DNA of 64,000 bases from Haloarcula rubra (GTDB lineage Archaea; Halobacteriota; Halobacteria; Halobacteriales; Haloarculaceae): the NCBI RefSeq assembly GCF_019599465.1, contig NZ_RKLR01000009.1, positions 62,001-126,000 on the forward strand, in the 5' to 3' direction. The notes under the pieces were generated by a model. It saw only the letters and a program-made list of their open reading frames with translations. It did no database searches and had not been told where the DNA came from. Made by a program: the position numbers and the translations under genes. Position 1 is the first letter of the stretch, and every line of letters begins with the position of its first letter. Shown piece after piece: positions 1 to 64,000 of this stretch.

Positions 1-552
1 CCACGCACGAAAGAGCTATTTGGCATCGGCATCCCGGGGGGAGCATCCTGGCTCGCGAGTGGCGGAAACCCACAGGCGACAATACGTGGCCTCGAATCCT
101 TCTCGACGAAAGCCCCACCAGTGGCGATCGTCTTCTGGGCGTTCCGAATCATGGTTGCGCTCGGCTTCTGGTTCATCCTGTTGGCCGTCTGGGGTGCCTA
201 TCGATGGTGGCGTGGGGAACTCTTCGAGGACGACCTATTACACAAGGCTTTGATGGCCTCATCTCTCTTAGGGTTCCTCGCCGTGGAAGTCGGCTGGATC
301 GTTACCGAGGTCGGGCGACAACCATGGGTCATTCAAGGAGTGATGAAAACAAGTGCTGGCGTTTCCTCCGATTTAACAGGTGCAGAAGCAACGTTCACGC
401 TCATCGGCTTCGCCACCGGGTACGCCCTGTTGTTGAGCCTCTACACGTACGTCGTCAGTCGCATCATCAGAGAAGGGCCACCATCCTACAATGAACTCAG
501 ACTGAGTGACCGCGCCCCTCCATCGAAAACGGAGGTGACATCTAGTGACTAG
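1..552 (+). CDS. cydA: cytochrome bd ubiquinol oxidase subunit I, C-terminal part
   Basis: The frame is open from the first base, so this is the 3' end of a gene that begins upstream (183 residues visible). The segment FWAFRIMVALGFWF opens a transmembrane helix and is followed by another helix, the loop GRQPWVIQGVMKT and a last helix, as at the C terminus of CydA. The GRQPW loop is characteristic of the family. The bd oxidase oxidises quinol and reduces O2 in the membrane; the haem-ligand region lies outside the window. The stop codon overlaps the GTG start of cydB by 8 nt, so the two are translationally coupled. The shorter ORF beginning at 121 is only an internal GTG of this frame. Confidence 0.93.
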   Translation, partial: PRTKELFGIGIPGGASWLASGGNPQATIRGLESFSTKAPPVAIVFWAFRIMVALGFWFILLAVWGAYRWWRGELFEDDLLHKALMASSLLGFLAVEVGWIVTEVGRQPWVIQGVMKTSAGVSSDLTGAEATFTLIGFATGYALLLSLYTYVVSRIIREGPPSYNELRLSDRAPPSKTEVTSSD

Positions 553-1546
553 CGTCGGATCGCTGGCCACGAAGCCGCTATTCGGATTACCACTCGCCGA
601 GCTCTGGTTCGCGCTGCTGTTCTTCATATTCGGGATGTTTCTCTTTCTCGACGGGTTCGACTTCGGCGTGGGCGTCCTGTTTGCGACCCGTGACGACCAC
701 GAGAAAGAACAGCTGTTGGCGGCTGTTGGGCCGTTCTGGGACGGGAACGAGGTCTGGCTCGTCGTCTTTGGTGGAGCACTATTCGCGGCGTTTCCGTCCG
801 TCTACGCGAACCTCTTCAGCCGGTACTATCTGTTGATGTTCGCGATTCTCGCCGCACTCGGGCTCCGAGGGCTCGCTCCCGAGATGTACGAGGAGCGCGA
901 AAATGACCGTTGGCGGACACTCTGGGGCTACTCGTTCGTCATCGGGAGTACCGTGACGCCGTTTCTGCTAGGGCTGTTCGTGATGAACTGGCTGCTCGGG
1001 GCGACCAGCCTGATCACCCCAGTGGGGGTCCTCGGTGGTCTCACAGTCCTCACCCTCACGATCGTCGACGGGGCGGCATTCCTCGGGCTGAAAACCCGCG
1101 GCGCGCTGCGAGGCGAAATGCGGACCTACGGTATTCGAGCCGCCGTGGGTTATCTTGGTGGAGCAATCATCACTCTCGGAGCGATATACGTGACCGAACC
1201 AGGGCTGCGCTCCTCTTTCCGATCCCCCACCGTCGTTGCACTTATAATTCTCACTGCAACTCTGACGGGAATCTACGTCGTCGCGCTCCGCAAACGTCGG
1301 TACTACGCCGCGTTCGCGGCGACAGTCGCGCTCGTCTTCGGATTCGTAGGGCTCGTTGCGACCCTACTGTTCCCCGTCGTCGATCGAACGGCTGGACTCA
1401 CCATCCGAGATGCGATCATCTCGACGCTTCCGCTCAATCTCATGTCGATCATGGCGAGCGTGCTGCTGCCGATTGTGCTCATATACTTTATCGTGCTCTA
1501 TTCAGCGTTCAGTGGTCCCGTCGATACTGAGGGAACGTACGGATGA
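545..1546 (+). CDS. cydB: cytochrome bd ubiquinol oxidase subunit II
   Basis: A 333-residue protein with about eight or nine membrane helices. The N-terminal FLDGFDFGVGVLF, then GPFWDGNEVWLV and FSRYYLLMF, are CydB signatures (quinol oxidase subunit II). Its length is normal for archaeal CydB. It starts at GTG 545 inside the last codons of cydA. CydB supports assembly and haem binding of the high-affinity terminal oxidase. The nearby FixI-like metal ATPase (4105-6633) is the type of pump usually linked to oxidase maturation, but no cbb3 genes are visible, so that link is only suggestive. Confidence 0.95.
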   Translation: MTSVGSLATKPLFGLPLAELWFALLFFIFGMFLFLDGFDFGVGVLFATRDDHEKEQLLAAVGPFWDGNEVWLVVFGGALFAAFPSVYANLFSRYYLLMFAILAALGLRGLAPEMYEERENDRWRTLWGYSFVIGSTVTPFLLGLFVMNWLLGATSLITPVGVLGGLTVLTLTIVDGAAFLGLKTRGALRGEMRTYGIRAAVGYLGGAIITLGAIYVTEPGLRSSFRSPTVVALIILTATLTGIYVVALRKRRYYAAFAATVALVFGFVGLVATLLFPVVDRTAGLTIRDAIISTLPLNLMSIMASVLLPIVLIYFIVLYSAFSGPVDTEGTYG

Positions 1547-1639
1547 GACGCATAATCAGGCAACAGCGTGTCGTTGAATTGTGAGGATAGAATCCAATGA
1601 GAAATCAACATCAGTTCGTGAAGATGGTGACCTGAGACG

Positions 1640-1870
1640 ATGGTATCAATACAATCCAGTTCGGAACCCCGATTGCTGTCTCGTATCGTAGTGACGTGGG
1701 TTGAGCTTACGGTTGTCGGGTTCGGAGGAGGTGCGATTGGCACATCGATTGGTGGCCCGCCAGGATTGATTATTTATTTTGTCACAACACTCGTCTCGGT
1801 TGGAATTCTCTTCTACAACGTGAATGAGCTCATCAAACAATGGGTGATCGATACTACAGATTCCACGTAG
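1640..1870 (+). CDS. small two-helix membrane protein, unknown
   Basis: A 76-residue protein with two predicted hydrophobic helices (about residues 18-38 and 43-62), rich in Gly. It lies 93 nt downstream of cydB on the same strand and could be the end of that operon. I recognise no family. Coding use is plausible but GC is somewhat lower than in its neighbours. Confidence 0.55.
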   Translation: MVSIQSSSEPRLLSRIVVTWVELTVVGFGGGAIGTSIGGPPGLIIYFVTTLVSVGILFYNVNELIKQWVIDTTDST

Positions 1871-1939
1871 GCGCCTGAGTATATCGAACCGTTTGATGAA
1901 GTGGTCAGGCTTAACAGGAGTGACCAGCGAGTTCAAGAT

Positions 1940-2014
1940 GCTCCGTTGGTGTAGCTCGGCCAATCATCTCGGCATCTCTCGTCGAGGACCGGGGTTCAAA
2001 TCCTCGACGGAGCA
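1940..2014 (+). tRNA. tRNA-Glu (CTC anticodon)
   Basis: A 75-nt cloverleaf with acceptor arms GCTCCGT (1940-1946) and ACGGAGC (2007-2013) and discriminator A at 2014. The anticodon stem CTCGGC/GTCGAG has one G-T pair and a 7-nt loop ATCTCTC giving CTC. The T arm is CGGGG-TTCAAAT-CCTCG with one G-T pair. The D-arm region resembles haloarchaeal tRNA-Glu. Odd points are T at position 37 (normally a purine) and A at 32. No CCA is encoded. It may be a functional variant or a decaying second copy. Confidence 0.78.
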
Positions 2015-2054
2015 TCCCTGATCCGTTCCACTGCTCTACTCATAACTATCACAG

Positions 2055-2474
2055 ATGGCCACCGCACAACAAGAGACCGAAGAACACATTTTGACCCGCT
2101 ATCTCTCTGTAGAAATCGGTACACTCACTAGCCCGTGTCTGTTTGTTCTTGCCGCCGCCACGGTCGTATATAGCTGGCCACCAGCTGTACTCGGATGGTT
2201 TGTATCCGGCTTACTCGGACTTCTTGTCGCAGTAGCTTCCGGCCGGACGTCAGCGGTCAAGCTCAGTCTCATCAAGTGGCCCCGACCTGAGTCGAAAGGC
2301 GATTTAGCGGTGAATGCGATCGCATACAACGGCGTTTTGATTATTGGAACCGTACTTGGACAGATTGTGTGGACGGCATCGAATAGTCTCCCACTCGCTG
2401 CAGGGGTTGGGGCCGTTCTTCCGGTCTGGTTCCTCAAGCACATACAGTTCCTCGTGTTTCTGGACGGCGAGTGA
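2055..2474 (+). CDS. membrane protein, unknown
   Basis: A 139-residue protein with about four hydrophobic helices (roughly residues 20-40, 43-61, 85-105 and 112-135). It begins 41 nt after the tRNA. No catalytic motif or family was recognised. Low GC at wobble positions compared with the main copper genes suggests accessory origin. Function unknown. Confidence 0.6.
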   Translation: MATAQQETEEHILTRYLSVEIGTLTSPCLFVLAAATVVYSWPPAVLGWFVSGLLGLLVAVASGRTSAVKLSLIKWPRPESKGDLAVNAIAYNGVLIIGTVLGQIVWTASNSLPLAAGVGAVLPVWFLKHIQFLVFLDGE

Positions 2475-2600
2475 ATTCACCGTGTTGGTCATACTTTCGG
2501 AGGAGGGTATTTCCACACCCTGAGGATACAAGACAGGCAAATCCGGGATATCAGAGATAAATCAGTCAGGTAGAAGTGGCTCCCTATCCAAGGTCGAATA

Positions 2601-3812
2601 ATGTCACCGGAAGAGCGCCAACAACGGGGGGAATCCTCCCGTGGACAGGCCTCTCGAATTGGGTCTGTTCGGCCACTCTCTGTACTTCTCGCCGCGATTG
2701 GTACGCTCACTCAGGTTCCAGTCGCGTCCGCCCACGGTACAACCGGAAGTGGTGGACTCTCGCAAGGACACGGTGTAATTATTGCACTCGTTGGTGCCGT
2801 TATCCTCGGTGGATTCATCCTTCTCAAGCGGACAGATCGGATTACGGCGACAACCGCTCTGTACGGCGTGTTCGCCGGTATCGCTATCACTGCGCTTGGA
2901 GCCGTACTCTTCGAAGGACTCTCTCCCGATCCGACGTACACTGCGAACTCAATGCCGTTTCCCCGGTCGTGGTATCAACCACTTGCCCTACTGAGTGGCT
3001 TGGGCATCATGGTCGCGAGCTTCGTCGTTGGGTGGCTCCGCTGGCCATCCCGGCCACGGTACACGTTCCTTGGTATCCTCATGGGACTGTGGATCTCGTA
3101 CCCTTACTTGCTTCCTGGACTGGCAAGCGATACCCATCCACTCGGGTACGCCATCGTCCTCGGCACGCCACTCCTGGTCGGGTATGTCGTCTGGAAGGAC
3201 GCAGGGAGTGTCATTCGCGCAGTTATGCGTGATCCGGTTGCGCGTCGCTTCGGCATCGGCGTCGGCATCGTGTTAGCGCTCTTTTTCGTTACCGTGACGG
3301 GCTACCTCTCGTTTTTCCCCGAGGAGGGCTTCCCCGAGGAGGTGACGGTCGTCGTGCTGCCCGCGATCTATCAGCTGGTGTCGTGGCCCACGCTCGAAAT
3401 CGCGATTCCGCACCTCCCGTACGTACATATCCCGTTCTTCCTGGCCGTGTCCCCCGGCCAGGTCATCATCGTCGGGCTGCTGAGCGCACTCATCGGGCTG
3501 AACGCCGCTCTCATCGCCCGGCACTGGCGTGTTGAGGAACGGGCTGGTATGACCGAAGGAACCGCGGGAAGTGCTGCAATCGTCGGGACGTGTACCTGTG
3601 GGTGCTGTGGGCCACTCGTCGCGAAGATCGCGGTGCTTGCTGCCGGGCCATCGATTGCCGCCCCTCTCTACTGGGTGTTCGTCGATTCCGCTTCGCCGCT
3701 CAGTGCGGTATTCATTGTCGGGAGCTTCATCCTCTTCACCGGGAGTCTACTCTACTCGGTCCAAGCAGCCCGACAGCCCGATCAATCGGCCGCCATCATC
3801 CCAGCCGACTGA
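2601..3812 (+). CDS. polytopic membrane protein with CTCGCCGP cysteine cluster
   Basis: A 403-residue protein. The N-terminal hydrophobic stretch ends in VASAHG, like a cleaved signal, and is followed by about nine membrane helices. Near residue 332 a short hydrophilic loop carries GTCTCGCCGP, four Cys in six residues, directly before a helix. This arrangement could bind Cu(I), zinc or another soft metal, or form disulfides; that is inference. It is followed 34 nt later by a small membrane protein and then by the convergent P-type ATPase gene. No named family was recognised. Confidence 0.72.
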   Translation: MSPEERQQRGESSRGQASRIGSVRPLSVLLAAIGTLTQVPVASAHGTTGSGGLSQGHGVIIALVGAVILGGFILLKRTDRITATTALYGVFAGIAITALGAVLFEGLSPDPTYTANSMPFPRSWYQPLALLSGLGIMVASFVVGWLRWPSRPRYTFLGILMGLWISYPYLLPGLASDTHPLGYAIVLGTPLLVGYVVWKDAGSVIRAVMRDPVARRFGIGVGIVLALFFVTVTGYLSFFPEEGFPEEVTVVVLPAIYQLVSWPTLEIAIPHLPYVHIPFFLAVSPGQVIIVGLLSALIGLNAALIARHWRVEERAGMTEGTAGSAAIVGTCTCGCCGPLVAKIAVLAAGPSIAAPLYWVFVDSASPLSAVFIVGSFILFTGSLLYSVQAARQPDQSAAIIPAD

Positions 3813-3846
3813 AATGAGAGATCTACCGTGAGAACACGGTTGACGG

Positions 3847-4041
3847 ATGTCTCAAGATATGGAGAGCAAACATCGACGCTACGGATTGTTTGGACTGGCA
3901 GCGGTACTGATCGTTGTCGGTACCCTTGCGACCGGCTTCCTGCCGTCGACGCCGTTCTACCAGATTCTCTCTGGAGGCATCATCGTAGCAGGCTTTGTAG
4001 TCGGGTACGCGGGCCTCGGTGCCTTCGAGTTCCTCGAATGA
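3847..4041 (+). CDS. small two-helix membrane protein
   Basis: A 64-residue protein with a basic N terminus and two hydrophobic helices separated by a short Pro/Thr turn (about residues 13-31 and 37-58). It follows the CTCGCCGP membrane protein by 34 nt on the same strand and is probably co-transcribed. It converges on the P-type ATPase gene. No family assigned. Confidence 0.55.
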   Translation: MSQDMESKHRRYGLFGLAAVLIVVGTLATGFLPSTPFYQILSGGIIVAGFVVGYAGLGAFEFLE

Positions 4042-4104
4042 AGCAATAGGGGCCGTCTTCATCCGGTTACAGTAGGTATCTGCCGCTTCGTAGGATTTGA
4101 TCCG

Positions 4105-6633
4105 CTACTCGTGAAGCAGGTCTCGAAACGAGTTCGCCGCGAGGAGACCGCCGGTCGCCACGACCGCACCCATCGCGAACACCGGATTCAGCAACCCCGT
4201 CGCTGCGAGGGGCATCGTGACCAGATTATAGAGCAGCGCTAGCCCGTTGTTCTGTGTGACACGCCGACGAGCTGCATCTGCGAGATCGAACGTCGTCTCC
4301 ACCGCCGCGAGGTCGTCATCGACGATAGAAATATCCGCGGCATCGGATGCGAGTGCCGTCCCCCCACCGAGCGAGATTCCCAGGTCTGCGGTCGCTAGGG
4401 CCGGCGCATCGTTCGTTCCATCACCGACCATCGTAACCTGTCCCCGGGACTGCAACCGCCGAATCGTCGCGGTCTTGCCTGCGGGTGGGACCCCCGCGAA
4501 CACGTGATCGACGGCAGGGTGGCTGTCGAGAAAGTCAGTGGCGGCCTCGTCATCGCCGGTCAGAACGACGATCTCGATATCACGATCACTCAGTTGCGTG
4601 AGTGTGTCATCCCAACTCGGGCGTGGTTCGTCTCCCACGACGATGACGCCCTCTGCATGACCGTCACGGCCGACGACGACCGGTAGCTGACCGGCCGTTC
4701 GTGCCCCTGTGGCCCGCGTCGCGATCTGCTCGCTCACCGACCACCCCAGGTCCGCGAAGAGATCGAGATTCCCGACGAGAACGCGCGTGTCCGCGACGAC
4801 TCCTTCGACGCCGGTCGCGTGGCTCGTGAATTCAGTGATGTCCGCTGCGTGCTCGTGATCACTTCCATCGGTAACACCCCCATCGGCTCTCGATCGGTCG
4901 CCGTCCTGACTCCCTTTTCCTAATGTATTCACGATCGCGGCGGCCGCCGGGTGGGATGCTCGCTGTTCGAGGGCCGCGACGGTTTCGAGGAGATCCGACG
5001 GTGCATCCGCCTCGAGGACATCCATCTGGCCGGTCGTGAGAGTCCCCGTTTTGTCGAAGACGACGACATCGACGTTCCGAAGGCGCTCGAAGACGGTCTC
5101 GTCGAAGATGACGATGCCCCGCTCTACCGCTTGTTCGATACTGGTTGCCACCGAGAGCGGGGTTGCCAGGCCAAGTGCCCACGGACACCCAACCAGGAGA
5201 ACTCCCAGCGCCGTCAGGACGGCGACGGGAATGCCAGTCCCCACCAGAAGCGACCCCAATCCAGTGAGTACCGCCCCACCGACGACGACCGGGATGATAA
5301 CCGACGCGAGCCGGTCGGCCTGCCGCTGGACGCCGTGCTCCCCGCTCTGGAGATTCCAGACCGAGGTGATGAGGCGATCGATACTACTGGTTGTCCCATC
5401 GCTCACTGTGAGAACAGCAGCACCATTTGTGACGACTGCCCCGCCGACGACGTCGTCGCCCGCTCGCTTCGATACCGGGAGCGACTCGCCCGTCACGATC
5501 GCTTCGTCGACCGTGCACTCACCCTCAGCGAGAACTCCATCGACCGGGATTCGTTCGCCCTCGCGGACGAGGACACGCTCCCCGGGTTCCAGATCGTGTA
5601 CGTCGACCATCGTTGTCATCCTATCGGCGCCATACCGCCTGGCCTCGGTGACGTGAGAGATAGTGAGATTCGTCAGGCGATCCATCGCTCGCTGTTTGCT
5701 CAGGGATTCGTAGAAGATAGCAGCCACCACACTCGCGGCAACCAGAATCGTGAGGTCGTAGAAAACATCGATCCGACCGAGGAGAAAGGCAATCGTACTG
5801 TACACGTAGGCACTCACGATGGTAAGTGCGACGAGCAGGTCTGTGTTCGGCTGTCGCATCTTCAGACTAACATACGCACCTTGTAACAGTGGGAGGCCAG
5901 TGAATAACAGAACCACCCCTGTCAAAACGAGAAAGAGTGGCAGGATCAACAGGCCATCTCCACCGCCGAGTCCGGACGCACTCGCGTACATATCGAGCGT
6001 CCCATCGCCAAAGAATGACGAGAGCTGCGCCGGGTAGAGGAGAACCGCATACGGGAGGAGCATGAACGTCCCAAAAATGACGCCAACAGCGTAACGGAAT
6101 CCCAGCACCTCGTCAATCCCTCGTTCATTCGGCTCGTCAGATCGCCGTGACTGTCCGATTACAGTCGGTGAGCCATCATTCCCTCCAGCACGAAGGGTAG
6201 CCGAATAACCGAGCGTACTCAGGGCATCACAGAGAGTCTCCTTTGAGGCACGATCAGGGTCGTATGTGATACGGACCGTCTCGGTAACGTAGCTTGCTGC
6301 CGCATCGACGACGCCTTTGCAATCCTTGGCGGCCGATTCGAGAAATCCCTCACACGTCGCACAGTGCATCCCGTCGACTCGGAGGAAGACACGGTCCTCA
6401 GCTCCTAATCGATGCATGGCTGCCTCGCGCTCGTCCGTTCCAGACTCAGGCTTGCGCATGATATCGTCCGTCGGAGCCATCCGACTGTGATCTCCATCGC
6501 TACCGAGCACTCGATGGACGTTTCGACATCCATCACAGCAGAAGACGATGTCGTCCTCAGCCACGACTCGATCCTCGGAGACAGCCCTACTACAAAGCGC
6601 GCATGTGGAAGATAGTGATTGAGACGAAGACAC
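4105..6633 (-). CDS. FixI-like heavy-metal P1B-type ATPase with CPW motif
   Basis: An 842-residue P-type ATPase. Order: a Cys-rich N-terminal domain (C11, C14, C32, C33, C36) resembling the metal-binding domain of FixI/CcoI pumps, an HMA domain with GMHCATC (C91, C94), membrane helices, the actuator TGES, the TM6 motif, phosphorylation site DKTGTLT (D527) and the [10 protein letters not shown] hinge. The TM6 motif is C483-P484-W485 where copper pumps have CPC. In the C-terminal helices YN is kept but the usual MxxSS of CopA is not evident. An ATP-driven metal transporter is clear; the ion is not. FixI pumps load copper for oxidases, and cydAB lies 2.5 kb away. Confidence 0.9.
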
Positions 6634-6842
6634 AATTGATTACCACCAGCTGACAGCGAGCCGAGCACAGCCACGGAGCCGCAAGGGCGACCTCGGCCGA
6701 AGTGTCATTACCGGTGATACAGATGCCTCGATATTAAACGCTGTTCGGTGACGAGTATACGAGTAGATACCCTTGGTCCGAATCTCCGCCTTTGAGCACC
6801 AGAGAGAACATATGCCACCCCTCAAAAATAGGGAGCACACGG

Positions 6843-7139
6843 ATGCACGATCTAACTGGGTTCCAGCGAGATATCTTGTACGTGATCGCCGGGCTCGAGG
6901 AACCACACGGGCTCGCAGTAAAGGCCGAACTCGACGACTACTACGAACAAGAGATCAATCATGGGCGGCTCTATCCAAACCTCGACGACCTCGTCGGCAA
7001 AGGCCTCCTGGAGAAAGGTGAACTCGACAAACGGACGAACGTGTACACGGTCACACAACGCGGAGTGCGGGAGATCGAGGCGCGACGTGAGTGGGAAAGC
7101 CAGTATTTAGAGGACGTGAACGCACCCACTACGTCGTAG
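6843..7139 (+). CDS. PadR-family transcriptional regulator
   Basis: A 98-residue winged-helix protein. FQRDILYVIAGLEEPHG, then NHGRLYPNLDDLVGKGLLEKG and a TVTQRG wing, match haloarchaeal PadR regulators. The start is placed at ATG 6843, where the PadR alignment begins; an in-frame ATG at 6792 would add 17 unrelated residues. It is divergent from the P-type ATPase gene across 209 nt, so it may control that pump or itself. Ligand unknown. Confidence 0.85.
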   Translation: MHDLTGFQRDILYVIAGLEEPHGLAVKAELDDYYEQEINHGRLYPNLDDLVGKGLLEKGELDKRTNVYTVTQRGVREIEARREWESQYLEDVNAPTTS

Positions 7140-7161
7140 AACCAGGCGAGTAGAACTCAAT

Positions 7162-7168
7162 ATAAAAG
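7162..7168 (+). promoter_or_regulatory. TATA-like box for the Doc/Fic-like gene
   Basis: TATAAAAG begins at 7161, about 45 nt before ATG 7208. With the usual archaeal spacing of about 26 nt the transcript would start near 7188 and carry a leader of about 20 nt. Seen by eye; transcription start not known. Confidence 0.45.
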
Positions 7169-7207
7169 CGGGACTGCTTTACCCACTTCTCACGAATACG
7201 CATTGAG

Positions 7208-8095
7208 ATGGCTCGGCTCGTCTTCTATCATCACCCACAGGCCGAGAATTTCTCACTCAAATATAGCTCGGCATCGGTAGCAGAGATCCGGTCTCAGCGA
7301 GAGCAATCCGACGAGTTGACAAAGCTCATCGGATACCCCTTCGAATCTCCGGTCTATGTGCTCTATGAAGGCGATTCAGAGATCGAATCAGCCCAAGATA
7401 TTGACTTCGATCAGGAATGGCTGAGCGACCGTATTCGTGACCTTCCTCGTGCTGGGCAAGTTGTCGCATTCCGATTAGTGGAGTTGCTCGAAGCAGCTGT
7501 CGATGTTCGAGAGGAGGATGAGTTTCGGCTCTACAAGGAGTTCGAACCGCAAAAAATCCAGCAGGCACTCGATCACGTGTCCTGGGGAGCCCCACTTCCG
7601 ACCGTCGCTGGAGAAGTGATGTCGAATTTGATTCTCCGACATTCCCTCCCGAATGCGAATCATCGAACTGGCATCGCTATGCTGCAGTTCTGTATTGAGA
7701 GTGTGGACTCGGATTTTGCGATGCCACGAACACACGTCGACGACGATACCTGGCGAGAGTGGGTTGACCCCTACATCATTGATTCCAAGCGGCTCATCAC
7801 GGTCCGCCGGAACAACCTCCGTTTCAAGCAACTCGAAGACCTGGATGTCGACCTCGTCGAACGGAAAGACGGGATCCAAATTCGATTAGCCGAGTTCGAG
7901 TTGGATATGCATTGGCGAGAAGCCCTTTCGCAGTACGCTGAGCAGCATGAATCCCACTGTACGGACTTTGCGCAGGCAGTTCTCGAACGAGCAGAACGGG
8001 ACGATCTGCTCGACCGTCAAGGACCAACGAAACAAGAGTTCATCACGTATCTGGAGGGCGGACTCGTCGAACGGGACTTCAGAGAAATGTTCTGA
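7208..8095 (+). CDS. Doc/Fic-like domain protein
   Basis: A 295-residue protein. Residues 145-153 read HSLPNANHR, followed by TGIA. This resembles the Fic/Doc active-site loop, especially the Doc form HxFxNANKR, with Leu for Phe and His for Lys. Fic proteins transfer AMP, and Doc transfers phosphate to EF-Tu, so this may be a nucleotide-dependent protein modifier or toxin. The flanking 140 residues on each side are not assigned. Its stop (8095) abuts the stop of a convergent 34-aa gene, and no conventional antitoxin with an (S/T)xxxE(G/N) motif was seen. GC is below the window average, consistent with an acquired island. Confidence 0.62.
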   Translation: MARLVFYHHPQAENFSLKYSSASVAEIRSQREQSDELTKLIGYPFESPVYVLYEGDSEIESAQDIDFDQEWLSDRIRDLPRAGQVVAFRLVELLEAAVDVREEDEFRLYKEFEPQKIQQALDHVSWGAPLPTVAGEVMSNLILRHSLPNANHRTGIAMLQFCIESVDSDFAMPRTHVDDDTWREWVDPYIIDSKRLITVRRNNLRFKQLEDLDVDLVERKDGIQIRLAEFELDMHWREALSQYAEQHESHCTDFAQAVLERAERDDLLDRQGPTKQEFITYLEGGLVERDFREMF

Positions 8096-8200
8096 TCAGT
8101 CGCGAAGCTCGGCGACCGACTGTCCGACCTCGCGAACGTGTTCACTTCGCTCGAGGTCGAGTTCCTCGGCGAGGTAGTCAACCGTCTCTTCGAGGCTCAT
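8096..8200 (-). CDS. 34-aa small protein, leaderless
   Basis: A 34-residue acidic ORF beginning MSLEETVDYLAEELDLERSE, predicted helical. It is too short for usual gene callers. Support comes from the promoter: TTTATA on the minus strand at 8229-8224 is about 26 nt before the ATG, the spacing of haloarchaeal leaderless promoters, with a perfect palindrome directly upstream (8235-8253). Its stop codon abuts the stop of the convergent Doc/Fic-like gene. It could be a small regulator or a partner of that protein; neither is shown. Confidence 0.5.
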   Translation of the reverse strand: MSLEETVDYLAEELDLERSEHVREVGQSVAELRD

Positions 8201-8223
8201 ATGCGAAGAAAGTCCGCGAAGCG

Positions 8224-8253
8224 GTATAAACCTAGTGCTGAACGCTTCAGCAC
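8224..8253 (-). promoter_or_regulatory. TATA box and 8+3+8 palindromic operator
   Basis: GTGCTGAA-cgc-TTCAGCAC (8235-8253) is a perfect inverted repeat. It lies immediately upstream of TTTATA (minus strand, 8229-8224) of the 34-aa gene, where a repressor would block TFB/TBP binding. It also lies 25 nt past the end of the KTSC gene, so a terminator hairpin of the ubiquitin-like operon is an alternative, but no T-run follows it on the minus strand. Confidence 0.5.
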
Positions 8254-8278
8254 AGGCTGGTTGTGATCAATCTCTCAT

Positions 8279-8491
8279 CTACCGAATCCGAGAATATCGA
8301 TACCTGTCTTTGATTCGGCGATGGTGATACTTTCCGTGAGAGGATGCCGCCATCAGTCCTTGATAGATCTTCTTCGGGACGTTGTAGTACTGATAGACTC
8401 GGCGACCGTGGAATTCTATCTCGAGAGTGTTCGAACTCTGATCGTAGCCGACACTTTTCAGGTTACTCGACGAAACGGGTTTTCGGTTCAT
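8279..8491 (-). CDS. KTSC domain protein
   Basis: A 70-residue protein that is almost entirely a KTSC domain: SSNLKSVGYD, a strand NTLEIEFHGRRVYQYYNV with the central YxY, then IKDRYRYSRIR. The domain is named after the C terminus of some lysyl-tRNA synthetases and has been proposed to bind RNA; its real role is unknown. The ATG shares ATGA with the stop of the upstream JAB-E1 gene (8488-8491), so it is translationally coupled and is the third gene of the ubiquitin-like operon. Confidence 0.85.
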   Translation of the reverse strand: MNRKPVSSSNLKSVGYDQSSNTLEIEFHGRRVYQYYNVPKKIYQGLMAASSHGKYHHRRIKDRYRYSRIR

Positions 8492-10281
8492 AGCTGTGGG
8501 ATATAGCGGGCTACCGTACTCTTGATACGAGCGAGTAGGCTATGCTCATTGGACGGTTCATCACCTTCAGGTTCAGCCTTGTCCTTGGCTGGCTCTTTCT
8601 CGACGGCAGCATCGAGACCCAGTTCTGCGACACTCCCTGTCTCGACAGTCGACGGCGTTGTCCGATACAGTCCAGTCTTCGCTATTGGGACGCCACGATC
8701 GCCGGTAGCTGTGAACGCCCCATTACAGAACTGGCAGTCGGGAGCAGCCTCTGCGTCGCTCACAAGGCGGTCTGAGGTTGCGCTGTACGTGCCGGTTTGG
8801 AATCCGTGCCGGTCGGCGAGGAGTCCCGTGAGGAACCGGTGCAGCGCGAACGTCAACCGTTGTACCGGTTCCTGATTGATCGTGATCACCGATGGTTGTT
8901 CTCCGGCAACGAGGTCAAGTCCATACTCGAGATTGTCTTCGTCTTCGCCTTCGGCATCGATCCGATCTTCGTTAATCGCATCCAAGCAGTCCAGACACGC
9001 CCGGTTCGCGCCGGACACTTGGAAGCTGGTCGCGATGCTTCGGAGTCCAGCGTCGTCGTCAACGTCGATATCCGTGCCTGCGTTGAACAGTGGCCGAAGG
9101 TACTGCTGGGCGGCCTCCGACACGAATCGACGTGACGTGGCGGTATCGGTGCCAGTGACAATCACGTCCGCAGCGACGACCTGCTCCAGCGCTCCCGGAG
9201 CCTGAACTTCCTCGTAGATGCCGTGATAGTAGATCGACGGATCGATATCGGAGACAACGCGTCCCAGGACCTCCGCCTTGGGCGTCCCACATCCGTCGAT
9301 GGCCTCGGCCCACGCAGCTGGGACGACACCATCCTCGTCGGGCGTCCGCTCGGGATCACCAGCATCGGCTGGGCGTGCGCCGACGATTCGCGAGCGGTTG
9401 GATTCTTCCACGACGTCGGGATCAACGACCGTGATTTCGCCAACGCCGAGGTGAGCGAGCGTCTGGACGATCGGTGCCCCGAGTCCACCAGCACCGACTA
9501 CGGCCACGTGAGCGTCCCGTAGCCGAGTGTTACCGCCGGCTCCGTGGAGCAACGCCTGCCGGTCGCGCATCTCGTCCTCGCCGTTTGAAGCCGGAGGGAG
9601 TCGTGAATCCGTCGTCCGAATCCGCTCTAGTTCACGGTCGTGAATGACAACGAGTTCATCAATCGGCGACGCGGCGGCCGTGATCGGCTCATGCCTGATC
9701 GTCGGAACGTCAGAGAGCCACGCCCGGCCGGTCAGACCCCCTTGACCAAAGATGAGACTTCCATGCGGACCAGCAGTTCGACCGGTCAGCGACGCCATAT
9801 GGGCCGGTTCGTTCTCGTCGTCGGTGCCCGAGTAGCACGGCTGGCTCGAACGGGGATGGCTATGGCACATCAGGAGGGCCATATCGTCGAGATACCGATG
9901 GTCCGTTTCGGTCGCCCGCATCATCGACCGAATCGTCGTGTGATCGAATCGGACGATTCCGGTCGACTGATCGAGATATTCGTCCCGATCCAGCAGGTGG
10001 ACCTCACGAATGAGATACTCGAAGACCCGCTGCCCACGATGAGTGTACTCCTGTGTACCGGCAACGAGATAGGCGGCATGTTCTTTCGGACACTTCTGCT
10101 CTGGACGCACGAGGTGCTCGCGCAGCCGCTGGTAGTCGGCGCCTCGGATCCGAACCCGTATCCGGTCAGCGACCGGCCACTCGTGATCAGGGTCTTCTAG
10201 TACGGAGCGAAGCCAGTGAGATACTCGCGACTTGCTCCTCGTCGCTCGCTCTCGGCTGCCGTCAGTCTCATGTCCCTGCAT
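8488..10281 (-). CDS. JAB (JAMM) - E1/ThiF fusion protein
   Basis: A 597-residue fusion. Residues about 40-190 form a JAB/MPN metalloprotease: probable Glu E67 in KEHAAYLVAG, then H140-S-H142-P with S151 and D154 (one residue more than the usual spacing between the second His and Ser). Residues about 250-520 form a ThiF/E1 domain: nucleotide loop VVGAGGLGAP (263-268), VVDPDVVEESNRSR, and two CxxC pairs (C429/C432, C516/C519) that probably hold structural zinc. E1 enzymes adenylate the C terminus of a ubiquitin-like protein; JAB cuts it off again. It lies 43 nt downstream of the Ubl/E2-like gene and overlaps the KTSC gene. The C-terminal 60 residues are low complexity. Confidence 0.88.
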   Translation of the reverse strand: MQGHETDGSRERATRSKSRVSHWLRSVLEDPDHEWPVADRIRVRIRGADYQRLREHLVRPEQKCPKEHAAYLVAGTQEYTHRGQRVFEYLIREVHLLDRDEYLDQSTGIVRFDHTTIRSMMRATETDHRYLDDMALLMCHSHPRSSQPCYSGTDDENEPAHMASLTGRTAGPHGSLIFGQGGLTGRAWLSDVPTIRHEPITAAASPIDELVVIHDRELERIRTTDSRLPPASNGEDEMRDRQALLHGAGGNTRLRDAHVAVVGAGGLGAPIVQTLAHLGVGEITVVDPDVVEESNRSRIVGARPADAGDPERTPDEDGVVPAAWAEAIDGCGTPKAEVLGRVVSDIDPSIYYHGIYEEVQAPGALEQVVAADVIVTGTDTATSRRFVSEAAQQYLRPLFNAGTDIDVDDDAGLRSIATSFQVSGANRACLDCLDAINEDRIDAEGEDEDNLEYGLDLVAGEQPSVITINQEPVQRLTFALHRFLTGLLADRHGFQTGTYSATSDRLVSDAEAAPDCQFCNGAFTATGDRGVPIAKTGLYRTTPSTVETGSVAELGLDAAVEKEPAKDKAEPEGDEPSNEHSLLARIKSTVARYIPQL

Positions 10282-10324
10282 AGATGTAATGTGGGTGGAT
10301 TAATCGCCAGCGGGAGGGGTCGCG

Positions 10325-11317
10325 TCAGTCACCCTGTCGGAGTCGTCCGTTCGCGACGGTCTCCAGATACCACTCGAGATCGGTCTCGTAGGGTTCCCAC
10401 TCGATGCCGTCCAGTTTGTTGATGTGCCAGGAAAGAGCCAACCAGCCCCGGACTTGGTCGTCGCGAGATTTCCGAAGCTCGCCGCCTCCTTCAAGCCGGA
10501 GATCCTCGTCGACGTAGACCCAGTCCGGAGCCTTCTGGGGGTAGTTCTCGTGGACGCGGATCATCACGTCTGTCGTGTCCGCATTGTAGGCATCCGACGG
10601 GATCTGGTAGTCCCGAACGGTGACGTGGACGAACTGCGCCTCGGCCTCGGTATCGACATCGACCTCGTGGTTTTCTCGAAGGGCTTCGATGTCCGCTGCG
10701 AGCACGTCGTCGAGCTGGGTGCTCCCGTAGGCAGTGTCAACGGGGATTGCGTCGAAGACGTTCTCTTCGGCGAGGTTGATGTCGCTGTCTTTGGGGACTC
10801 GATCGTCCTCGTCTGGAGGGTAGAGGACGTACTGGTTGGGATCGTACTCGAACGTGCGCAGCAGTTCGATCGGCTCGATGTACTGCTGGTCGAGTACTTT
10901 CGTTTCCCCACTGACGGTCACCTCGTAGCCGTCAATCTCCTCGTCGTCCTCATCATCATCACCTTCATCAACATCTTCGAGCGCCTCATCAAGGCCGTCC
11001 TCGACTTCTTCGATGGCCTCTTCGAGTGCTTCGAGTTCCTCAGCGTAGCTAACATCGAACCCAGCCGCGTCCTGGAGGGTGTCGATGTCGTCTTGTGCTG
11101 ACTGAATGTAGTCGGCCGCCCGATTGAGCGCGTCGTAGCGGGATCGATCCTCGTCGGTGTCTTGCCCCTCGTCGATGGCGTCCTCTGCGGCTTCGAGTGC
11201 GGCACGGAGGTCGTCGGCCGTCTCTTCGTCGAGAGACTCGAGCTGAGCGTTCAGTCCTCGGTAGCGGTCTTGGGCATGCTGGGTTGCTTCCTCGAGATCA
11301 GTTGGTTGCATGCACAT
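10325..11317 (-). CDS. coiled coil - ubiquitin-like - E2-like (Prok-E2 family E) protein
   Basis: A 330-residue acidic protein. Residues about 5-118 are helical coiled coil, then an Asp/Glu linker. Residues about 130-194 match the multiubiquitin-type beta-grasp domain: YEVTVSG, YIEPIELLRTF, DPNQYVLY, INLAEENVFDAIP. Residues about 205-326 look like the E2-like family E: a long strand region, VHENYPQKAPDWVYV, SWHIN, then ETDLEWYLETV. The only Cys is residue 2, and it is lost if the second ATG (11311) is the start, so the E2-like domain cannot form a thioester. No terminal Gly-Gly is present. It is the first gene of the operon with JAB-E1 and KTSC. Family assignment is by eye. Confidence 0.78.
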   Translation of the reverse strand: MCMQPTDLEEATQHAQDRYRGLNAQLESLDEETADDLRAALEAAEDAIDEGQDTDEDRSRYDALNRAADYIQSAQDDIDTLQDAAGFDVSYAEELEALEEAIEEVEDGLDEALEDVDEGDDDEDDEEIDGYEVTVSGETKVLDQQYIEPIELLRTFEYDPNQYVLYPPDEDDRVPKDSDINLAEENVFDAIPVDTAYGSTQLDDVLAADIEALRENHEVDVDTEAEAQFVHVTVRDYQIPSDAYNADTTDVMIRVHENYPQKAPDWVYVDEDLRLEGGGELRKSRDDQVRGWLALSWHINKLDGIEWEPYETDLEWYLETVANGRLRQGD

Positions 11318-11429
11318 TCGCCTAACAGCGTCATCCCCTTAAGCACCACGCGGTCTCTAACATCAGTAGCGGCATTAAGCACACAATCCGCACCAAACGC
11401 ATAAACCACAGAATCACCAACAGCGATAC
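11318..11429. promoter_or_regulatory. divergent promoter region, Ubl operon and CARF-like regulator
   Basis: This 112-nt gap separates two genes that face away from each other. ATAAAC at 11401-11406 is about 26 nt before the regulator's ATG at 11430 (leaderless spacing). On the minus strand CTTAAG near 11338-11343 is about 27 nt before the second ATG (11311) of the Ubl/E2-like gene. The arrangement would let the CARF-like protein control both directions. Confidence 0.5.
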
Positions 11430-12197
11430 ATGCGCCCCAGTGAACGAGTTCATATCGCGCCGCTCGGGTTCGAGCGCGATCGTGTCGTCGAAGCCGCGAA
11501 GCAATTGAAAGCTGATCGATTAATCCTACTTGAATGGGGTGAGGGGGAACGGCCGCCATTTGTCGAGGAGCTGTATGAGGATATCGAGGCAGCTGGGATT
11601 GACCGAGAGATCCGATCCTGCAACATTTTCGATCTGTATGAGGTTGTCCGGGTGACGGCACGAGAAATCCAACAGCACGCAGACGATGACGTGTTCGTGA
11701 ACATTGCAACCGGGAGTAAAATATCCGCAATCGGCGGGATGATCGCGTGTATGGTAACCGACGCTGTGCCGTATTACGTTGAGCCAGAACGATATGGTGA
11801 AAAAGACGCTCAACGGGTCAAACCGGTTTCCCACGGGGTGAAGAACATCAAGGAACTGCCGGCGTACCCAATAGATGCCCCCGAGACACAGCTCATCTAC
11901 GTGATGGAGTACATTTACCGAAATGGTCCGGTCACGAAGAAAGAGCTAATCGAATTCGGCCAAGGGAACGGTAAACCAATTCAAGCAGGAACACCACCGG
12001 AGGGATTGCCCTTCATTACGGACCATGAGGCTGATTCGGACCGAGCCCGCTACCGATTACTCGAAACGCATATACTCGAACCGCTAAACGAGAAGGGTTT
12101 CATCGAAACAAAGAAGATTGGGCGACGGACGGACGTGGATCTTACTGAGGAAGGGGAAAATACACTCTCTGCGTTTAGACACCTCATCGAAACGTGA
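11430..12197 (+). CDS. CARF-like / winged-helix regulator (HFX_2341 type)
   Basis: A 255-residue protein. The N-terminal Rossmann-like domain contains VHIAPLGFERDRVVEA, LILLEWG and the ligand-loop motif NIATGSKISAIGG (91-103), as in CARF-type nucleotide sensors. The C-terminal 100 residues form a winged helix (VTKKELIEFG, then LEPLNEKGFIETKK and a TEEGE wing). Haloarchaeal genomes encode many such HFX_2341-family regulators. It is divergent from the ubiquitin-like operon across 112 nt, which suggests that it regulates it in response to a nucleotide or similar ligand; that is inference. Confidence 0.8.
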   Translation: MRPSERVHIAPLGFERDRVVEAAKQLKADRLILLEWGEGERPPFVEELYEDIEAAGIDREIRSCNIFDLYEVVRVTAREIQQHADDDVFVNIATGSKISAIGGMIACMVTDAVPYYVEPERYGEKDAQRVKPVSHGVKNIKELPAYPIDAPETQLIYVMEYIYRNGPVTKKELIEFGQGNGKPIQAGTPPEGLPFITDHEADSDRARYRLLETHILEPLNEKGFIETKKIGRRTDVDLTEEGENTLSAFRHLIET

Positions 12198-12206
12198 TTA
12201 GTATCG

Positions 12207-12398
12207 TTAGCGGTCGGACGAGTCGGCCTCTTCGAGAGCTTCTGTAGCAACGTCTCCCAACTCCCCAGTCTCGATATGTGAATACCGGTCATGGACCATC
12301 TCCTCAGAGTTGTTGAGATAGCGGGCTGCAACGGGCTCCCCGAACGCCTGCACGAGAGTGTGCTCTGCCCGACCACGAGGGTGGGCAGCCCCAAGATC
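12207..12398 (-). pseudogene. remnant of a tyrosine recombinase C terminus
   Basis: This reading frame ends in AHPRGRAEHTLVQAF, then ARYLNNSEEMVHDRYSHIE, and looks like the C-terminal catalytic part of a haloarchaeal phage-type integrase: His/Arg region, recognition helix and Tyr nucleophile in DRYSH. Only about 63 residues are present. Upstream, the frame runs antisense to nothing similar and is replaced by the YHS gene. It marks a former integration event at this side of the 7-12 kb accessory island. Confidence 0.5.
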
Positions 12399-12540
12399 AC
12401 TCGGTATATACCGCCGGCTGGACCTGAAATTGCTGTCGACATTCGTCGCTACAGAAATAGTACGTCTTCCCGCCGTACTGAACCGTTGCGGCGGCTTCGC
12501 CAGACAGGAGTTCCATTCCACAGACCGGATCGGTAGTCAT
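12397..12540 (-). CDS. 47-aa YHS domain protein
   Basis: A 47-residue ORF reading MTTDPVCGMELLSGEAA and then GGKTYYFCSDECRQQF. This is a complete YHS (TRASH-like) motif with the usual DPVCGM, YYFCS and C-x3-F features. YHS domains bind soft metals such as copper. It is a stand-alone domain here, with its stop at the edge of the integrase remnant. The closest relatives in the window are the YHS inserts of the permeases at 36712 and 49397. Confidence 0.8.
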   Translation of the reverse strand: MTTDPVCGMELLSGEAAATVQYGGKTYYFCSDECRQQFQVQPAVYTE

Positions 12541-12637
12541 TCATCAGAACGCTTCGGTGCCCACCCGAATGGTGATTTCGGAACGCCTCCAACACGTATC
12601 TATTAGGGAACGACGGGCGAATTCGGCGGTAACTCTG

Positions 12638-14212
12638 ATGATTCGATTTCCTCTTCGACTCCTCCGGATTCTGGGCAAACTCGTCCCGTTTGTGATACTC
12701 TTTCTTCGCGACCGGCGTCGGTTTTTGCTCTTCGGACGCTCCCGCCCGATCTCTCGCGAAACGCACGCCCAGCGCGCCCGCCGGCTTCGCGACACCATGC
12801 TCGATCTCGGGCCGACGTTCGTGAAGATCGGGCAGGTCCTCTCGACTCGCCCCGACGTCGTTCCACCAGTGTACGCCGAGGAGTTCGTCACGCTGCAGGA
12901 TGCAGTCCCGACGGGGCCATATCGCGAGATGATCCCCGCCCTCGCTGACGATGTCGGCTATCACTCCTACGATGACTTCGACCCGGAACCGATTGCAGGT
13001 GGGTCACTGGCGCAGGTCTACCGAGCGACGTATCAGGGCGATCACGTCGTCGTGAAGGTTCGACGACCTGGCGTCAAAGATCTCATCGAGACCGACCTTC
13101 GCATCACCCGCCGACTCATCCCGCTCGTCATGTTGCTTGCCCCGGAGCGCCTCCAGTTTTCGCTCCGAAACATGGCTGACGACTTCGAGCGCATCATTCT
13201 GGAGGAACTCGACTTCGAGCGGGAAGCCCGAATGATGGCGGAGATTCGCTCGAACTTCGAGGGTGACGAAAACGAGTCGGTCGTTATCCCTCGCGTCTAT
13301 ACCGACGTGTCCTCGGAGCGTGTCCTCACTATGGCCTACGCTGAGGGGACGAAGATCACCGACGTTGACGAACTCGAATCGAAGGGCCACGACCCGAAAC
13401 GGGTTGCGAGAGATGTCGCAAACGCGTACTTCACGATGGGGCTCGAACACGGGGTGTATCACGGAGATCCCCATCCCGGCAACCTCGCCGTCGACGAGGA
13501 AGGCCGTATCGTCTTCTACGATTTCGGGATGAGTGGCCGATTTACGCCGACCATGCAGAACAGCGTCGTAAACCTCTATCTCGCTGCTGTCAATCGGAAC
13601 GTCGATGGAATCATTGACGAACTCATCGCTCTCGGAGCCCTCGACCCCGATGCTGATCGAGCAGCTGTCGGGCACGTCCTTGAGTTAGTCATCGACGACC
13701 TGGAGGGGAGCGAGACCGTGAACTGGCAGCAGATCATTAGCGAAGTGACCGGAATGCTCCACGAGTTCCCGTTTCGCATCCCGCCTGACATCATGCTCGT
13801 CCTCCGGGTGGGCTCGATCAGCGAGGGGGTTCTCAGACAGCTCGATCCGGAGTTCGACTTCCTCGCTGCCGCACAGGCGTTCCTCCGCGAGCACGGGTTC
13901 ATGGAACGGGCAGCTCGGATGAAACTCGCGGAGATGCGAGGCGAACTGGAAACCTCACTCTGGGCACTCCTCCGACTCCCAGCGAAATTCGAGCAAGAGC
14001 TTGACGCCCGTCAAGAAGAGCGAATGCAAGCTGTTGCCAGGACTCAGCAACAGGGATCACGTTCACTCGGGTATGCGATTCTAGCAGCGGCGTCGCTCAT
14101 CGGTAGTGCCCTGCTTGTCCCAGTAGACATAACGTACTCGCTACTGGGAATGATCGTCGTACTCGTCTTTCTCTTTTTGTTCGTCCGATCACCAGACGAT
14201 GGCAGACGATGA
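12638..14212 (+). CDS. ABC1/UbiB-family atypical protein kinase
   Basis: A 524-residue protein with UbiB/AarF family motifs: the signature FVKIGQ, Ala-rich loop AGGSLAQVYRA, Lys in VVVKVRRPG, catalytic HGDPHPGN, and metal-binding DFG. Two helices at the C terminus anchor it in the membrane. Family members act as ATPases or kinases needed for quinone or other isoprenoid lipid metabolism. The start is placed at ATG 12638 because TATCTATTA (12596-12604) would drive a transcript starting near 12626; an in-frame ATG at 12557 would overlap the promoter of the divergent YHS gene. Confidence 0.92.
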   Translation: MIRFPLRLLRILGKLVPFVILFLRDRRRFLLFGRSRPISRETHAQRARRLRDTMLDLGPTFVKIGQVLSTRPDVVPPVYAEEFVTLQDAVPTGPYREMIPALADDVGYHSYDDFDPEPIAGGSLAQVYRATYQGDHVVVKVRRPGVKDLIETDLRITRRLIPLVMLLAPERLQFSLRNMADDFERIILEELDFEREARMMAEIRSNFEGDENESVVIPRVYTDVSSERVLTMAYAEGTKITDVDELESKGHDPKRVARDVANAYFTMGLEHGVYHGDPHPGNLAVDEEGRIVFYDFGMSGRFTPTMQNSVVNLYLAAVNRNVDGIIDELIALGALDPDADRAAVGHVLELVIDDLEGSETVNWQQIISEVTGMLHEFPFRIPPDIMLVLRVGSISEGVLRQLDPEFDFLAAAQAFLREHGFMERAARMKLAEMRGELETSLWALLRLPAKFEQELDARQEERMQAVARTQQQGSRSLGYAILAAASLIGSALLVPVDITYSLLGMIVVLVFLFLFVRSPDDGRR

Positions 14213-14282
14213 TTAGTCGGCTATCCTCACGCCTGTAGACCCAGATGATTCTATACTTATACGAGGGCGTTCGAACCCACAA

Positions 14283-15257
14283 TCATCTGACCGAGTCGCG
14301 GTAGGCAGTTCGTCCACCTCGGTAGACGATGAGCGTAGCAACGCCGAGCGCGGTCCCAAAGAGGAGCGTGAGACTGAGGTCGTGGAGGATTCGAATATCG
14401 TACGTTTGACTAATAGTCTTGCTCGCTACTGCGACGCTATCGAGGAGTAGCATCACCGCAAAGTAGCTCATCAGTGCGCTCTCGTCGACGACATCTGTCA
14501 GCCGGGATCCGGCATAGGACCCGAAGACACTCCCTCCGAGCAGTGGGAGTACGACTGAGAAATGGACGGCTCCTTGCTGGAGGTAGCGAACAGAGCCGAA
14601 CGCACTCGATCCCGCGATTTGAAAGATATCCGTACCAACCGCTATCGATTTCGAGATACCCATACCATAGACGAGACTCGGAACCATCAGAAATCCGCCG
14701 CCGACTCCGAGAAAGCCGGAGAGCGTTCCGATAGCGATGGCGACGACGAGGACGAGCCACACGGAGACCTGCACGGTAGACCGGAGTTCGACTAGCGGTG
14801 GAAATCGGCTGAAAGCATATTGCTCGAACACCGGGGGAGTACGTTGTTCGATGGAGCCGACGAGTCGTTCATTGCGAACTCGACGGAGAATGATCACACC
14901 GACCACTGCCAGCAATACGACGTAGGCGATGCTGATGACGGTATCTGCAAGTCCTCTCCCGGCGAGCCAGAAGAGTATCCGCCTGCCGGCCTCGATGCCA
15001 ACTGCCATCCCGAGGATAAGCAGGCCACCGAGCTTGTAATCGATGTGTCCAGCAGACCGGTGGGTGACGGCTGCAGCGAGTGACGTCCCAAAGACGAACA
15101 CAAGACCGGAGCCCACAGCGGCTTCGGCGGGATGGCCGAGCACGAGGAGCGCCGGGGTGACAAAGAAGCTCCCACCCAGTCCAAAGAAGCCGAAGAGAAT
15201 CCCCACTAGGAACCCGAATCCCACGAAGAACAGTGCCTCTATTTCTACGGGCGACAT
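14283..15257 (-). CDS. TauE/SafE-family sulfite exporter-like permease
   Basis: About 324 residues from ATG 15257 (an upstream ATG at 15314 adds 19 hydrophilic residues). It has eight to nine helices and the two repeated TauE/SafE half-motifs, GFFGLGGSFFVTPALLVLG and GFLGVGGGFLMVPSLVYG. The family moves anionic sulfur or organic compounds across the membrane. It is a single gene, convergent with the ABC1 kinase. A second family member is at 55007, beside sulfur-oxidation-type genes. Confidence 0.9.
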   Translation of the reverse strand: MSPVEIEALFFVGFGFLVGILFGFFGLGGSFFVTPALLVLGHPAEAAVGSGLVFVFGTSLAAAVTHRSAGHIDYKLGGLLILGMAVGIEAGRRILFWLAGRGLADTVISIAYVVLLAVVGVIILRRVRNERLVGSIEQRTPPVFEQYAFSRFPPLVELRSTVQVSVWLVLVVAIAIGTLSGFLGVGGGFLMVPSLVYGMGISKSIAVGTDIFQIAGSSAFGSVRYLQQGAVHFSVVLPLLGGSVFGSYAGSRLTDVVDESALMSYFAVMLLLDSVAVASKTISQTYDIRILHDLSLTLLFGTALGVATLIVYRGGRTAYRDSVR

Positions 15258-15471
15258 CGCTTTTAACCAGCCTCCATCTGATTTGAGGGGGAGTTCGTGA
15301 CCGGGATTCCGCACGAATGCAGAAGGCTACGACAGCGCAACAGAGAGAAGTCCACCATCGTTGCTTTGAGTACAGTATGTGTGTGCAAAAGGCTGCGGTG
15401 TGCCCAATTCTTCGGCGGTGGACGCTCTATACACTTTCGGACGCTCGCTGGAAGGTCCGACGCGACATACG

Positions 15472-15861
15472 TCAGTGGTTTTCCATGAGGTGGCCACGGC
15501 GGCGTTCGAATTCTTCGTCGTCGATCTCACCGCGAGCGTACTGCTCACGGAGAGTCACGAGGGCTCTATCCTCGTCGGGTCCGTCAGCCTGAGATCGGGT
15601 AGCCAACCAATAGACGAGATAGATGGGTAGACCAATGATGAGGGCCATCCAGAGGATGCCGAACAGCATCATCCCCCATCCCCATAGCCCCCAGCCGGTC
15701 ATGTGGCCGTCGTCCCACATTCCGTAGTGCCAGTCCCACATCACCGCGTCCGGGACGGCTGCGTGCGTCAGGGCCATACCCCCGATAACCGCGACCGTCA
15801 GCGCACCGACGACGATCAGTCCGAGGGAACGAGTACCGCGTGGTTGAATTGAGTTTGTCAT
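15472..15861 (-). CDS. SHOCT domain membrane protein
   Basis: A 129-residue protein with a hydrophobic N terminus, a His/Trp/Met-rich loop (VMWDWHYGMWDDGHM), a second helix, and a C-terminal SHOCT domain (ALVTLREQYARGEIDDEEF). SHOCT modules are short oligomerisation segments on bacterial and archaeal membrane proteins. It is 30 nt downstream of a DoxX gene and probably co-transcribed with it. The Met/His-rich loop could bind copper, as inference. Confidence 0.85.
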   Translation of the reverse strand: MTNSIQPRGTRSLGLIVVGALTVAVIGGMALTHAAVPDAVMWDWHYGMWDDGHMTGWGLWGWGMMLFGILWMALIIGLPIYLVYWLATRSQADGPDEDRALVTLREQYARGEIDDEEFERRRGHLMENH

Positions 15862-15891
15862 GTGTATTTCTCCTGAAATGGTTCGGCGTGG

Positions 15892-16452
15892 TTAGCCGAG
15901 GATGTACTCGAGGACGGGGTAGCGCTCGACGAGCGCCTCGCCGCCGACCTCGTACTGTTCGATGTACTTGTCGAGCCCGAGGATGCGGCCCGCACCGAAC
16001 GCCGCAACCGCGAGGAACACGAGCATGTACGCGAAGTCGCCATTGATGACGCCGTGGGCGATGTCCCAGTTCCCGAAGTAGAACATGACCATCATGAGCG
16101 CGCCGAAGAACGCCGCGAGGCGGACGACAGCGCCGACGAGCAGTCCGAGACCGATGAACAGCTCGCCCCACGGGACAGCTACGTTCGCGAACTCGACGAA
16201 CCACGGGGTCGAACCCATCCACGCGAACAGTCCTGCGAGGGGGTTGCCGTTGGTCGCCGCGACGTTCGAGAGGTAGCCACCCGCCGCGAATTCGCCCGTG
16301 ATCTTCGTGAACCCGGAGTACGCGAACGCATACCCCATCATGAGGCGGAGTGCGAGCACGAACCACGCGCTGAGGCTGTGGACGCGGCCACCGACGGTCA
16401 GGCCACCGACCTTGCTCTCAAGTTGGTTAACGCCAGAGGGAATCGTAGACAT
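15892..16452 (-). CDS. DoxX-family membrane protein
   Basis: A 186-residue protein with four helices in the DoxX arrangement: LRLMMGYAFAYSGFTKI, NVAVPWGELFIGLGLLVG, then GALMMVMFYFGNWD. DoxX proteins are membrane subunits linked to thiosulfate:quinone oxidoreductase or redox stress. It is about 70% similar by eye to the paralogue at 38904-39458. It is divergent from the HTH gene at 16564 and operon-linked with the SHOCT gene. Confidence 0.9.
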   Translation of the reverse strand: MSTIPSGVNQLESKVGGLTVGGRVHSLSAWFVLALRLMMGYAFAYSGFTKITGEFAAGGYLSNVAATNGNPLAGLFAWMGSTPWFVEFANVAVPWGELFIGLGLLVGAVVRLAAFFGALMMVMFYFGNWDIAHGVINGDFAYMLVFLAVAAFGAGRILGLDKYIEQYEVGGEALVERYPVLEYILG

Positions 16453-16508
16453 TGTTACTTCACCGAGTTAGAGTACGCAGGGAGAGACGATATACCGGTG
16501 AGCCAGTG

Positions 16509-16540
16509 TTCTGAGTCAGAAAACCGGGCGGCTATTTTAC
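16509..16540 (+). promoter_or_regulatory. operator TTCTGA-G-TCAGAA and TATA box
   Basis: A perfect 6+1+6 inverted repeat (16509-16521) is followed by CTATTTTAC (16532-16540), about 26 nt before GTG 16564, so the HTH gene is probably leaderless. The core CTGnGTCAG is shared with the operator at 46311-46331, which stands before the paralogous HTH gene. Autoregulation is likely. Confidence 0.6.
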
Positions 16541-16563
16541 CCCACTAGGACGAGTATGCGAGT

Positions 16564-16914
16564 GTGACCGAGGAGTTGAGCCCATCAGCCGTCTTTGCCA
16601 CACTCGACGACGAGTACGCTCGCGATATTCTCGTGGCGACGAAGACGGACCGTCTCTCTGCAAAAGAACTCAGCGAGGAATGCGATATGTCACGCCCAAC
16701 CGTCTCTCGTCGCGTCAACACACTCGTCGAGCAAGGACTTCTCGAAGAGTACACGCACGTCGATCCCGCTGGTCGGCACTATCGGGAGTATGAGGCACGT
16801 CTCGAACGTATCGAAGTCCTCCTCCAAGACGAGGGGTTTGACATCCAGATCGATGTCCGGCCGGATCCCGCTGACCGGATTACATCCATCTTCGAAAACA
16901 TGCGAGGAGACTGA
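16564..16914 (+). CDS. winged-helix regulator (paralogue of 46370)
   Basis: A 116-residue ArsR-like winged helix: SAVFATLDDEYARDIL, recognition helix ECDMSRPTVSRRVNTL, wing EYTHVDPAGRHY, and a C-terminal acidic dimerisation tail. It starts at GTG 16564. It is about 60% identical by eye to the 46370-46720 protein. The next gene, 3 nt later, encodes a three-helix membrane protein. It faces away from a DoxX/SHOCT operon. The ligand is unknown; there is no obvious Cys sensor apart from C in SEECDM. Confidence 0.87.
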   Translation: MTEELSPSAVFATLDDEYARDILVATKTDRLSAKELSEECDMSRPTVSRRVNTLVEQGLLEEYTHVDPAGRHYREYEARLERIEVLLQDEGFDIQIDVRPDPADRITSIFENMRGD

Positions 16915-16917
16915 TTC

Positions 16918-17193
16918 ATGGAACACACATTATTCGTCATCGCCAAGTTGTTCATGACCGCGTTGGCTCTGGTTATCGCGTACCAAGCCTATCGCGGCTA
17001 CCAACGCCACGGAACACAGCTGATGCTCTACGTCGCCCTTGGATTCGCACTAATTGGCCTCGGTGGACTCCTCGAAGGAGTTCTATTCGAACTGCTCCAG
17101 GTATCAATCTTCCAGGCAGGTCTCGTGGCTGCACTAGTCGCGGCAGCGGGAATGCTTTCTATCCTGTACGCGCTCTATGCGCCGAACCCCTGA
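16918..17193 (+). CDS. small three-helix membrane protein (DUF7521-like)
   Basis: A 91-residue protein with three helices and the shared motifs VIAYQAYRGYQRHG, GLGGLLEGVLFE and ILYALY. It starts 3 nt after the HTH stop. Homologues in this window (46723 and 47014) have the same place behind an HTH gene, so the pair is a conserved module. I recall the family as DUF7521 but could not check. It could be a membrane partner or signal sensor for the regulator. Confidence 0.82.
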   Translation: MEHTLFVIAKLFMTALALVIAYQAYRGYQRHGTQLMLYVALGFALIGLGGLLEGVLFELLQVSIFQAGLVAALVAAAGMLSILYALYAPNP

Positions 17194-17248
17194 ACTCCCG
17201 ATTCAGCAAAGTATCTTGGTATCGTGAATTAGTGATACGGTCGTTCAC

Positions 17249-17932
17249 TTATCCTCGTAGACGTTGCGCGACGGTCGTGGCCTGCTCCCAGAGGAATTCG
17301 GCGTCAACGCTCTGGTTCGTCGTTACAATTGGCACGTCACGGAGATAGGCATCCGTCTGAACGACCTCGAGGAGGAAGTCTGCAACGTCAGCGCGTGAGA
17401 TCGGACCAGCGGTGGCGTCGATGTCGACCCCGTGTTCGTACTCCCCGGTTTGGGGTCCATCTGTAAGACCGCCGGGGCGGACGATCGTCCAGTCGAGACC
17501 GCTTCCAGCGACGAGTTCCTCCTGTCTGGCTTTATCGGCCATCAGGTCATGGAGCACCGTCACGTTCGCAAGGCGGACGTACCACGGAACCTGCTGGACG
17601 CTCGATCCTAATCCCATTGATGTCAGGACGACCAGGCGTTCGATCCCCCGTTCCTGCATTGCATCGATAATGTTCGCAGTCCCCCGAGAGACCACGTCGG
17701 AGGGATTGTTCGACGTTCGGCCGAGAAGACAGATGACCGCATCTGATCCGTTTACGGTGGCTTCGACCGCGTCTAGATCGAGTACGTCCCCCTCCACGGC
17801 GGTGACTGCCTGGTTCGGAGGGAGTTTTGCAGGGCTTCGGGTGAGCGCGCGAATCGAGTGATTCACTTCGGTCGCTTGCGCCGTCAGTTCACGTCCGGTC
17901 CCGCCTGTCGCACCGAAGAGTGCCAGTTTCAT
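17249..17932 (-). CDS. NAD(P)-binding atypical SDR-type protein
   Basis: A 227-residue Rossmann protein beginning MKLALFGATGGTGRELTAQA, with VEGDVLD, VICLLGRTS, VVLTSMGLGSS and WTIVRPGGLTDG. This is the NAD(P)H-binding family related to flavin reductases and NmrA-like proteins. There is no YxxxK dyad, so catalysis is uncertain. It is a single gene with a 284-nt upstream region in which no further gene was seen. Confidence 0.88.
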   Translation of the reverse strand: MKLALFGATGGTGRELTAQATEVNHSIRALTRSPAKLPPNQAVTAVEGDVLDLDAVEATVNGSDAVICLLGRTSNNPSDVVSRGTANIIDAMQERGIERLVVLTSMGLGSSVQQVPWYVRLANVTVLHDLMADKARQEELVAGSGLDWTIVRPGGLTDGPQTGEYEHGVDIDATAGPISRADVADFLLEVVQTDAYLRDVPIVTTNQSVDAEFLWEQATTVAQRLRG

Positions 17933-18216
17933 ATGGTCACCTACGTTTTCATGTTGGTTGTCGTTCCCCTCGTTTCAGTCGATTACGCTTACAGTTCTAA
18001 AGGACGACCGAGCGTTCGCTCTGGACGCTCGATTACCAGAGAACCCCGAAATTCGATTCGACAGATTGGGATCATCGTCACTACAGCTACGGATCGGTTT
18101 CACATTCTAACGAGAGGTGTTCTGTCAGGCCAGTATTGAAACCACAATCGCAGTGAAATAGGCGATCGTAGCCGGGTTTACAAGTATGATAGACGTATCC
18201 GACGTCCGCTAAGGCG

Positions 18217-19404
18217 TCAAGACTGTTCTGCAGCCGCGAGCGCTTGTTCGAGGTCCATCCGAAGGTCGGTAACGTCCTCCAGACCGACGCTCACGCGGAC
18301 GAGGCCGTCAGTGACGCCAGTTTCCCGTCGTACCTCGCGTGGTACCGACGCGTGGGTCATCGTCGCGGGTTGTTCGATGAGGCTCTCGACACCACCGAGA
18401 CTTTCGGCCAGTGTGAACACCTCTGTATTCGAGACGAGTGACCGCGCCATCTCCAGGGTGCCGTCGAGTTCGAAGCTCAACATCCCCCCGAAGTCAGCCA
18501 TCTGCGTGGTGGCTAGGTCGTGTTGGGGATGGGAGTCGAGTCCCGGATAGTGAACGTGGTCGACTGCTGGCTGATCATCGAGCCACGCCGCCAGCTCGCG
18601 GGCGTTTTCGCAGTGGCGCTCCATCCGAACGGGGAGGGTCTTCGTTCCCCTGAGGACGAGAAAACACGCGAACGGGTCTGGCGTCGCACCCACGCTATTC
18701 TGGTAGAACCCGAGCTGCTCGTCCAGATCTTTGTCGTCGGTAACGAGGGCTCCGCCGACGACGTCGGAGTGACCGCCGAGGTACTTCGTCAGCGAGTGGG
18801 CGACGATATCCGCGCCCAGCTCCAGGGGGCGCTGGAGATACGGCGACGCGAACGTGTTGTCCACCGCACAGAGTGCGCCATGTTCGTGGGCGATCTCCGC
18901 AATCTCTGCGATATCGACGACCTGCAGGAGTGGATTCGTGGGCGTCTCGAGCCACACGAGTTCTGTCGCCGAAGTGACGGCGTCCGCGACTGCGTCGCGG
19001 TCGGTCGTGTCCACGAAGTCGAACGCGAGGTCGTAATCCTCGTACACCTGCGTGAACAGCCGGTGGGTTCCGCCGTAGACATCCTCCCCGACCACCACAT
19101 GGTCGCCCGCCTCTAGCAAGTTCAGGACCGTGTTGATCGCGGCCATCCCGCTGGCGAATGCCCGCCCGTACGTTCCACCTTCGAGGCTGGCGAGGTTTGC
19201 TTCTAATGCCGCCCGCGTCGGATTGTCGGTCCGTGAGTACTCGTAACCACGGTGATCGCCGGGGGCGTCCTGCGCGAACGTCGACGAGGCGTAGATGGGC
19301 GTCATGACTGCGCCAGTCTCGGGATCCGGATGCTGCCCTGCGTGGATCGCACGCGTCTCGAATGCGCCAGTGTCAAGCACGTCGTCTCGGTGGTCGTCGC
19401 TCAT
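18217..19404 (-). CDS. cystathionine gamma-lyase/synthase family enzyme
   Basis: A 395-residue PLP enzyme of the Cys/Met metabolism family: TPIYASSTF, YEYSRTDNPTR, GMAAINTVL, VWLETPTNPLL, and PLP lysine in HSLTKYLGGHSD. It could make cystathionine (gamma-synthase) or cleave it to cysteine (gamma-lyase). The partner upstream is a cysteine synthase/CBS-like enzyme that overlaps by ATGA (19401-19404), which favours reverse transsulfuration. Full length. Confidence 0.93.
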   Translation of the reverse strand: MSDDHRDDVLDTGAFETRAIHAGQHPDPETGAVMTPIYASSTFAQDAPGDHRGYEYSRTDNPTRAALEANLASLEGGTYGRAFASGMAAINTVLNLLEAGDHVVVGEDVYGGTHRLFTQVYEDYDLAFDFVDTTDRDAVADAVTSATELVWLETPTNPLLQVVDIAEIAEIAHEHGALCAVDNTFASPYLQRPLELGADIVAHSLTKYLGGHSDVVGGALVTDDKDLDEQLGFYQNSVGATPDPFACFLVLRGTKTLPVRMERHCENARELAAWLDDQPAVDHVHYPGLDSHPQHDLATTQMADFGGMLSFELDGTLEMARSLVSNTEVFTLAESLGGVESLIEQPATMTHASVPREVRRETGVTDGLVRVSVGLEDVTDLRMDLEQALAAAEQS

Positions 19405-20387
19405 GCCTTCCCCTCCCAGGCGTCGAAGGACCCGTAGATGTTCTTCGAGAGGTATCGGTCGCTCCCGTCGGGAAACACCGTGACGACAGTCCGGGCAGGA
19501 ACGTCCAGTTCACCGGCCGCGATCTCTTCGGCGACCTCGCGTGCAGCGACGCTCGCTGCACCGGAACTGGAGCCGACGAGATGGCCCTCCTCGGCGGCGA
19601 GACGCTGCACTTCGGCGTGTGCCGCTCGGTCGCTGACCGTCCGAACGTCGTCCAGCGCGTCGGGATCGAGCAGTTGGGTCACGTCCGGGTCGTGCGTGCC
19701 GATTCCTTCGGTCTTGTATGGCGCCTCCTCAGGCTCTCGATTCAGGAGTTCGCCGAACGTCGAACCGGAGGGTTCGACGGCCACGACGTGGACGTCAGGA
19801 ACGCGCTCGCGAACAGCCTGGGCGATCCCCATCAGCGTGCCGCCGGAGCCGATACCGGCGACTATCGCGCCGATGTCTTCGCCGAGCACGTCGAGGATCT
19901 CCCGGCCGGTCGTCTCGTAGTGTGCCTCGACATTCAACGGTGTCTCGAACTGCTGGGGGACGATAGCGTCGTCGCGCTTGTCCGCGATCTCGTGGGCCAT
20001 TTCGGCGGCCTCGCCCATTCCTGTGTCTCCGGGGGCGTGAACGATCTCCGCACCGAGCGCGGTCATCAGTCGTTCTTTCTCTTCGCTGAATCCTCGCGGA
20101 ACGACGAACACCGTCTCCAGCCCAAGTCGGGTGGCGGCAATCGCCATCCCGATGCCGGTATTCCCGGCGGTCGGTTCGACGATAGTGCCGTCGGGCGGGA
20201 CGTCGCCGCGTTCAAGCAGGCGTTCGAGGATGTGTTTACCGATGCGGTCTTTCACGCTCCCGCCAGGGTTGAACGTCTCCAGCTTGGCGTAGACGGAGAC
20301 GTCGTTGGGCGTCGCATCGAGTTCGACGAGCGGGGTGTTGCCAATCGTTTCGAGGAGCGATGCGTCGGGGTCGGTGTGTCGAGTCAT
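19401..20387 (-). CDS. cysteine synthase / cystathionine beta-synthase family enzyme
   Basis: About 328 residues from ATG 20387 (an ATG at 20411 adds eight residues). Fold-type II PLP enzyme with LETIGNTPLVEL, PLP lysine in NPGGSVKDRIG, PTAGNTGIGMA, GIGSGGTLMG and SSSGAASVAA. It condenses serine or acetylserine with sulfide or homocysteine. With the downstream gamma-lyase-like gene it forms a two-gene transsulfuration operon. It lacks the C-terminal CBS pair. Two inverted repeats lie upstream (20568-20587 and 20616-20631). Confidence 0.92.
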   Translation of the reverse strand: MTRHTDPDASLLETIGNTPLVELDATPNDVSVYAKLETFNPGGSVKDRIGKHILERLLERGDVPPDGTIVEPTAGNTGIGMAIAATRLGLETVFVVPRGFSEEKERLMTALGAEIVHAPGDTGMGEAAEMAHEIADKRDDAIVPQQFETPLNVEAHYETTGREILDVLGEDIGAIVAGIGSGGTLMGIAQAVRERVPDVHVVAVEPSGSTFGELLNREPEEAPYKTEGIGTHDPDVTQLLDPDALDDVRTVSDRAAHAEVQRLAAEEGHLVGSSSGAASVAAREVAEEIAAGELDVPARTVVTVFPDGSDRYLSKNIYGSFDAWEGKA

Positions 20388-20567
20388 GTCTCTGGGTCGT
20401 GTGGGGAGCAATCTGTAGCCGGTGCGCTCGCTGACGGAAATCCGTCAACAACAGCGACAGCCCGAAGACCCAGCGCAGAAACAGTCCGCGACGAGAGCAG
20501 AACGTGAGTGCGGTCGCTGTGTCACCCGCCGCTGCCGACGGGACGCCGAGCCGTGGTCGCGGAAACG

Positions 20568-20587
20568 CCGTGACTGCACAGTCACGG
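20568..20587. promoter_or_regulatory. 9+2+9 inverted repeat, candidate operator
   Basis: CCGTGACTG-ca-CAGTCACGG is perfect over 9 bp per arm. It lies about 180 nt upstream of the transsulfuration operon start (20387, minus strand) and about 170 nt before the DUF411 gene. Operator for either unit is possible. Confidence 0.4.
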
Positions 20588-20615
20588 GAGCGCCCACGAC
20601 CTGTGTGGCTCGCCT

Positions 20616-20631
20616 CATAGGAGAACCTATG
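20616..20631. promoter_or_regulatory. 6+4+6 inverted repeat, candidate operator or hairpin
   Basis: CATAGG-agaa-CCTATG is perfect. It stands 128 nt before the DUF411 gene in the same intergenic region as the 20568 repeat. Role unknown. Confidence 0.3.
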
Positions 20632-20758
20632 GGACGGCCTCTTTTGTGGTTTCCTCTTTGAAACTGAAAGTCAGCACTCCCCGTTTTGCTCGAGTCTGTT
20701 CTCAATCCGCAGGAATAGTCGATGTGAAGTAAATACTTGCTGCCAAAGTGAAGGATAT

Positions 20759-21253
20759 ATGAGTCGTAACGTGACCCGACGAGGATTACTCCGGGTCGGC
20801 GGGACGGCAGTTGCACTCGGAATTGCCGGCTGTCTGAGGTCATCGGACGAAGACCAGTGGGCGATCGAGGGGACACTGTCTGTGACGAACGCCCAGCAAT
20901 TCAGTTCTCCCGGCTGTAGCTGTTGCGGCCAGTACGCGTCGTACCTGCGGGAGTATCTCGACACGACGCTCCGAGAAACCGAAACTGAAGACGTAGCGGC
21001 CCTCAAACGCCGACACGACGTTCCCACAGACCTCCAAAGTTGTCACACACTCGTTCTCGACGAGTACGTCGTCGAAGGACACGTCCCTGCCGAGGTAATC
21101 GCGACGCTGCTCGATGAAGAGCCGGCCATCGACGGCATCGCGCTGCCCGGGATGCCGGCCGGGTCGCCGGGCATGGGCGGGACGAAGTCCGGGTCGTTCA
21201 CCGTGTACGCTCTCGATGACGGGAAGACAGGTAATGTGTACGCTGAAATCTAG
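20759..21253 (+). CDS. DUF411 metal-binding lipoprotein
   Basis: A 164-residue protein. The N terminus has a Tat motif (TRRGLLRVGG) and lipobox (GIAGC), so it is exported and lipid-anchored. The mature part is a DUF411 domain: SPGCSCCGQYASYLRE, VAALKRRHDVP, LQSCHTLVLDEYVVEGHVP and GIALPGMPAGSPGM. DUF411 proteins are found with copper and other metal resistance genes. Cys in GCSCCG and LQSC and the Met-rich end are likely ligands. Confidence 0.92.
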   Translation: MSRNVTRRGLLRVGGTAVALGIAGCLRSSDEDQWAIEGTLSVTNAQQFSSPGCSCCGQYASYLREYLDTTLRETETEDVAALKRRHDVPTDLQSCHTLVLDEYVVEGHVPAEVIATLLDEEPAIDGIALPGMPAGSPGMGGTKSGSFTVYALDDGKTGNVYAEI

Positions 21254-21308
21254 CGTCCAGATTGAGCCATGTGGTCAAGATACTTTGTGACCGCAGCCGA
21301 CAGCCTGA

Positions 21309-21683
21309 ATGATGATTAGACGACTCCTCCACGACTTCGGCTACGTGGTCGCACACGTTCTCTTCCTCGGCGCGAAGACGCCAGAATCGATCGTCAAACG
21401 ACTCCGCATTGCGTACCGTCTGGTCGGCGTCCGAATCGTCGAGACACCGGAGATTGATTCGGTCGAGCGGACGATCTTTCTCTGCCCATACCGAAATCTG
21501 GGTGCGAGCTGGTTCGGGGAGAAGTGGATCTGTCACGACATCCTCGATCGCGTCGACGACGGATACGTGACGTACCTCCGACGGCACAAAGGAATCGACT
21601 ACCAGCGCCCCCGCGGGTGTACCGACCTCGCATACTGCGACGAATCCGAATACTGCTACTCGGAGGTTTCCGAGCTGGAGTAG
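21309..21683 (+). CDS. Cys-containing protein of unknown function
   Basis: A 124-residue protein with a hydrophobic/basic N-terminal helix and a C-terminal half with five Cys (C59, C75, C104, C110, C116), including CPYRNLGASWFG and YCDESEYC. Two adjacent ATG codons give a one-residue start choice. It ends 7 nt before a methyltransferase gene and may act with it. The Cys pattern could hold a metal or an Fe-S centre. No family assigned. Confidence 0.72.
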   Translation: MMIRRLLHDFGYVVAHVLFLGAKTPESIVKRLRIAYRLVGVRIVETPEIDSVERTIFLCPYRNLGASWFGEKWICHDILDRVDDGYVTYLRRHKGIDYQRPRGCTDLAYCDESEYCYSEVSELE

Positions 21684-21690
21684 GTGCCCG

Positions 21691-22563
21691 ATGGATCAGA
21701 GCCCTCTCCGCGAGCGGATCACCGACCAGTTCTCCTACCGCGGCGAACGAGCCGACATCTGGCGGGCGTTCGACCTCCTGCTCGACACTGACGCGTTCCT
21801 CAACCTCGGCTACTCCGAGTGGTACCAGCCACACGTCGTCGGATCGAGTCAGCGCCGCCTCGTCACGGAAGTCGGAGCGAGGCTCGCGTCGCACCTGCCC
21901 GCCACGGATGGCGTTCGCCTCCTCGATGTTGGCTGTGGCCGGGGCGGTCCGGCGATCCATCTTGCCGATCAGTTCGGTTTCCGCGTTACCGGACTGGACC
22001 TCGTTCCGTACAACATCGAGCGAGCAACCGAGAACGCACGCAGGAAGCACGTCAAGCCCGAGTTCGTCGTCGGTGACGCAACACAGCTCCCGTTCATGAC
22101 AGATTCGTTCACCGCGTGTACAGCCATCGACGCGCTCGTTTATCTCCCCAACCGGAACAGTGTCTTTACCGCGGTTGCAGATATCATCGAATCAGCGGGG
22201 GTTTTCGTTCTCTCCGACCTCATGGTGCAGTCCGACGTGAGCGAGACGGAACGAGCGTTCGTTGATTCGTTTGCAGCGACGTGGGATATGCCGTCAGTCG
22301 GCACTGTCGAGCAATACAACGCCGCGCTCGACGATGCGGGATTCGAACTCGAAGCGGTCGAAGACATCACGCGACACAGTGTCGGGCAGTTCCGGAAGTG
22401 GACGACGCTGTACCTCCAACTCCTCAGGACTCCGGTTCGCTCGCTTCTCGAACGACTGTTGCGAGCGTACGACCTCGATCCATCGGCCATCACCGAGCAG
22501 GTAAGGGCTGCCCATCACGCGCTGCCGTTCCTCCAGCACGGCATCCTCGTTGCAAAGACGTGA
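21691..22563 (+). CDS. SAM-dependent class I methyltransferase
   Basis: A 290-residue protein. Motif I is RLLDVGCGRGGPAIHLA, followed by GLDLVPYNIERA, VVGDATQLPF and a TACTAIDALVYLP strand. This organisation resembles small-molecule or quinone/tocopherol-type C-methyltransferases. It is preceded by the Cys-containing protein with a 7-nt gap. It converges on the methyltransferase gene at 22569 with only 5 nt between stops. Substrate unknown. Confidence 0.9.
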   Translation: MDQSPLRERITDQFSYRGERADIWRAFDLLLDTDAFLNLGYSEWYQPHVVGSSQRRLVTEVGARLASHLPATDGVRLLDVGCGRGGPAIHLADQFGFRVTGLDLVPYNIERATENARRKHVKPEFVVGDATQLPFMTDSFTACTAIDALVYLPNRNSVFTAVADIIESAGVFVLSDLMVQSDVSETERAFVDSFAATWDMPSVGTVEQYNAALDDAGFELEAVEDITRHSVGQFRKWTTLYLQLLRTPVRSLLERLLRAYDLDPSAITEQVRAAHHALPFLQHGILVAKT

Positions 22564-22568
22564 TCTCG

Positions 22569-23240
22569 TCATCGCCACTTACACAAGCTGAGAGAGTTGC
22601 GAGGCCTCGCTCGGCGTTTGAGCGTTCCACGGACGATTGGAACAAGCTGTGGGATGTTCTCCAGTCGCGTGTAATCGACGAGTTCGAATCGCTCGTCGTC
22701 CCGGAATATCTCGTGGGTGTTGCGATTCAGGTGACAACCGCCAGCGACGGTATGCCACGCTGGAGCGAGTACGTCGTGTGCGACACCGATAGCACCATCT
22801 CCGCGGACGTGTTCGAGGAACCGGAACTCGCCGCCCGGCTTCAGTACCCGTGCAACCTCGGAGAGCGCAGTATCGAAATCGGGGATGGTGCAGAACACGA
22901 GTGATGCGATGACGACATCGAACGAGTCGTCCGCGAACGGGAGTGTTTCCGCTCCGGCACTCTCTATCTCGATATCGAGTCCCAGTTCGCGTGCTCGTTC
23001 GACTGCTTGCCGGCGCATGTGGGGGTCTGGCTCAATCGCGAACAGCGTGAGATCGTCACCATCAGTAGCGGCTTCTGCGAAGTACGGAAACATCGCGCCC
23101 GTCCCCGTACCGAGGTCCAGAACCCTTCCGGCGAGCTCGTCCACGAGGTAGCGTCGATGGTCGGCAAGTACCGATAGCTCCGCCGGCTTCATCACCGGAT
23201 CGTACAGTCTTGCGAATATCGGATGAGATGGGTCAGTCAT
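22569..23240 (-). CDS. SAM-dependent methyltransferase (UbiE/METTL7-like)
   Basis: A 223-residue protein with GRVLDLGTGTGAMFPYF, FAIEPDPHMRRQA, AETLPFADDSFDVV and LKPGGEFRFLEHV. The FLEHVR segment is typical of the METTL7-like group, some of which methylate thiols. Its ATG overlaps the stop of the upstream aspartoacylase-like gene (23237-23240). It is the last gene of the ICMT - aspartoacylase - methyltransferase run behind copB. Confidence 0.9.
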   Translation of the reverse strand: MTDPSHPIFARLYDPVMKPAELSVLADHRRYLVDELAGRVLDLGTGTGAMFPYFAEAATDGDDLTLFAIEPDPHMRRQAVERARELGLDIEIESAGAETLPFADDSFDVVIASLVFCTIPDFDTALSEVARVLKPGGEFRFLEHVRGDGAIGVAHDVLAPAWHTVAGGCHLNRNTHEIFRDDERFELVDYTRLENIPQLVPIVRGTLKRRARPRNSLSLCKWR

Positions 23241-24379
23241 CTGTTTTCCTCCCGTTCATTTTCTGATATATTTCTTGCATGTTTTGACTCAGTTCCATGT
23301 CCATGTGTTGCGTACCACTGCGACTCGGGCCACTGGAAACCGCCTTCACGGTAGACATCGAAAACGCCCCGCTCGATGTCGTCTCGTATGATGTCAGCGG
23401 TCGTCTCGTCGACGCTCACGAAGTGACACAGCGGGTGGCCCGGATATGCGACTGCATTTTCAAGGACCCCCACGACGAGGCCAGTCGACGGCGCACGAAC
23501 GACTTCGACTTCGTCTTTGAAGTGATCAGAAATCGTGAACAGCGGTTCGCCATCTTCAACGAGGGGGTGTGGGCCCCACTTCATCTCGACGAGCCCACCA
23601 GTGTCGGCGCGGAGCCACGTCTTCTCACCATCACGGGCGATGACGCGTGTCCAGCCGGGCCAGGAAACCGGTTGGTTGGGAAGCACCTCGTGTTCGGCGA
23701 GGACGCTCGCGACGCAGTGGAGCGCTCGGTCGAGGTGCGCGGTCTGGAATCGATGGGCGCGCCCCATCTCGACCGTGACCGTGGGGATACCGTCCTGACA
23801 GGCCACGCGTCGGAGTGTCCCTCCTGAACCCTCGCCGTCGAGGATGACGCTCGTGCCGAACGCGCGGGCGAGTCGTTCGACAGCGGGGTCGTTCATGTCG
23901 GCGCGGACGTGATACATTGTCGTTCGGTTGCGCGTCGACGTGTGGAAGTCGAGACCGAAGTCACACTTCGAAACGAATTCCTCGTAGATGGCGTTGGCGA
24001 GTCGTTTTGCGGTCGTACTCCGTGAGTTGCCGGGGAACGAGCGATTGAGATCTTCGTCGTAGATGGGGATATAGCGCTGTTGGGCGAGAAAGCCTGGTAC
24101 GTTCAACACGTGCAGGCAGACGAGCGCTCCGTGAATGTCCTCGGGAGCGTAGTGGCCCGCGACTTCCTGGATTATTTTGATGCCGTTGAGTTCGTCGCCG
24201 TGAACTGCTGCAGTCAGAAAGCCTGTGGGTCCAGATCGTGTGCCGTTGATGACCGTGACCGGAATCTCAATCGGATCGTCGTTAAATGTCGTTCCGACGG
24301 CGTACCGGAACTGAACCTTCCTGCCTGAAGGGACCGCGCGGCCCCCCACTTCGAGCGACTGGTGGCTGTCGACAGTCAT
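23237..24379 (-). CDS. succinylglutamate desuccinylase/aspartoacylase family protein
   Basis: A 380-residue zinc carboxypeptidase-like protein: AAVHGDELNGIKI (zinc His/Glu), DLNRSFPGN, LDFHTS (second zinc His) and the catalytic-type VEMGRAHR. The C-terminal 130 residues form a beta-rich domain. The family removes acyl groups from amino acids or similar amides. It is coupled at both ends: its ATG overlaps the ICMT-like stop (24376-24379) and its stop overlaps the next methyltransferase. Substrate unknown. Confidence 0.9.
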   Translation of the reverse strand: MTVDSHQSLEVGGRAVPSGRKVQFRYAVGTTFNDDPIEIPVTVINGTRSGPTGFLTAAVHGDELNGIKIIQEVAGHYAPEDIHGALVCLHVLNVPGFLAQQRYIPIYDEDLNRSFPGNSRSTTAKRLANAIYEEFVSKCDFGLDFHTSTRNRTTMYHVRADMNDPAVERLARAFGTSVILDGEGSGGTLRRVACQDGIPTVTVEMGRAHRFQTAHLDRALHCVASVLAEHEVLPNQPVSWPGWTRVIARDGEKTWLRADTGGLVEMKWGPHPLVEDGEPLFTISDHFKDEVEVVRAPSTGLVVGVLENAVAYPGHPLCHFVSVDETTADIIRDDIERGVFDVYREGGFQWPESQWYATHGHGTESKHARNISENEREENR

Positions 24380-24981
24380 GGATCATCTCTCCGTGAGGTG
24401 TTGGTGCGTTCCTGTGGTTTTTGTCGCTGGCTCGGACGACCGATGAATCTGGGAACTGACTCACGGTACGTTTCGTACGCTTCTCCGTACTGTTCGCTGA
24501 GCCACGGTTCCTCTGCGAGCGGTGCAAGCAGGAACCAAGCGATACCGGGCAGGGCGAGTACCGCCGTCATCCAGGACCCAGCGAGAACCGCCCCGCCGAC
24601 GAGCATCGCGATGTAGCTGACGTACTGTGGATTCCGAGAATACTGATATGGTCCAGCGGTGTTCAACTGCCCTTCGAGACCGGCACTCTCGTGGAACCCG
24701 AGCCGCCACACAGCCCAGAGTGAGACGGTGGCACCGGCCAAGAGCAACAGGAGACTGGTCATCTGAATCAGTATTGATGGCCGGTACCAACTCCACAAGT
24801 CGAGATACGCAACACCGAACAGACTGCCGCCGTAGACGACCCAGGCAGTCCAGCTGAGCCAGAACGTCCAGTTGCGGGTGCCGTGGGGCCAGAACCGGTG
24901 AGACTGGCTCTGGATACTCACGAGGAGCCCACCGAGAAGTATCCCTCCAGATAGGAGTCCCAGGCCGAATAGCGATGTCAT
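24376..24981 (-). CDS. isoprenylcysteine methyltransferase-like membrane protein
   Basis: About 201 residues from ATG 24981 (24993 also possible). It has five helices and the ICMT/PEMT signature GPYQYSRNPQYVSYIAM plus a C-terminal EEPWLSEQYGEAYETYRESV. The family methylates lipids or thiols in the membrane. It sits 15-27 nt after copB and overlaps the aspartoacylase-like gene. A second ICMT-like protein is at 38217. Confidence 0.87.
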   Translation of the reverse strand: MTSLFGLGLLSGGILLGGLLVSIQSQSHRFWPHGTRNWTFWLSWTAWVVYGGSLFGVAYLDLWSWYRPSILIQMTSLLLLLAGATVSLWAVWRLGFHESAGLEGQLNTAGPYQYSRNPQYVSYIAMLVGGAVLAGSWMTAVLALPGIAWFLLAPLAEEPWLSEQYGEAYETYRESVPRFIGRPSQRQKPQERTNTSRRDDP

Positions 24982-25008
24982 GATGGCGGGCATGGTTGTA
25001 CTAGTAGG

Positions 25009-27363
25009 CTACGCAGCCACCGAGAGATCGACGTTCCGCAGTCTGCGCGCATTAATCGCGACGATGATCGTCGATAGCGACATGAACACGGCACCGATCG
25101 CCGGTGAGAGGAGGATACCGATGGGCGCAAGTATCCCCGCTGCCAGGGGGAGGGCGAATACGTTGTACCCGGTCGCCCAGACGAGGTTCTCCTGCATCTT
25201 CCGGTAGCTCGCCTTCGACAGCCGGATGAGGCGGACGACATCCAGGGGGTTGTTGTCGACGAGAATGATGTCGCCTGACTCGATGGCCACGTCCGTCCCC
25301 GAGCCGATGGCGATGCCCACGTCGGCGCGGGTGAGCGCGGGGGCGTCGTTGACGCCGTCACCGACCATCGCGACCAGCTTCCCCTCTGACTGGAGCTGTT
25401 CGACTTTCGTGTCCTTCTCCTCAGGCAGGACCTCCGCGAAGTACTGGTCGATGCCGAGTTCCTCGGAGACAGCCTTCGCGACGTCCTCGGAGTCACCAGT
25501 CAACATCGCCACCTCGATATCCATCCCGTGTAGCGCCTCGATAGCCTGCCGGCTCTCTTCGCGGATGACGTCCGCGAGGGCGAATGCTGCGACAACTTCG
25601 GATTCGTCGTGAACCAGGTAGATAACCGTCTCTGCGTTCGAGCCAGCTTCCTCCGCGAAGGCAGCGATGTCGTCAGATCGTTCGATACCGAATTTCTCAA
25701 TCAGGTTCGGTCCACCGATATGAACCGTCTCGCCGTCCACGGTGGCTCTGACGCCGAGACCGCGGAAATTCTCGAAGTTCGAAACGCTCGCTCGCTGGAT
25801 GTCCCGTTCCTGGGCGGCGTCCCGGATGGCGCGAGCGATCATGTGCTCGGAGTCACTCTCGACACCAGCGGCGACTTCGAACGCTCTCTCTTCACTCCAG
25901 TCACTTGCCGTCTCGACACCGACGACGCCCTGTTCGCCCTTCGTGAGTGTCCCGGTCTTGTCGAACATCACCGTGTCCAGATTACGGGATTCCTCCATGG
26001 CAATGCGGTCGCGGATGAGCATCCCGTTCTGCGCAGCTGTGGAGGTGTTGATCGCGACGACGAGGGGAACAGCGAGCCCGAGCGCATGGGGGCATGCGAT
26101 GACGAGGACCGTCACGACGCGTTCGAGGACTGCAATGTTGAATCCGACCGCGACGACCCACGCGACGGCCGTGATAGCAGCGACAGCGAGTGCAACGTAG
26201 AACAGCCAGCCTGCGGCCCGGTCGGCCAAGAGTTGCGTCCGTGATTTCGACTGTTGGGCTTCCTCGACCAACCGCATGATACCCGCTAGCGCTGTTTCGT
26301 CGCCGGTCTTCGTGATGCGGACCCGGAGGCTCCCGTCCTGATTGACCGTGCCAGCGACGACTTCAGATTCGGGTTCCTTGCCCACAGGGCGGGACTCGCC
26401 AGTGATCATCGACTCGTCGACCGAGGACTCGCCCTCGACGACCTCACCGTCTGCAGGAACTGACGCGCCCGGCCGAACGAGAACAACGTCGCCTTCGCCA
26501 AGTGTGGAGACGGGGACCTCTTCCGTATCCCCGCTTTCAGTGACGAGTTCTGCAGTATCGGGCATAAGCTTCGCGAGCTCGTCGAGCGCGCCGGAGGCTG
26601 CCCGGACCGACCGCATCTCCACCCAGTGGCCCAACAGCATGATGTCAATCAGCGTCACGAGTTCCCAGAAGAACGGCGTCGTCCCCTCGAGGAACAGACT
26701 CGCAACCGAATAGACGAACGCGACGGTAATCGCCAGCGAGATGAGCATCATCATCCCTGGCTCGCGAGTCTTCAGTTCGGTACGTGCCATCGAGAGGAAC
26801 GGCACGCCACCGTACGCGAAGACGATCACCGCGAGAACCGGCGTGATCCAGACGCTGCCGGGGAACGACGGCGCAGTGTACCCGAAGACATCCTGGATGA
26901 ACTCGCTGAAGAAGATGACTGGTAGTGAGAGTACGAGCGACACCCAGAACCGCCGCCGAAACATCTGCTCGTGACCAGTGTGATCCGTGTGTCCGCTATG
27001 ATCGTCGTGTCCGTCCTCGTCGACGTCTGCACCGTGATCGTGCCCGTCGTGAATAGGCTCTGTCTCTGCAGAAGGTGGCGATTCAGTGTCGGCGTGATGG
27101 TGACCGTGTTCGGCGTCGTGATCGTGCTGTGCGTGTTCCTCCGTGGAGTCGGATTCAGTACGAGCCTCGTCCCCTGTCGCGTGAGCATCGTGTTCTGGGG
27201 AATGTGAGTGCTGCTCGGATGTCGCACGAGCCGTTGGACGCGCTTCTTCGTCTGCGTGTAACTGGCAGACTCGGCAGCAGTAGACGGGGCCGTCGGTCTG
27301 GGGAGATGTCTGAGAATCCGATGCGGATGTATCGGATTTCTCGTGATTTGGATTGTTGCTCAT
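25009..27363 (-). CDS. copB: CopB-type copper P1B-ATPase
   Basis: A 784-residue pump. A Cys trio (C29, C30, C33) and a long His-rich leader (residues about 51-131, more than 20 His) precede eight helices. TM6 has C424-P425-H426, the CopB (P1B-3) signature, as opposed to CPC. The actuator is TGES, the phosphorylation site DKTGTLT (D468), and the hinge [10 protein letters not shown]. CopB pumps export copper, reported as Cu(II) or Cu(I) depending on species. It follows copZ by 120 nt on the same strand and leads into the ICMT-like gene. Confidence 0.95.
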
Positions 27364-27483
27364 TTATTGTGTATTGGTGCCGTCCCCCATGATTTAGTCC
27401 TGCCCCCGACATCGCGAAGGAGGTCAAGAAGATCCGGAGTCGAAGGAACGGCTGGGCCTCCGGTGACGACGGTTCGGTGGTTC

Positions 27484-27687
27484 TCAGGCGTGTGCCGTAT
27501 ATCCAGCGTCTTCGATGGCCTGGACGAGTGCCGTGACGTCAGCGTCGCCGTCAACGTCCGCCTGCCCGGACTCGTGATCGGCGCTCGCATCAGTTACGCC
27601 GCTAACCTCTCGAAGCGCATCTTCGACAGTCTGTTCACAGTGCCCACAACTCATCCCTTCGACGGTGATGGTCTGACTCATATCCAA
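27484..27687 (-). CDS. copZ: CopZ-like copper chaperone
   Basis: A 67-residue HMA domain: TITVEGMSCGHCEQTVEDAL, then a VSGVTDASADHE strand and AIEDAGYTAHA. The GMSCGHC motif holds one Cu(I). It is the size of bacterial CopZ. It is first in the copB operon, and its upstream region carries the CTTAGAATCCAAAG element at 27724-27737. Confidence 0.93.
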   Translation of the reverse strand: MDMSQTITVEGMSCGHCEQTVEDALREVSGVTDASADHESGQADVDGDADVTALVQAIEDAGYTAHA

Positions 27688-27723
27688 TAATGAATAGGGG
27701 CTGTTGTTCTATGTGGTTTTCTG

Positions 27724-27737
27724 CTTAGAATCCAAAG
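27724..27737. promoter_or_regulatory. candidate metal-regulon motif, copy 1
   Basis: CTTAGAATCCAAAG stands 37-50 nt upstream of copZ (minus) and 79-92 nt upstream of the Lrp-TRASH regulator gene (plus). It is one of five similar elements near metal genes (28412, 36589, 49113, 49314). Confidence 0.5.
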
Positions 27738-27815
27738 TTTGATAGGCCATAGATCGGTGGTGTCGAAGGCATTTCGTGGGCAACAATAATGTATTCTGCG
27801 AGCCGAGACATCGGT

Positions 27816-28406
27816 ATGCGCAACTTAGATGAAACCGACCTAGAAATTCTCTCGTTACTAGCTGACAATGCTCGCCGCCCATTCAGCGATATTGGTGAGG
27901 AGGTCGGTCTTTCGGGGCCTGCCGTTTCCGATCGAGTCAAACGATTACAGGAGGCGGATGTCATCAACAACTTCACGATCGATGTCAATCGAGCCCATCT
28001 CCGGGCCGGTGTTCCAGTGTTTATCCAAGCCGAGATCGGCCCGGGAGTACTGGAGGCAGCCCGTACCCAGGTTCGCGAGTCAGACGGCGTCGAACACGTC
28101 TTTACGACATCTGAAGGGGATCTTTGGTTCTACGCCCGCGTCGAAGCACAGAACATTCGTCGGTGGGTGAATGGACTCTTCGACGAGATCGAGATAGCAG
28201 AGTATACAGTCACACTCGTCGACGACATCGAATGGACGCCATCGGTCGATGGCGTCGAATTCGCGCTCACGTGTGCTGAGTGTAACAATACCGTCGATAA
28301 TGAGGGGGAGACGACGCGAATCGACGGCGAGATCTACCATTTCTGCTGTCCATCCTGTCTTGCACGGTTCGAGGACCGATACCAGCGATTAGAAGAAGGC
28401 GCATAA
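27816..28406 (+). CDS. Lrp/AsnC-TRASH metal-responsive regulator
   Basis: A 196-residue protein from ATG 27816 (27789 would add nine residues). The HTH is Lrp/AsnC-like (LDETDLEILSLLADNAR, then GLSGPAVSDRVKRL), followed by an effector-type middle domain. The C terminus is a TRASH metal domain: ALTCAECNNTV, then YHFCCPSCLARF. It has the architecture of the Halobacterium copper regulator VNG1179C, which is required for induction of a copA homologue. It sits between copZ/copB and copA. Cu(I) binding at the four Cys is expected from the family. Confidence 0.92.
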   Translation: MRNLDETDLEILSLLADNARRPFSDIGEEVGLSGPAVSDRVKRLQEADVINNFTIDVNRAHLRAGVPVFIQAEIGPGVLEAARTQVRESDGVEHVFTTSEGDLWFYARVEAQNIRRWVNGLFDEIEIAEYTVTLVDDIEWTPSVDGVEFALTCAECNNTVDNEGETTRIDGEIYHFCCPSCLARFEDRYQRLEEGA

Positions 28407-28411
28407 CGGGC

Positions 28412-28426
28412 CTTTGGAATCCTAAT
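28412..28426. promoter_or_regulatory. candidate metal-regulon motif, copy 2
   Basis: CTTTGGAATCCTAAT, which reads ATTAGGATTCCAAAG on the other strand, is 74-88 nt upstream of copA. Confidence 0.5.
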
Positions 28427-28499
28427 TTTGTTGGGGCTCATACCCGGGCTCTCGTAACAACAAATCGTCTAAACATGGACCCCGTATAGTAAAACCAGC

Positions 28500-31106
28500 A
28501 TGACAAGCCGAACAACCCATCTCGATATCACAGGGATGACCTGCGCCAACTGTTCGGCGACAGTTGGCGACGCGCTAGAGTCCCTCGACGGCGTCGTCGA
28601 GGCGAACGCGAACTTCGCCACCGACGAGGGGTCCGTCGAGTACGATCCTGGCGAGGTAACGCTCGAAGAGATATACAAGGCGATCGAAGATGCCGGGTAC
28701 GGGGCGGTGTCTGACACGGTGACTATCGGCATCTCCGATATGACCTGTGCCAACTGTGTACAGACCAATGAGACTGCCCTAGAGAACACACCCGGTGTCA
28801 TCGCGGCCGAGGCGAACTTCGCCACCGACGAAGCCCAGGTCCGGTACAACCCCGCGGACACGTCGCTGGATGCACTCTACGATGCCATCGAGAGCGCGGG
28901 CTACTCGCCCGTCCGAGAGGACGGCGACGACAGCGACTCTGGCGAGGACGCGCGCGACGCCGCGCGACAGGCTGAAATCCGTAAGCAGCTTCGACTGACC
29001 CTGTTTGGTGCGGTGCTGTCGGCACCTCTCCTCTTTTTCCTCGCCGAGAAGTTCCTCCTCGGCGGTGGCGTCCTCCCGGAGACCATTCTCGGAATCGAGT
29101 TCGGCTGGGCAGAGTTCCTGCTGGCGACGCCCGTCCAGCTGGTGCTCGGTTGGCCGTTCTACAAGAACTCGTACAATGCGCTGGTGAACAACAAGCGCGC
29201 CAACATGGACGTCCTGATCGCGCTGGGCTCGACCACTGCGTACGTCTACTCTGTCGCAGTCCTCTCAGGGCTCATCGCGGGCGGCCTGTACTTCGACACC
29301 GCCGCGCTCATCCTCGTGTTCATCACCCTCGGGAACTACCTTGAAGCCCGCTCGAAGGGCCAAGCCGGCGAGGCGCTCCGCAAGCTGCTGGAGATGGAGG
29401 CCGAGACGGCCACCGTCGTCGATGAGGCCGGCAACGAGGAGGAGATCCCACTTGAGGACGTCGAGGTCGGCGATCGGATGAAGGTTCGGCCTGGCGAGCA
29501 GATTCCGACCGACGGGGTCGTCGTCGATGGCCAGTCAGCGGTCGACGAGTCGATGGTCACCGGCGAGTCTGTCCCCGTCGAGAAGAGCGAGGGTGACGAG
29601 GTCGTCGGCTCGACTATCAACGAGAACGGCGTGCTCGTCGTGGAGGCGACGAAGGTCGGGAAGGACACGGCGCTTCAGCAGATCGTTCAGACGGTCAAGG
29701 ACGCCCAGTCGCGCCAGCCCGACATCCAGAACCTCGCCGACCGCATCTCGGCGTATTTCGTGCCGGCAGTCATCGCCAACGCCGTTCTCTGGGGTGTCGT
29801 CTGGTACTTGTTCCCCGGAGCGCTCGCGAGCTTCGTCGAGTGGCTCCCGCTGTGGGGTGCCGTGGCAGGTGGACCTGCAATCGCTGGAGGGACCGTCACC
29901 GTCTTCGAGTTCTCGATCATCGTGTTCGCGTCGGCCGTACTGATCGCCTGTCCCTGTGCGCTGGGCCTTGCGACGCCTGCCGCGACGATGGTCGGGACGA
30001 CTATCGGTGCACAGAACGGCGTCCTGTTCAAGGGCGGTGACATCCTCGAACGAGCGAAGGACGTCGACACGGTCGTCTTCGACAAGACAGGGACGTTGAC
30101 GAAAGGCGAAATGGAGCTCACCGACATCGTCGTGTTCGACGGTGACGGACAGCCTCTCACGGATGGCGGCGATACTGCTGCAGATGGTGGCCAACTGACC
30201 GCTCGTGACCGTCTCGGTGAGGAGGATGTCCTGCGGCTCGCGGCCACGGCCGAACATGCGAGCGAACACCCGCTCGCCCGTGCCATTGTCGACGGCGCCG
30301 AAGAACGGGGGATCGACGTGAGCGACCCGGACCACTTCGAGAACGTCCCCGGCCACGGCATCAGAGCGACTGTCGGCAACAGTGAGGTCCTGGTCGGGAA
30401 TCGGAAGCTCCTCCGTGACAACGATATCGACCCCTCGCCCGCGCAGGACACGATGGAGCGCCTCGAGAACGAGGGGAAGACGGCAATGCTCGTCGCCTAC
30501 GAGGGCGAACTCGTGGGTGTGGTCGCCGATGCCGACACAATCAAAGAGAGCGCGAAGGACGCTATAAGTCAGCTCCAAGAACGTGGTGTCGACGTGATGA
30601 TGATCACCGGCGACAACGAGCGGACCGCCCGCGCGGTCGCCGAGCAGGTCGGCATCGCTCCCGAGAACGTCCGCGCGGGGGTTCTCCCCGAGGACAAATC
30701 CGATGCCGTCGAGAGCATTCAGGACGAAGGCCGGAAGGCGATGATGGTGGGCGACGGCGTCAACGATGCGCCCGCCCTCGCCGTCGCGTACGTGGGGACG
30801 GCCATCGGCTCGGGGACGGACGTGGCCATTGAGGCGGCGGACGTGACGCTGATGCGCGACGACCCCCTCGACGTCGTGAAGGCCATCCGCATCTCGGACG
30901 CGACGCTCGCGAAGATCAAGCAGAACCTCGTCTGGGCGCTCGGGTACAACACCGCGATGATCCCGCTGGCGTCGCTGGGCCTACTCCAACCGGTGCTCGC
31001 TGCCGGTGCGATGGCGTTCTCCAGCGTGTCGGTGCTGTCGAACAGCCTGCTGTTCCGACGGTACACCCCCGATCACGACTACAAACTGCTCGGGAAACTG
31101 CGCTGA
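28500..31106 (+). CDS. copA: CopA-type Cu(I) P1B-ATPase
   Basis: An 868-residue pump with two N-terminal HMA domains (C15/C18 in GMTCANC and C83/C86 in DMTCANC). TM6 has C484-P-C486, the actuator TGES, D528 in DKTGTLTKG, and the [10 protein letters not shown] and [10 protein letters not shown] motifs. The C-terminal helices carry GYN and MAFSS, as in Cu(I) exporters. A variable loop near residues 550-570 is Asp/Gly-rich. It is followed 20 nt later by a HTH protein. It is the clear Cu(I) efflux ATPase of the window. Confidence 0.97.
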
Positions 31107-31126
31107 ATACCAAAGCCACTTGATCC

Positions 31127-31351
31127 ATGTCCTCTATTTCCCGCCGCAAGGTGCACGCGTACCTCGTCGAGACGGCCGATACTGAGCCCACGTACCTTCG
31201 GGCTCGGGATATCGCTAGCGACCTCGACGGATCGCCGAAAGCCGTCGCACAGTATCTGAGCCAGCTCCAGGACGACCTCACCGACGTGTCGCTCGAACAG
31301 TGGGGACGCTCGAAGAGCACGACGTGGCGACTGGAGGTGAGCGAGTCGTGA
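31127..31351 (+). CDS. small winged-helix protein (DUF7123-like)
   Basis: A 74-residue protein with a helix-turn-helix: DTEPTYLRARDIASDL, KAVAQYLSQLQDD, then a short wing with TTWRLE. Haloarchaea have many such single-domain proteins. It is 20 nt after copA and its TGA overlaps the GTG of the next gene, so it is part of a copA operon. Confidence 0.82.
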   Translation: MSSISRRKVHAYLVETADTEPTYLRARDIASDLDGSPKAVAQYLSQLQDDLTDVSLEQWGRSKSTTWRLEVSES

Positions 31352-32349
31352 GCACCGTCACTCGCCGCGTCGAAACCGCCCTCCCCGCCACTGGAACTCG
31401 GGAGTGGTGGGTCCTGTATCTGCTCGCCCCGGTCGTTCTCGTCGGTGCAGCACTCCTCGCATTCCCGACGCTCGTCTACGACCGATTCGTTTGGCAGTAC
31501 CTCTGGGGTCCGGTCGTCGCCGACGCTGCCGGCCAGCCAGTCACGCACGAGGGAATACGGGCCGTCCGCGGATACAACGCCGTGAACACGGTGACGTACC
31601 TCGCGGCCGTCGTGTACAGTCTCCCCGGGCTCCGAGCGTATCTCGACTCCCTCGATGTCACGTACGACGCTCGACTCGCGTACGGGTTCGCGCCAATCAT
31701 CGTTGCTGGCGGAGCGATGCGCGCCCTCGAGGATATCGGCCTGCTCGGTGACTACGCCGTGCTGTTCATCACGCCGTCGATCTACTTCGTCGTCACCGCC
31801 GTCACCGTCCTCTCACTCGGCGTCGGCGCACTCGCGCGTAACCGGAATATCGGGTCCATCCCGTCGATAGTCGGTCTCGTTGGAACGGTCTGGGCGATTG
31901 GTGCCGTCGGGTGGGCGCTCTGGCACGGGCTCTCGACGTCGGCTCCACTCCGCGTGTGGGTGCCGGTCGCGACGACGGGGATCGCCCTCGGTATGACCGC
32001 GCTCTACTACTGGGGAGCGAGCGTCGTCGATGTCGCACACCTTCGACACCCGTTGTTCCTGCTGGCCGTCTTCGGCCAGATGTGGGATGCGGCGCAGAAT
32101 CTCATCGGCGTCACGTTCCTCGGCTATTCACCCAAGCTGGTTGTGACGAATCTCGTGTACCAGGCGACCGGATTCTCGGGGTCGACGTTCGTCCTCAAAC
32201 TCCTCGTGACTGGCGGTATCGTGTGGTACCTCGCGGACGCGAAAGACGAAATGAACCACACCTGGTGGTGGCTCATGACGTTCTTCATCGGAGCGATTGG
32301 GCTCCCGATGGGCGTCCGTGGATCGCTTCGGATGATGCTCGGAGTCTGA
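31348..32349 (+). CDS. DUF63-family membrane protein
   Basis: A 333-residue protein with about nine helices, starting at GTG 31348 inside the stop of the previous gene. LAYGFAPIIVAGGAMRALED and QMWDAAQNLIGV match the DUF63 membrane family of archaea. Function unknown. It is one of a block of small membrane genes between copA and a halocyanin. Confidence 0.85.
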   Translation: MSTVTRRVETALPATGTREWWVLYLLAPVVLVGAALLAFPTLVYDRFVWQYLWGPVVADAAGQPVTHEGIRAVRGYNAVNTVTYLAAVVYSLPGLRAYLDSLDVTYDARLAYGFAPIIVAGGAMRALEDIGLLGDYAVLFITPSIYFVVTAVTVLSLGVGALARNRNIGSIPSIVGLVGTVWAIGAVGWALWHGLSTSAPLRVWVPVATTGIALGMTALYYWGASVVDVAHLRHPLFLLAVFGQMWDAAQNLIGVTFLGYSPKLVVTNLVYQATGFSGSTFVLKLLVTGGIVWYLADAKDEMNHTWWWLMTFFIGAIGLPMGVRGSLRMMLGV

Positions 32350-32351
32350 CA

Positions 32352-32810
32352 ATGGAGACGATGAACACAAACGGTACGACACGACAGTACGGCGCGGCAA
32401 TCGCACTCGTCTCGGGAGTCTACTCGCTGCTCTCCGCGACAGGTGGCACCGGGATGATGGGCTCGAACAGCGGGCTCCTCATGGCGCTTCTCGGCGTCGT
32501 CGTGGTCGTCCACGGCGTCGTTCTGCTGACGCCCTATGCGGATCGGCTCGGGAACGCGAGTGGTCCCCTGATGATCGGCTACTCGCTCGTGATGTTGCTC
32601 AACCAGGCGCTGGTCGGCGTCACCGGGAGTGTGAACTGGGGAATGGGTAGCGGGATGGGGTCCGGTATGAACGGCGGGATGAGCGGTGGCATGGGCTCGT
32701 CGATGACTGCCGGGATGGGCTGGGACCTCGGAATGGTCGCGCTCGCAGTCCTGATGTTGATCAGCGGCGTGATTATGGCGAATCGGCGAAACAACAGCTC
32801 AGGGATGTGA
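32352..32810 (+). CDS. membrane protein with Gly/Met-rich loop
   Basis: A 152-residue protein with four helices. Between the third and fourth lies a loop in which GMGSGMGSGMNGGMSGG is followed by more GM repeats, about nine Met in 30 residues. Such Met-rich loops can bind Cu(I). It begins 2 nt after the DUF63 stop and is followed by a DUF1405 gene. Similar Gly/Met stretches occur in the multicopper oxidase (59068) and in the gene at 63775. Confidence 0.75.
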   Translation: METMNTNGTTRQYGAAIALVSGVYSLLSATGGTGMMGSNSGLLMALLGVVVVVHGVVLLTPYADRLGNASGPLMIGYSLVMLLNQALVGVTGSVNWGMGSGMGSGMNGGMSGGMGSSMTAGMGWDLGMVALAVLMLISGVIMANRRNNSSGM

Positions 32811-32823
32811 TTTGGCGAGACGA

Positions 32824-33528
32824 ATGACGTCCGCACCTACAGCGACCACGAATCGGCTGCCCAGCTACCTTGCCCCACTCCCCCGGCGCGTTGAGGACCT
32901 CGCACTTCGGTACGCGTGGGTCATCGTCGCGATTAATCTGGCCGGGACTGCGTTCGGGTTCTGGTACTACCGCTTCCAGCTGGCCCAAACCCCGATAGTG
33001 ATGTGGCCGTTCGTCCCCGACAGCCCCACCGCGACGCTGTTCATCGCGCTTAGTCTCACCTCGTGGAAACTGGACTACGACGTCGAGTGGCTCCATATGC
33101 TCGCGTTCTACGGCAACATCAAACTCGGTCTCTGGACGCCGTTCGTCCAGCTGGTTCTCAACGGACCGGGCGGTATCGAACCCTGGCTCTACTGGTTCCT
33201 CATCGTAAGCCATCTCGCGATGAGTCTGCAGTCGTTCCTGATCTATCGCTACGCCGAGTTCTCGGTCGGTGCGGTCGCCGTCACCACCGTCTGGTACGGC
33301 CTCAACGACATCGTGGACTACTTCGCGCCGCTCGTCGGGGAGTTCCACCACACGTTCCTGCGGGCCGAACTCGTCAACGGCGCACTCGATCACTCGATGC
33401 GAGCGCACGACCTCGCGGCGGCCGCGGCCGTGACGCTGACGCTCGCCGCGACGTTTCTCGCACTAGCGACACGGGTGAAGAAGCTCGAAACAACTGAGGA
33501 GTCCTCCGCACGAGGGGTGCGCCGATGA
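32824..33528 (+). CDS. DUF1405-family membrane protein
   Basis: A 234-residue protein starting at ATG 32824 (a TTG at 32812 is less likely). It has about six helices. NLAGTAFGFWYYRFQL, ETWHL-like VEWLHMLAFYGNIKLG, and ALDHSMRAHDLAAAA are features of DUF1405. Its last 4 nt overlap the ATG of the halocyanin gene. The function is unknown. Confidence 0.85.
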   Translation: MTSAPTATTNRLPSYLAPLPRRVEDLALRYAWVIVAINLAGTAFGFWYYRFQLAQTPIVMWPFVPDSPTATLFIALSLTSWKLDYDVEWLHMLAFYGNIKLGLWTPFVQLVLNGPGGIEPWLYWFLIVSHLAMSLQSFLIYRYAEFSVGAVAVTTVWYGLNDIVDYFAPLVGEFHHTFLRAELVNGALDHSMRAHDLAAAAAVTLTLAATFLALATRVKKLETTEESSARGVRR

Positions 33529-33950
33529 ACGGCTGTTCACGACGGTCGGTACTTCGCCGGAGCGGGAGTATGCTAGCAGTCGGGGCAACCGCGATTGCTG
33601 GCTGTCTCGGAGGTAGCGGCCCGTCGGGTCCGACGGTCACGATGACGGGCGACCTCCGATTCGATCCGGCTGACGTCGCAATCGACCCCGGTCAGCAGGT
33701 TACGTGGGTGAACGAGAGTGGAGTCCCCCATACCGCATCGGCATACGGAGAAGGGATTCCCGACGAGGCGTCGTACTTCGCAAGCGGCGGCTACGAGTCC
33801 GAGCAGGCCGTCCGGCAGAGTACGTCAGCGAAAGGGTTTCTCGAACGAGGCGAAACCTACAGTTACACGTTCGACGTCACGGGGACGTACCAGTATTTCT
33901 GCCTGCCACACGAGGAAAGCGGGATGGTCGGACGTGTCATCGTCGAATGA
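33525..33950 (+). CDS. halocyanin-like blue copper protein
   Basis: A 141-residue plastocyanin-fold protein with Tat motif and lipobox (SRRSVLRRSG, then TAIAGCLGG). Copper ligands visible are the His in VPHTAS, Cys and His in FCLPHEE, and Met in SGMVG. It is a small membrane-anchored electron carrier. It overlaps the DUF1405 gene by ATGA and is the last gene of the run starting at copA. Confidence 0.93.
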   Translation: MNGCSRRSVLRRSGSMLAVGATAIAGCLGGSGPSGPTVTMTGDLRFDPADVAIDPGQQVTWVNESGVPHTASAYGEGIPDEASYFASGGYESEQAVRQSTSAKGFLERGETYSYTFDVTGTYQYFCLPHEESGMVGRVIVE

Positions 33951-33973
33951 CCACGAGAGTCGACCTCACTCGA

Positions 33974-34495
33974 TCACTGACGGTGGGTCGATGGGTATCC
34001 CGGCATTCCATCAGCTATCCATAGCCAGAGCCCCAGTACCGTGACGACGGTCTGCCCGAGTACATACGGGGTCGGAGACACCAGCGCGAGCAGATCTCCG
34101 ATCGTCTCGACGTGGTGATAGTCAGTTACGACCGGCCAAAACAGAAACAGTAGCGTCTCCTCGGGGACGAACAGGTAATCCACGAGGTCCGCAGCGAGGT
34201 GTGATCCATATCCGAGCGCGTACGCCGCGCCGACCTCCCACCGGTCTCTGTGTTTCGTGACGTAGAATACAATCAGGACGACGAGTGCCGCGGCGAACAC
34301 CGAGTGCGCGACCGACCGACTCGGGAGCGATGGAAGGACAAACGCGAGTGGTTTGTCGACGAGATCCGGGAGCAACGCACCTCCGAACAGGGCGATGATC
34401 GGGACATCGTCACATCGGTCAGTAGAACCACCAGAAATGCCTCGGTAAACGAGATACGCGACTGCAGCGTGGACCCAAAAGAGCACACTCGACAA
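33974..34495 (-). CDS. YdjM-like membrane-bound metal-dependent hydrolase
   Basis: A 173-residue protein with five helices and GALLPDLVDKPL, HSVFAAAL, GYGSHLAADLVDY and YHHVET, the His/Asp motifs of the LexA-regulated membrane hydrolase family (DUF457). It is convergent with the halocyanin. Substrate unknown; family members are linked to lipid or nucleotide hydrolysis only by motif. Confidence 0.83.
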   Translation of the reverse strand: MSSVLFWVHAAVAYLVYRGISGGSTDRCDDVPIIALFGGALLPDLVDKPLAFVLPSLPSRSVAHSVFAAALVVLIVFYVTKHRDRWEVGAAYALGYGSHLAADLVDYLFVPEETLLFLFWPVVTDYHHVETIGDLLALVSPTPYVLGQTVVTVLGLWLWIADGMPGYPSTHRQ

Positions 34496-34543
34496 TACTG
34501 TCCAGGTTACGTAAACCGTTCACGCACTGCTGCCCCGTCAGCA

Positions 34544-35842
34544 TCACACGCCATCGATTTCGGAGCGAATAGTCTCACGCTCGAAGTAGAGGATTTCCAG
34601 TCCCAGGAGGACGACCGTCACAACGAGAACCACACTGAAGACGGCGGGTTCCATCATGGCGAGGTGGTACACTAACGAAGGGAAGAACAGTACTGCACCC
34701 ACCACGCCGACGGCGGGGAGGGTCCCTGTGCGAAGCCCCGCTCGATGCCTGAACGCGAGGAAACTCATCGACCCAAAGACGGTGATGAAGGCAAGCGACG
34801 CGAACGACGTGATTCCCTGAAGACTACCGTAGGCGGTGAACGCGGCCGTTATCAGGCCCAAGACGAGAAGTGTTCGCGTAGGAGCACCGTCGGCATCGGC
34901 ATCTCCGATCCGGTCGGGAAGTAGGTCGTCTTCAAGCATTCCCGTCGCAAAGTGGGCCGCCGAGAACAGCGTGGCGTTGATCGCGCTCCCAGTCGAGAAC
35001 AGTGCCGCCACGGAAATGAGGATGAACCCCATCTGCCCCATGAACGGTTCGGCCGCGATGGCGAGTGACACCTCGGGGTTCGCGGCGATCGTTTCGGGCC
35101 GAAGCAGACTCGTCGTGACGACTGCCACGAGGACGTACAGCCCAAGAGACGCGGGAATTGAGAAATAGATCGCCTGCGGGATGGTCGTCCGGGCGTTCCG
35201 AAGACTTCCCTCGTCGTAAAAGAGTAGCTGCCAACCCTGAAAGGCGACGAACGAGAGGGCGGCGGACATGAGCAACCCGCCCGTCGCAACGGAGGAGAAC
35301 CCGGTCGTCAACTGTCCTGTCCGCGCTCCAAAATAGAACCCCCACACACCGAAAATGAGGAGAATCCCGACCTTTGCCGCGACGAGGAGCACCTCGGTCA
35401 CGCCACTCGCCCGGGCGCCGAGGACGTTCAGCAGTACAAACCCCAGGACGCTGAGAACCGACACGACGGGGCGGAGTGGAACCCCGAGGGCTGTTTCGAC
35501 GCCGAGAAGTTTCGTCGCGAAACTACCGAATGCGAACGCGTACATTCCCATCGACCCGATATAGCCGAACAGAAGCGTCCAGCCGACCATCCCAGCGACC
35601 GTCGTCGACTCACCGAACTCCTGTAAGAAACTGACCGAGCCGCCGGACACGTCGCCAAGCCGCTGGAGACGAACGTACGAGTAGCCAGCGCAGAACGCGA
35701 CGACACCGCCGCCGGTAAAGGCGAGCCACGCCGCAGGCCCCGACATTTCCGCAACGACGCCAAGTACGGCGAAGATCCCACCTCCGATCATACCCCCGAG
35801 CGCAATCGAGACTGCACCGAGACGGCCCAGCTTCTCGCTCAT
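34544..35842 (-). CDS. APC-superfamily amino acid permease
   Basis: A 432-residue transporter with 12 helices. The N-terminal GAVSIALGGMIGGGIFAVLG is the APC substrate motif, and LSFVAFQGWQLLFYDEGSLRNA is the TM6 region. The shortened C terminus is normal for haloarchaeal members. Substrate unknown. The genes on both sides are unrelated. Confidence 0.92.
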   Translation of the reverse strand: MSEKLGRLGAVSIALGGMIGGGIFAVLGVVAEMSGPAAWLAFTGGGVVAFCAGYSYVRLQRLGDVSGGSVSFLQEFGESTTVAGMVGWTLLFGYIGSMGMYAFAFGSFATKLLGVETALGVPLRPVVSVLSVLGFVLLNVLGARASGVTEVLLVAAKVGILLIFGVWGFYFGARTGQLTTGFSSVATGGLLMSAALSFVAFQGWQLLFYDEGSLRNARTTIPQAIYFSIPASLGLYVLVAVVTTSLLRPETIAANPEVSLAIAAEPFMGQMGFILISVAALFSTGSAINATLFSAAHFATGMLEDDLLPDRIGDADADGAPTRTLLVLGLITAAFTAYGSLQGITSFASLAFITVFGSMSFLAFRHRAGLRTGTLPAVGVVGAVLFFPSLVYHLAMMEPAVFSVVLVVTVVLLGLEILYFERETIRSEIDGV

Positions 35843-35934
35843 CGTCTCTCCGTTGGGGTGCCATCTTTAGACGTCTTGTCGTTACGAATCCAAACCACCT
35901 CAGCCCGGGGAGTAGAAACCGTCTGCTTCCATGC

Positions 35935-36234
35935 TCAGGTTCGGAAGAGCGAGTAGAACCACGCTTCAGTGTCCGGATGGAGACCGTTATGGACTGTCCG
36001 GACCGCCGCAGCGATTGATACTGCGAAGATAGCGTGAAGAAGATGTGTCGGAACCCAGCCGACCACTACCGCACTCGCCCCGAGGACGGCAGCACAGAGC
36101 GCTCCAACGCCGATTCTGAAAAAGAACGGGCGCTGAATCACCAACACGGTGTCCCCGTAGAGCAGGATGTAACAAAGGAACGCAAGCCCACTAGCGACGA
36201 CTGCCGAGAGTAACGAGAACAGGAGTGCCGTCAT
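35935..36234 (-). CDS. small membrane protein
   Basis: A 99-residue protein with three helices and no recognised motif. Its ATG shares ATGA with the stop of the upstream gene (36231-36234), so the two form an operon. Function unknown. Confidence 0.7.
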   Translation of the reverse strand: MTALLFSLLSAVVASGLAFLCYILLYGDTVLVIQRPFFFRIGVGALCAAVLGASAVVVGWVPTHLLHAIFAVSIAAAVRTVHNGLHPDTEAWFYSLFRT

Positions 36235-36530
36235 CGGGGGTCTCCCTCGGAATATCTAAGGCGCGGGTGAATGTATCCGAGTGCGCCGAGTACGGCCACG
36301 AGACTAAGGAGAGCACCGGTTTCCACTGCAGCGAGCAGACCATGCGGAAGCGGCGTGAGCATCCCGAGATGGGCGATCCCGAACAGTAACCCAACGAGCG
36401 GTACGCCAACGAGTAGGTGCCCATATATTCCCTCGTACTGGTGCCAGATAGCGGGCGTTTTGCTCACTGTGTACACGGTGCTCGCGAGAACGATACCCGT
36501 CACGAGAAGTTCACTGAAGGACGTGTGCAT
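36231..36530 (-). CDS. small membrane protein
   Basis: A 99-residue protein from ATG 36530 (36557 adds nine residues) with three helices. HLLVGVPLVGLLFGIAHLG is the middle helix. It pairs with the 35935 gene. Upstream lies the region with two metal-motif copies that is shared with the YHS permease. Confidence 0.68.
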   Translation of the reverse strand: MHTSFSELLVTGIVLASTVYTVSKTPAIWHQYEGIYGHLLVGVPLVGLLFGIAHLGMLTPLPHGLLAAVETGALLSLVAVLGALGYIHPRLRYSEGDPR

Positions 36531-36588
36531 ACGGCTATCCTCCCCCGCCAGCCACAAGTCAATTACTCCGCACCCGAAGTGGCGTATC

Positions 36589-36636
36589 CCTTGATTCCAA
36601 ATTCCACTAGGGTTGTGACGCCGGTATCCAAAGGAT
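36589..36636. promoter_or_regulatory. candidate metal-regulon motif, copy 3, plus ATCCAAAGGAT
   Basis: CCTTGATTCCAA (36589-36600) resembles the copZ element, and 26 nt further ATCCAAAGGAT (36626-36636) is palindromic. They are 76-123 nt upstream of the YHS permease gene at 36712. Confidence 0.42.
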
Positions 36637-36711
36637 CACAAACGAAATATCCCACAGATGTAGCCACAACCGCATTAGGAGAGGAGCCCCTAGATGTAGG
36701 CCACCAAGACA

Positions 36712-38046
36712 ATGGACAGATCAGATTACGCGATCCTCTCGGTCATCGCCGTAATCACCGTCGCCATCGGCATCGTCACGACGACGAAACCGCTCGGGAC
36801 GTTCGTCGTGGAGAGCACGAGGCAGGCCGCGACGACGACCGCCGCGATGGCGTGGATCACCTGGTGGGCGCTCGTCATCGGGTTCGCTATCGCCGGCGGC
36901 GTCGAGGCATGGGTCTCGACCCAGCAAATCTCGGAGCTGCTCGAAGGCCACGGACCCCGCTCCATCGGCCTCGCGACGTTCTTCGGGTTCGTCTCCTCGT
37001 CGTGTTCGTACTCGGCGATCGCCACGGCGAAGAACCTCTACAAGAAGGGGGCGTCCGCGGCGGCGGCGCTGGCGGCGTTCCAGTTCGCCTCGACGAATCT
37101 CGTCATCGAAATCGGCATCGTCATCTGGCTGCTGCTGGGCTGGGAGTTTCTGCTGGCCGACGTGGTCGGTGGCCTGCTCCTCATCGGCCTGATGTCGGTT
37201 GGCTTCGTCTACGTCGTCCCCGACAAGATCCTCGACGAAGCACGCGAGAACGTCACCGACGACGAGGGCATCACTGTCCAAGACCCGGTCTGTGGAATGG
37301 AGGTCGACCCTGAGGAAACCGACTACTCCATCGAGCACGAGGGCCAGACGTATTACTTCTGCTCGCAGTCCTGCAAGGACTCCTTCGACCCGGAGGAAGC
37401 GAACACGTCGATTCCGGAAAAGGCGACCTCGTGGTCGGGGTGGAAATCGCTCGCGGACAAACAGTGGAAGGAGTGGGCGATGCTGTGGGACGAGATCGCC
37501 ATCGGGTTCATCTTCGCCGGCCTCATCGCCGGGTTCATCCCCGAGTCGGTCTGGACGAGCGTCTTCTCCGGAGCCGTATTCGGTTTGCCGGTGTACGTCC
37601 TCTGGACGGCCGCGCTGGGTGCGATCATCGGCGTCGTCACCTTCGTCTGCTCGGTCGGGAACGTCCCGTTCGGGACCGTCCTCTGGACGCGCGGGCTCCC
37701 CTTCGGCTCGGTGCTCTCGTACATCTTCGCGGACCTCATCGTTCCGCCGATCATGAAAGCCTACGACGAGTACTACGGGACGACCTTCGCGGCGGTACTC
37801 AGTCTGATGATCTTCGTCACCGCCGTTATCGCCGGGTTCGTGGTTCACTTCCTGTTCCTGGGCCTGGGCCTCATCCCGTCGCGGGCCTCCGCGCAGATCG
37901 CCGAAGTGTCCATCGAGCTCAACTACAAGCTCGTGTTGAACGTCCTCGCGACGGCGTTCTTCGCGTTCCTCTACTGGCTCCACAACCAGGATTCGGTGGC
38001 TGGTGGGGAACGCGGTGACGAGAGACATGCGGCAATGACGGACTGA
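36712..38046 (+). CDS. permease (DUF318/ArsP-like) with YHS insert
   Basis: A 444-residue protein with about eight helices in two halves. FFGFVSSSCSYSAIA and FVCSVGNVPFGTVLW are the paired permease signatures with Cys. Between them, residues about 190-225, is a YHS domain: DPVCGMEVDPEE, then TYYFCSQSCKDSF. The family includes organoarsenic and heavy-metal effluxers. The YHS probably captures metal at the cytosolic face. The paralogue at 49397 has the same plan with two YHS domains. Confidence 0.88.
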   Translation: MDRSDYAILSVIAVITVAIGIVTTTKPLGTFVVESTRQAATTTAAMAWITWWALVIGFAIAGGVEAWVSTQQISELLEGHGPRSIGLATFFGFVSSSCSYSAIATAKNLYKKGASAAAALAAFQFASTNLVIEIGIVIWLLLGWEFLLADVVGGLLLIGLMSVGFVYVVPDKILDEARENVTDDEGITVQDPVCGMEVDPEETDYSIEHEGQTYYFCSQSCKDSFDPEEANTSIPEKATSWSGWKSLADKQWKEWAMLWDEIAIGFIFAGLIAGFIPESVWTSVFSGAVFGLPVYVLWTAALGAIIGVVTFVCSVGNVPFGTVLWTRGLPFGSVLSYIFADLIVPPIMKAYDEYYGTTFAAVLSLMIFVTAVIAGFVVHFLFLGLGLIPSRASAQIAEVSIELNYKLVLNVLATAFFAFLYWLHNQDSVAGGERGDERHAAMTD

Positions 38047-38216
38047 CGGGTATCTACCTTCTCACGTAGTTCACAATATGAATTTCGTCTATCAATAATT
38101 CGACGACACAGACAAGGAACATCTACGGTGTCGGGCAATTAATCCCTGACTCCCTTTCACTGCCCAACCACAGTTTCGATACGAATACCATTCATTCCAG
38201 AGCGGTCTCGTCGAAG

Positions 38217-38897
38217 TCATGGGTCTTTGAGATCGTCACTGCTGCTACGAGACTCAGCCACGAGATCGCGCCACTGCTCCCAGCGGGGGATAAACATCGG
38301 CACTTTGCGCTGATAAGTGCGGTAGTCCTCACCGAATGTATCGATCATATCACGCTCTTCTCTCCGTGCAAGCCACGTAAAAATCACAACGACGAGCGGA
38401 AATAGAGCGACAGAGAAGATTGTCGGCCAGTGAATGATGCCCTCGCCAAACAGAGCGATGAACAGACCGGTGTATTGTGGATGGCGGACGTACCTGTAAA
38501 GCCCGTCTGTGACCAGTCGGTCGTCCTGTCGGGCACGATAGACTTGTCGCCATCCCTGAGCAAACAGGCCGATGCCGACAAACGCCACAGCGTAGCCGAG
38601 GAGCATTGATACGAACATACCCGTTTCGCCAAACCCGATCAGTGTAGACCAGAGATTGGTACTGACGTACTCGCGGTCCAGACCGAAAAACCGGACCAGC
38701 AGATAGATCGTCAGTGGAAACCCGTACATCTCCGCATATAATGCGATGATGAACGCCTGTACCACTCCTGCGCCGACCCACTCCCGCCAGCTGTCAGGAG
38801 CGAAGTACCGATAGAAGAACCAAGAAACGACGACAATGAAGATAATCGCGAGGCCCCAAGCACCGGGATTCGTAATAGTGGTATCTATTGATGACAC
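38217..38897 (-). CDS. isoprenylcysteine methyltransferase-like protein
   Basis: A 226-residue protein with five to six helices, the ICMT core LVTDGLYRYVRHPQYTGLFI, then EERDMIDTFGEDYRTYQRKV. It lies 6 nt downstream of the DoxX gene (38904-39458) and is probably co-transcribed. It could methylate a lipid or a thiol. It is longer than the ICMT-like protein at 24376. Confidence 0.87.
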   Translation of the reverse strand: MSSIDTTITNPGAWGLAIIFIVVVSWFFYRYFAPDSWREWVGAGVVQAFIIALYAEMYGFPLTIYLLVRFFGLDREYVSTNLWSTLIGFGETGMFVSMLLGYAVAFVGIGLFAQGWRQVYRARQDDRLVTDGLYRYVRHPQYTGLFIALFGEGIIHWPTIFSVALFPLVVVIFTWLARREERDMIDTFGEDYRTYQRKVPMFIPRWEQWRDLVAESRSSSDDLKDP

Positions 38898-38903
38898 GCT
38901 TAC

Positions 38904-39458
38904 TTACCCGAGTAGATACTGAGTCCAGGGATGCCGTTCGACAAGCGGCACTCCACCAACCTCGTACTGTTCAATGTACGCGTCAAGGCCGAGTATCCGT
39001 CCCGCACCGAACGCGGCGACTGAGAGGAACACGAGCATGTACGCGAAATCACCGTTGATGTAGCCATGTGTGACATCCCAGTTGCCGAAATAGAACATGA
39101 GCATCATAAATGCCCCCCAGAACGCAGCGAGCCGAGTGAGGGCACCGAACAACAACCCGAGGCCGATAAGCAGCTCTCCCCACGGTACTGCAACGTTCAC
39201 GAAGTCAACAAACCACGGCGTGTTCCCCATCGCGACGAACAGATCAGCGAGTGGACTCCCGCTATTCGGAACGGCCCCGGTGAGATATCCACCGGCAGTA
39301 AAACTCCCCGAGAGGACCTTGTCGAGACCACTCTGGAAGAACGCCAGTCCCATCATCAACCGAAGCGCGAAGATAAACCAGACACTCAACGTGTGTAGTC
39401 GACCGCTTGCGGTGAACCCCCCGATCGTACTTTCTAATTGGACTTCTTGAGATGCCAT
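38904..39458 (-). CDS. DoxX-family membrane protein (second copy)
   Basis: A 184-residue paralogue of the protein at 15892, with the same four helices, PWGELLIGLGLLFG, MMLMFYFGNWD and the C-terminal YIEQYEVGG. It is coupled to an ICMT-like methyltransferase. No HTH module or SHOCT gene is next to this copy. Confidence 0.9.
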   Translation of the reverse strand: MASQEVQLESTIGGFTASGRLHTLSVWFIFALRLMMGLAFFQSGLDKVLSGSFTAGGYLTGAVPNSGSPLADLFVAMGNTPWFVDFVNVAVPWGELLIGLGLLFGALTRLAAFWGAFMMLMFYFGNWDVTHGYINGDFAYMLVFLSVAAFGAGRILGLDAYIEQYEVGGVPLVERHPWTQYLLG

Positions 39459-39553
39459 ATCGTGCTAATTCCCGGGAAGGTGTTATAAAATCGCGGTGGG
39501 ATCTCGCCATACCGGAATAGAGAGCCCTTTTCGGGGTGATCTCTCCGATATCG

Positions 39554-40810
39554 TCATACTGGCTGAATAGTATCGTATTCCCAGGCGTCTGTGACGGCGG
39601 CATACGTCTGCTTGATTACAGCCGGGTTGGAGAAGATCCGAGCAGCCACCCGTGGATGCCCCAAGAAGCGACGAAGAACCGCCCGTGGGGATCGATCGAT
39701 GTCTTCGATGTCGATTCCAGACACCACTTGGACGGCATCACCGAGAACGGTCATCTGACGCGTCTCGACGAGGTGCCGCATAATCCGGGCGAGCAGGTAC
39801 TCCCCTTTCATCGTCCGATAGAGTCGGTCTGGATACTCCTGAAGGCTTCCCTCCGCCGTCAACTTGGCTGCGAGATACGACGACTGAATTGCTTGCGAGA
39901 TCCCCTTCCCGGTCAGCCGATTCGCGAGTCCAGCCGCATCCCCGACACGAACGACGGGCCACTCAGGTAGATAGGTCAGCGCAGGATCGAGATTCGGTCC
40001 TTCGGGGATGATAGCGATATTCGTCTGACTCCGAGATGGTATCGGCCAGCCGTTTCGTTCGCACGCCGCCTCAAATTCGGCTATGTAATCGGCTGGGCGT
40101 TCGCTCTCAGTCCACCCGATGCCGATGTTTGCCCGCTCGGGCGATTTCGAGAACGCCCACGCGTACCCGGTATAGCCCTCAAGAACGATCTGGCTATTCG
40201 GGTAGAGATCTGAAAAGTCGCCCTCCACGTCAGCATTGAGGGCGATCATCCGACCCGCGTACTCGTCCGTTCTCCCTCGAACTTTGCTGGTAATCGACGG
40301 TTGGCCAGTCGCGTCGACCAAGAGGTCGTATTTATCGGCCAACGTCCGGAACTCCGCCTTCGTGATCTGGTGGTTCTCGTGAATCGAAACGCCCTTTTCA
40401 GCGAGGCGTTCGGACCATCGTCGTTCAACGATGTTTCGGTCGGTGATGTACGTATCGGAGGCCGGGAATCTCCCACTCCCGGTGTGCTGTCTGCTGGATG
40501 TCGTTCCGTCGTAGATATCCACACGTAACTCCGGAAGAGCATTGACGAACCCATTCGCCGACATCGAACGGAGTGGAATCTTCGAGACGGCCGTCATCGC
40601 TTCCCCACAGTTGACTCGTTTGTCGTCGTACGACTGACGTTCGAAAAGGTCTACTTCGAAACCTCGCTTGGAAAAGCCTTCAGCAGCGGCGAGACCGCCG
40701 ACTGCTCCACCGAGTACTGCCACGCGTTGGATTCGCGGTAACGGTTCAGACGACTGCTGTGAGCGAGAGTGGAAACTTTCAGATCGTGAAGTGGTTGTCT
40801 CTAATACCAT
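39554..40810 (-). CDS. FAD-dependent geranylgeranyl reductase-like oxidoreductase
   Basis: A 418-residue protein with FAD-binding VAVLGGAVGGLAAAE, VDLFER, YDLLVDATG, and the second FAD motif VVRVGDAAGLANRLTGKGI. The reductase family saturates isoprenoid chains or modifies related lipids. The middle domain is shorter than in canonical archaeal GGR, so the substrate could differ. A single gene between the DoxX pair and aconitase. Confidence 0.88.
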   Translation of the reverse strand: MVLETTTSRSESFHSRSQQSSEPLPRIQRVAVLGGAVGGLAAAEGFSKRGFEVDLFERQSYDDKRVNCGEAMTAVSKIPLRSMSANGFVNALPELRVDIYDGTTSSRQHTGSGRFPASDTYITDRNIVERRWSERLAEKGVSIHENHQITKAEFRTLADKYDLLVDATGQPSITSKVRGRTDEYAGRMIALNADVEGDFSDLYPNSQIVLEGYTGYAWAFSKSPERANIGIGWTESERPADYIAEFEAACERNGWPIPSRSQTNIAIIPEGPNLDPALTYLPEWPVVRVGDAAGLANRLTGKGISQAIQSSYLAAKLTAEGSLQEYPDRLYRTMKGEYLLARIMRHLVETRQMTVLGDAVQVVSGIDIEDIDRSPRAVLRRFLGHPRVAARIFSNPAVIKQTYAAVTDAWEYDTIQPV

Positions 40811-40833
40811 TTGTCACTCAGGATAGTTGCCCC

Positions 40834-43614
<2,781 letters not shown>

Positions 43615-43715
43615 ACCCTGAGCTACGGCGACCCGGCTCTTGAATCGTTTCCCGTGGGCGATCTGACGACTGGATCATCGCTCCCATGGATTTCGTCGGC
43701 CGTGGGGCGCTCCGG

Positions 43716-44450
43716 TCACAGAATCCGGTCGAGTGCATCTGTAATCGAGGGAGATTCGACGATTCGGAACCCTTGAACAGCCACGTCCGTCGGTTCGCCC
43801 GCCGGGACGATCAGCTCCCGTGCGCCGACTGCTCGCGCCGCGCGGGCTTTCGTCTCGATCCCGCCGACGGGGAGCAACGTGCCCTCGTCGTCGACGATCC
43901 CCGTGATGAGCGTCTCCTGTGAGAGTGACTCCTGACGGAAGCTGGCGACGAGTGCGACGGTGAGACCGGCCTCCCAGCTCTTCCCGCGGAGTGCGAGTAC
44001 ACCAGAGGCGGGGGGCTCGAACGTGACGTGCGTCGCCGTGTTGGTGAGCGACCCCCCTGTGAGACGTGTGGCCGTCTCCCTCGCCTCTCGGAGCGCGAGC
44101 TGGAGGTCGTGACGGATTTCGATCCCGTTCAGGTTCACGAACAGCTCACCCTCCCCGTCGGTGAACTCCACCTCGAACGGGACGATGAGACCGTCACCGA
44201 AGCTGTCGACCGCTGGAAGATAGTAGCGTGTTGTCGCGGGAAGCGTGGCCCCACCCGCAAGCGTCGCCAGCGACTGAAAACCCTCCCCCGCTCGCGTTAG
44301 ACCGAGAACCACCCCAGCGCCGCCGACGCTCCCCAGGCCGAGTCCTGCGAGGAACCCCCGCCGTGACAGAATTGTCTCTTCCACCCGTCCTACAACGTCT
44401 CTTTCCGTATCGGACGGGCGAGAGACGGACGCGGAGTCATCGGTGGGCAT
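43716..44450 (-). CDS. exported Lon-like (S16) protease domain protein
   Basis: A 244-residue protein from ATG 44450 (an in-frame ATG 14 codons upstream, and another at 44591, are less likely). A Tat-type leader, ILSRRGFLAGLGLGS, is followed by a Lon proteolytic-fold domain. The Ser in GKSWEAG and the Lys in VGGIETKARAA match the Ser-Lys dyad. There is no ATPase domain. Other Lon-like haloarchaeal proteins of this type are membrane-linked; here the twin-Arg suggests export. It faces a CPBP-type gene across 143 nt. Confidence 0.82.
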   Translation of the reverse strand: MPTDDSASVSRPSDTERDVVGRVEETILSRRGFLAGLGLGSVGGAGVVLGLTRAGEGFQSLATLAGGATLPATTRYYLPAVDSFGDGLIVPFEVEFTDGEGELFVNLNGIEIRHDLQLALREARETATRLTGGSLTNTATHVTFEPPASGVLALRGKSWEAGLTVALVASFRQESLSQETLITGIVDDEGTLLPVGGIETKARAARAVGARELIVPAGEPTDVAVQGFRIVESPSITDALDRIL

Positions 44451-44593
44451 AGCAGTATGGTGCGTGGCTACGCTGGGTTCCCGTGGTACCATGTAACAGG
44501 GGTGCAGTAATAAAGGCTCTTCGTGTACGCGTTTCGAACGGGTACGCCTATTTCGGTGCACGCTGACGTATAGACACTGTCTCGTCACCACTC

Positions 44594-45127
44594 ATGACGC
44601 TCCAGTATCGGTCACTGGTCGGGCTCGTGGGCGTGAGCAGCGTCGTGACCGGGGTTGGCGTGTGGATCGCCTACCAGTTCGAACTTCTCTTGCTCGGAGT
44701 GACGACCGTCGCGACCTGGACACTTCTGGTCGGACTCGTCGAGGAGGCATTTGTCCGGTTCGTCCCATTGATACTTGTCTTCTACGGCTGGAGTTACTGG
44801 CGAGGCCAGCTCCTCTCGAAGACCGAGGGGTTGCTCGCGACCGTGGCTTCCGGGCTGACCGTTGCGCTCCTCGAACTCGTGCTCAAACTCGAGTACCTGT
44901 CGCGGCTGGAGGCGACAGTCCAGTTCGACTCGCTCGTGCTCCCGCTGGTGTTCGTTCACCTGCCGTTCGCGTTACTCGCCGGGCGGTTCGCGTACGCGCT
45001 CGGCGAGCGGATTCACGGCTCCGACGACATCGGGCTCCCATCACTCTCTCGGCGAACCCTGGCGGCACTCGTGCTCGGGTATCTCGCCCTCGCGTTCGCC
45101 CACGTCGGGTACAATCTGCTCATCTGA
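44594..45127 (+). CDS. CPBP-type intramembrane protease-like protein
   Basis: A 177-residue protein with about six helices. It keeps two of the CPBP (Abi/CAAX-protease) motifs: EEAFVR (EExxxR) and the final HVGYN (HxxxN). The middle HLPFA could serve as motif 2. This suggests a metal-dependent intramembrane protease such as Rce1. It is convergent with the next gene by 8 nt overlap. Function unproven. Confidence 0.72.
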   Translation: MTLQYRSLVGLVGVSSVVTGVGVWIAYQFELLLLGVTTVATWTLLVGLVEEAFVRFVPLILVFYGWSYWRGQLLSKTEGLLATVASGLTVALLELVLKLEYLSRLEATVQFDSLVLPLVFVHLPFALLAGRFAYALGERIHGSDDIGLPSLSRRTLAALVLGYLALAFAHVGYNLLI

Positions 45128-45545
45128 GAGCCGCTCGAACAGAGGGGAGTACTGCAAGACCGACGATCACCACACCCTGGACGAGGTGGGGATACTGCAA
45201 CCGTTTCCCGAATCCGATGACGATCCCTTCGACGAGAACCCAGACGACGAGCGCGACCCCGACGGCGATGGCCGCCGGCCACGCCCATCGTTTTCGACGG
45301 TAGAGACCGTACACGACGACCAGTGGGAACACACCGAGGATACTGAAGAGGACAACCCCGGGGACCAGATAGCTCTCGAACGGGGAGCCAGCCAGAAGCG
45401 TCGGCGAGATTCCAATAAGCCGCCCCGAGGGAGCGAGGATGAACTGGCCGCCGCCGGCGAGTCCCGACACGCCGAGCACACCAATCGTCGCGATGAGTGC
45501 CCAGAGCGCGAGTGGTCGATCTTGGTGCTGTGTTGAAATACCCAT
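45120..45545 (-). CDS. four-helix membrane protein
   Basis: A 141-residue protein with helices at about 13-33, 60-82, 88-108 and 118-136, and a basic C terminus. No family was recognised. It overlaps the 3' end of the CPBP-type gene by 8 nt on the opposite strand and ends 60 nt from the halocyanin gene. Confidence 0.68.
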   Translation of the reverse strand: MGISTQHQDRPLALWALIATIGVLGVSGLAGGGQFILAPSGRLIGISPTLLAGSPFESYLVPGVVLFSILGVFPLVVVYGLYRRKRWAWPAAIAVGVALVVWVLVEGIVIGFGKRLQYPHLVQGVVIVGLAVLPSVRAALR

Positions 45546-45605
45546 CCGTCGACGCTCCTCCGTCCTGATGAGAAGTGCTTGCTACGGTGGGAAAGCTATG
45601 TGGGT

Positions 45606-46253
45606 CTACTGGCTGTCCTCTTCGTGGTCGTCGCCGAGTGCCGTCCGAATCATCCCGTTCAGCTCGTCGAGTTTCTCGCGGACGCGCTCGGGCTTGTCGG
45701 CCGGCGGCTCTTCGAGTGCGACCTGCTCGTGGGGGTCCGGCTCACCGACGATGACGCTACCGATCATCCCGAGGCTCTCGTGGGGCGTACAGTAGTAGTG
45801 GTAGACACCCTCGGTCTCGAAGGTGTGTTCGAACGTCGCACCCTGCTCGGAGACGATGCCGCTGTCCCACGTGGCTGCGCCGTCGGGGACGAGCTGGGGC
45901 TGGTCGTTGTCGGGGTGGTAGGCGGTCGTCGAGTGACTCCCACTCTCGTTGTTCCAGGTGACCGTTCCCCCGACGTTCACCCGCACGACGTGGGGCTCGA
46001 AGTGGTAGCCCCCGTCCTCGGTGATCATCCGCACCTCGGCCGTATCGGACGGTGCCCCGACTGCTTCGTCGTGGCCATCCTCGTCGTCGCTGTGACCGGA
46101 CTCCGTGCCGCCGTCGTCGTGGCCACTCTCGGTCGGCGTTCCGTTCGTCGCTCCGCCGTCGTTGTTCTGCGTTCCAGTGCACCCGGCAAGCCCAACGACT
46201 GCCGCACCGCCAGTCAGCTGGAGCATCCGTCGACGCGTGAGTGAATCGGTCAT
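45606..46253 (-). CDS. halocyanin-like blue copper protein (second copy)
   Basis: About 215 residues from ATG 46253 (46328 adds a non-matching leader). Tat-lipoprotein leader TRRRMLQLTGG, then VGLAGCTG, followed by a Gly/Asn/His-rich spacer with HDDGGTESGHSDDEDGHD. In the blue copper domain the ligands are His in GSHSTTAYH, Cys and His in YYCTPHESL, and Met in GMIG. It is an electron carrier or copper buffer at the membrane. It is divergent from the HTH gene at 46370. Confidence 0.92.
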   Translation of the reverse strand: MTDSLTRRRMLQLTGGAAVVGLAGCTGTQNNDGGATNGTPTESGHDDGGTESGHSDDEDGHDEAVGAPSDTAEVRMITEDGGYHFEPHVVRVNVGGTVTWNNESGSHSTTAYHPDNDQPQLVPDGAATWDSGIVSEQGATFEHTFETEGVYHYYCTPHESLGMIGSVIVGEPDPHEQVALEEPPADKPERVREKLDELNGMIRTALGDDHEEDSQ

Positions 46254-46261
46254 GGCATCGG

Positions 46262-46276
46262 TCACCTTACAGGTGA
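46262..46276. promoter_or_regulatory. 6+3+6 inverted repeat near the halocyanin start
   Basis: TCACCT-tac-AGGTGA is perfect and lies 9-23 nt upstream of the halocyanin ATG (46253, minus strand). Possible operator or leader hairpin. Confidence 0.35.
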
Positions 46277-46310
46277 ACCTACACGGTCTGGGCATATAGT
46301 CCGGAAAGCA

Positions 46311-46347
46311 GATTTGCTGGGTCAGCAAATCGGCGTTCCTTTATATA
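46311..46347 (+). promoter_or_regulatory. operator GATTTGCTG-GGT-CAGCAAATC and TATA box
   Basis: A perfect 9+3+9 inverted repeat (46311-46331) is followed by TTTATATA (46340-46347), about 26 nt before GTG 46370, so the transcript is probably leaderless. The core CTGGGTCAG matches CTGAGTCAG at 16509-16521 in front of the paralogous regulator. Likely self-operator, possibly also acting on the halocyanin. Confidence 0.65.
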
Positions 46348-46369
46348 CTCACCCACAACAACACGGACT

Positions 46370-46720
46370 GTGAGTGAGGAGCGAGACATCTCGGGGATTC
46401 TCGAAATCCTTGACGACGACTATGCACGCGCGATCCTCGAGGCGACTCGCCGAAAACAGCTGTCCGCCAAGGAACTCAGCGAAGAGTGTGACATGTCAGT
46501 CTCGACAGTTTCCAGACGGGTCAACACGTTACTGGAGTACGATCTGCTTATCGAGCGAACGCACGTTGATCCCGACGGTCATCATTACAGCGAATACGAA
46601 GCCCAACTCGACCGCGTCGAGGTCCAGCTCCTCGAATCAGGATTCGACGTCCGTATCGAACTTCGAGAAGACGCGCCCGACAGATTTGCTCGGTTGTGGA
46701 ACACAATGAGGACCGAATAA
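46370..46720 (+). CDS. winged-helix regulator (paralogue of 16564)
   Basis: A 116-residue protein starting at GTG 46370. ILEILDDDYARAIL, ECDMSVSTVSRRVNTL and RTHVDPDGHHY are shared with the 16564 protein. It is followed after 2 nt by two three-helix membrane proteins. The divergent gene is a halocyanin. Probably an autoregulated sensor; its ligand is unknown. Confidence 0.87.
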   Translation: MSEERDISGILEILDDDYARAILEATRRKQLSAKELSEECDMSVSTVSRRVNTLLEYDLLIERTHVDPDGHHYSEYEAQLDRVEVQLLESGFDVRIELREDAPDRFARLWNTMRTE

Positions 46721-46722
46721 CC

Positions 46723-47010
46723 ATGCACCCCGGACTCATCGTCGCAAAGCTCGTCACAATGGTTCTGGGATTCGTGATCGCCTATCAGGCCTATCGAGGG
46801 TACCGACGTAGCAACAGTCAATCGATGCTGTACCTCGCGGTCGGGTTCGCCATTATCAGCTTCGGCGCGATCGTCGAAGGAATCTTGTTCGACGTGGTTG
46901 GCCTGACCTTACATAATGCGGGAACGGTGGCAACAACCATCGTCGCGATTGGTATGCTCACGATCCTCTACGCTCTATACGGACGTGACCCGCAGAAACT
47001 GGAGGACTGA
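46723..47010 (+). CDS. small three-helix membrane protein (DUF7521-like)
   Basis: A 95-residue protein from ATG 46723, with VIAYQAYRGYRRSN, GAIVEGILFD and ILYALYGRD as in the 16918 protein. It starts 2 nt after the HTH stop and 3 nt before the next paralogue. Probably a membrane partner of the regulator. Confidence 0.82.
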   Translation: MHPGLIVAKLVTMVLGFVIAYQAYRGYRRSNSQSMLYLAVGFAIISFGAIVEGILFDVVGLTLHNAGTVATTIVAIGMLTILYALYGRDPQKLED

Positions 47011-47013
47011 CTA

Positions 47014-47289
47014 ATGGTGGATACGACAACAGCCGTTCTCGTGGCCGTCCGCCTGGCTGTCCTTGCCCTCGGTATTCTGATCACATACTACAGTTTCGAG
47101 GCGTATCGACGAACAGGGACGTACTATATGAGAAACGCTGCAGTTGGCTTTGGAATTATTACCCTCGGTGTGTTCATCGAAGGAGTACTGTTCGAGTTCG
47201 GGGGGCTTGATCTCGCCCTTGTCCACATCATCGAATCGGTCGCCATCGGTCTCGGATTCGTGGTTCTTCTCATCTCGCTTCGCCGGTAG
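47014..47289 (+). CDS. small three-helix membrane protein (second, tandem)
   Basis: A 91-residue protein related to the preceding one: YYSFEAYRRTGTYYM, GVFIEGVLFE. More divergent at the C terminus. It is the third gene of the module, absent from the module at 16564, so it is probably a tandem duplication. Confidence 0.8.
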   Translation: MVDTTTAVLVAVRLAVLALGILITYYSFEAYRRTGTYYMRNAAVGFGIITLGVFIEGVLFEFGGLDLALVHIIESVAIGLGFVVLLISLRR

Positions 47290-47301
47290 CTCGAGCCACG
47301 G

Positions 47302-48201
47302 CTATACTCCTCGAATGGTCAATACTGGCTCGTCCGAGTTCCGAAGAACCCGTTCGGTCACACTTCCGATGATCCGTCGTGAAAGGCTGGACCGTCCGTG
47401 TGTTCCCATCACGACGAGGTCGATTCCGTGTTGATCGCAGTAATCTCCGATTGCCTGATGAGGAACACCGTGGGTGATCTCAGCAGCGACTGAAACACCG
47501 TCGGCAGTTGCCCGGGACTGGACATCTTCGAGGACAGTCTCTCCGTTTTGCTCCAGTACTTGCTGCAGTTCGTCCCACGTCCATCCCGGACGAGACGCGT
47601 AGGCACCTCTATCCACAACGTAGAGGGCATGAAGTGTCGCATCGTACGTCCGAGCCAAATCAAGAGCGTGCGTGACTGCCTCTCGTGCGGGCTTACTCCC
47701 GTCAGTCGGGACGAGAATAGTCTCAAAGCCTCCCCGCATTCCGGGTTCTGATAGCGCCTGTTTTGCTTTGACACTGAGCACGGGGATATCGACAGTACGG
47801 ACGAGTCGGGTCGTTACACTGCCGAGCAGGACTCGGTCGAGACCGGTGTGTCCTCGGGTTCCCATACAGACGAGGTCGATCCCGGTATCGGTGATGTAGG
47901 AACGAATTTCACGCGCTGGAATGCCACGGCGAACCTCAGTTACTGCGTCGAGACCATGTTCTGCAGCTCGAGTTTCGATCTGCTTGGTGGCGGCATCGCC
48001 AGCCTCATACCACGTGTCTGGGAGTGTCTCCAGGTCGGTTTCCAGCGCAGTCAGTTCCAGCTTTCGCTCGATGGGCGAACTGTCGACGACGTGGAGCGCG
48101 TGGACAGTTGCGTCGTATCGGCGAGCGAGCTCAAGTCCGTATTGGATTGCGGGCTCGACGTTATCGCTGCCATCAGTCGGGATGAGGATGTCGGTATACA
48201 T
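47302..48201 (-). CDS. universal stress protein, two UspA domains
   Basis: A 299-residue tandem UspA protein. Domain 1 begins DILIPTDGSDNVEPA and ends GTRGHTGLDRVLLGSV. Domain 2 has ILVPTDGSKPAREAV and GTHGRSSLSRRIIGSV. Both keep the G-x2-G-x9-G(S/T) ATP-binding loop. Role in stress by family only. It is convergent with the three-helix protein gene, 12 nt apart. Confidence 0.93.
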   Translation of the reverse strand: MYTDILIPTDGSDNVEPAIQYGLELARRYDATVHALHVVDSSPIERKLELTALETDLETLPDTWYEAGDAATKQIETRAAEHGLDAVTEVRRGIPAREIRSYITDTGIDLVCMGTRGHTGLDRVLLGSVTTRLVRTVDIPVLSVKAKQALSEPGMRGGFETILVPTDGSKPAREAVTHALDLARTYDATLHALYVVDRGAYASRPGWTWDELQQVLEQNGETVLEDVQSRATADGVSVAAEITHGVPHQAIGDYCDQHGIDLVVMGTHGRSSLSRRIIGSVTERVLRNSDEPVLTIRGV

Positions 48202-48225
48202 GGTTGGATGAGTGCGTTGATGTTG

Positions 48226-48759
48226 CTACGGACTCTCGTCCGTCGGTTTTGGGGGCTTATGGGCTGTCGACTCGATGCGTTCCTTGAAGAAGACGAGCTC
48301 CTTGTTGGTGTGGTCGTAGAGCTTGGCCTTCCCGTCAAGAACGGTGGTAAAGAGCCGCTTTAGCAACCGGCCCCGGCGGTTATTCGGGAAGTCCATCCAG
48401 ACGGCGTGTGACATCCGGGTTCCATCCTCGGTCTCTTCGAGCCGAATCGTACCACCTTCGGGGATTCGAACGGTGACAAGTCCACGAAGAACCGGATAGT
48501 ACGCTGTCCCAGTCCAGACCGCCACGTGTGGATGATCGATGTACTGAAATCGGCCGTGCAAGTCGGCGTACATCCCAGCGACCTCTTCGGCCTGGTGGAA
48601 CGTCGCACCTTCTTGTGGGCGATTATCGGGTGTGTCGTACTCGAGTCCGTAGTGTTCCTCGGGGTTCGATGCCGTCCAGTGGACGGGGTCTGTTACGTAC
48701 TCCCAGATTTCCTCGGGCGATGCGTCGATGACGATTTCGGCTTTGTCGGTGACGTACAT
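48226..48759 (-). CDS. SRPBCC-family protein
   Basis: A 177-residue polyketide cyclase/START-like protein: AEIVIDASPEEIWEYVTD, VAVWTGTAYYPVL and the long C-terminal helix GRLLKRLFTTVLDG. The fold has a hydrophobic ligand cavity. It lies 24 nt upstream of the Usp gene on the same strand and 16 nt downstream of the next membrane gene, so an operon is likely. Confidence 0.85.
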   Translation of the reverse strand: MYVTDKAEIVIDASPEEIWEYVTDPVHWTASNPEEHYGLEYDTPDNRPQEGATFHQAEEVAGMYADLHGRFQYIDHPHVAVWTGTAYYPVLRGLVTVRIPEGGTIRLEETEDGTRMSHAVWMDFPNNRRGRLLKRLFTTVLDGKAKLYDHTNKELVFFKERIESTAHKPPKPTDESP

Positions 48760-48775
48760 GGCTTGATACCTCGAT

Positions 48776-49075
48776 TCAGCGTGCGAAGGTGTTGTACAGC
48801 CATGCGAATGCGTACATCACGACGAAGCTGATCACCGCTGCTTCGACCATGCCAGCCACCGTCCCGATGACGGTCGGCTCGAAGAACAGGTGCCACTGCT
48901 CCATCGCTTCGACTGCGCCCTCGTAGACACCGATCGCTCCGAAGACACCGAGGAGGAGCATCACGATGGCAGAGACGACTGCTGCTGCGCCCGCCAGTGC
49001 CTGCGAATCGAGCTGCATCACACTGGTCGTGGATTCCGGTTCGTACGCGTCTTGGTTTGTGGTAGGCGTGCTCAT
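48776..49075 (-). CDS. small two-helix membrane protein
   Basis: About 99 residues from ATG 49075 (49102 also possible). The N-terminal third is hydrophilic; two helices follow (LAGAAAVVSAIVMLLLGVFG and the C-terminal VEAAVISFVVMYAFAWL). It is first in a three-gene run with SRPBCC and Usp. The CTTACAATTCCAAAG element lies 38-52 nt upstream. No family assigned. Confidence 0.72.
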   Translation of the reverse strand: MSTPTTNQDAYEPESTTSVMQLDSQALAGAAAVVSAIVMLLLGVFGAIGVYEGAVEAMEQWHLFFEPTVIGTVAGMVEAAVISFVVMYAFAWLYNTFAR

Positions 49076-49112
49076 GCCTAGAGATACGCTCGACTCCTTC
49101 ATTCGGGTTTCT

Positions 49113-49127
49113 CTTACAATTCCAAAG
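49113..49127. promoter_or_regulatory. candidate metal-regulon motif, copy 4
   Basis: CTTACAATTCCAAAG is 38-52 nt upstream of the small membrane protein gene (minus strand) that leads the SRPBCC/Usp run. Confidence 0.48.
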
Positions 49128-49313
49128 GGAGAGTCGCTCTATCAACACTGCACGGGACTATGGCGCGAAAAATAGAGGTACTACGCTCATCTCTGCGGAA
49201 TCTCTCTACGAAAGAACAAGCAACAATCAGCGAACCGAATCAGTGACGCGCATCAACTGTTGAGCGCGAACGCGGTGCTCGAACGGTTGGCCACAGCTAA
49301 TAGCACGGATTGC

Positions 49314-49327
49314 CTTTGAATCCAAGA
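49314..49327. promoter_or_regulatory. candidate metal-regulon motif, copy 5
   Basis: CTTTGAATCCAAGA matches the copZ element CTTAGAATCCAAAG at 11 of 14 positions and is 70-83 nt upstream of the YHS permease gene at 49397. Confidence 0.5.
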
Positions 49328-49396
49328 ATTATCCCGCGGAACTACCGCCGTTTCTTAAGAACAACTAACAAAACAGATGGCTGTGATGGTATAGAT

Positions 49397-50800
49397 ATGC
49401 AAGCCGCCCTCGTCAACGGAATTCTTGAGTCGCTACGGATCGGCGTCGGGTTCCTCTGGACAGCGGCTTGGGCGATCATCATGGGGCTCGTCATCACGAG
49501 TCTCGTCCAGGTCTACGTCTCCAAAGAGCGGATGGCTCAGGTTCTCGGAGAGGGAAACTTGAGTGGTCTCACGAAGGCAACAGTGTTCGGCGCCGCGAGT
49601 AGTGGGTGTAGCTTCGGCGCGGTCGCCATCGGCAAGGGGCTGTTCAAGAAGGGAGCGCATACGGTGAACTTCCTCGCGTTCATGTTCGCCTCGACGAACC
49701 TCATCGTCGAACTCGGGCTGATGATCCTGATCCTCCTTGGCTGGGAGTTTCTAGTTGCCGAACTCCTCGGTGGGGTCATCCTTATCGCTGTCATGGCACT
49801 CCTCGTCTATCTGACCCTCCCGGAGAATCTCTTTGATGAGGTCCGACAGGAGCTGAATCAGCGCGATCAGGAACATGGCATTACCGAGGATCCGACGTGT
49901 GGGATGGAAGGCAAAGACGAGTACTCGATCACGACCGATGGCGGCGAGACGTTGAAGTTCTGTTCGGAGGGGTGCATGGAGACCTACCAGCAGGAGGCCG
50001 CTAGCAGCGGCGGCTGGCGCGACGAACTCCTTTCGTGGGGCGGCTGGTACAAGATCGGGAACCAGTACCGCAAGGAGTGGTCGATGATCTGGAAGGACGT
50101 CGTTGCGGGCTTTCTCATCTCGGGATTCGTCATCGTGTTCGTCCCGCAGTGGGTGTGGAACACGCTCTTCCTCCGAGGCGATGGGCTGCTCGTGAGTGCC
50201 GAGAACGCGATTATGGGGGTAGCGATCGCGGTCATCAGCTTCGTGGGGAGCATGGGGAATGTCCCGTTCGCCGTCGCGCTCTGGGGCGGGGGCATCAGCT
50301 TTGCGGGAGTCATCGCGTTCGTCTACGCCGACCTCATCACCATCCCCGTCCTGAACGTTTACCGGAAGTACTACGGCTGGAAGGTCATGCTGTACATCCT
50401 CGGCATCTTCTTCGTGACGATGGCGTTCACGGGCTTCCTCATGGAGGAACTGTTCGCGGCGCTTGACATAATCCCGAACCTCGCTGGCGGGCAGACAGCC
50501 TCCGAACAGACGTACTTCGAGCTGAACTACACGTTCTATCTAAACATCATCGCGTTCGCCCTCTCTGGGTTCCTTCTCTACGTCTACCGGCGCGGGCTCG
50601 GTGCACCCGGGCAGTACCGCGACCCAGTCTGCGGAATGCGAACTGACGATAGCGGGCCGAGTCTCACCCACGACGGCGAAATCTACTACTTCTGCTCGAA
50701 GCGGTGCAAACGCTCGTTCGAGAACCATCCCAACGAGTTCGCACAGCATCACCTAGGGGTTGCAGGGGCGGAGTCTTCACAGAGCCATGAGCATCACTGA
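49397..50800 (+). CDS. permease (DUF318/ArsP-like) with two YHS domains
   Basis: A 467-residue protein from ATG 49397 (49310 adds 29 basic residues). FGAASSGCSFGAVAIG and FVGSMGNVPFAVALW are the paired permease motifs. A first YHS-like insert (DPTCGMEGKDEY, then LKFCSEGCMETYQQ) lies between the halves. A complete C-terminal YHS (YRDPVCGMRTDDSG, then YYFCSKRCKRSF) ends in HEHH. A metal or metalloid efflux role is likely. A second short ORF starts inside its end (50787). Confidence 0.88.
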   Translation: MQAALVNGILESLRIGVGFLWTAAWAIIMGLVITSLVQVYVSKERMAQVLGEGNLSGLTKATVFGAASSGCSFGAVAIGKGLFKKGAHTVNFLAFMFASTNLIVELGLMILILLGWEFLVAELLGGVILIAVMALLVYLTLPENLFDEVRQELNQRDQEHGITEDPTCGMEGKDEYSITTDGGETLKFCSEGCMETYQQEAASSGGWRDELLSWGGWYKIGNQYRKEWSMIWKDVVAGFLISGFVIVFVPQWVWNTLFLRGDGLLVSAENAIMGVAIAVISFVGSMGNVPFAVALWGGGISFAGVIAFVYADLITIPVLNVYRKYYGWKVMLYILGIFFVTMAFTGFLMEELFAALDIIPNLAGGQTASEQTYFELNYTFYLNIIAFALSGFLLYVYRRGLGAPGQYRDPVCGMRTDDSGPSLTHDGEIYYFCSKRCKRSFENHPNEFAQHHLGVAGAESSQSHEHH

Positions 50801-50933
50801 GCACCGCGTCTCGACTCCGAAGAGCGTGCGCGGCGTCTGGGGTCCTGCGAACCCAATCACAACTGGTACAGCGATGTCTGGCCAATTCACAGGCATGAAC
50901 GAGTATCAGAGCAACTCGAGGTGGGATGGATGA
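50787..50933 (+). CDS. possible 48-aa translationally coupled ORF
   Basis: A 48-residue frame starting at ATG 50787 overlaps the last 14 nt of the YHS permease, and its TGA (50931-50933) overlaps the ATG of the next gene (50930). The sequence starts MSITEHRVSTPKSVRG and has no recognisable domain. Overlap at both ends suggests coupling, but it may be a fortuitous frame. Confidence 0.3.
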   Translation: MSITEHRVSTPKSVRGVWGPANPITTGTAMSGQFTGMNEYQSNSRWDG

Positions 50934-51532
50934 ATCGACGGCGAGCCGATGCAATCGTCGGTCTCATCGTCACTGCCGTCGTTATCATCGGTGGAGCACT
51001 CAGCTGGCAAGCGTACCAGCAACAGCAGGCGTTCGAGCAGATGGGATCGATGATGGGGACGTCAATGGGAGCAGTTCACGGCACGAATCCGCTCTGGTAC
51101 GTCCTCGGAACCATCCTCGTCTCGGTTGTCATCGGCGGAGGATATCTGATGATTCGCGACGACGTCACCAGCACGGAGGCGGTCGATCGGCAAGGGAGTG
51201 ATGTCTCGAATCAAATCGACCAGGAACGCTCTGAATTCGAATCCGAACCGTCGACCAACACCGCTCAACCAAGTGACGGCATCAATCCGGAAACTCAGCC
51301 TCGGGCCCGCGTACTGGACCTGTTGCCGGACGACGAACGCCGCATCCTCGAGCCGGTCCTCTCCTCACCCGGTATCACGCAAATCGAACTCCGGGATCGG
51401 TCGGACTTCTCGAAGAGCAAGGTGAGTCAGACGGTCAGTTCCCTCGAGAAGCGCGGGCTGCTGTACCGCGAGCGCCAGGGGCGGACGTATCGTATCTATC
51501 CGAGTGACGAGTTGCTGAACCCGGACGGGTAG
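50930..51532 (+). CDS. membrane-anchored winged-helix protein
   Basis: A 200-residue protein from ATG 50930 (GTG 50921 also possible). It has two N-terminal helices with a Met-rich loop (EQMGSMMGTSMGA), a disordered Glu/Asn linker, then a MarR/TrmB-like winged helix: LLPDDERRILEPVL, KSKVSQTVSSLEKRGLL, wing QGRTYRIYP. Membrane-tethered HTH proteins of this type are common in haloarchaea. The Met-rich loop outside the membrane may sense copper. Confidence 0.83.
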   Translation: MNRRRADAIVGLIVTAVVIIGGALSWQAYQQQQAFEQMGSMMGTSMGAVHGTNPLWYVLGTILVSVVIGGGYLMIRDDVTSTEAVDRQGSDVSNQIDQERSEFESEPSTNTAQPSDGINPETQPRARVLDLLPDDERRILEPVLSSPGITQIELRDRSDFSKSKVSQTVSSLEKRGLLYRERQGRTYRIYPSDELLNPDG

Positions 51533-51547
51533 GGGTAGCGACCCGTC

Positions 51548-53371
51548 TCACGGGTTCACAGTCGGTTTCTTTGCGACGTAATGGGGGTCGACTTCGACGT
51601 ATCTCAGTATCGTCTCGCGCTTCCCGACGACCGCGAGCACGTTGAACCCACACTGCTCGAGTTGTCGTCGTTGCTTTGCTGGGCTGGAGAGATAGACCAG
51701 TGTCTCGCCGACCTTCACCTCGACAGACGTATACCTGTCCCGGGGGTCCAGCACGCGTTCACGGTCGAGAAGGGGCTGTAGTGCGCTCTTTCCTTCGAAG
51801 ATCGTCGACGGGAACGCGTTCCACCAGTTGTGAGAGCTGAAGACGAATATCCCACCTGGCTTCAGTACTCGATAGATCTCCTGCAGCGCACGGATCCGGC
51901 GCTCCTCGGGGTGGATGTAGTCCAGCCCGTAATATGTGAACAGGACGTAGTCGAAGGTGTTGTCCTGAAAGTGGAGGTCGGTCCCGTCACCGACGGCGAA
52001 ATCGATCTCGGGGTGAATCGAGGTCGCTTCGCCTATCATCGCCTCGCTGGGATCGACACCGACGACGTCGTACCCCATCTCGAAAAGATGGTGCGTCACT
52101 CTCCCGGAGCCACAGCCGAGATCGAGAACGCGGGCATCCGACTCATCGAAGTATCGATCGATCGCCTTCTGCTCCTGTGCGAAGAGTCCGTCTGTCGCTC
52201 GGTCGGTGTACTGGTCGATGGCGTTCGACGACGAGAACGTCTCGATGTTCGCTTTCGACGCTGCACTCAGGCCGACCGCCCCGGAATCGAGGGTCGGTTC
52301 GGTCTCGACGCGCGCACGGGGTGGCTGGACGACGTAACTCACTGTGAGGCCGACGAGGCCAGATAACGCGACCGTCCCGGTCCAGATCGTCGTCCTCCAC
52401 GCGATTGCATCGACGAGCGAAACCTCGAGGAAGTAGAAGACGAAGAGTACGGTCGGCACGGCAAATGCAAAGAGCCGGAAGGCGTTGGTCGCGCTGAAGC
52501 GAGCCTGTGCCCACACGTAGAGCCCATCTGCCGTGAGCCCCGCGGCGACGATGACGGGGAGAAAGTGGAGTTCGTTCACGAGCAGGCTCACCAGTGCAGC
52601 GTGGATACCGAAGAGGAGAGCGAACGAGCCGAACGGGAGCGAGAACCGCTGGACGAGAGCGAGGACGACCAGCATCAGGATTGCGGTCTGGAGCAGGATA
52701 CTGAGGACGCCGAGTTCTTGGGTCAGGTGGAATGACGGTTGTATCGACGGGATATTGGCTTGGAGATGCGAGGAGTCGGAGATTGCGGCGAGCGGATTGA
52801 CGAACGGATTGATGACCATCGTCACGAACGACGCGACCGAGAAAAGAGCGCTCGCCAACAGCAACGTCGGAAGGTGCATCCACCAGCGACCACCGTCTGG
52901 CTCGGCTCTGGCGTCTCGCCACTGCGACCGGAGCGGCCCGCTCACGATGAGGCCGCCACTGACGAGGAGGAGGAGATGTGGTGGGCTAAACACGGCCCAG
53001 ACGTCCGCGCCCGCAAGCGAACTCTGGTGCCAGTAGAGATCCATCAGCCCGCCGATTCCGAAGAGAGCGGTTCCGACGAGTGAATAGCGGTACTCGTTCG
53101 GGATGCCCCACGTCGTCTCGTTCGTTCCGTCCCAGTTCGAGGCGAACAGGAGGTAGAACATCGTCGCGAAGAGCGGAAATGTGGTGTAGAGTACCGCGTG
53201 TTCGGGGGTGAAGAACTGCCAGTGACCGCCAGCGAGATGGCCTCGTCCGTCGAGGTACAGCCCGACGACCCACCAGATCGAGAGGAGGGCCAGTAACGCG
53301 TCGAATCTCGCGCCGGGCGACGTCCCGTCTTCCCCACACGAGATGACGATGCGGTCGGCCAAGGCAGACAT
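51548..53371 (-). CDS. polytopic membrane domain fused to SAM methyltransferase
   Basis: About 607 residues from ATG 53371. Residues up to about 355 form nine to ten helices with several His (HLAGGHWQFF, DLYWHQ, SPPHLLL). After a linker, residues from about 408 are a class I methyltransferase: ARVLDLGCGSGRVTHHLF (419-427), GVDPSEAMIG, VGDGTDLHFQDNTFDYV, LKPGGIFVFSS. I know no standard family with this pairing. It suggests methylation of a membrane or lipid substrate, but the N-terminal role is unknown. Divergent from a small unknown gene at 53519. Confidence 0.85.
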   Translation of the reverse strand: MSALADRIVISCGEDGTSPGARFDALLALLSIWWVVGLYLDGRGHLAGGHWQFFTPEHAVLYTTFPLFATMFYLLFASNWDGTNETTWGIPNEYRYSLVGTALFGIGGLMDLYWHQSSLAGADVWAVFSPPHLLLLVSGGLIVSGPLRSQWRDARAEPDGGRWWMHLPTLLLASALFSVASFVTMVINPFVNPLAAISDSSHLQANIPSIQPSFHLTQELGVLSILLQTAILMLVVLALVQRFSLPFGSFALLFGIHAALVSLLVNELHFLPVIVAAGLTADGLYVWAQARFSATNAFRLFAFAVPTVLFVFYFLEVSLVDAIAWRTTIWTGTVALSGLVGLTVSYVVQPPRARVETEPTLDSGAVGLSAASKANIETFSSSNAIDQYTDRATDGLFAQEQKAIDRYFDESDARVLDLGCGSGRVTHHLFEMGYDVVGVDPSEAMIGEATSIHPEIDFAVGDGTDLHFQDNTFDYVLFTYYGLDYIHPEERRIRALQEIYRVLKPGGIFVFSSHNWWNAFPSTIFEGKSALQPLLDRERVLDPRDRYTSVEVKVGETLVYLSSPAKQRRQLEQCGFNVLAVVGKRETILRYVEVDPHYVAKKPTVNP

Positions 53372-53518
53372 ACCACAACCCACGGCTCTGTCGCGTAAGA
53401 GGGTGACGGGAACTCGTCATTCTCGGAGAACTAGTATCGGTCTCGGGCTGTGACGGACACTCGAACCAGCCTCGTAGTTTATCGAACAGTTATGAGCGTG
53501 GGAATCGTACTCCCTCCC

Positions 53519-53680
53519 ATGTGTAACCGCCACGTCGCCCATATGATTGCGGACTACGAAGCGGCGAGGCTCGACGAAGACAGGGAGGCGACCGAGGGGT
53601 CGAAGTCCCGCGACGCGGAACAGACGGCGAGAGGGCAGCCCGGATTGCTGGCGACGCTCAGAAGCCGCCTCGCTCGATAG
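53519..53680 (+). CDS. small hydrophilic protein, unknown
   Basis: About 53 residues from ATG 53519, beginning MCNRHVAHMIADYEAARLDE, with a charged middle and a basic C terminus GLLATLRSRLAR. It is divergent from the membrane-methyltransferase gene. The upstream ATG at 53450 belongs to a longer frame with no better support. No family recognised. Confidence 0.45.
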   Translation: MCNRHVAHMIADYEAARLDEDREATEGSKSRDAEQTARGQPGLLATLRSRLAR

Positions 53681-53805
53681 TCCCCGACCAGGTCGACCTC
53701 ACTCGCTGTCTCGAAGGCTGGATTCGGGAATCTAACCGCTCGAATCCGCAGACTTCTGATTTGAAAGAACAACTGCAATCAAGCATTCCAGCGTAACTCG
53801 TTGGT

Positions 53806-54465
53806 ATGGGAGCGGATGCCCTCCATCCCGATCGGTTCGACGACAGTGGCGGAGATGAGTCGCGCCACCAGCCGTTACCCACCTCACTCGCACGGATGAC
53901 GACATCGGGTGTGTACACACTCGTCGCCGGCGTCTTCCTCATGGGACTGTCCTTCCTCACGAATCCCGTCCCCGACCCGTCGTTCCCGTGGGCGACGCTT
54001 CCCGAGTCACTCAGAGTCGCCTCCACTCAGCCACGGATCGAACACTGGCCCGTCACCTACACCGTTGGCCTGTGGCTCGTCGTCTTCACGCTTCCGCTGG
54101 TGCTGTTACATGCCTACCACCGATACGGATCACGGTTCTCGTTTCAGCCGAGTACGTGGCTCGCAGCCTTGCCCGTGACGGTGATGCTCGCATTCACCAC
54201 CTACTGCCGGTTCTTCTGGCCCAAACTCCAGCCGCCGACGTGGAACGCCCCCTCATACACGCTCGTCTGCTGGGGCTACTGTTCGACATACGACCCGCTC
54301 TGGAGCAACCTAGCATACGCGGTGGCAGCCCTCGGGGCGGGTGCTACGTACCTCGCCTATCGAGAGTCGTCGTACGCGAAACACGCGCTCGCGACGTTCG
54401 GGATCCTCGCATTCCCGCTCGGTGTACCTGCCCTCGTCGACGCCTATGGCCGACATAGAACGTAG
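53806..54465 (+). CDS. membrane protein, unknown
   Basis: A 219-residue protein with a hydrophilic N terminus and about five helices. ATG 53896 (MTTSGVY) is an alternative start nearer the first helix. TYCRFFWPKLQPPTWNAPSY is a loop with conserved aromatic residues. It stands 60 nt before the Cys-rich protein gene. No family was recognised. Confidence 0.72.
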   Translation: MGADALHPDRFDDSGGDESRHQPLPTSLARMTTSGVYTLVAGVFLMGLSFLTNPVPDPSFPWATLPESLRVASTQPRIEHWPVTYTVGLWLVVFTLPLVLLHAYHRYGSRFSFQPSTWLAALPVTVMLAFTTYCRFFWPKLQPPTWNAPSYTLVCWGYCSTYDPLWSNLAYAVAALGAGATYLAYRESSYAKHALATFGILAFPLGVPALVDAYGRHRT

Positions 54466-54525
54466 GATGACCCCGCAAGGGCAAGCAGGATGATGAACTC
54501 GACGGGCATCGTACGATGACGTGTA

Positions 54526-54882
54526 ATGTCCCTTGCAGAAACGGTCTCCAAGATCGACCGGCTGAGCGACGAGGAACGCGAGTGCATCGAGATCTGTAAC
54601 GAGGCAGCAGAGGTCTGTGAGTGGTGTGCCGACGAGTGCCTCGGTGACGAGGAGATGGAAGAATGTGCCCGGCTCTGCCGTGACGTCGCCGATATCGCCT
54701 CGCTGCACGCCCGATTCATGGCTCGCGATTCAAACTACAGCCCTCAGCTCGCCGAGGCCTGCGCCGGTGCCTGTGAAGAGTGTGCCGAGGAGTGCGAGCG
54801 CCACGACGCCGACCACTGCCAGGTCTGCGCCGAGGTCCTCCGGGAATGCGCCGAGAGCTGTCGGAACATGATGAGCGCCTGA
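54526..54882 (+). CDS. Csp3-like four-helix Cys-rich copper-storage protein
   Basis: A 118-residue helical protein with 15 Cys (20, 24, 31, 34, 38, 47, 51, 79, 83, 86, 90, 98, 101, 108, 112), mostly spaced 3-4 apart so that they face the inside of a four-helix bundle (DUF326/Csp family). Csp proteins store many Cu(I) ions. There is no signal peptide, so it fits the cytosolic Csp3 type. The position between copper-associated genes supports the role. Confidence 0.87.
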   Translation: MSLAETVSKIDRLSDEERECIEICNEAAEVCEWCADECLGDEEMEECARLCRDVADIASLHARFMARDSNYSPQLAEACAGACEECAEECERHDADHCQVCAEVLRECAESCRNMMSA

Positions 54883-55006
54883 TGGCCGTCTGAATAGCAC
54901 TCGGATCGGCGATCGGTGCGATGCTGATTTTTCGCGATTATACCCAGGGCAGTACAGTCAGGAGGTACCGGAACCCCCTCTCCGAACTGGCGACAGTTAG
55001 ACGCGG

Positions 55007-55792
55007 TTAGAGTTCCGGAACTGCTGTAAACAGGAGAACGAACGCGTTCACGGTCAGCAGCGCCAGCACGACCCACTGGAAAATACGCTCAGGTATGTGG
55101 TCGAAGATGTAGACGCCGACCCACGCACCGAGGAACACCATCGGAACGGCTATTGCGGCCTCAATCATCAGCGGCGTCGTCACGGCCCCCGTGTACGTGA
55201 GGCTCCCGAGACGATACAGCATGAGTGTCCCGAAGAAGGCGGTGAACGTCGCCTTCATCTCTTCACTGCTCCAGAATCCGCTGGCGGACATGAACGCGCC
55301 GTAAACGATCATCGGCGGGCCGGGGACGGCGACGGCACCGCCGAAAATCCCCGCGAGGAGACCGGCCATCGCGCCGACGATCTTCCCCGGTCGGTAGTCC
55401 CGTGCTTCGATCCAGTCAGTGACGACGTCGAGTTGCTGGGTCGCCCCGACGATGATGACCGCGAGCACGAGAACCGCCCCGATAGCGACGCGCATCTGTG
55501 CCTTGTTGAACTGGCTGAACACGTAGATGCCAAGCGGCATCCCGACGACGAGTCCGCCGACTGGAACGATCCACTTGCGCCAGTCGAACGCGTCCCGGAC
55601 GCTCCACCAGACGCGGGCGTTGCTCACGACTGCCGTCGCGGTGAAAATGATCGAGGCACTCGAAGGCGACCGGAACAGCGGCATCAGACCCATCGACACC
55701 TGCGCGAAGCCGAACCCGGCGATCCCGTGAATAACGGACGCGACGAGGATGACGACCGCAGACAGCCCCGTCGTTACCCAGTTAGCTGTCAT
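55007..55792 (-). CDS. TauE/SafE-family permease (second copy)
   Basis: A 261-residue protein from ATG 55792 (55801 also possible) with eight helices, IHGIAGFGFAQVSMGLMPLF and a central AGIFGGAVAVPGPPMIVYG. The family exports sulfite, sulfoacetate or similar anions. It is divergent from the SoxB-like gene, so it could export a product of that sulfur chemistry. A perfect inverted repeat lies 66-86 nt upstream. Confidence 0.9.
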   Translation of the reverse strand: MTANWVTTGLSAVVILVASVIHGIAGFGFAQVSMGLMPLFRSPSSASIIFTATAVVSNARVWWSVRDAFDWRKWIVPVGGLVVGMPLGIYVFSQFNKAQMRVAIGAVLVLAVIIVGATQQLDVVTDWIEARDYRPGKIVGAMAGLLAGIFGGAVAVPGPPMIVYGAFMSASGFWSSEEMKATFTAFFGTLMLYRLGSLTYTGAVTTPLMIEAAIAVPMVFLGAWVGVYIFDHIPERIFQWVVLALLTVNAFVLLFTAVPEL

Positions 55793-55857
55793 CGAGACCA
55801 CCTCGACGTTCGAACAAGCGCGTACATCTCTGCTCGGCCAATACTACGGCCTTCTCC

Positions 55858-55878
55858 CTTAGGGAAGTTCTCCCTAAG
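55858..55878. promoter_or_regulatory. 8+5+8 inverted repeat, candidate operator
   Basis: CTTAGGGA-agttc-TCCCTAAG lies in the 290-nt divergent region between the TauE/SafE gene (minus, 66 nt away) and the SoxB-like gene (plus, 204 nt away). It is embedded in CTTCTCCCTTAGGGAAGTTC, which also repeats TTCTCCC. Possible site of a sulfur-responsive regulator. Confidence 0.45.
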
Positions 55879-56081
55879 AAGCGTAAGGCCAGTGTCTCAC
55901 TCATCCTTTGCACCTGCCACTAGAACGCACTACGAGACTGATTTGCAAACCGAACTCGACCGCTCTCGGCTTTCAATCGACTATGTAGCCGATAGCGAAC
56001 CCATCCGTGGTCTTGTGCGGTCTTTCGAATTTCAACCACAATTTATGAACAGCCAACGGTCGTATCTCCAGTCGCATCACG

Positions 56082-57866
56082 ATGAACCAGGACGAGACAT
56101 CCGTCGGCGAGTGGCAATCCCTAGACGGTGACCCTGCGCGTGACAGCACAGACGACCCAGACGTCGTCTTCGCGCACGTCAGCGACCTCCACGGACAGCT
56201 CACGCCACGCCACCAGGTCTACTACGACAACCCAACGTCGAAACCGAACTTCGAGTTCAGAGACGACGACCGCGTCATCAAGCGCGGTGGCGGGGTTCCC
56301 CTGCTCGCGGCCAAACTGGACGAACTCCGCGAGGACGACGAGGTCTGTACCCTGATGAGTGGTGATACGTTCCACGGCTCCGCCGTAACCACCTACACCG
56401 ACGGGCGGGCAATGCTCGAGCCCATCAACGAGCACGTCGCGCCCGACGTCTATGTCCCCGGGAACTGGGATTACTCGAACGAGGCCGTCGAGGACGGCAA
56501 CTTCGTGGAACTCATGGATGACCTTGACGCCCCGATCCTCGCGAACAACCTCTACGACTGGGAGACTGACAAGCGGCTGTACGACGCGTACAGCATCCTT
56601 GAGGTCGGTGGACTCTCTGTAGGCGTCGTCGGCATGACGAACGTCTACGTCGACCGGATGGCTCCTTCGTTCTGGAAAGGGAAGTACCGCTTCGGGAAGC
56701 ATCCCGCGCTCCTCGAAGAGTCCGCACAGGCCGCCCGCGATGACGGCGCGGATGTCGTAGTCGCAGTCACCGAAATCGGCCTGCCGTGGATGGTCCAGGC
56801 TGCGAAAGACTGTGAGAGCGTGGACGTGATGTTCAGCGCGCACACCCACGAGTATACGTACGAACCTATCGTCGTCGAGGAGACCGAAACCGTGGTCCTC
56901 GAATCCGGCATGGGCGAAGCGCTCGGCCGTGTCGACCTCCGAATTCGAGACGAGGAGATACAGTTCAGACACCACCTCTACTGCCTCACCGAGGACGGCG
57001 AGTACACGCCGGACCCGGACGCCGATGCACAGGAAACCGTCGAGTCGGTGCGTGCACCGTTCTTCGAAGAAAATCCAGAATTCGAGCGTGGAGCCGGCAC
57101 GCTCGAACGCCCCCTGGATACGACCGTCGGGCAGACGGACACGCCACTCTATCGGCAGTCGTTCCTCGAAAGTGCCTGGAACACGCTGTTCAATGACGCA
57201 CTGCAGGCACACTTCGACACCGACCTCGCCGTCTCACACGGGTTCCGGTACGGGACCGCTATCCCACCCGGTGACATCACGCTCGGCGAACTGTACACGT
57301 TCTTCCCGATGGCGACGCCCGTTGCCCGCGGCGTCGCGTACGGCCAGCAACTCACGAGCCACATGGAGGAGTTCCTCGAAGACAACTTCACGCCGTACCC
57401 CTACGACCAGGAGGACGGCCGCGTCCGAAATTTCTCCTCGAATGTCGAGGTGACCGTCGACCCGACCGCCAAGCGCGGCCGTCGCCTCGTCGAGATGCGT
57501 ATCGACGACGAGTTGGTCGACCCGGAGGAAACGTACTCGGTGGCGACGTTCCGCCGTCCTGGCGACCCAGAACGTGACCTCGGCAACTGCGGGTTCCCGT
57601 TCCAGGACGTTGAGGTCGACGACGGGACGATACCTGTCGACGTCATCGTGGAGTACCTCGAAGAGCACTCACCAGTCGACTACGAGGTGATGGGGCTGGT
57701 CGAGACCGCAGACGACGGCGGTCGGGCACAGAACACGCCCGCCGACGGGCCGTATCCGTTCATCCAACCGGGCGTCGACTACCGGGACGGAGAGGCCTAC
57801 TGCGAGACGTCCATGATTCCCCGTGGGAACGTTTTCCCCGAAGAAGGGCGTAATCGAATGCGTTAG
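56082..57866 (+). CDS. SoxB-like thiosulfohydrolase / 5'-nucleotidase-family protein
   Basis: A 594-residue two-domain protein. The metallophosphatase part has AHVSDLHGQLTP, GDTFHGSAV, GNWDYSNE, TEIGLPWM and SAHTHEY. Usual 5'-nucleotidases have GNHE; SoxB has Trp in place of the catalytic His. Here GNWD keeps Asn and has Trp, and a SYRFG-like PSFWKGKYRFGKHP resembles SoxB. The C-terminal domain is nucleotidase-like. No signal peptide was seen, unlike periplasmic SoxB. With rhodanese-MBL and multicopper oxidase genes downstream, sulfur oxidation is a fair reading. Confidence 0.8.
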   Translation: MNQDETSVGEWQSLDGDPARDSTDDPDVVFAHVSDLHGQLTPRHQVYYDNPTSKPNFEFRDDDRVIKRGGGVPLLAAKLDELREDDEVCTLMSGDTFHGSAVTTYTDGRAMLEPINEHVAPDVYVPGNWDYSNEAVEDGNFVELMDDLDAPILANNLYDWETDKRLYDAYSILEVGGLSVGVVGMTNVYVDRMAPSFWKGKYRFGKHPALLEESAQAARDDGADVVVAVTEIGLPWMVQAAKDCESVDVMFSAHTHEYTYEPIVVEETETVVLESGMGEALGRVDLRIRDEEIQFRHHLYCLTEDGEYTPDPDADAQETVESVRAPFFEENPEFERGAGTLERPLDTTVGQTDTPLYRQSFLESAWNTLFNDALQAHFDTDLAVSHGFRYGTAIPPGDITLGELYTFFPMATPVARGVAYGQQLTSHMEEFLEDNFTPYPYDQEDGRVRNFSSNVEVTVDPTAKRGRRLVEMRIDDELVDPEETYSVATFRRPGDPERDLGNCGFPFQDVEVDDGTIPVDVIVEYLEEHSPVDYEVMGLVETADDGGRAQNTPADGPYPFIQPGVDYRDGEAYCETSMIPRGNVFPEEGRNRMR

Positions 57867-57929
57867 ATAGCGACGGTACACGCGACAGATCCAACGAACG
57901 GCGAACGGACACTATACAGGTGAGATACG

Positions 57930-59078
57930 ATGGTCAAGAACATTACCGCGGAACAACTCGCGGACAAGATCGACGCCGACGAACAGTTCACGCTCATCGA
58001 CACGCGTCCCGAAGACAGCTTCGAGGCCTGGCACGTGCGTGACGCGGAGAACGTTCCGTACGACCCTGACGAGGGGTTGAGCGAGGACCAACTGAACGAG
58101 GTGAACGCGATGGTGGACGACCGGCCGGTCGTCGCTATCTGCGGGAAGGGTCTGACGTCGACACCGTTCGCGTTCGACCTCGACGAGCACGGCTACGACG
58201 ACGCCGAGGTCGTCACCGGCGGGATGGAAGAGTGGAGCAAAGTCTACGAGGTCGTCCCCATCGAGACGTCCAGCGACGACCTCGTCATTCGGCAGGTCCA
58301 GCGCCGGGCGAAGGGCTGTCTCGGCTACGTCGTCGGCTCGAAAGAGGCGGGAGAAGCCGTCGTAGTCGACGCAACCAGACAGACCGACCAGTTCAAAGTC
58401 GCTGCTCAGGACGCCGGGCTCTCCATAACACGCGTGCTCGATACGCATGTCCACGCCGATCACATCTCAGGCAGTCCGGCACTCGCCGACGAGGTCAGCG
58501 TACCCTACCACCTCGGCGAAGCAGCCAGTGAGCGCGGTGTCGAGTACGAATACGAACCGCTATCAGATGGAGAAGTCATCGAAGTCGGCGACGTCGAGAT
58601 CGAGGCGCTCCACACGCCGGGCCACACCTCCGAGATGATGAACTACCTCGTCGACGGCGAACTCCTGTTGACGGGCGATACGCTGTTCGTCGACTCCGTC
58701 GGGCGGACGGAACTCCAATTCGGGGAGGACGATGCCTCGCGTGGAGCGGAACTGCTGTACGACTCGCTCCACGAGACGATCCTCGACCTCCCGAACGACA
58801 CCACGATTCTGCCGGGCCACATCACCGTCACGAGCGACGGGCGCTACGAGAACGGCTCGCCCGGCGACCCCCTCGAGGCCCAGCTTGGCAATCTACGCGA
58901 GGAACTCGACTTCCTCGGGCTCGACCGCGAAACGTTCATCGAGCGATTAACCGAGGATGCCCCAGAGAAGCCCCCGAACTACGAGACAGTTATCGCCATC
59001 AACACCGGCAAAGAGACCGTCGACGACGAGGGCGAGGCGACAGAACTTGAACTGGGGCCGAACAACTGTGCCGCATAG
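57930..59078 (+). CDS. rhodanese - metallo-beta-lactamase fusion (persulfide dioxygenase-like)
   Basis: A 382-residue protein. Residues 1-112 form a rhodanese domain with active Cys in ICGKGLTS. The rest is an MBL domain of the ETHE1/glyoxalase II group: THVHADHISGS, TPGHTSEMMN, LTGDTLFVDSVGR and LPGHITVTS. ETHE1 enzymes oxidise glutathione persulfide; rhodanese moves sulfane sulfur. The GTG of the multicopper oxidase overlaps its end by 11 nt. It follows the SoxB-like gene by 63 nt. Confidence 0.9.
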   Translation: MVKNITAEQLADKIDADEQFTLIDTRPEDSFEAWHVRDAENVPYDPDEGLSEDQLNEVNAMVDDRPVVAICGKGLTSTPFAFDLDEHGYDDAEVVTGGMEEWSKVYEVVPIETSSDDLVIRQVQRRAKGCLGYVVGSKEAGEAVVVDATRQTDQFKVAAQDAGLSITRVLDTHVHADHISGSPALADEVSVPYHLGEAASERGVEYEYEPLSDGEVIEVGDVEIEALHTPGHTSEMMNYLVDGELLLTGDTLFVDSVGRTELQFGEDDASRGAELLYDSLHETILDLPNDTTILPGHITVTSDGRYENGSPGDPLEAQLGNLREELDFLGLDRETFIERLTEDAPEKPPNYETVIAINTGKETVDDEGEATELELGPNNCAA

Positions 59079-60501
59079 AGAACAACGGTCGCTCTCGCGC
59101 CGCAGGCTCCTCCAACTGACAGGGGCAACCACCCTCGGAGCGTTCGCGGGCTGCGCCGGTCAGCTACCGGACACCGGGAATGACGGTGGTCGTGAGGTAA
59201 CGCCACGCTCGACCGTCACTGACGAGCCAGATACGTCCGTCAGCCTCACCGCGGCGTCCGGAACCATTCGACCGTCCCCCGAGACGTCGACGGCCAACTG
59301 GACGTACAACGAGCAATTCCCGGGACCGGAGCTGCGCGTTCAGGAGGGTGACGTGCTCAGTGTCGAACTGACCAACGACCTCCGAGAGGAGACCACGATT
59401 CACTGGCACGGTATTCCGGTTCCGAATCCGGTCGATGGCGTGCCGAACGTGACCCAAGACCCGATCGCGTCCGGTGAGACGTTCACCTACACGTTCCGTG
59501 CTGAACCCGCCGGGACGTACTTCTATCACAGCCACGTCGGTCTCCAGCTCGACCGTGGGCTGCTCGGTCCACTAATCGTCGAAGAACCCAACCCGCACGT
59601 CGAGTACGACCGCGAGTACGTCGTCGTCGTCGACGATTACCTCCCCGGAGAGCCACGCCTCCCGTCGGACGGAGGGATGGGTGGCGGTGGTGGAATGGGT
59701 GGGGGAGGCGGGATGATGGGCGACGTTCGGCCGCCATACGAGGGACACCTGATCAACGGTCGACTGCCCGATGACCCTCAGACGTTCGACGTAACTGAGG
59801 GCCAGCGGGTTCGCTTCCGGTTCGTGAATGCTTCCAGTGCGACGGTCTTTGGGGTGCGGATCGCCGGCCACGAGATGACGGTGACCCATGCCGATGGCCA
59901 ACCCGTCGAACCCGTCGACGCAGACTCGTTCGTCTTCGGTGCCGGCGAGCGGTACGACGCCGTCGTCGAAGCGACGAATCCGGGGAAATGGTTCGTTCAG
60001 GCGGACGCACTCGACGGGAACGAACCACCAGCTAGAGCCGTCGTCGAGTACGGGTCTGCAGGTGATTCGGGCACCCCACAGCCTCCATCGTCTTCGAGTA
60101 ACCGATTGCAGTACGGCGACCTACGAGCGGTCTCCGCACTCGACGGTGTGAGCGGGCGTCCCGACCGGACGTTCGATCTGACGCTGTCTCGCGGCAGGGA
60201 TGAGTACGTGTGGACGATTGACGGACAGGCGTATCCGGACGCCGACCCGCTCCAGATTCGGCCCGGAGAACACGTCCGGATTCGGATGACCAATCAGAGC
60301 CCGGTCGTTCACCCGATGCACCTTCACGGCCACTTCTTTCAGGTTGGCAACGCGATCAAAGACACAGTTATCGTCCCCGGACATCGGGGACAGGTAACAC
60401 TAGATTTCCACGCAGACAATCCCGGCCGGTGGCTGTTCCACTGTCATAATCTGTACCATCTTGATGCGGGCATGGCACGCGTCATTAAATACGTCGAGTG
60501 A
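59068..60501 (+). CDS. multicopper oxidase with Gly/Met-rich insert
   Basis: A 477-residue protein starting at GTG 59068 inside the previous gene. The leader SRRRLLQLTGATTLGAF, then AGCAG, marks a Tat lipoprotein. Copper sites are HWHG, YHSHVG, HPMHLHGHFF and HCHNLYHLDAGM, so T1, T2 and T3 coppers are complete. An insert near residues 200-220, GGMGGGGGMGGGGGMMG, resembles Met-rich copper-oxidase inserts such as in CueO. It may oxidise Cu(I) or a sulfur or phenolic compound. Last gene of the SoxB-like operon. Confidence 0.93.
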   Translation: MPHREQRSLSRRRLLQLTGATTLGAFAGCAGQLPDTGNDGGREVTPRSTVTDEPDTSVSLTAASGTIRPSPETSTANWTYNEQFPGPELRVQEGDVLSVELTNDLREETTIHWHGIPVPNPVDGVPNVTQDPIASGETFTYTFRAEPAGTYFYHSHVGLQLDRGLLGPLIVEEPNPHVEYDREYVVVVDDYLPGEPRLPSDGGMGGGGGMGGGGGMMGDVRPPYEGHLINGRLPDDPQTFDVTEGQRVRFRFVNASSATVFGVRIAGHEMTVTHADGQPVEPVDADSFVFGAGERYDAVVEATNPGKWFVQADALDGNEPPARAVVEYGSAGDSGTPQPPSSSSNRLQYGDLRAVSALDGVSGRPDRTFDLTLSRGRDEYVWTIDGQAYPDADPLQIRPGEHVRIRMTNQSPVVHPMHLHGHFFQVGNAIKDTVIVPGHRGQVTLDFHADNPGRWLFHCHNLYHLDAGMARVIKYVE

Positions 60502-60599
60502 CCGGGTCTCGACGTTCGCTCCCCTTCTCCGCATGGCCGTATAGAGTGAGTTTAGGAGGTGAATAGTATTCCTTTCGACGCGTGTACCACAAACCGTAT

Positions 60600-61178
60600 A
60601 TGCTATTTCGTAGACTCGGTGCGAAGCTTCCGATAGTTCTCGCGGCGATAGCGGTACTGCTCGTTCTAACGAGTGGTGTCGCCCTCGCCGCTCCCGGTCA
60701 CGATGATGGGTCGACAGCGACGGACGACGGTCATCAGGACGGTTCCGGTTTGGCGTGGACGGTCAGCATCGCGGGGTTATTCGTAGCAATCACGGCCGTC
60801 CCTGCTGCCCCGACGTACTGGTTTGGGAAACAGCGTGACCGCGTCTCCGACCTGGAGAGTATCCATTTCCTCGCAGTGGGGTTGATACTATTCAGTGCGG
60901 CCGTCCACCTGTATCTCTACTTCCAGCACGGCGAACTGCTGATGTTATTAGCTGGTGCGGGCTTCCTCGGAGCAGTTGTACTGTTCTTCCTCGGATTCAG
61001 TCGTCGGATACTCTACCTCGTCGGGGTCGCCTTCGTCGCGGTACAGCTCGTCCTCTGGGCAGTCAGCGGTATGCCTCATCTCCAGAGTTACGGCCTCCTC
61101 GATAAAATCGCACAGGTCCTGCTCCTCGGTGTGCTCGGCTACCTCCTCTGGGGAGAGCAGTTGGCGAACTCAGTATAA
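60600..61178 (+). CDS. membrane protein with signal-like N terminus
   Basis: A 192-residue protein from ATG 60600 (GTG 60582 also possible). A hydrophobic leader ends in GVALAAPGHDDG, followed by a His/Asp-rich loop and five helices. HFLAVGLILFSAAVHLYLYFQHG is part of the core. No family was recognised. It follows the multicopper oxidase by 98 nt. Confidence 0.75.
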   Translation: MLFRRLGAKLPIVLAAIAVLLVLTSGVALAAPGHDDGSTATDDGHQDGSGLAWTVSIAGLFVAITAVPAAPTYWFGKQRDRVSDLESIHFLAVGLILFSAAVHLYLYFQHGELLMLLAGAGFLGAVVLFFLGFSRRILYLVGVAFVAVQLVLWAVSGMPHLQSYGLLDKIAQVLLLGVLGYLLWGEQLANSV

Positions 61179-61222
61179 CACACTGGCCGATACTCCGGGC
61201 CACTCGCGTCTGGAGTTTACTT

Positions 61223-61390
61223 ATGAGCCAGCCGCTTTCCGACTGCGAGCGGTTGGACTGGTGTCACGGTGTTCCAGCATTCGCCGAGGCCGTGACGACG
61301 GGGTACCGAACTAAACTACAATTCTCTTTGTGGATTGTTCTGTGGGTAAGTTCCAATAACGGCGATCAGTATCCACTGAATACCGTGTAG
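61223..61390 (+). CDS. possible 55-aa ORF
   Basis: A short frame beginning MSQPLSDCERLDWCHGVP, with a hydrophobic C-terminal half. It fills the 284-nt space before the ArsR-like gene. No homology was recognised and the coding support is weak. Confidence 0.22.
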   Translation: MSQPLSDCERLDWCHGVPAFAEAVTTGYRTKLQFSLWIVLWVSSNNGDQYPLNTV

Positions 61391-61462
61391 ATGCTTGGAA
61401 GCGGATTATATTTAAATTACCTGACCCCAGCACTTACTGTGTACGGAACCGAGTGACCCCAT

Positions 61463-61918
61463 ATGATAGATGTATTCGCCATGTCGTCGAACCAAGTTCT
61501 TCGATTAGATGACGAAGAAACCCAACCCGTACTAACCGCCCTCTCCTCCGAATCGGCTCGACAGATACTGTCAGTCCTTAACGACCAACCAGCAACGGTT
61601 TCAGAACTAGCTGATCATACCGGACTAACCCCTCAAAACGTGTCCTACCATCTCAACAAACTCACCGACGCAGAACTTGTCATCGAAAACGGATCACGAG
61701 GGTCTGGTGCGAACGAAGCGACTGTCTACACCGCCGAAAAGAATATTGTTCTCTCGACAGATGACGGTGTCGGCCAGCGCACCCCATTCTTGGGTGTACT
61801 GTGTCTCACGATCGTGGCGCTCTTGATTGTCGCTTGTTTCCACTCGTTTACAAATCTTCCAGTGGAGCTTGCTTCGATGGTGATTGGGGAACTGAATCTT
61901 CCCGAGATACTATTCTAG
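61463..61918 (+). CDS. ArsR-like winged-helix protein with C-terminal helices
   Basis: A 151-residue protein (ATG 61481 is an alternative start). LTALSSESARQILSVLND, SELADHTGLTPQNVSYHLNKL and the ATVYTAEKN wing form an ArsR-like HTH. The C-terminal 40 residues hold one to two hydrophobic helices, so the regulator is probably membrane-tethered. TATATTTAAAT around 61408-61418 is its likely TATA region. Ligand unknown. Confidence 0.83.
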   Translation: MIDVFAMSSNQVLRLDDEETQPVLTALSSESARQILSVLNDQPATVSELADHTGLTPQNVSYHLNKLTDAELVIENGSRGSGANEATVYTAEKNIVLSTDDGVGQRTPFLGVLCLTIVALLIVACFHSFTNLPVELASMVIGELNLPEILF

Positions 61919-62059
61919 AACATCGTTCCACCAACCAGTCAGTGGTTAGTCTATTCTGTAACCACAACCGTCAGCAGACCAAATGGCACGTTGGTTATAG
62001 TAGTCGGCATTCTCGCACCGCACGTGAACAATACAGTTACCCAATTCAGGACTGACCGT

Positions 62060-62995
62060 CTAGTCTAGGTAGCCAAGTTGTCGAAGGTGCTCGTCAACGT
62101 CTCTCGCTTCCTTTTGATTGGGCGGCTTCAACGTCGATTCAAACGTCTCTTCGTCAGTGGCTGTCGTCTCGGCCCACGGTACCCGCCGAACCTCTGGAAC
62201 AGGCACTGCATAGCGGTGCATATACATGCCCCATTCACCGTAGGCATTGCCGTGATCGGCGCTCAGAGCCACCTTCTCGGCGTCTAAATTCTTCAATAGT
62301 ATTTCGACTTCGTCCAGCACCCAGCGAAGATTATCGAGATATGCATCCCAGACTTTCTCGTAGTCACCGCCGCTCTTGAGATACTCGAACGGTTCAATTT
62401 CCCACGGTTCGAGCGTCTCTCGCCCCTCCGCTATCGCTCGCGCGGTGAACGGGTGATGTGGCTGTTCGTAGTGGACGACCAACCGGCGCGGATTTCGTTC
62501 TCGACCGACGCTAATTGCTCGGTCCGTCACTGGTCGTGGGAGAGTCAACCCGACCGGAGGTGGATCGGCGTATCTCCAGGGCTGGTCGATATATTCGAAG
62601 TCCTCGTGGCTGACCGTCTGCCAATCGGTCCACGAAATACCGCGACCGTCTTCGGGAAATTCTCGATTCCAGAGGACGCGCTCGGTGAACGCGTTCGCGG
62701 AAACGAGAGCCGTCTGTTCGATATCCGAACGGTATCGTTCGGTGAACGTCTGGGCGATCCACTCAGCAGACGCCGACCCCACCGACCAGATGGTATCGAT
62801 GTCTCCTATGAAATCATACTCCGGGGCCACCTCCCGGAGCGCATCCACTCGACACGTATCGAGTATGACGAGCGCGTCCCAGTCTCGTTCATAGACGTTG
62901 GTCCCGATAGGATATCGGGACAGGACAGACATTGCTGCGCCCACGTACTGGTAATATGCACGCTTGAGTAGGGATGTCACAGGACTAGCTCTCAC
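62060..62995 (-). CDS. alkaline phosphatase/sulfatase-superfamily protein
   Basis: A 311-residue protein: WDALVILDTCRVDALREV at the metal/nucleophile site, VVHYEQPHHPFTARAI, and ALSADHGNAYGEWGMYMHR (Asp-His-Gly plus His ligands). Haloarchaeal glycan loci carry many such proteins. The nucleophile position is Thr/Cys in ILDTCRVD. The hydrolysed group, phosphate or sulfate, cannot be told. A single gene. Confidence 0.85.
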   Translation of the reverse strand: MRASPVTSLLKRAYYQYVGAAMSVLSRYPIGTNVYERDWDALVILDTCRVDALREVAPEYDFIGDIDTIWSVGSASAEWIAQTFTERYRSDIEQTALVSANAFTERVLWNREFPEDGRGISWTDWQTVSHEDFEYIDQPWRYADPPPVGLTLPRPVTDRAISVGRERNPRRLVVHYEQPHHPFTARAIAEGRETLEPWEIEPFEYLKSGGDYEKVWDAYLDNLRWVLDEVEILLKNLDAEKVALSADHGNAYGEWGMYMHRYAVPVPEVRRVPWAETTATDEETFESTLKPPNQKEARDVDEHLRQLGYLD

Positions 62996-63419
62996 AGACT
63001 AGCAGTATCGTTATTCACTTCGTGTGTCCTTCTGAAAGGCACTAACGCCGAGATTTTTTCCACCAAACCACATTCGAATTAGTAAAACCGTGTCAGATGG
63101 CCTAAAAAGAGATTGGTAGTAATTAGCGCCTCTACGTGGAGTTTGGTTTCGCAGACGTAGATAGTCAGTCGTTCCTGAACGCCTTTCACGCTGTCATTCC
63201 GCTGGAAGAGTTTCGTCGTGCCACTACCGCTGGCTCTGAACCGTTCCACGACATTGACCGATGGCTACGATTGCCTGACGAATTTAGCTGGGATGGACGG
63301 TCTTGTTCCTGAGAAACGATTAGATGGCGCTATACACGTTCTTGGACGTTCTCCTGCGTGGGTTCACACCCATCGCGATAACCCTCGAGCGGTCCTACGA
63401 CTAACTGAGGCGAAAGACA
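62996..63419. other. 424-nt region without a confirmed gene
   Basis: The left half is AT-rich and without a convincing frame. A 58-residue frame from GTG 63136 to 63312 (FADVDSQSFLNAFHAVIPLE, then FRRATTAGSEPFHDIDRW) looks protein-like but has no match I recognise and a stop just upstream. It may be the remnant of a larger gene or an insertion element. Confidence 0.5.
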
Positions 63420-63716
63420 ATGACCAACTACACCATCGGTCGCTGGCTGCTTGTGGCGCTTGCGATTGTCGGACTCGCGTTCGCCGCCCCCGTGGTCAGC
63501 GCACATGACAACGACACGACCGCAGACGACGCGCCCACTGACAACGCTACCGCTGATGACTGGGCGGCCTGGATGGAAGGCCACATGACCGAGCACATGG
63601 GCCCCGGTGCCACCGAGTGGATGGAATCGCACATGGGTGTGACCGTCGACGAGATGGCCCAGGACATGGCTGACGACGACTACAACGGCGGAATGTACGG
63701 GCAGGGCCACTGCTGA
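63420..63716 (+). CDS. small secreted Met/His/Asp-rich protein
   Basis: A 98-residue protein. A signal peptide ends in PVVSAHDND. The mature part is acidic with Met/His repeats: WMEGHMTEHMGPG, WMESHMGVT, and a C-terminal MYGQGHC. Such residues could hold copper outside the cell. It precedes a gene for a Gly/Met-rich membrane protein by 58 nt. Confidence 0.8.
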   Translation: MTNYTIGRWLLVALAIVGLAFAAPVVSAHDNDTTADDAPTDNATADDWAAWMEGHMTEHMGPGATEWMESHMGVTVDEMAQDMADDDYNGGMYGQGHC

Positions 63717-63774
63717 TAGACCCTGACCGTTTCGATCGCTTCGACCGAACACCGCGACTACCCAATACACGACA

Positions 63775-64000
63775 ATGACGCAACTCACCACTAACCTCGG
63801 ACGCACTGCTCGTCGACTAACCATATTCGCCGTCCCGCTGCTAGTCGCAACGACTGGAACGGCTGCCGCAATGGGCGGAGGCTACGGCGGCGGTATGACG
63901 GGTGGCGGCTGGGGCGGTATGGGCGGACTCGGCGGCTTCGGGATGCTCGGCGGCGGGATGTTCCTCTGGCCGCTCCTCCTGATCGGACTCATCCTGCTCT
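63775..64000 (+). CDS. Gly/Met-rich membrane protein, partial
   Basis: 75 residues are visible before the window ends. The leader ends in GTAAAMGGG, followed by GGMTGGGWGGMGGLGG with Gly/Met repeats and then a hydrophobic helix. The pattern resembles the SHOCT-type protein at 15472 and the loop at 32640-32740. A C-terminal SHOCT domain beyond the edge would fit but is not seen. Confidence 0.75.
   Translation, partial: MTQLTTNLGRTARRLTIFAVPLLVATTGTAAAMGGGYGGGMTGGGWGGMGGLGGFGMLGGGMFLWPLLLIGLILL

Follow-up and report, generated by a model that had tools for sequence, protein, structure and literature searches.

A mobile operon of Haloarcula rubra resembles a haloarchaeal variant of the Bub ubiquitination-like pathway

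A 64,000-nt stretch of the Haloarcula rubra genome (GCF_019599465.1, contig NZ_RKLR01000009.1, positions 62,001 to 126,000 of the forward strand), referred to here as the window, contains an operon that is real, under selection, mobile and of the Bub type. Judged from its sequence, the most fitting interpretation of the operon is a diverged haloarchaeal form of Bub ('bacterial ubiquitination-like'), in which BubA is fused to BubB and BubC to BubD. Bub has been described as a putative immune pathway family with hundreds of operons in diverse bacteria (PMC13373217). We estimate the probability that the 4.1 kb cassette is a plasmid-borne haloarchaeal variant of the Bub pathway, working along the lines proposed below, at roughly 0.6. 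The genes and features discussed are the following:

8279..8491, minus strand: gene for a KTSC-domain protein (70 aa), with a 4-nt ATGA overlap with the JAB-E1 gene; end of the cassette
8488..10281, minus strand: gene for the BubC-BubD fusion (JAB metalloprotease and ThiF/E1; 597 aa)
8725..8997, minus strand: two CxxC pairs (C429/C432 and C516/C519), read from cysteine conservation
9388..9495, minus strand: E1 nucleotide-binding/adenylation segment (G263/G266/G268, D287, D289, N295, R298), invariant in 16 sequences
9820..9864, minus strand: JAMM motif H140-x-H142...S151-x2-D154, invariant in 16 sequences
10325..11317, minus strand: gene for the BubA-BubB fusion (coiled coil, Ubl and cysteine-less E2; 330 aa)
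10340..10705, minus strand: E2/UBC-like domain of the Prok-E2_E type, residues 205-326, without cysteine
10724..10933, minus strand: multiubiquitin-like beta-grasp Ubl (residues 129-198) with the C-terminal end ...AYG, assigned by hhalign; Gly198 codon at 10724-10726
10964..11302, minus strand: acidic N-terminal coiled coil, approximately residues 6-118, with weak SMC/Rad50-like coiled-coil matches
11318..11429, no strand: divergent promoter region common to the operon and the CARF gene, 112 nt between the starts
11430..12197, plus strand: gene for a 255-aa CARF-winged-helix regulator of the HFX_2341/DUF6293 family, which diverges from the operon
12207..12521, minus strand: C-terminal remnant of an integrase; a full-length SAM-like integrase is found at the same place in loci L003, L004, L020 and L022

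When the coordinates were re-read, the operon structure given in the original prediction held, with all four open reading frames, the ATGA overlap, a 43-nt gap between the JAB-E1 gene and the coiled-coil/Ubl/E2 gene and a divergent promoter region of 112 nt. The block shared with loci L003, L020 and L022 ends at the KTSC gene. RefSeq annotates later start codons for some JAB-E1 homologues. Because the first ATG of BubAB is missing in other copies, several of which start with MQP and thereby match the second ATG of the window at 11311, the conserved start is probably this second ATG, giving a protein of 328 aa. Across the plasmid copies, dN/dS ranges from 0.04 to 0.35 for the four genes, which indicates purifying selection; the idea that the window copy is a pseudogene was rejected.

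The BubAB chain consists of three parts. The N-terminal coiled coil, which is probably an oligomerisation segment, is also found in the separate Ubl gene of two relatives (G371 and L032). The Ubl has no Pfam match of its own; however, in profile-profile comparison it matches the bacterial multiubiquitin family with a probability of 90.7% (E 1.3e-6), while crossed controls of Ubl versus E2 and E2 versus Ubl reach 0.1-0.3%. Its terminal YG does not vary among the fused forms of the window clade and is aligned to the ends of bacterial Ubls, for example ...TEG. A multiubiquitin-type Ubl with a glycine end, as in BubA, is present. In the split relative G371, the coiled-coil Ubl is encoded by its own gene ending in ...YGREDEQ and followed by a separate E2 gene. 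The BubB counterpart is a Prok-E2_E domain, which is recognized by Pfam (6.9e-10, residues 209-288, 39.2 bits against a cut-off of 25) and by hhalign, where the haloarchaeal E2 matches bacterial E2_E proteins at 98.4% (E 5e-15). In the alignment, this domain lacks cysteine in every member of the window clade, and the sole cysteine of BubAB is residue 2. A thioester relay through the BubAB E2 is impossible, because this one cysteine lies upstream of the conserved start. An S-x-H motif (S296-W-H298, residues 296-298, at 10424-10432) is present, and its serine and histidine are invariant in the haloarchaeal clade and in the aligned bacterial E2_E proteins. Neither the cysteine-free E2 domain nor Bub as nearest kin was mentioned in the original prediction. 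AlphaFold2 models built from three near-identical input sequences reached a pLDDT of 29.9 for the Ubl-E2 part and 28.4 for JAB-E1, too low to be of use.

As expected for BubCD, a single chain comprises JAB and E1, and both the JAMM and the adenylation residues are intact. The ThiF part is matched by Pfam at 5e-29, and R241, K335, D379 and R384 are further adenylation residues that are invariant in the 16 JAB-E1 proteins. The only BubCD cysteines that are invariant in the four-member window clade are C429, C432 and C516, and the CxxC pairs are probably a zinc site. The best solved prokaryotic structure for the chain is Citrobacter BubCD (9ea4), which is matched by the E1 half at 3.5e-11, and the order of JAB and E1 is identical in both proteins. 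The KTSC protein is matched by Pfam at 2.9e-26 and by PDB entry 7x8c at 1.4e-20. Taken together, Pfam, hhalign and the invariant JAMM residues uphold the earlier Ubl, E2, E1, JAB, KTSC and CARF assignments.

The link to Bub itself runs through bacterial intermediates, because a direct search with the haloarchaeal E2 profile finds BubB at no better than E 0.8. A Pontibacter Ubl-E2 fusion matches Multi_ubiq (2.4e-9), Prok-E2_E (2.2e-30) and Citrobacter BubB (7e-29), and multiubiquitin Ubls reach BubA. The proposed relationship to the operons of Iyer, Burroughs and Aravind is supported. The condensation into two polypeptides, which had been considered a special feature of the cassette, is no novelty by itself, since bacteria possess both fusions: JAB and E1 are fused in the bacterial relatives examined, Ubl and E2 are fused in Pontibacter, and bacterial operons have been described in which JAB is joined to E1 and polyubiquitin to E2, and whose E2-like domain is inactive (PMC11354881). 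In many Bub operons, a promoter-proximal regulator lies next to the pathway genes, namely CapW, CapH+CapP or CapK+CapS, which respond to DNA damage (PMC13373217). The cassette encodes an HFX_2341/DUF6293 protein instead; however, a Bub-type regulator is not a defining feature, because some of the published Bub operons do not possess one (PMC13373217).

This regulator matches both domains of its family well above the Pfam cut-offs, HFX_2341_N (PF19810) at 5e-38 (130.6 bits, cut-off 30) and the winged-helix part, DUF6293_C (PF22665), at 2e-27 (96.3 bits, cut-off 27). It also matches the PADLOC model CARF3 (1.5e-90), and its Csa3 score of 31.8 lies below the cut-off of 60.2. HFX_2341 is a haloarchaeal repressor, which lowers the expression of cas genes and has a genome-wide effect (PMC11434293). 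The divergent promoter region shows 94% mean column identity over six copies. Putative TATA-like sequences are CTTAAG, shortly upstream of the BubAB start, and CATAAA, shortly upstream of the CARF start. One TTAAGCAC direct repeat is present in the promoter region of the window, but was rejected as an operator repeat, as the second copy is not kept in other cassette copies.

Haloarchaeal plasmids that are not related to each other carry the cassette next to an integrase. Haloarcula SYNS111, Halorubrum CBA1229, Halosimplex and Natrinema gari each have the block 8279-12347, with a DNA identity of 92.5-95%, and in Halorarius litoreus it is part of a longer match. The gene order described for the window thus recurs on five other plasmids or contigs and is under purifying selection there. 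The predicted integrase remnant beside the cassette was likewise found: a full SAM-like integrase stands at the block edge in four other copies, whereas the window and H. litoreus have kept only the remnant. A search for terminal or att-type repeats found no 11-nt sequence common to the two cassette flanks. Neither BubAB nor its E2 has a relative among the viral contigs searched, and phage records gave only two weak MoeB matches. The surroundings in the window are a copper/heavy-metal region with P-type ATPases and other metal genes as neighbours. The Doc-like gene, which had been placed in an accessory defence island, belongs to this region and is not a component of the system, because its P-type ATPase-PadR-Doc block (to approximately 8240) occurs on cassette-free plasmids of Haloarcula marismortui, Halobaculum and others, where it adjoins copper ATPase genes. 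Known defence genes are absent from the neighbourhood; the setting is one of metal resistance, and a defence island is not supported.

More distant relatives were sought by searching the JAB-E1 alignment against 391 haloarchaeal species. Near-full-length matches of at least 280 bits were obtained at 33 places in 31 genomes, and all remaining matches in these species reached at most 125 bits and covered the E1 part only. Relatives of the cassette are thus scattered through about 8% of the sampled haloarchaeal species, and Ubl and E2 genes lie directly upstream of JAB-E1 in most loci read; the Prok-E2_E type is rare, with a match in 8 of the 391 genomes. A maximum-likelihood tree resolves three haloarchaeal clades, each with support of 100/100, and gives no settled order of these clades relative to bacteria. 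The window cassette groups with H. salinarum, G230 and G371. An 11-member clade has mostly cysteine-less E2s and often a coiled-coil Ubl; a nine-member clade has Ubls with an FG end, in most cases followed by a short tail, and E2s that often have a W/Y-C cysteine.

Based on these features, the following working scheme is proposed. The coiled coil would bring BubAB chains together, and the JAB half of BubCD would cut BubAB after Gly198, thereby generating a free Ubl C terminus and the E2 domain in equal amounts. The sequences suggest this cleavage, because all fused forms keep the YG, which lies near a free C terminus in the split G371 relative; Gly198 is the proposed site of both JAB cleavage and conjugation. 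The E1 half would adenylate Gly198. From the adenylate, or from an intermediate that does not involve cysteine, the Ubl could then be handed on to an amine of the target, which the S-x-H domain of the E2 would position. JAB may also remove the tag. The CARF-winged-helix protein would repress the overlapping divergent promoters until a nucleotide-type stress ligand releases them. We infer the cleavage and adenylation steps, the transfer without a thioester, deconjugation and the control of expression by the CARF protein, and the same holds for the targets, the CARF ligand and the biological role.

Several observations count against the reading as a Bub variant. The Prok-JAB Pfam match (0.0029) is below the cut-off, the direct E2 match to BubB is poor, as mentioned above, and the E2 is frameshifted in the SYNS111 copy. 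Searches of the genome found no Cas10 and no match to SMODS, the only CD-NTase model used, as possible feeders of the CARF protein. CARF and KTSC are not general partners: they are confined to the recent 93-100% cassette and missing in diverged relatives. Furthermore, phage protection by Bub has not yet been demonstrated (PMC13373217). It is unlikely, but conceivable, that the proteins serve Ubl adenylation and sulfur transfer or modify a small molecule in the manner of ThiS, MoaD and UbaA, with JAB only trimming the carrier, the UBC-like domain acting as a scaffold and no protein being tagged. The E1 has no conserved non-zinc cysteine, similar to MoeB and ThiF, its best NCBIfam scores are those for ThiF (77.6) and UbaA (65), and the E2 is cysteine-free; however, both scores are far under the equivalog cut-offs of 275 and 450, no thiolation or biosynthesis gene adjoins any copy, an E2-type domain stands beside JAB-E1 in most loci read, and the nearest solved prokaryotic kin is BubCD. 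The missing cysteine, the N-terminal coiled coil and the description of the bacterial-operon E2-like domain as inactive (PMC11354881) would also suit a structural or regulatory complex, in which a JAB-processed, oligomeric Ubl binds targets non-covalently and the E2 is a pseudo-enzyme. We consider this quite improbable, since a pure scaffold needs neither the conserved C-terminal glycine of the Ubl, nor the E1 adenylation residues, nor the S-x-H of the E2, nor the purifying selection that acts on the genes.

A separate question is whether the CARF-HTH gene belongs to the Ubl operon or is a passenger of the mobile unit, which controls the integrase or unrelated genes. The gene is absent beside the G230 and G371 operons, is convergent with the integrase in four copies, and the genome-wide action of HFX_2341 fits a passenger as well. 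However, the 112-nt divergent promoter region is conserved in six copies, none of the other three genes is as strongly constrained as the CARF gene (dN/dS 0.04-0.13), and the G230 operon likewise has an HTH-type gene in divergent orientation opposite it, which makes the passenger role doubtful and favours a regulator of the Ubl operon.

Archaeal SAMP tagging has been described as E2-free, and archaeal E2s have been credited to Caldiarchaeum and Asgard archaea (PMC11354881). It is tempting to speculate that haloarchaea, where E2 is usually thought to be absent, have their own radiation of E1-E2-Ubl-JAB operons, which occurs in about 8% of the sampled species and comprises three or more well-supported clades, and that the window clade combines a JAB-processed polyprotein of Ubl and cysteine-free E2 with thioester-free tag transfer and a CARF nucleotide-sensor switch in place of a DNA-damage regulator; this broader view is tentative. 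Haloarchaea include genetically tractable members, and these operons would offer an archaeal test bed to learn how ubiquitin-type cascades dispense with cysteine relays and what role Bub pathways have. If confirmed, the CARF regulator would be the first tie of such a pathway to a nucleotide signal in the literature searched. That Ubl operons with an E2 occur more widely in haloarchaea is a more interesting outcome than the window cassette itself.

Among known systems, SAMP/UbaA/HvJAMM sampylation of haloarchaea shares a Ubl, an E1 of the ThiF/MoeB kind and a JAMM protease with the cassette; however, SAMP conjugation does not need an E2 (PMC11354881), its JAMM protein is separate rather than fused to the E1, and the cassette E1 is not a UbaA equivalog (65 versus 450 bits). 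Bil (BilABCD) and type II CBASS Cap2/Cap3 have the Ubl-type conjugation logic with JAB in common with the cassette, but the Bil E2 has a catalytic cysteine (PMC11354881), which the cassette E2 lacks, and CBASS needs a cyclase, for which the SMODS model found no match in the whole genome. HFX_2341 and Csa3 regulators have the same CARF-type N-domain and winged helix; the cassette regulator differs in adjoining a Ubl operon and scoring below the Csa3 cut-off, whereas HFX_2341 itself represses cas genes. The multiubiquitin/E2_E/JAB-ThiF/DUF6527 operons of bacterial plasmids (Iyer-Burroughs-Aravind), for example in Pontibacter (L006) and on Synechocystis pSYSX (L043), have the same gene order and, in Pontibacter, the same Ubl-E2 fusion, but lack the acidic coiled coil, KTSC and CARF, and their third gene encodes DUF6527. 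With Citrobacter Bub (BubA, BubB and BubCD; PDB 9ea4, 9eav, 9ea8), the cassette shares the JAB-E1 fusion, Prok-E2_E, a Ubl of the multiubiquitin family and an adjacent regulator, at only distant sequence similarity and with Ubl and E2 fused. It is different from published Bub in the acidic coiled coil preceding the Ubl, the KTSC third gene replacing DUF6527, the CARF-type regulator replacing CapW, CapH+CapP or CapK+CapS, and the archaeal host.

Operons of a separate haloarchaeal clade encode a Ubl that ends in FG, with a tail of 0-5 residues, and a JAB-E1 protein beside the Ubl and the E2, in which a W/Y-C cysteine ahead of W-x-P is frequent:

L083 2340-5945, L092 46-3378, L103, L108, L109 and L037: operons of the FG-Ubl clade (genomes G247, G040, G365, G296, G143 and G336)

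These operons look like Cys-E2 cascades within haloarchaea; some include a small membrane protein as an additional member, and two genomes carry two successive Ubl-E2 pairs. AAA+ ATPase genes, a possible further partner or regulator, lie at two other loci:

L080 6829-7968: AAA+ ATPase gene, divergent from the Ubl operon of genome G320
L081 1523-2689: related AAA+ ATPase gene near the JAB-E1 gene of genome G290

The interval between KTSC and PadR is an exchange slot adjoining the cassette, where other plasmids have, instead of Doc, one CoiA-like gene plus a second zinc-finger-like gene:

window 6792-8095: PadR regulator and Doc/Fic-like protein (motif LPNANHRTG)
L003 10327-12746, L020 9071-11799 and L022 9058-11921: segment between KTSC and PadR

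On many haloarchaeal plasmids, the PadR and Doc/Fic-like pair is kept next to a heavy-metal P-type ATPase; it is possibly an independent stress-linked toxin or AMPylator. BubAB of Haloarcula SYNS111 (L003 6970-7953) has a frameshift within the E2 domain, and its Ubl is still intact.

A KTSC domain like that of the window protein P0001 (8279-8491) also makes up the C-terminal end of a HerA-family protein whose structure has been solved (PDB 8wiv), hinting that KTSC is a small adaptor or nucleic-acid-binding module common to both proteins.
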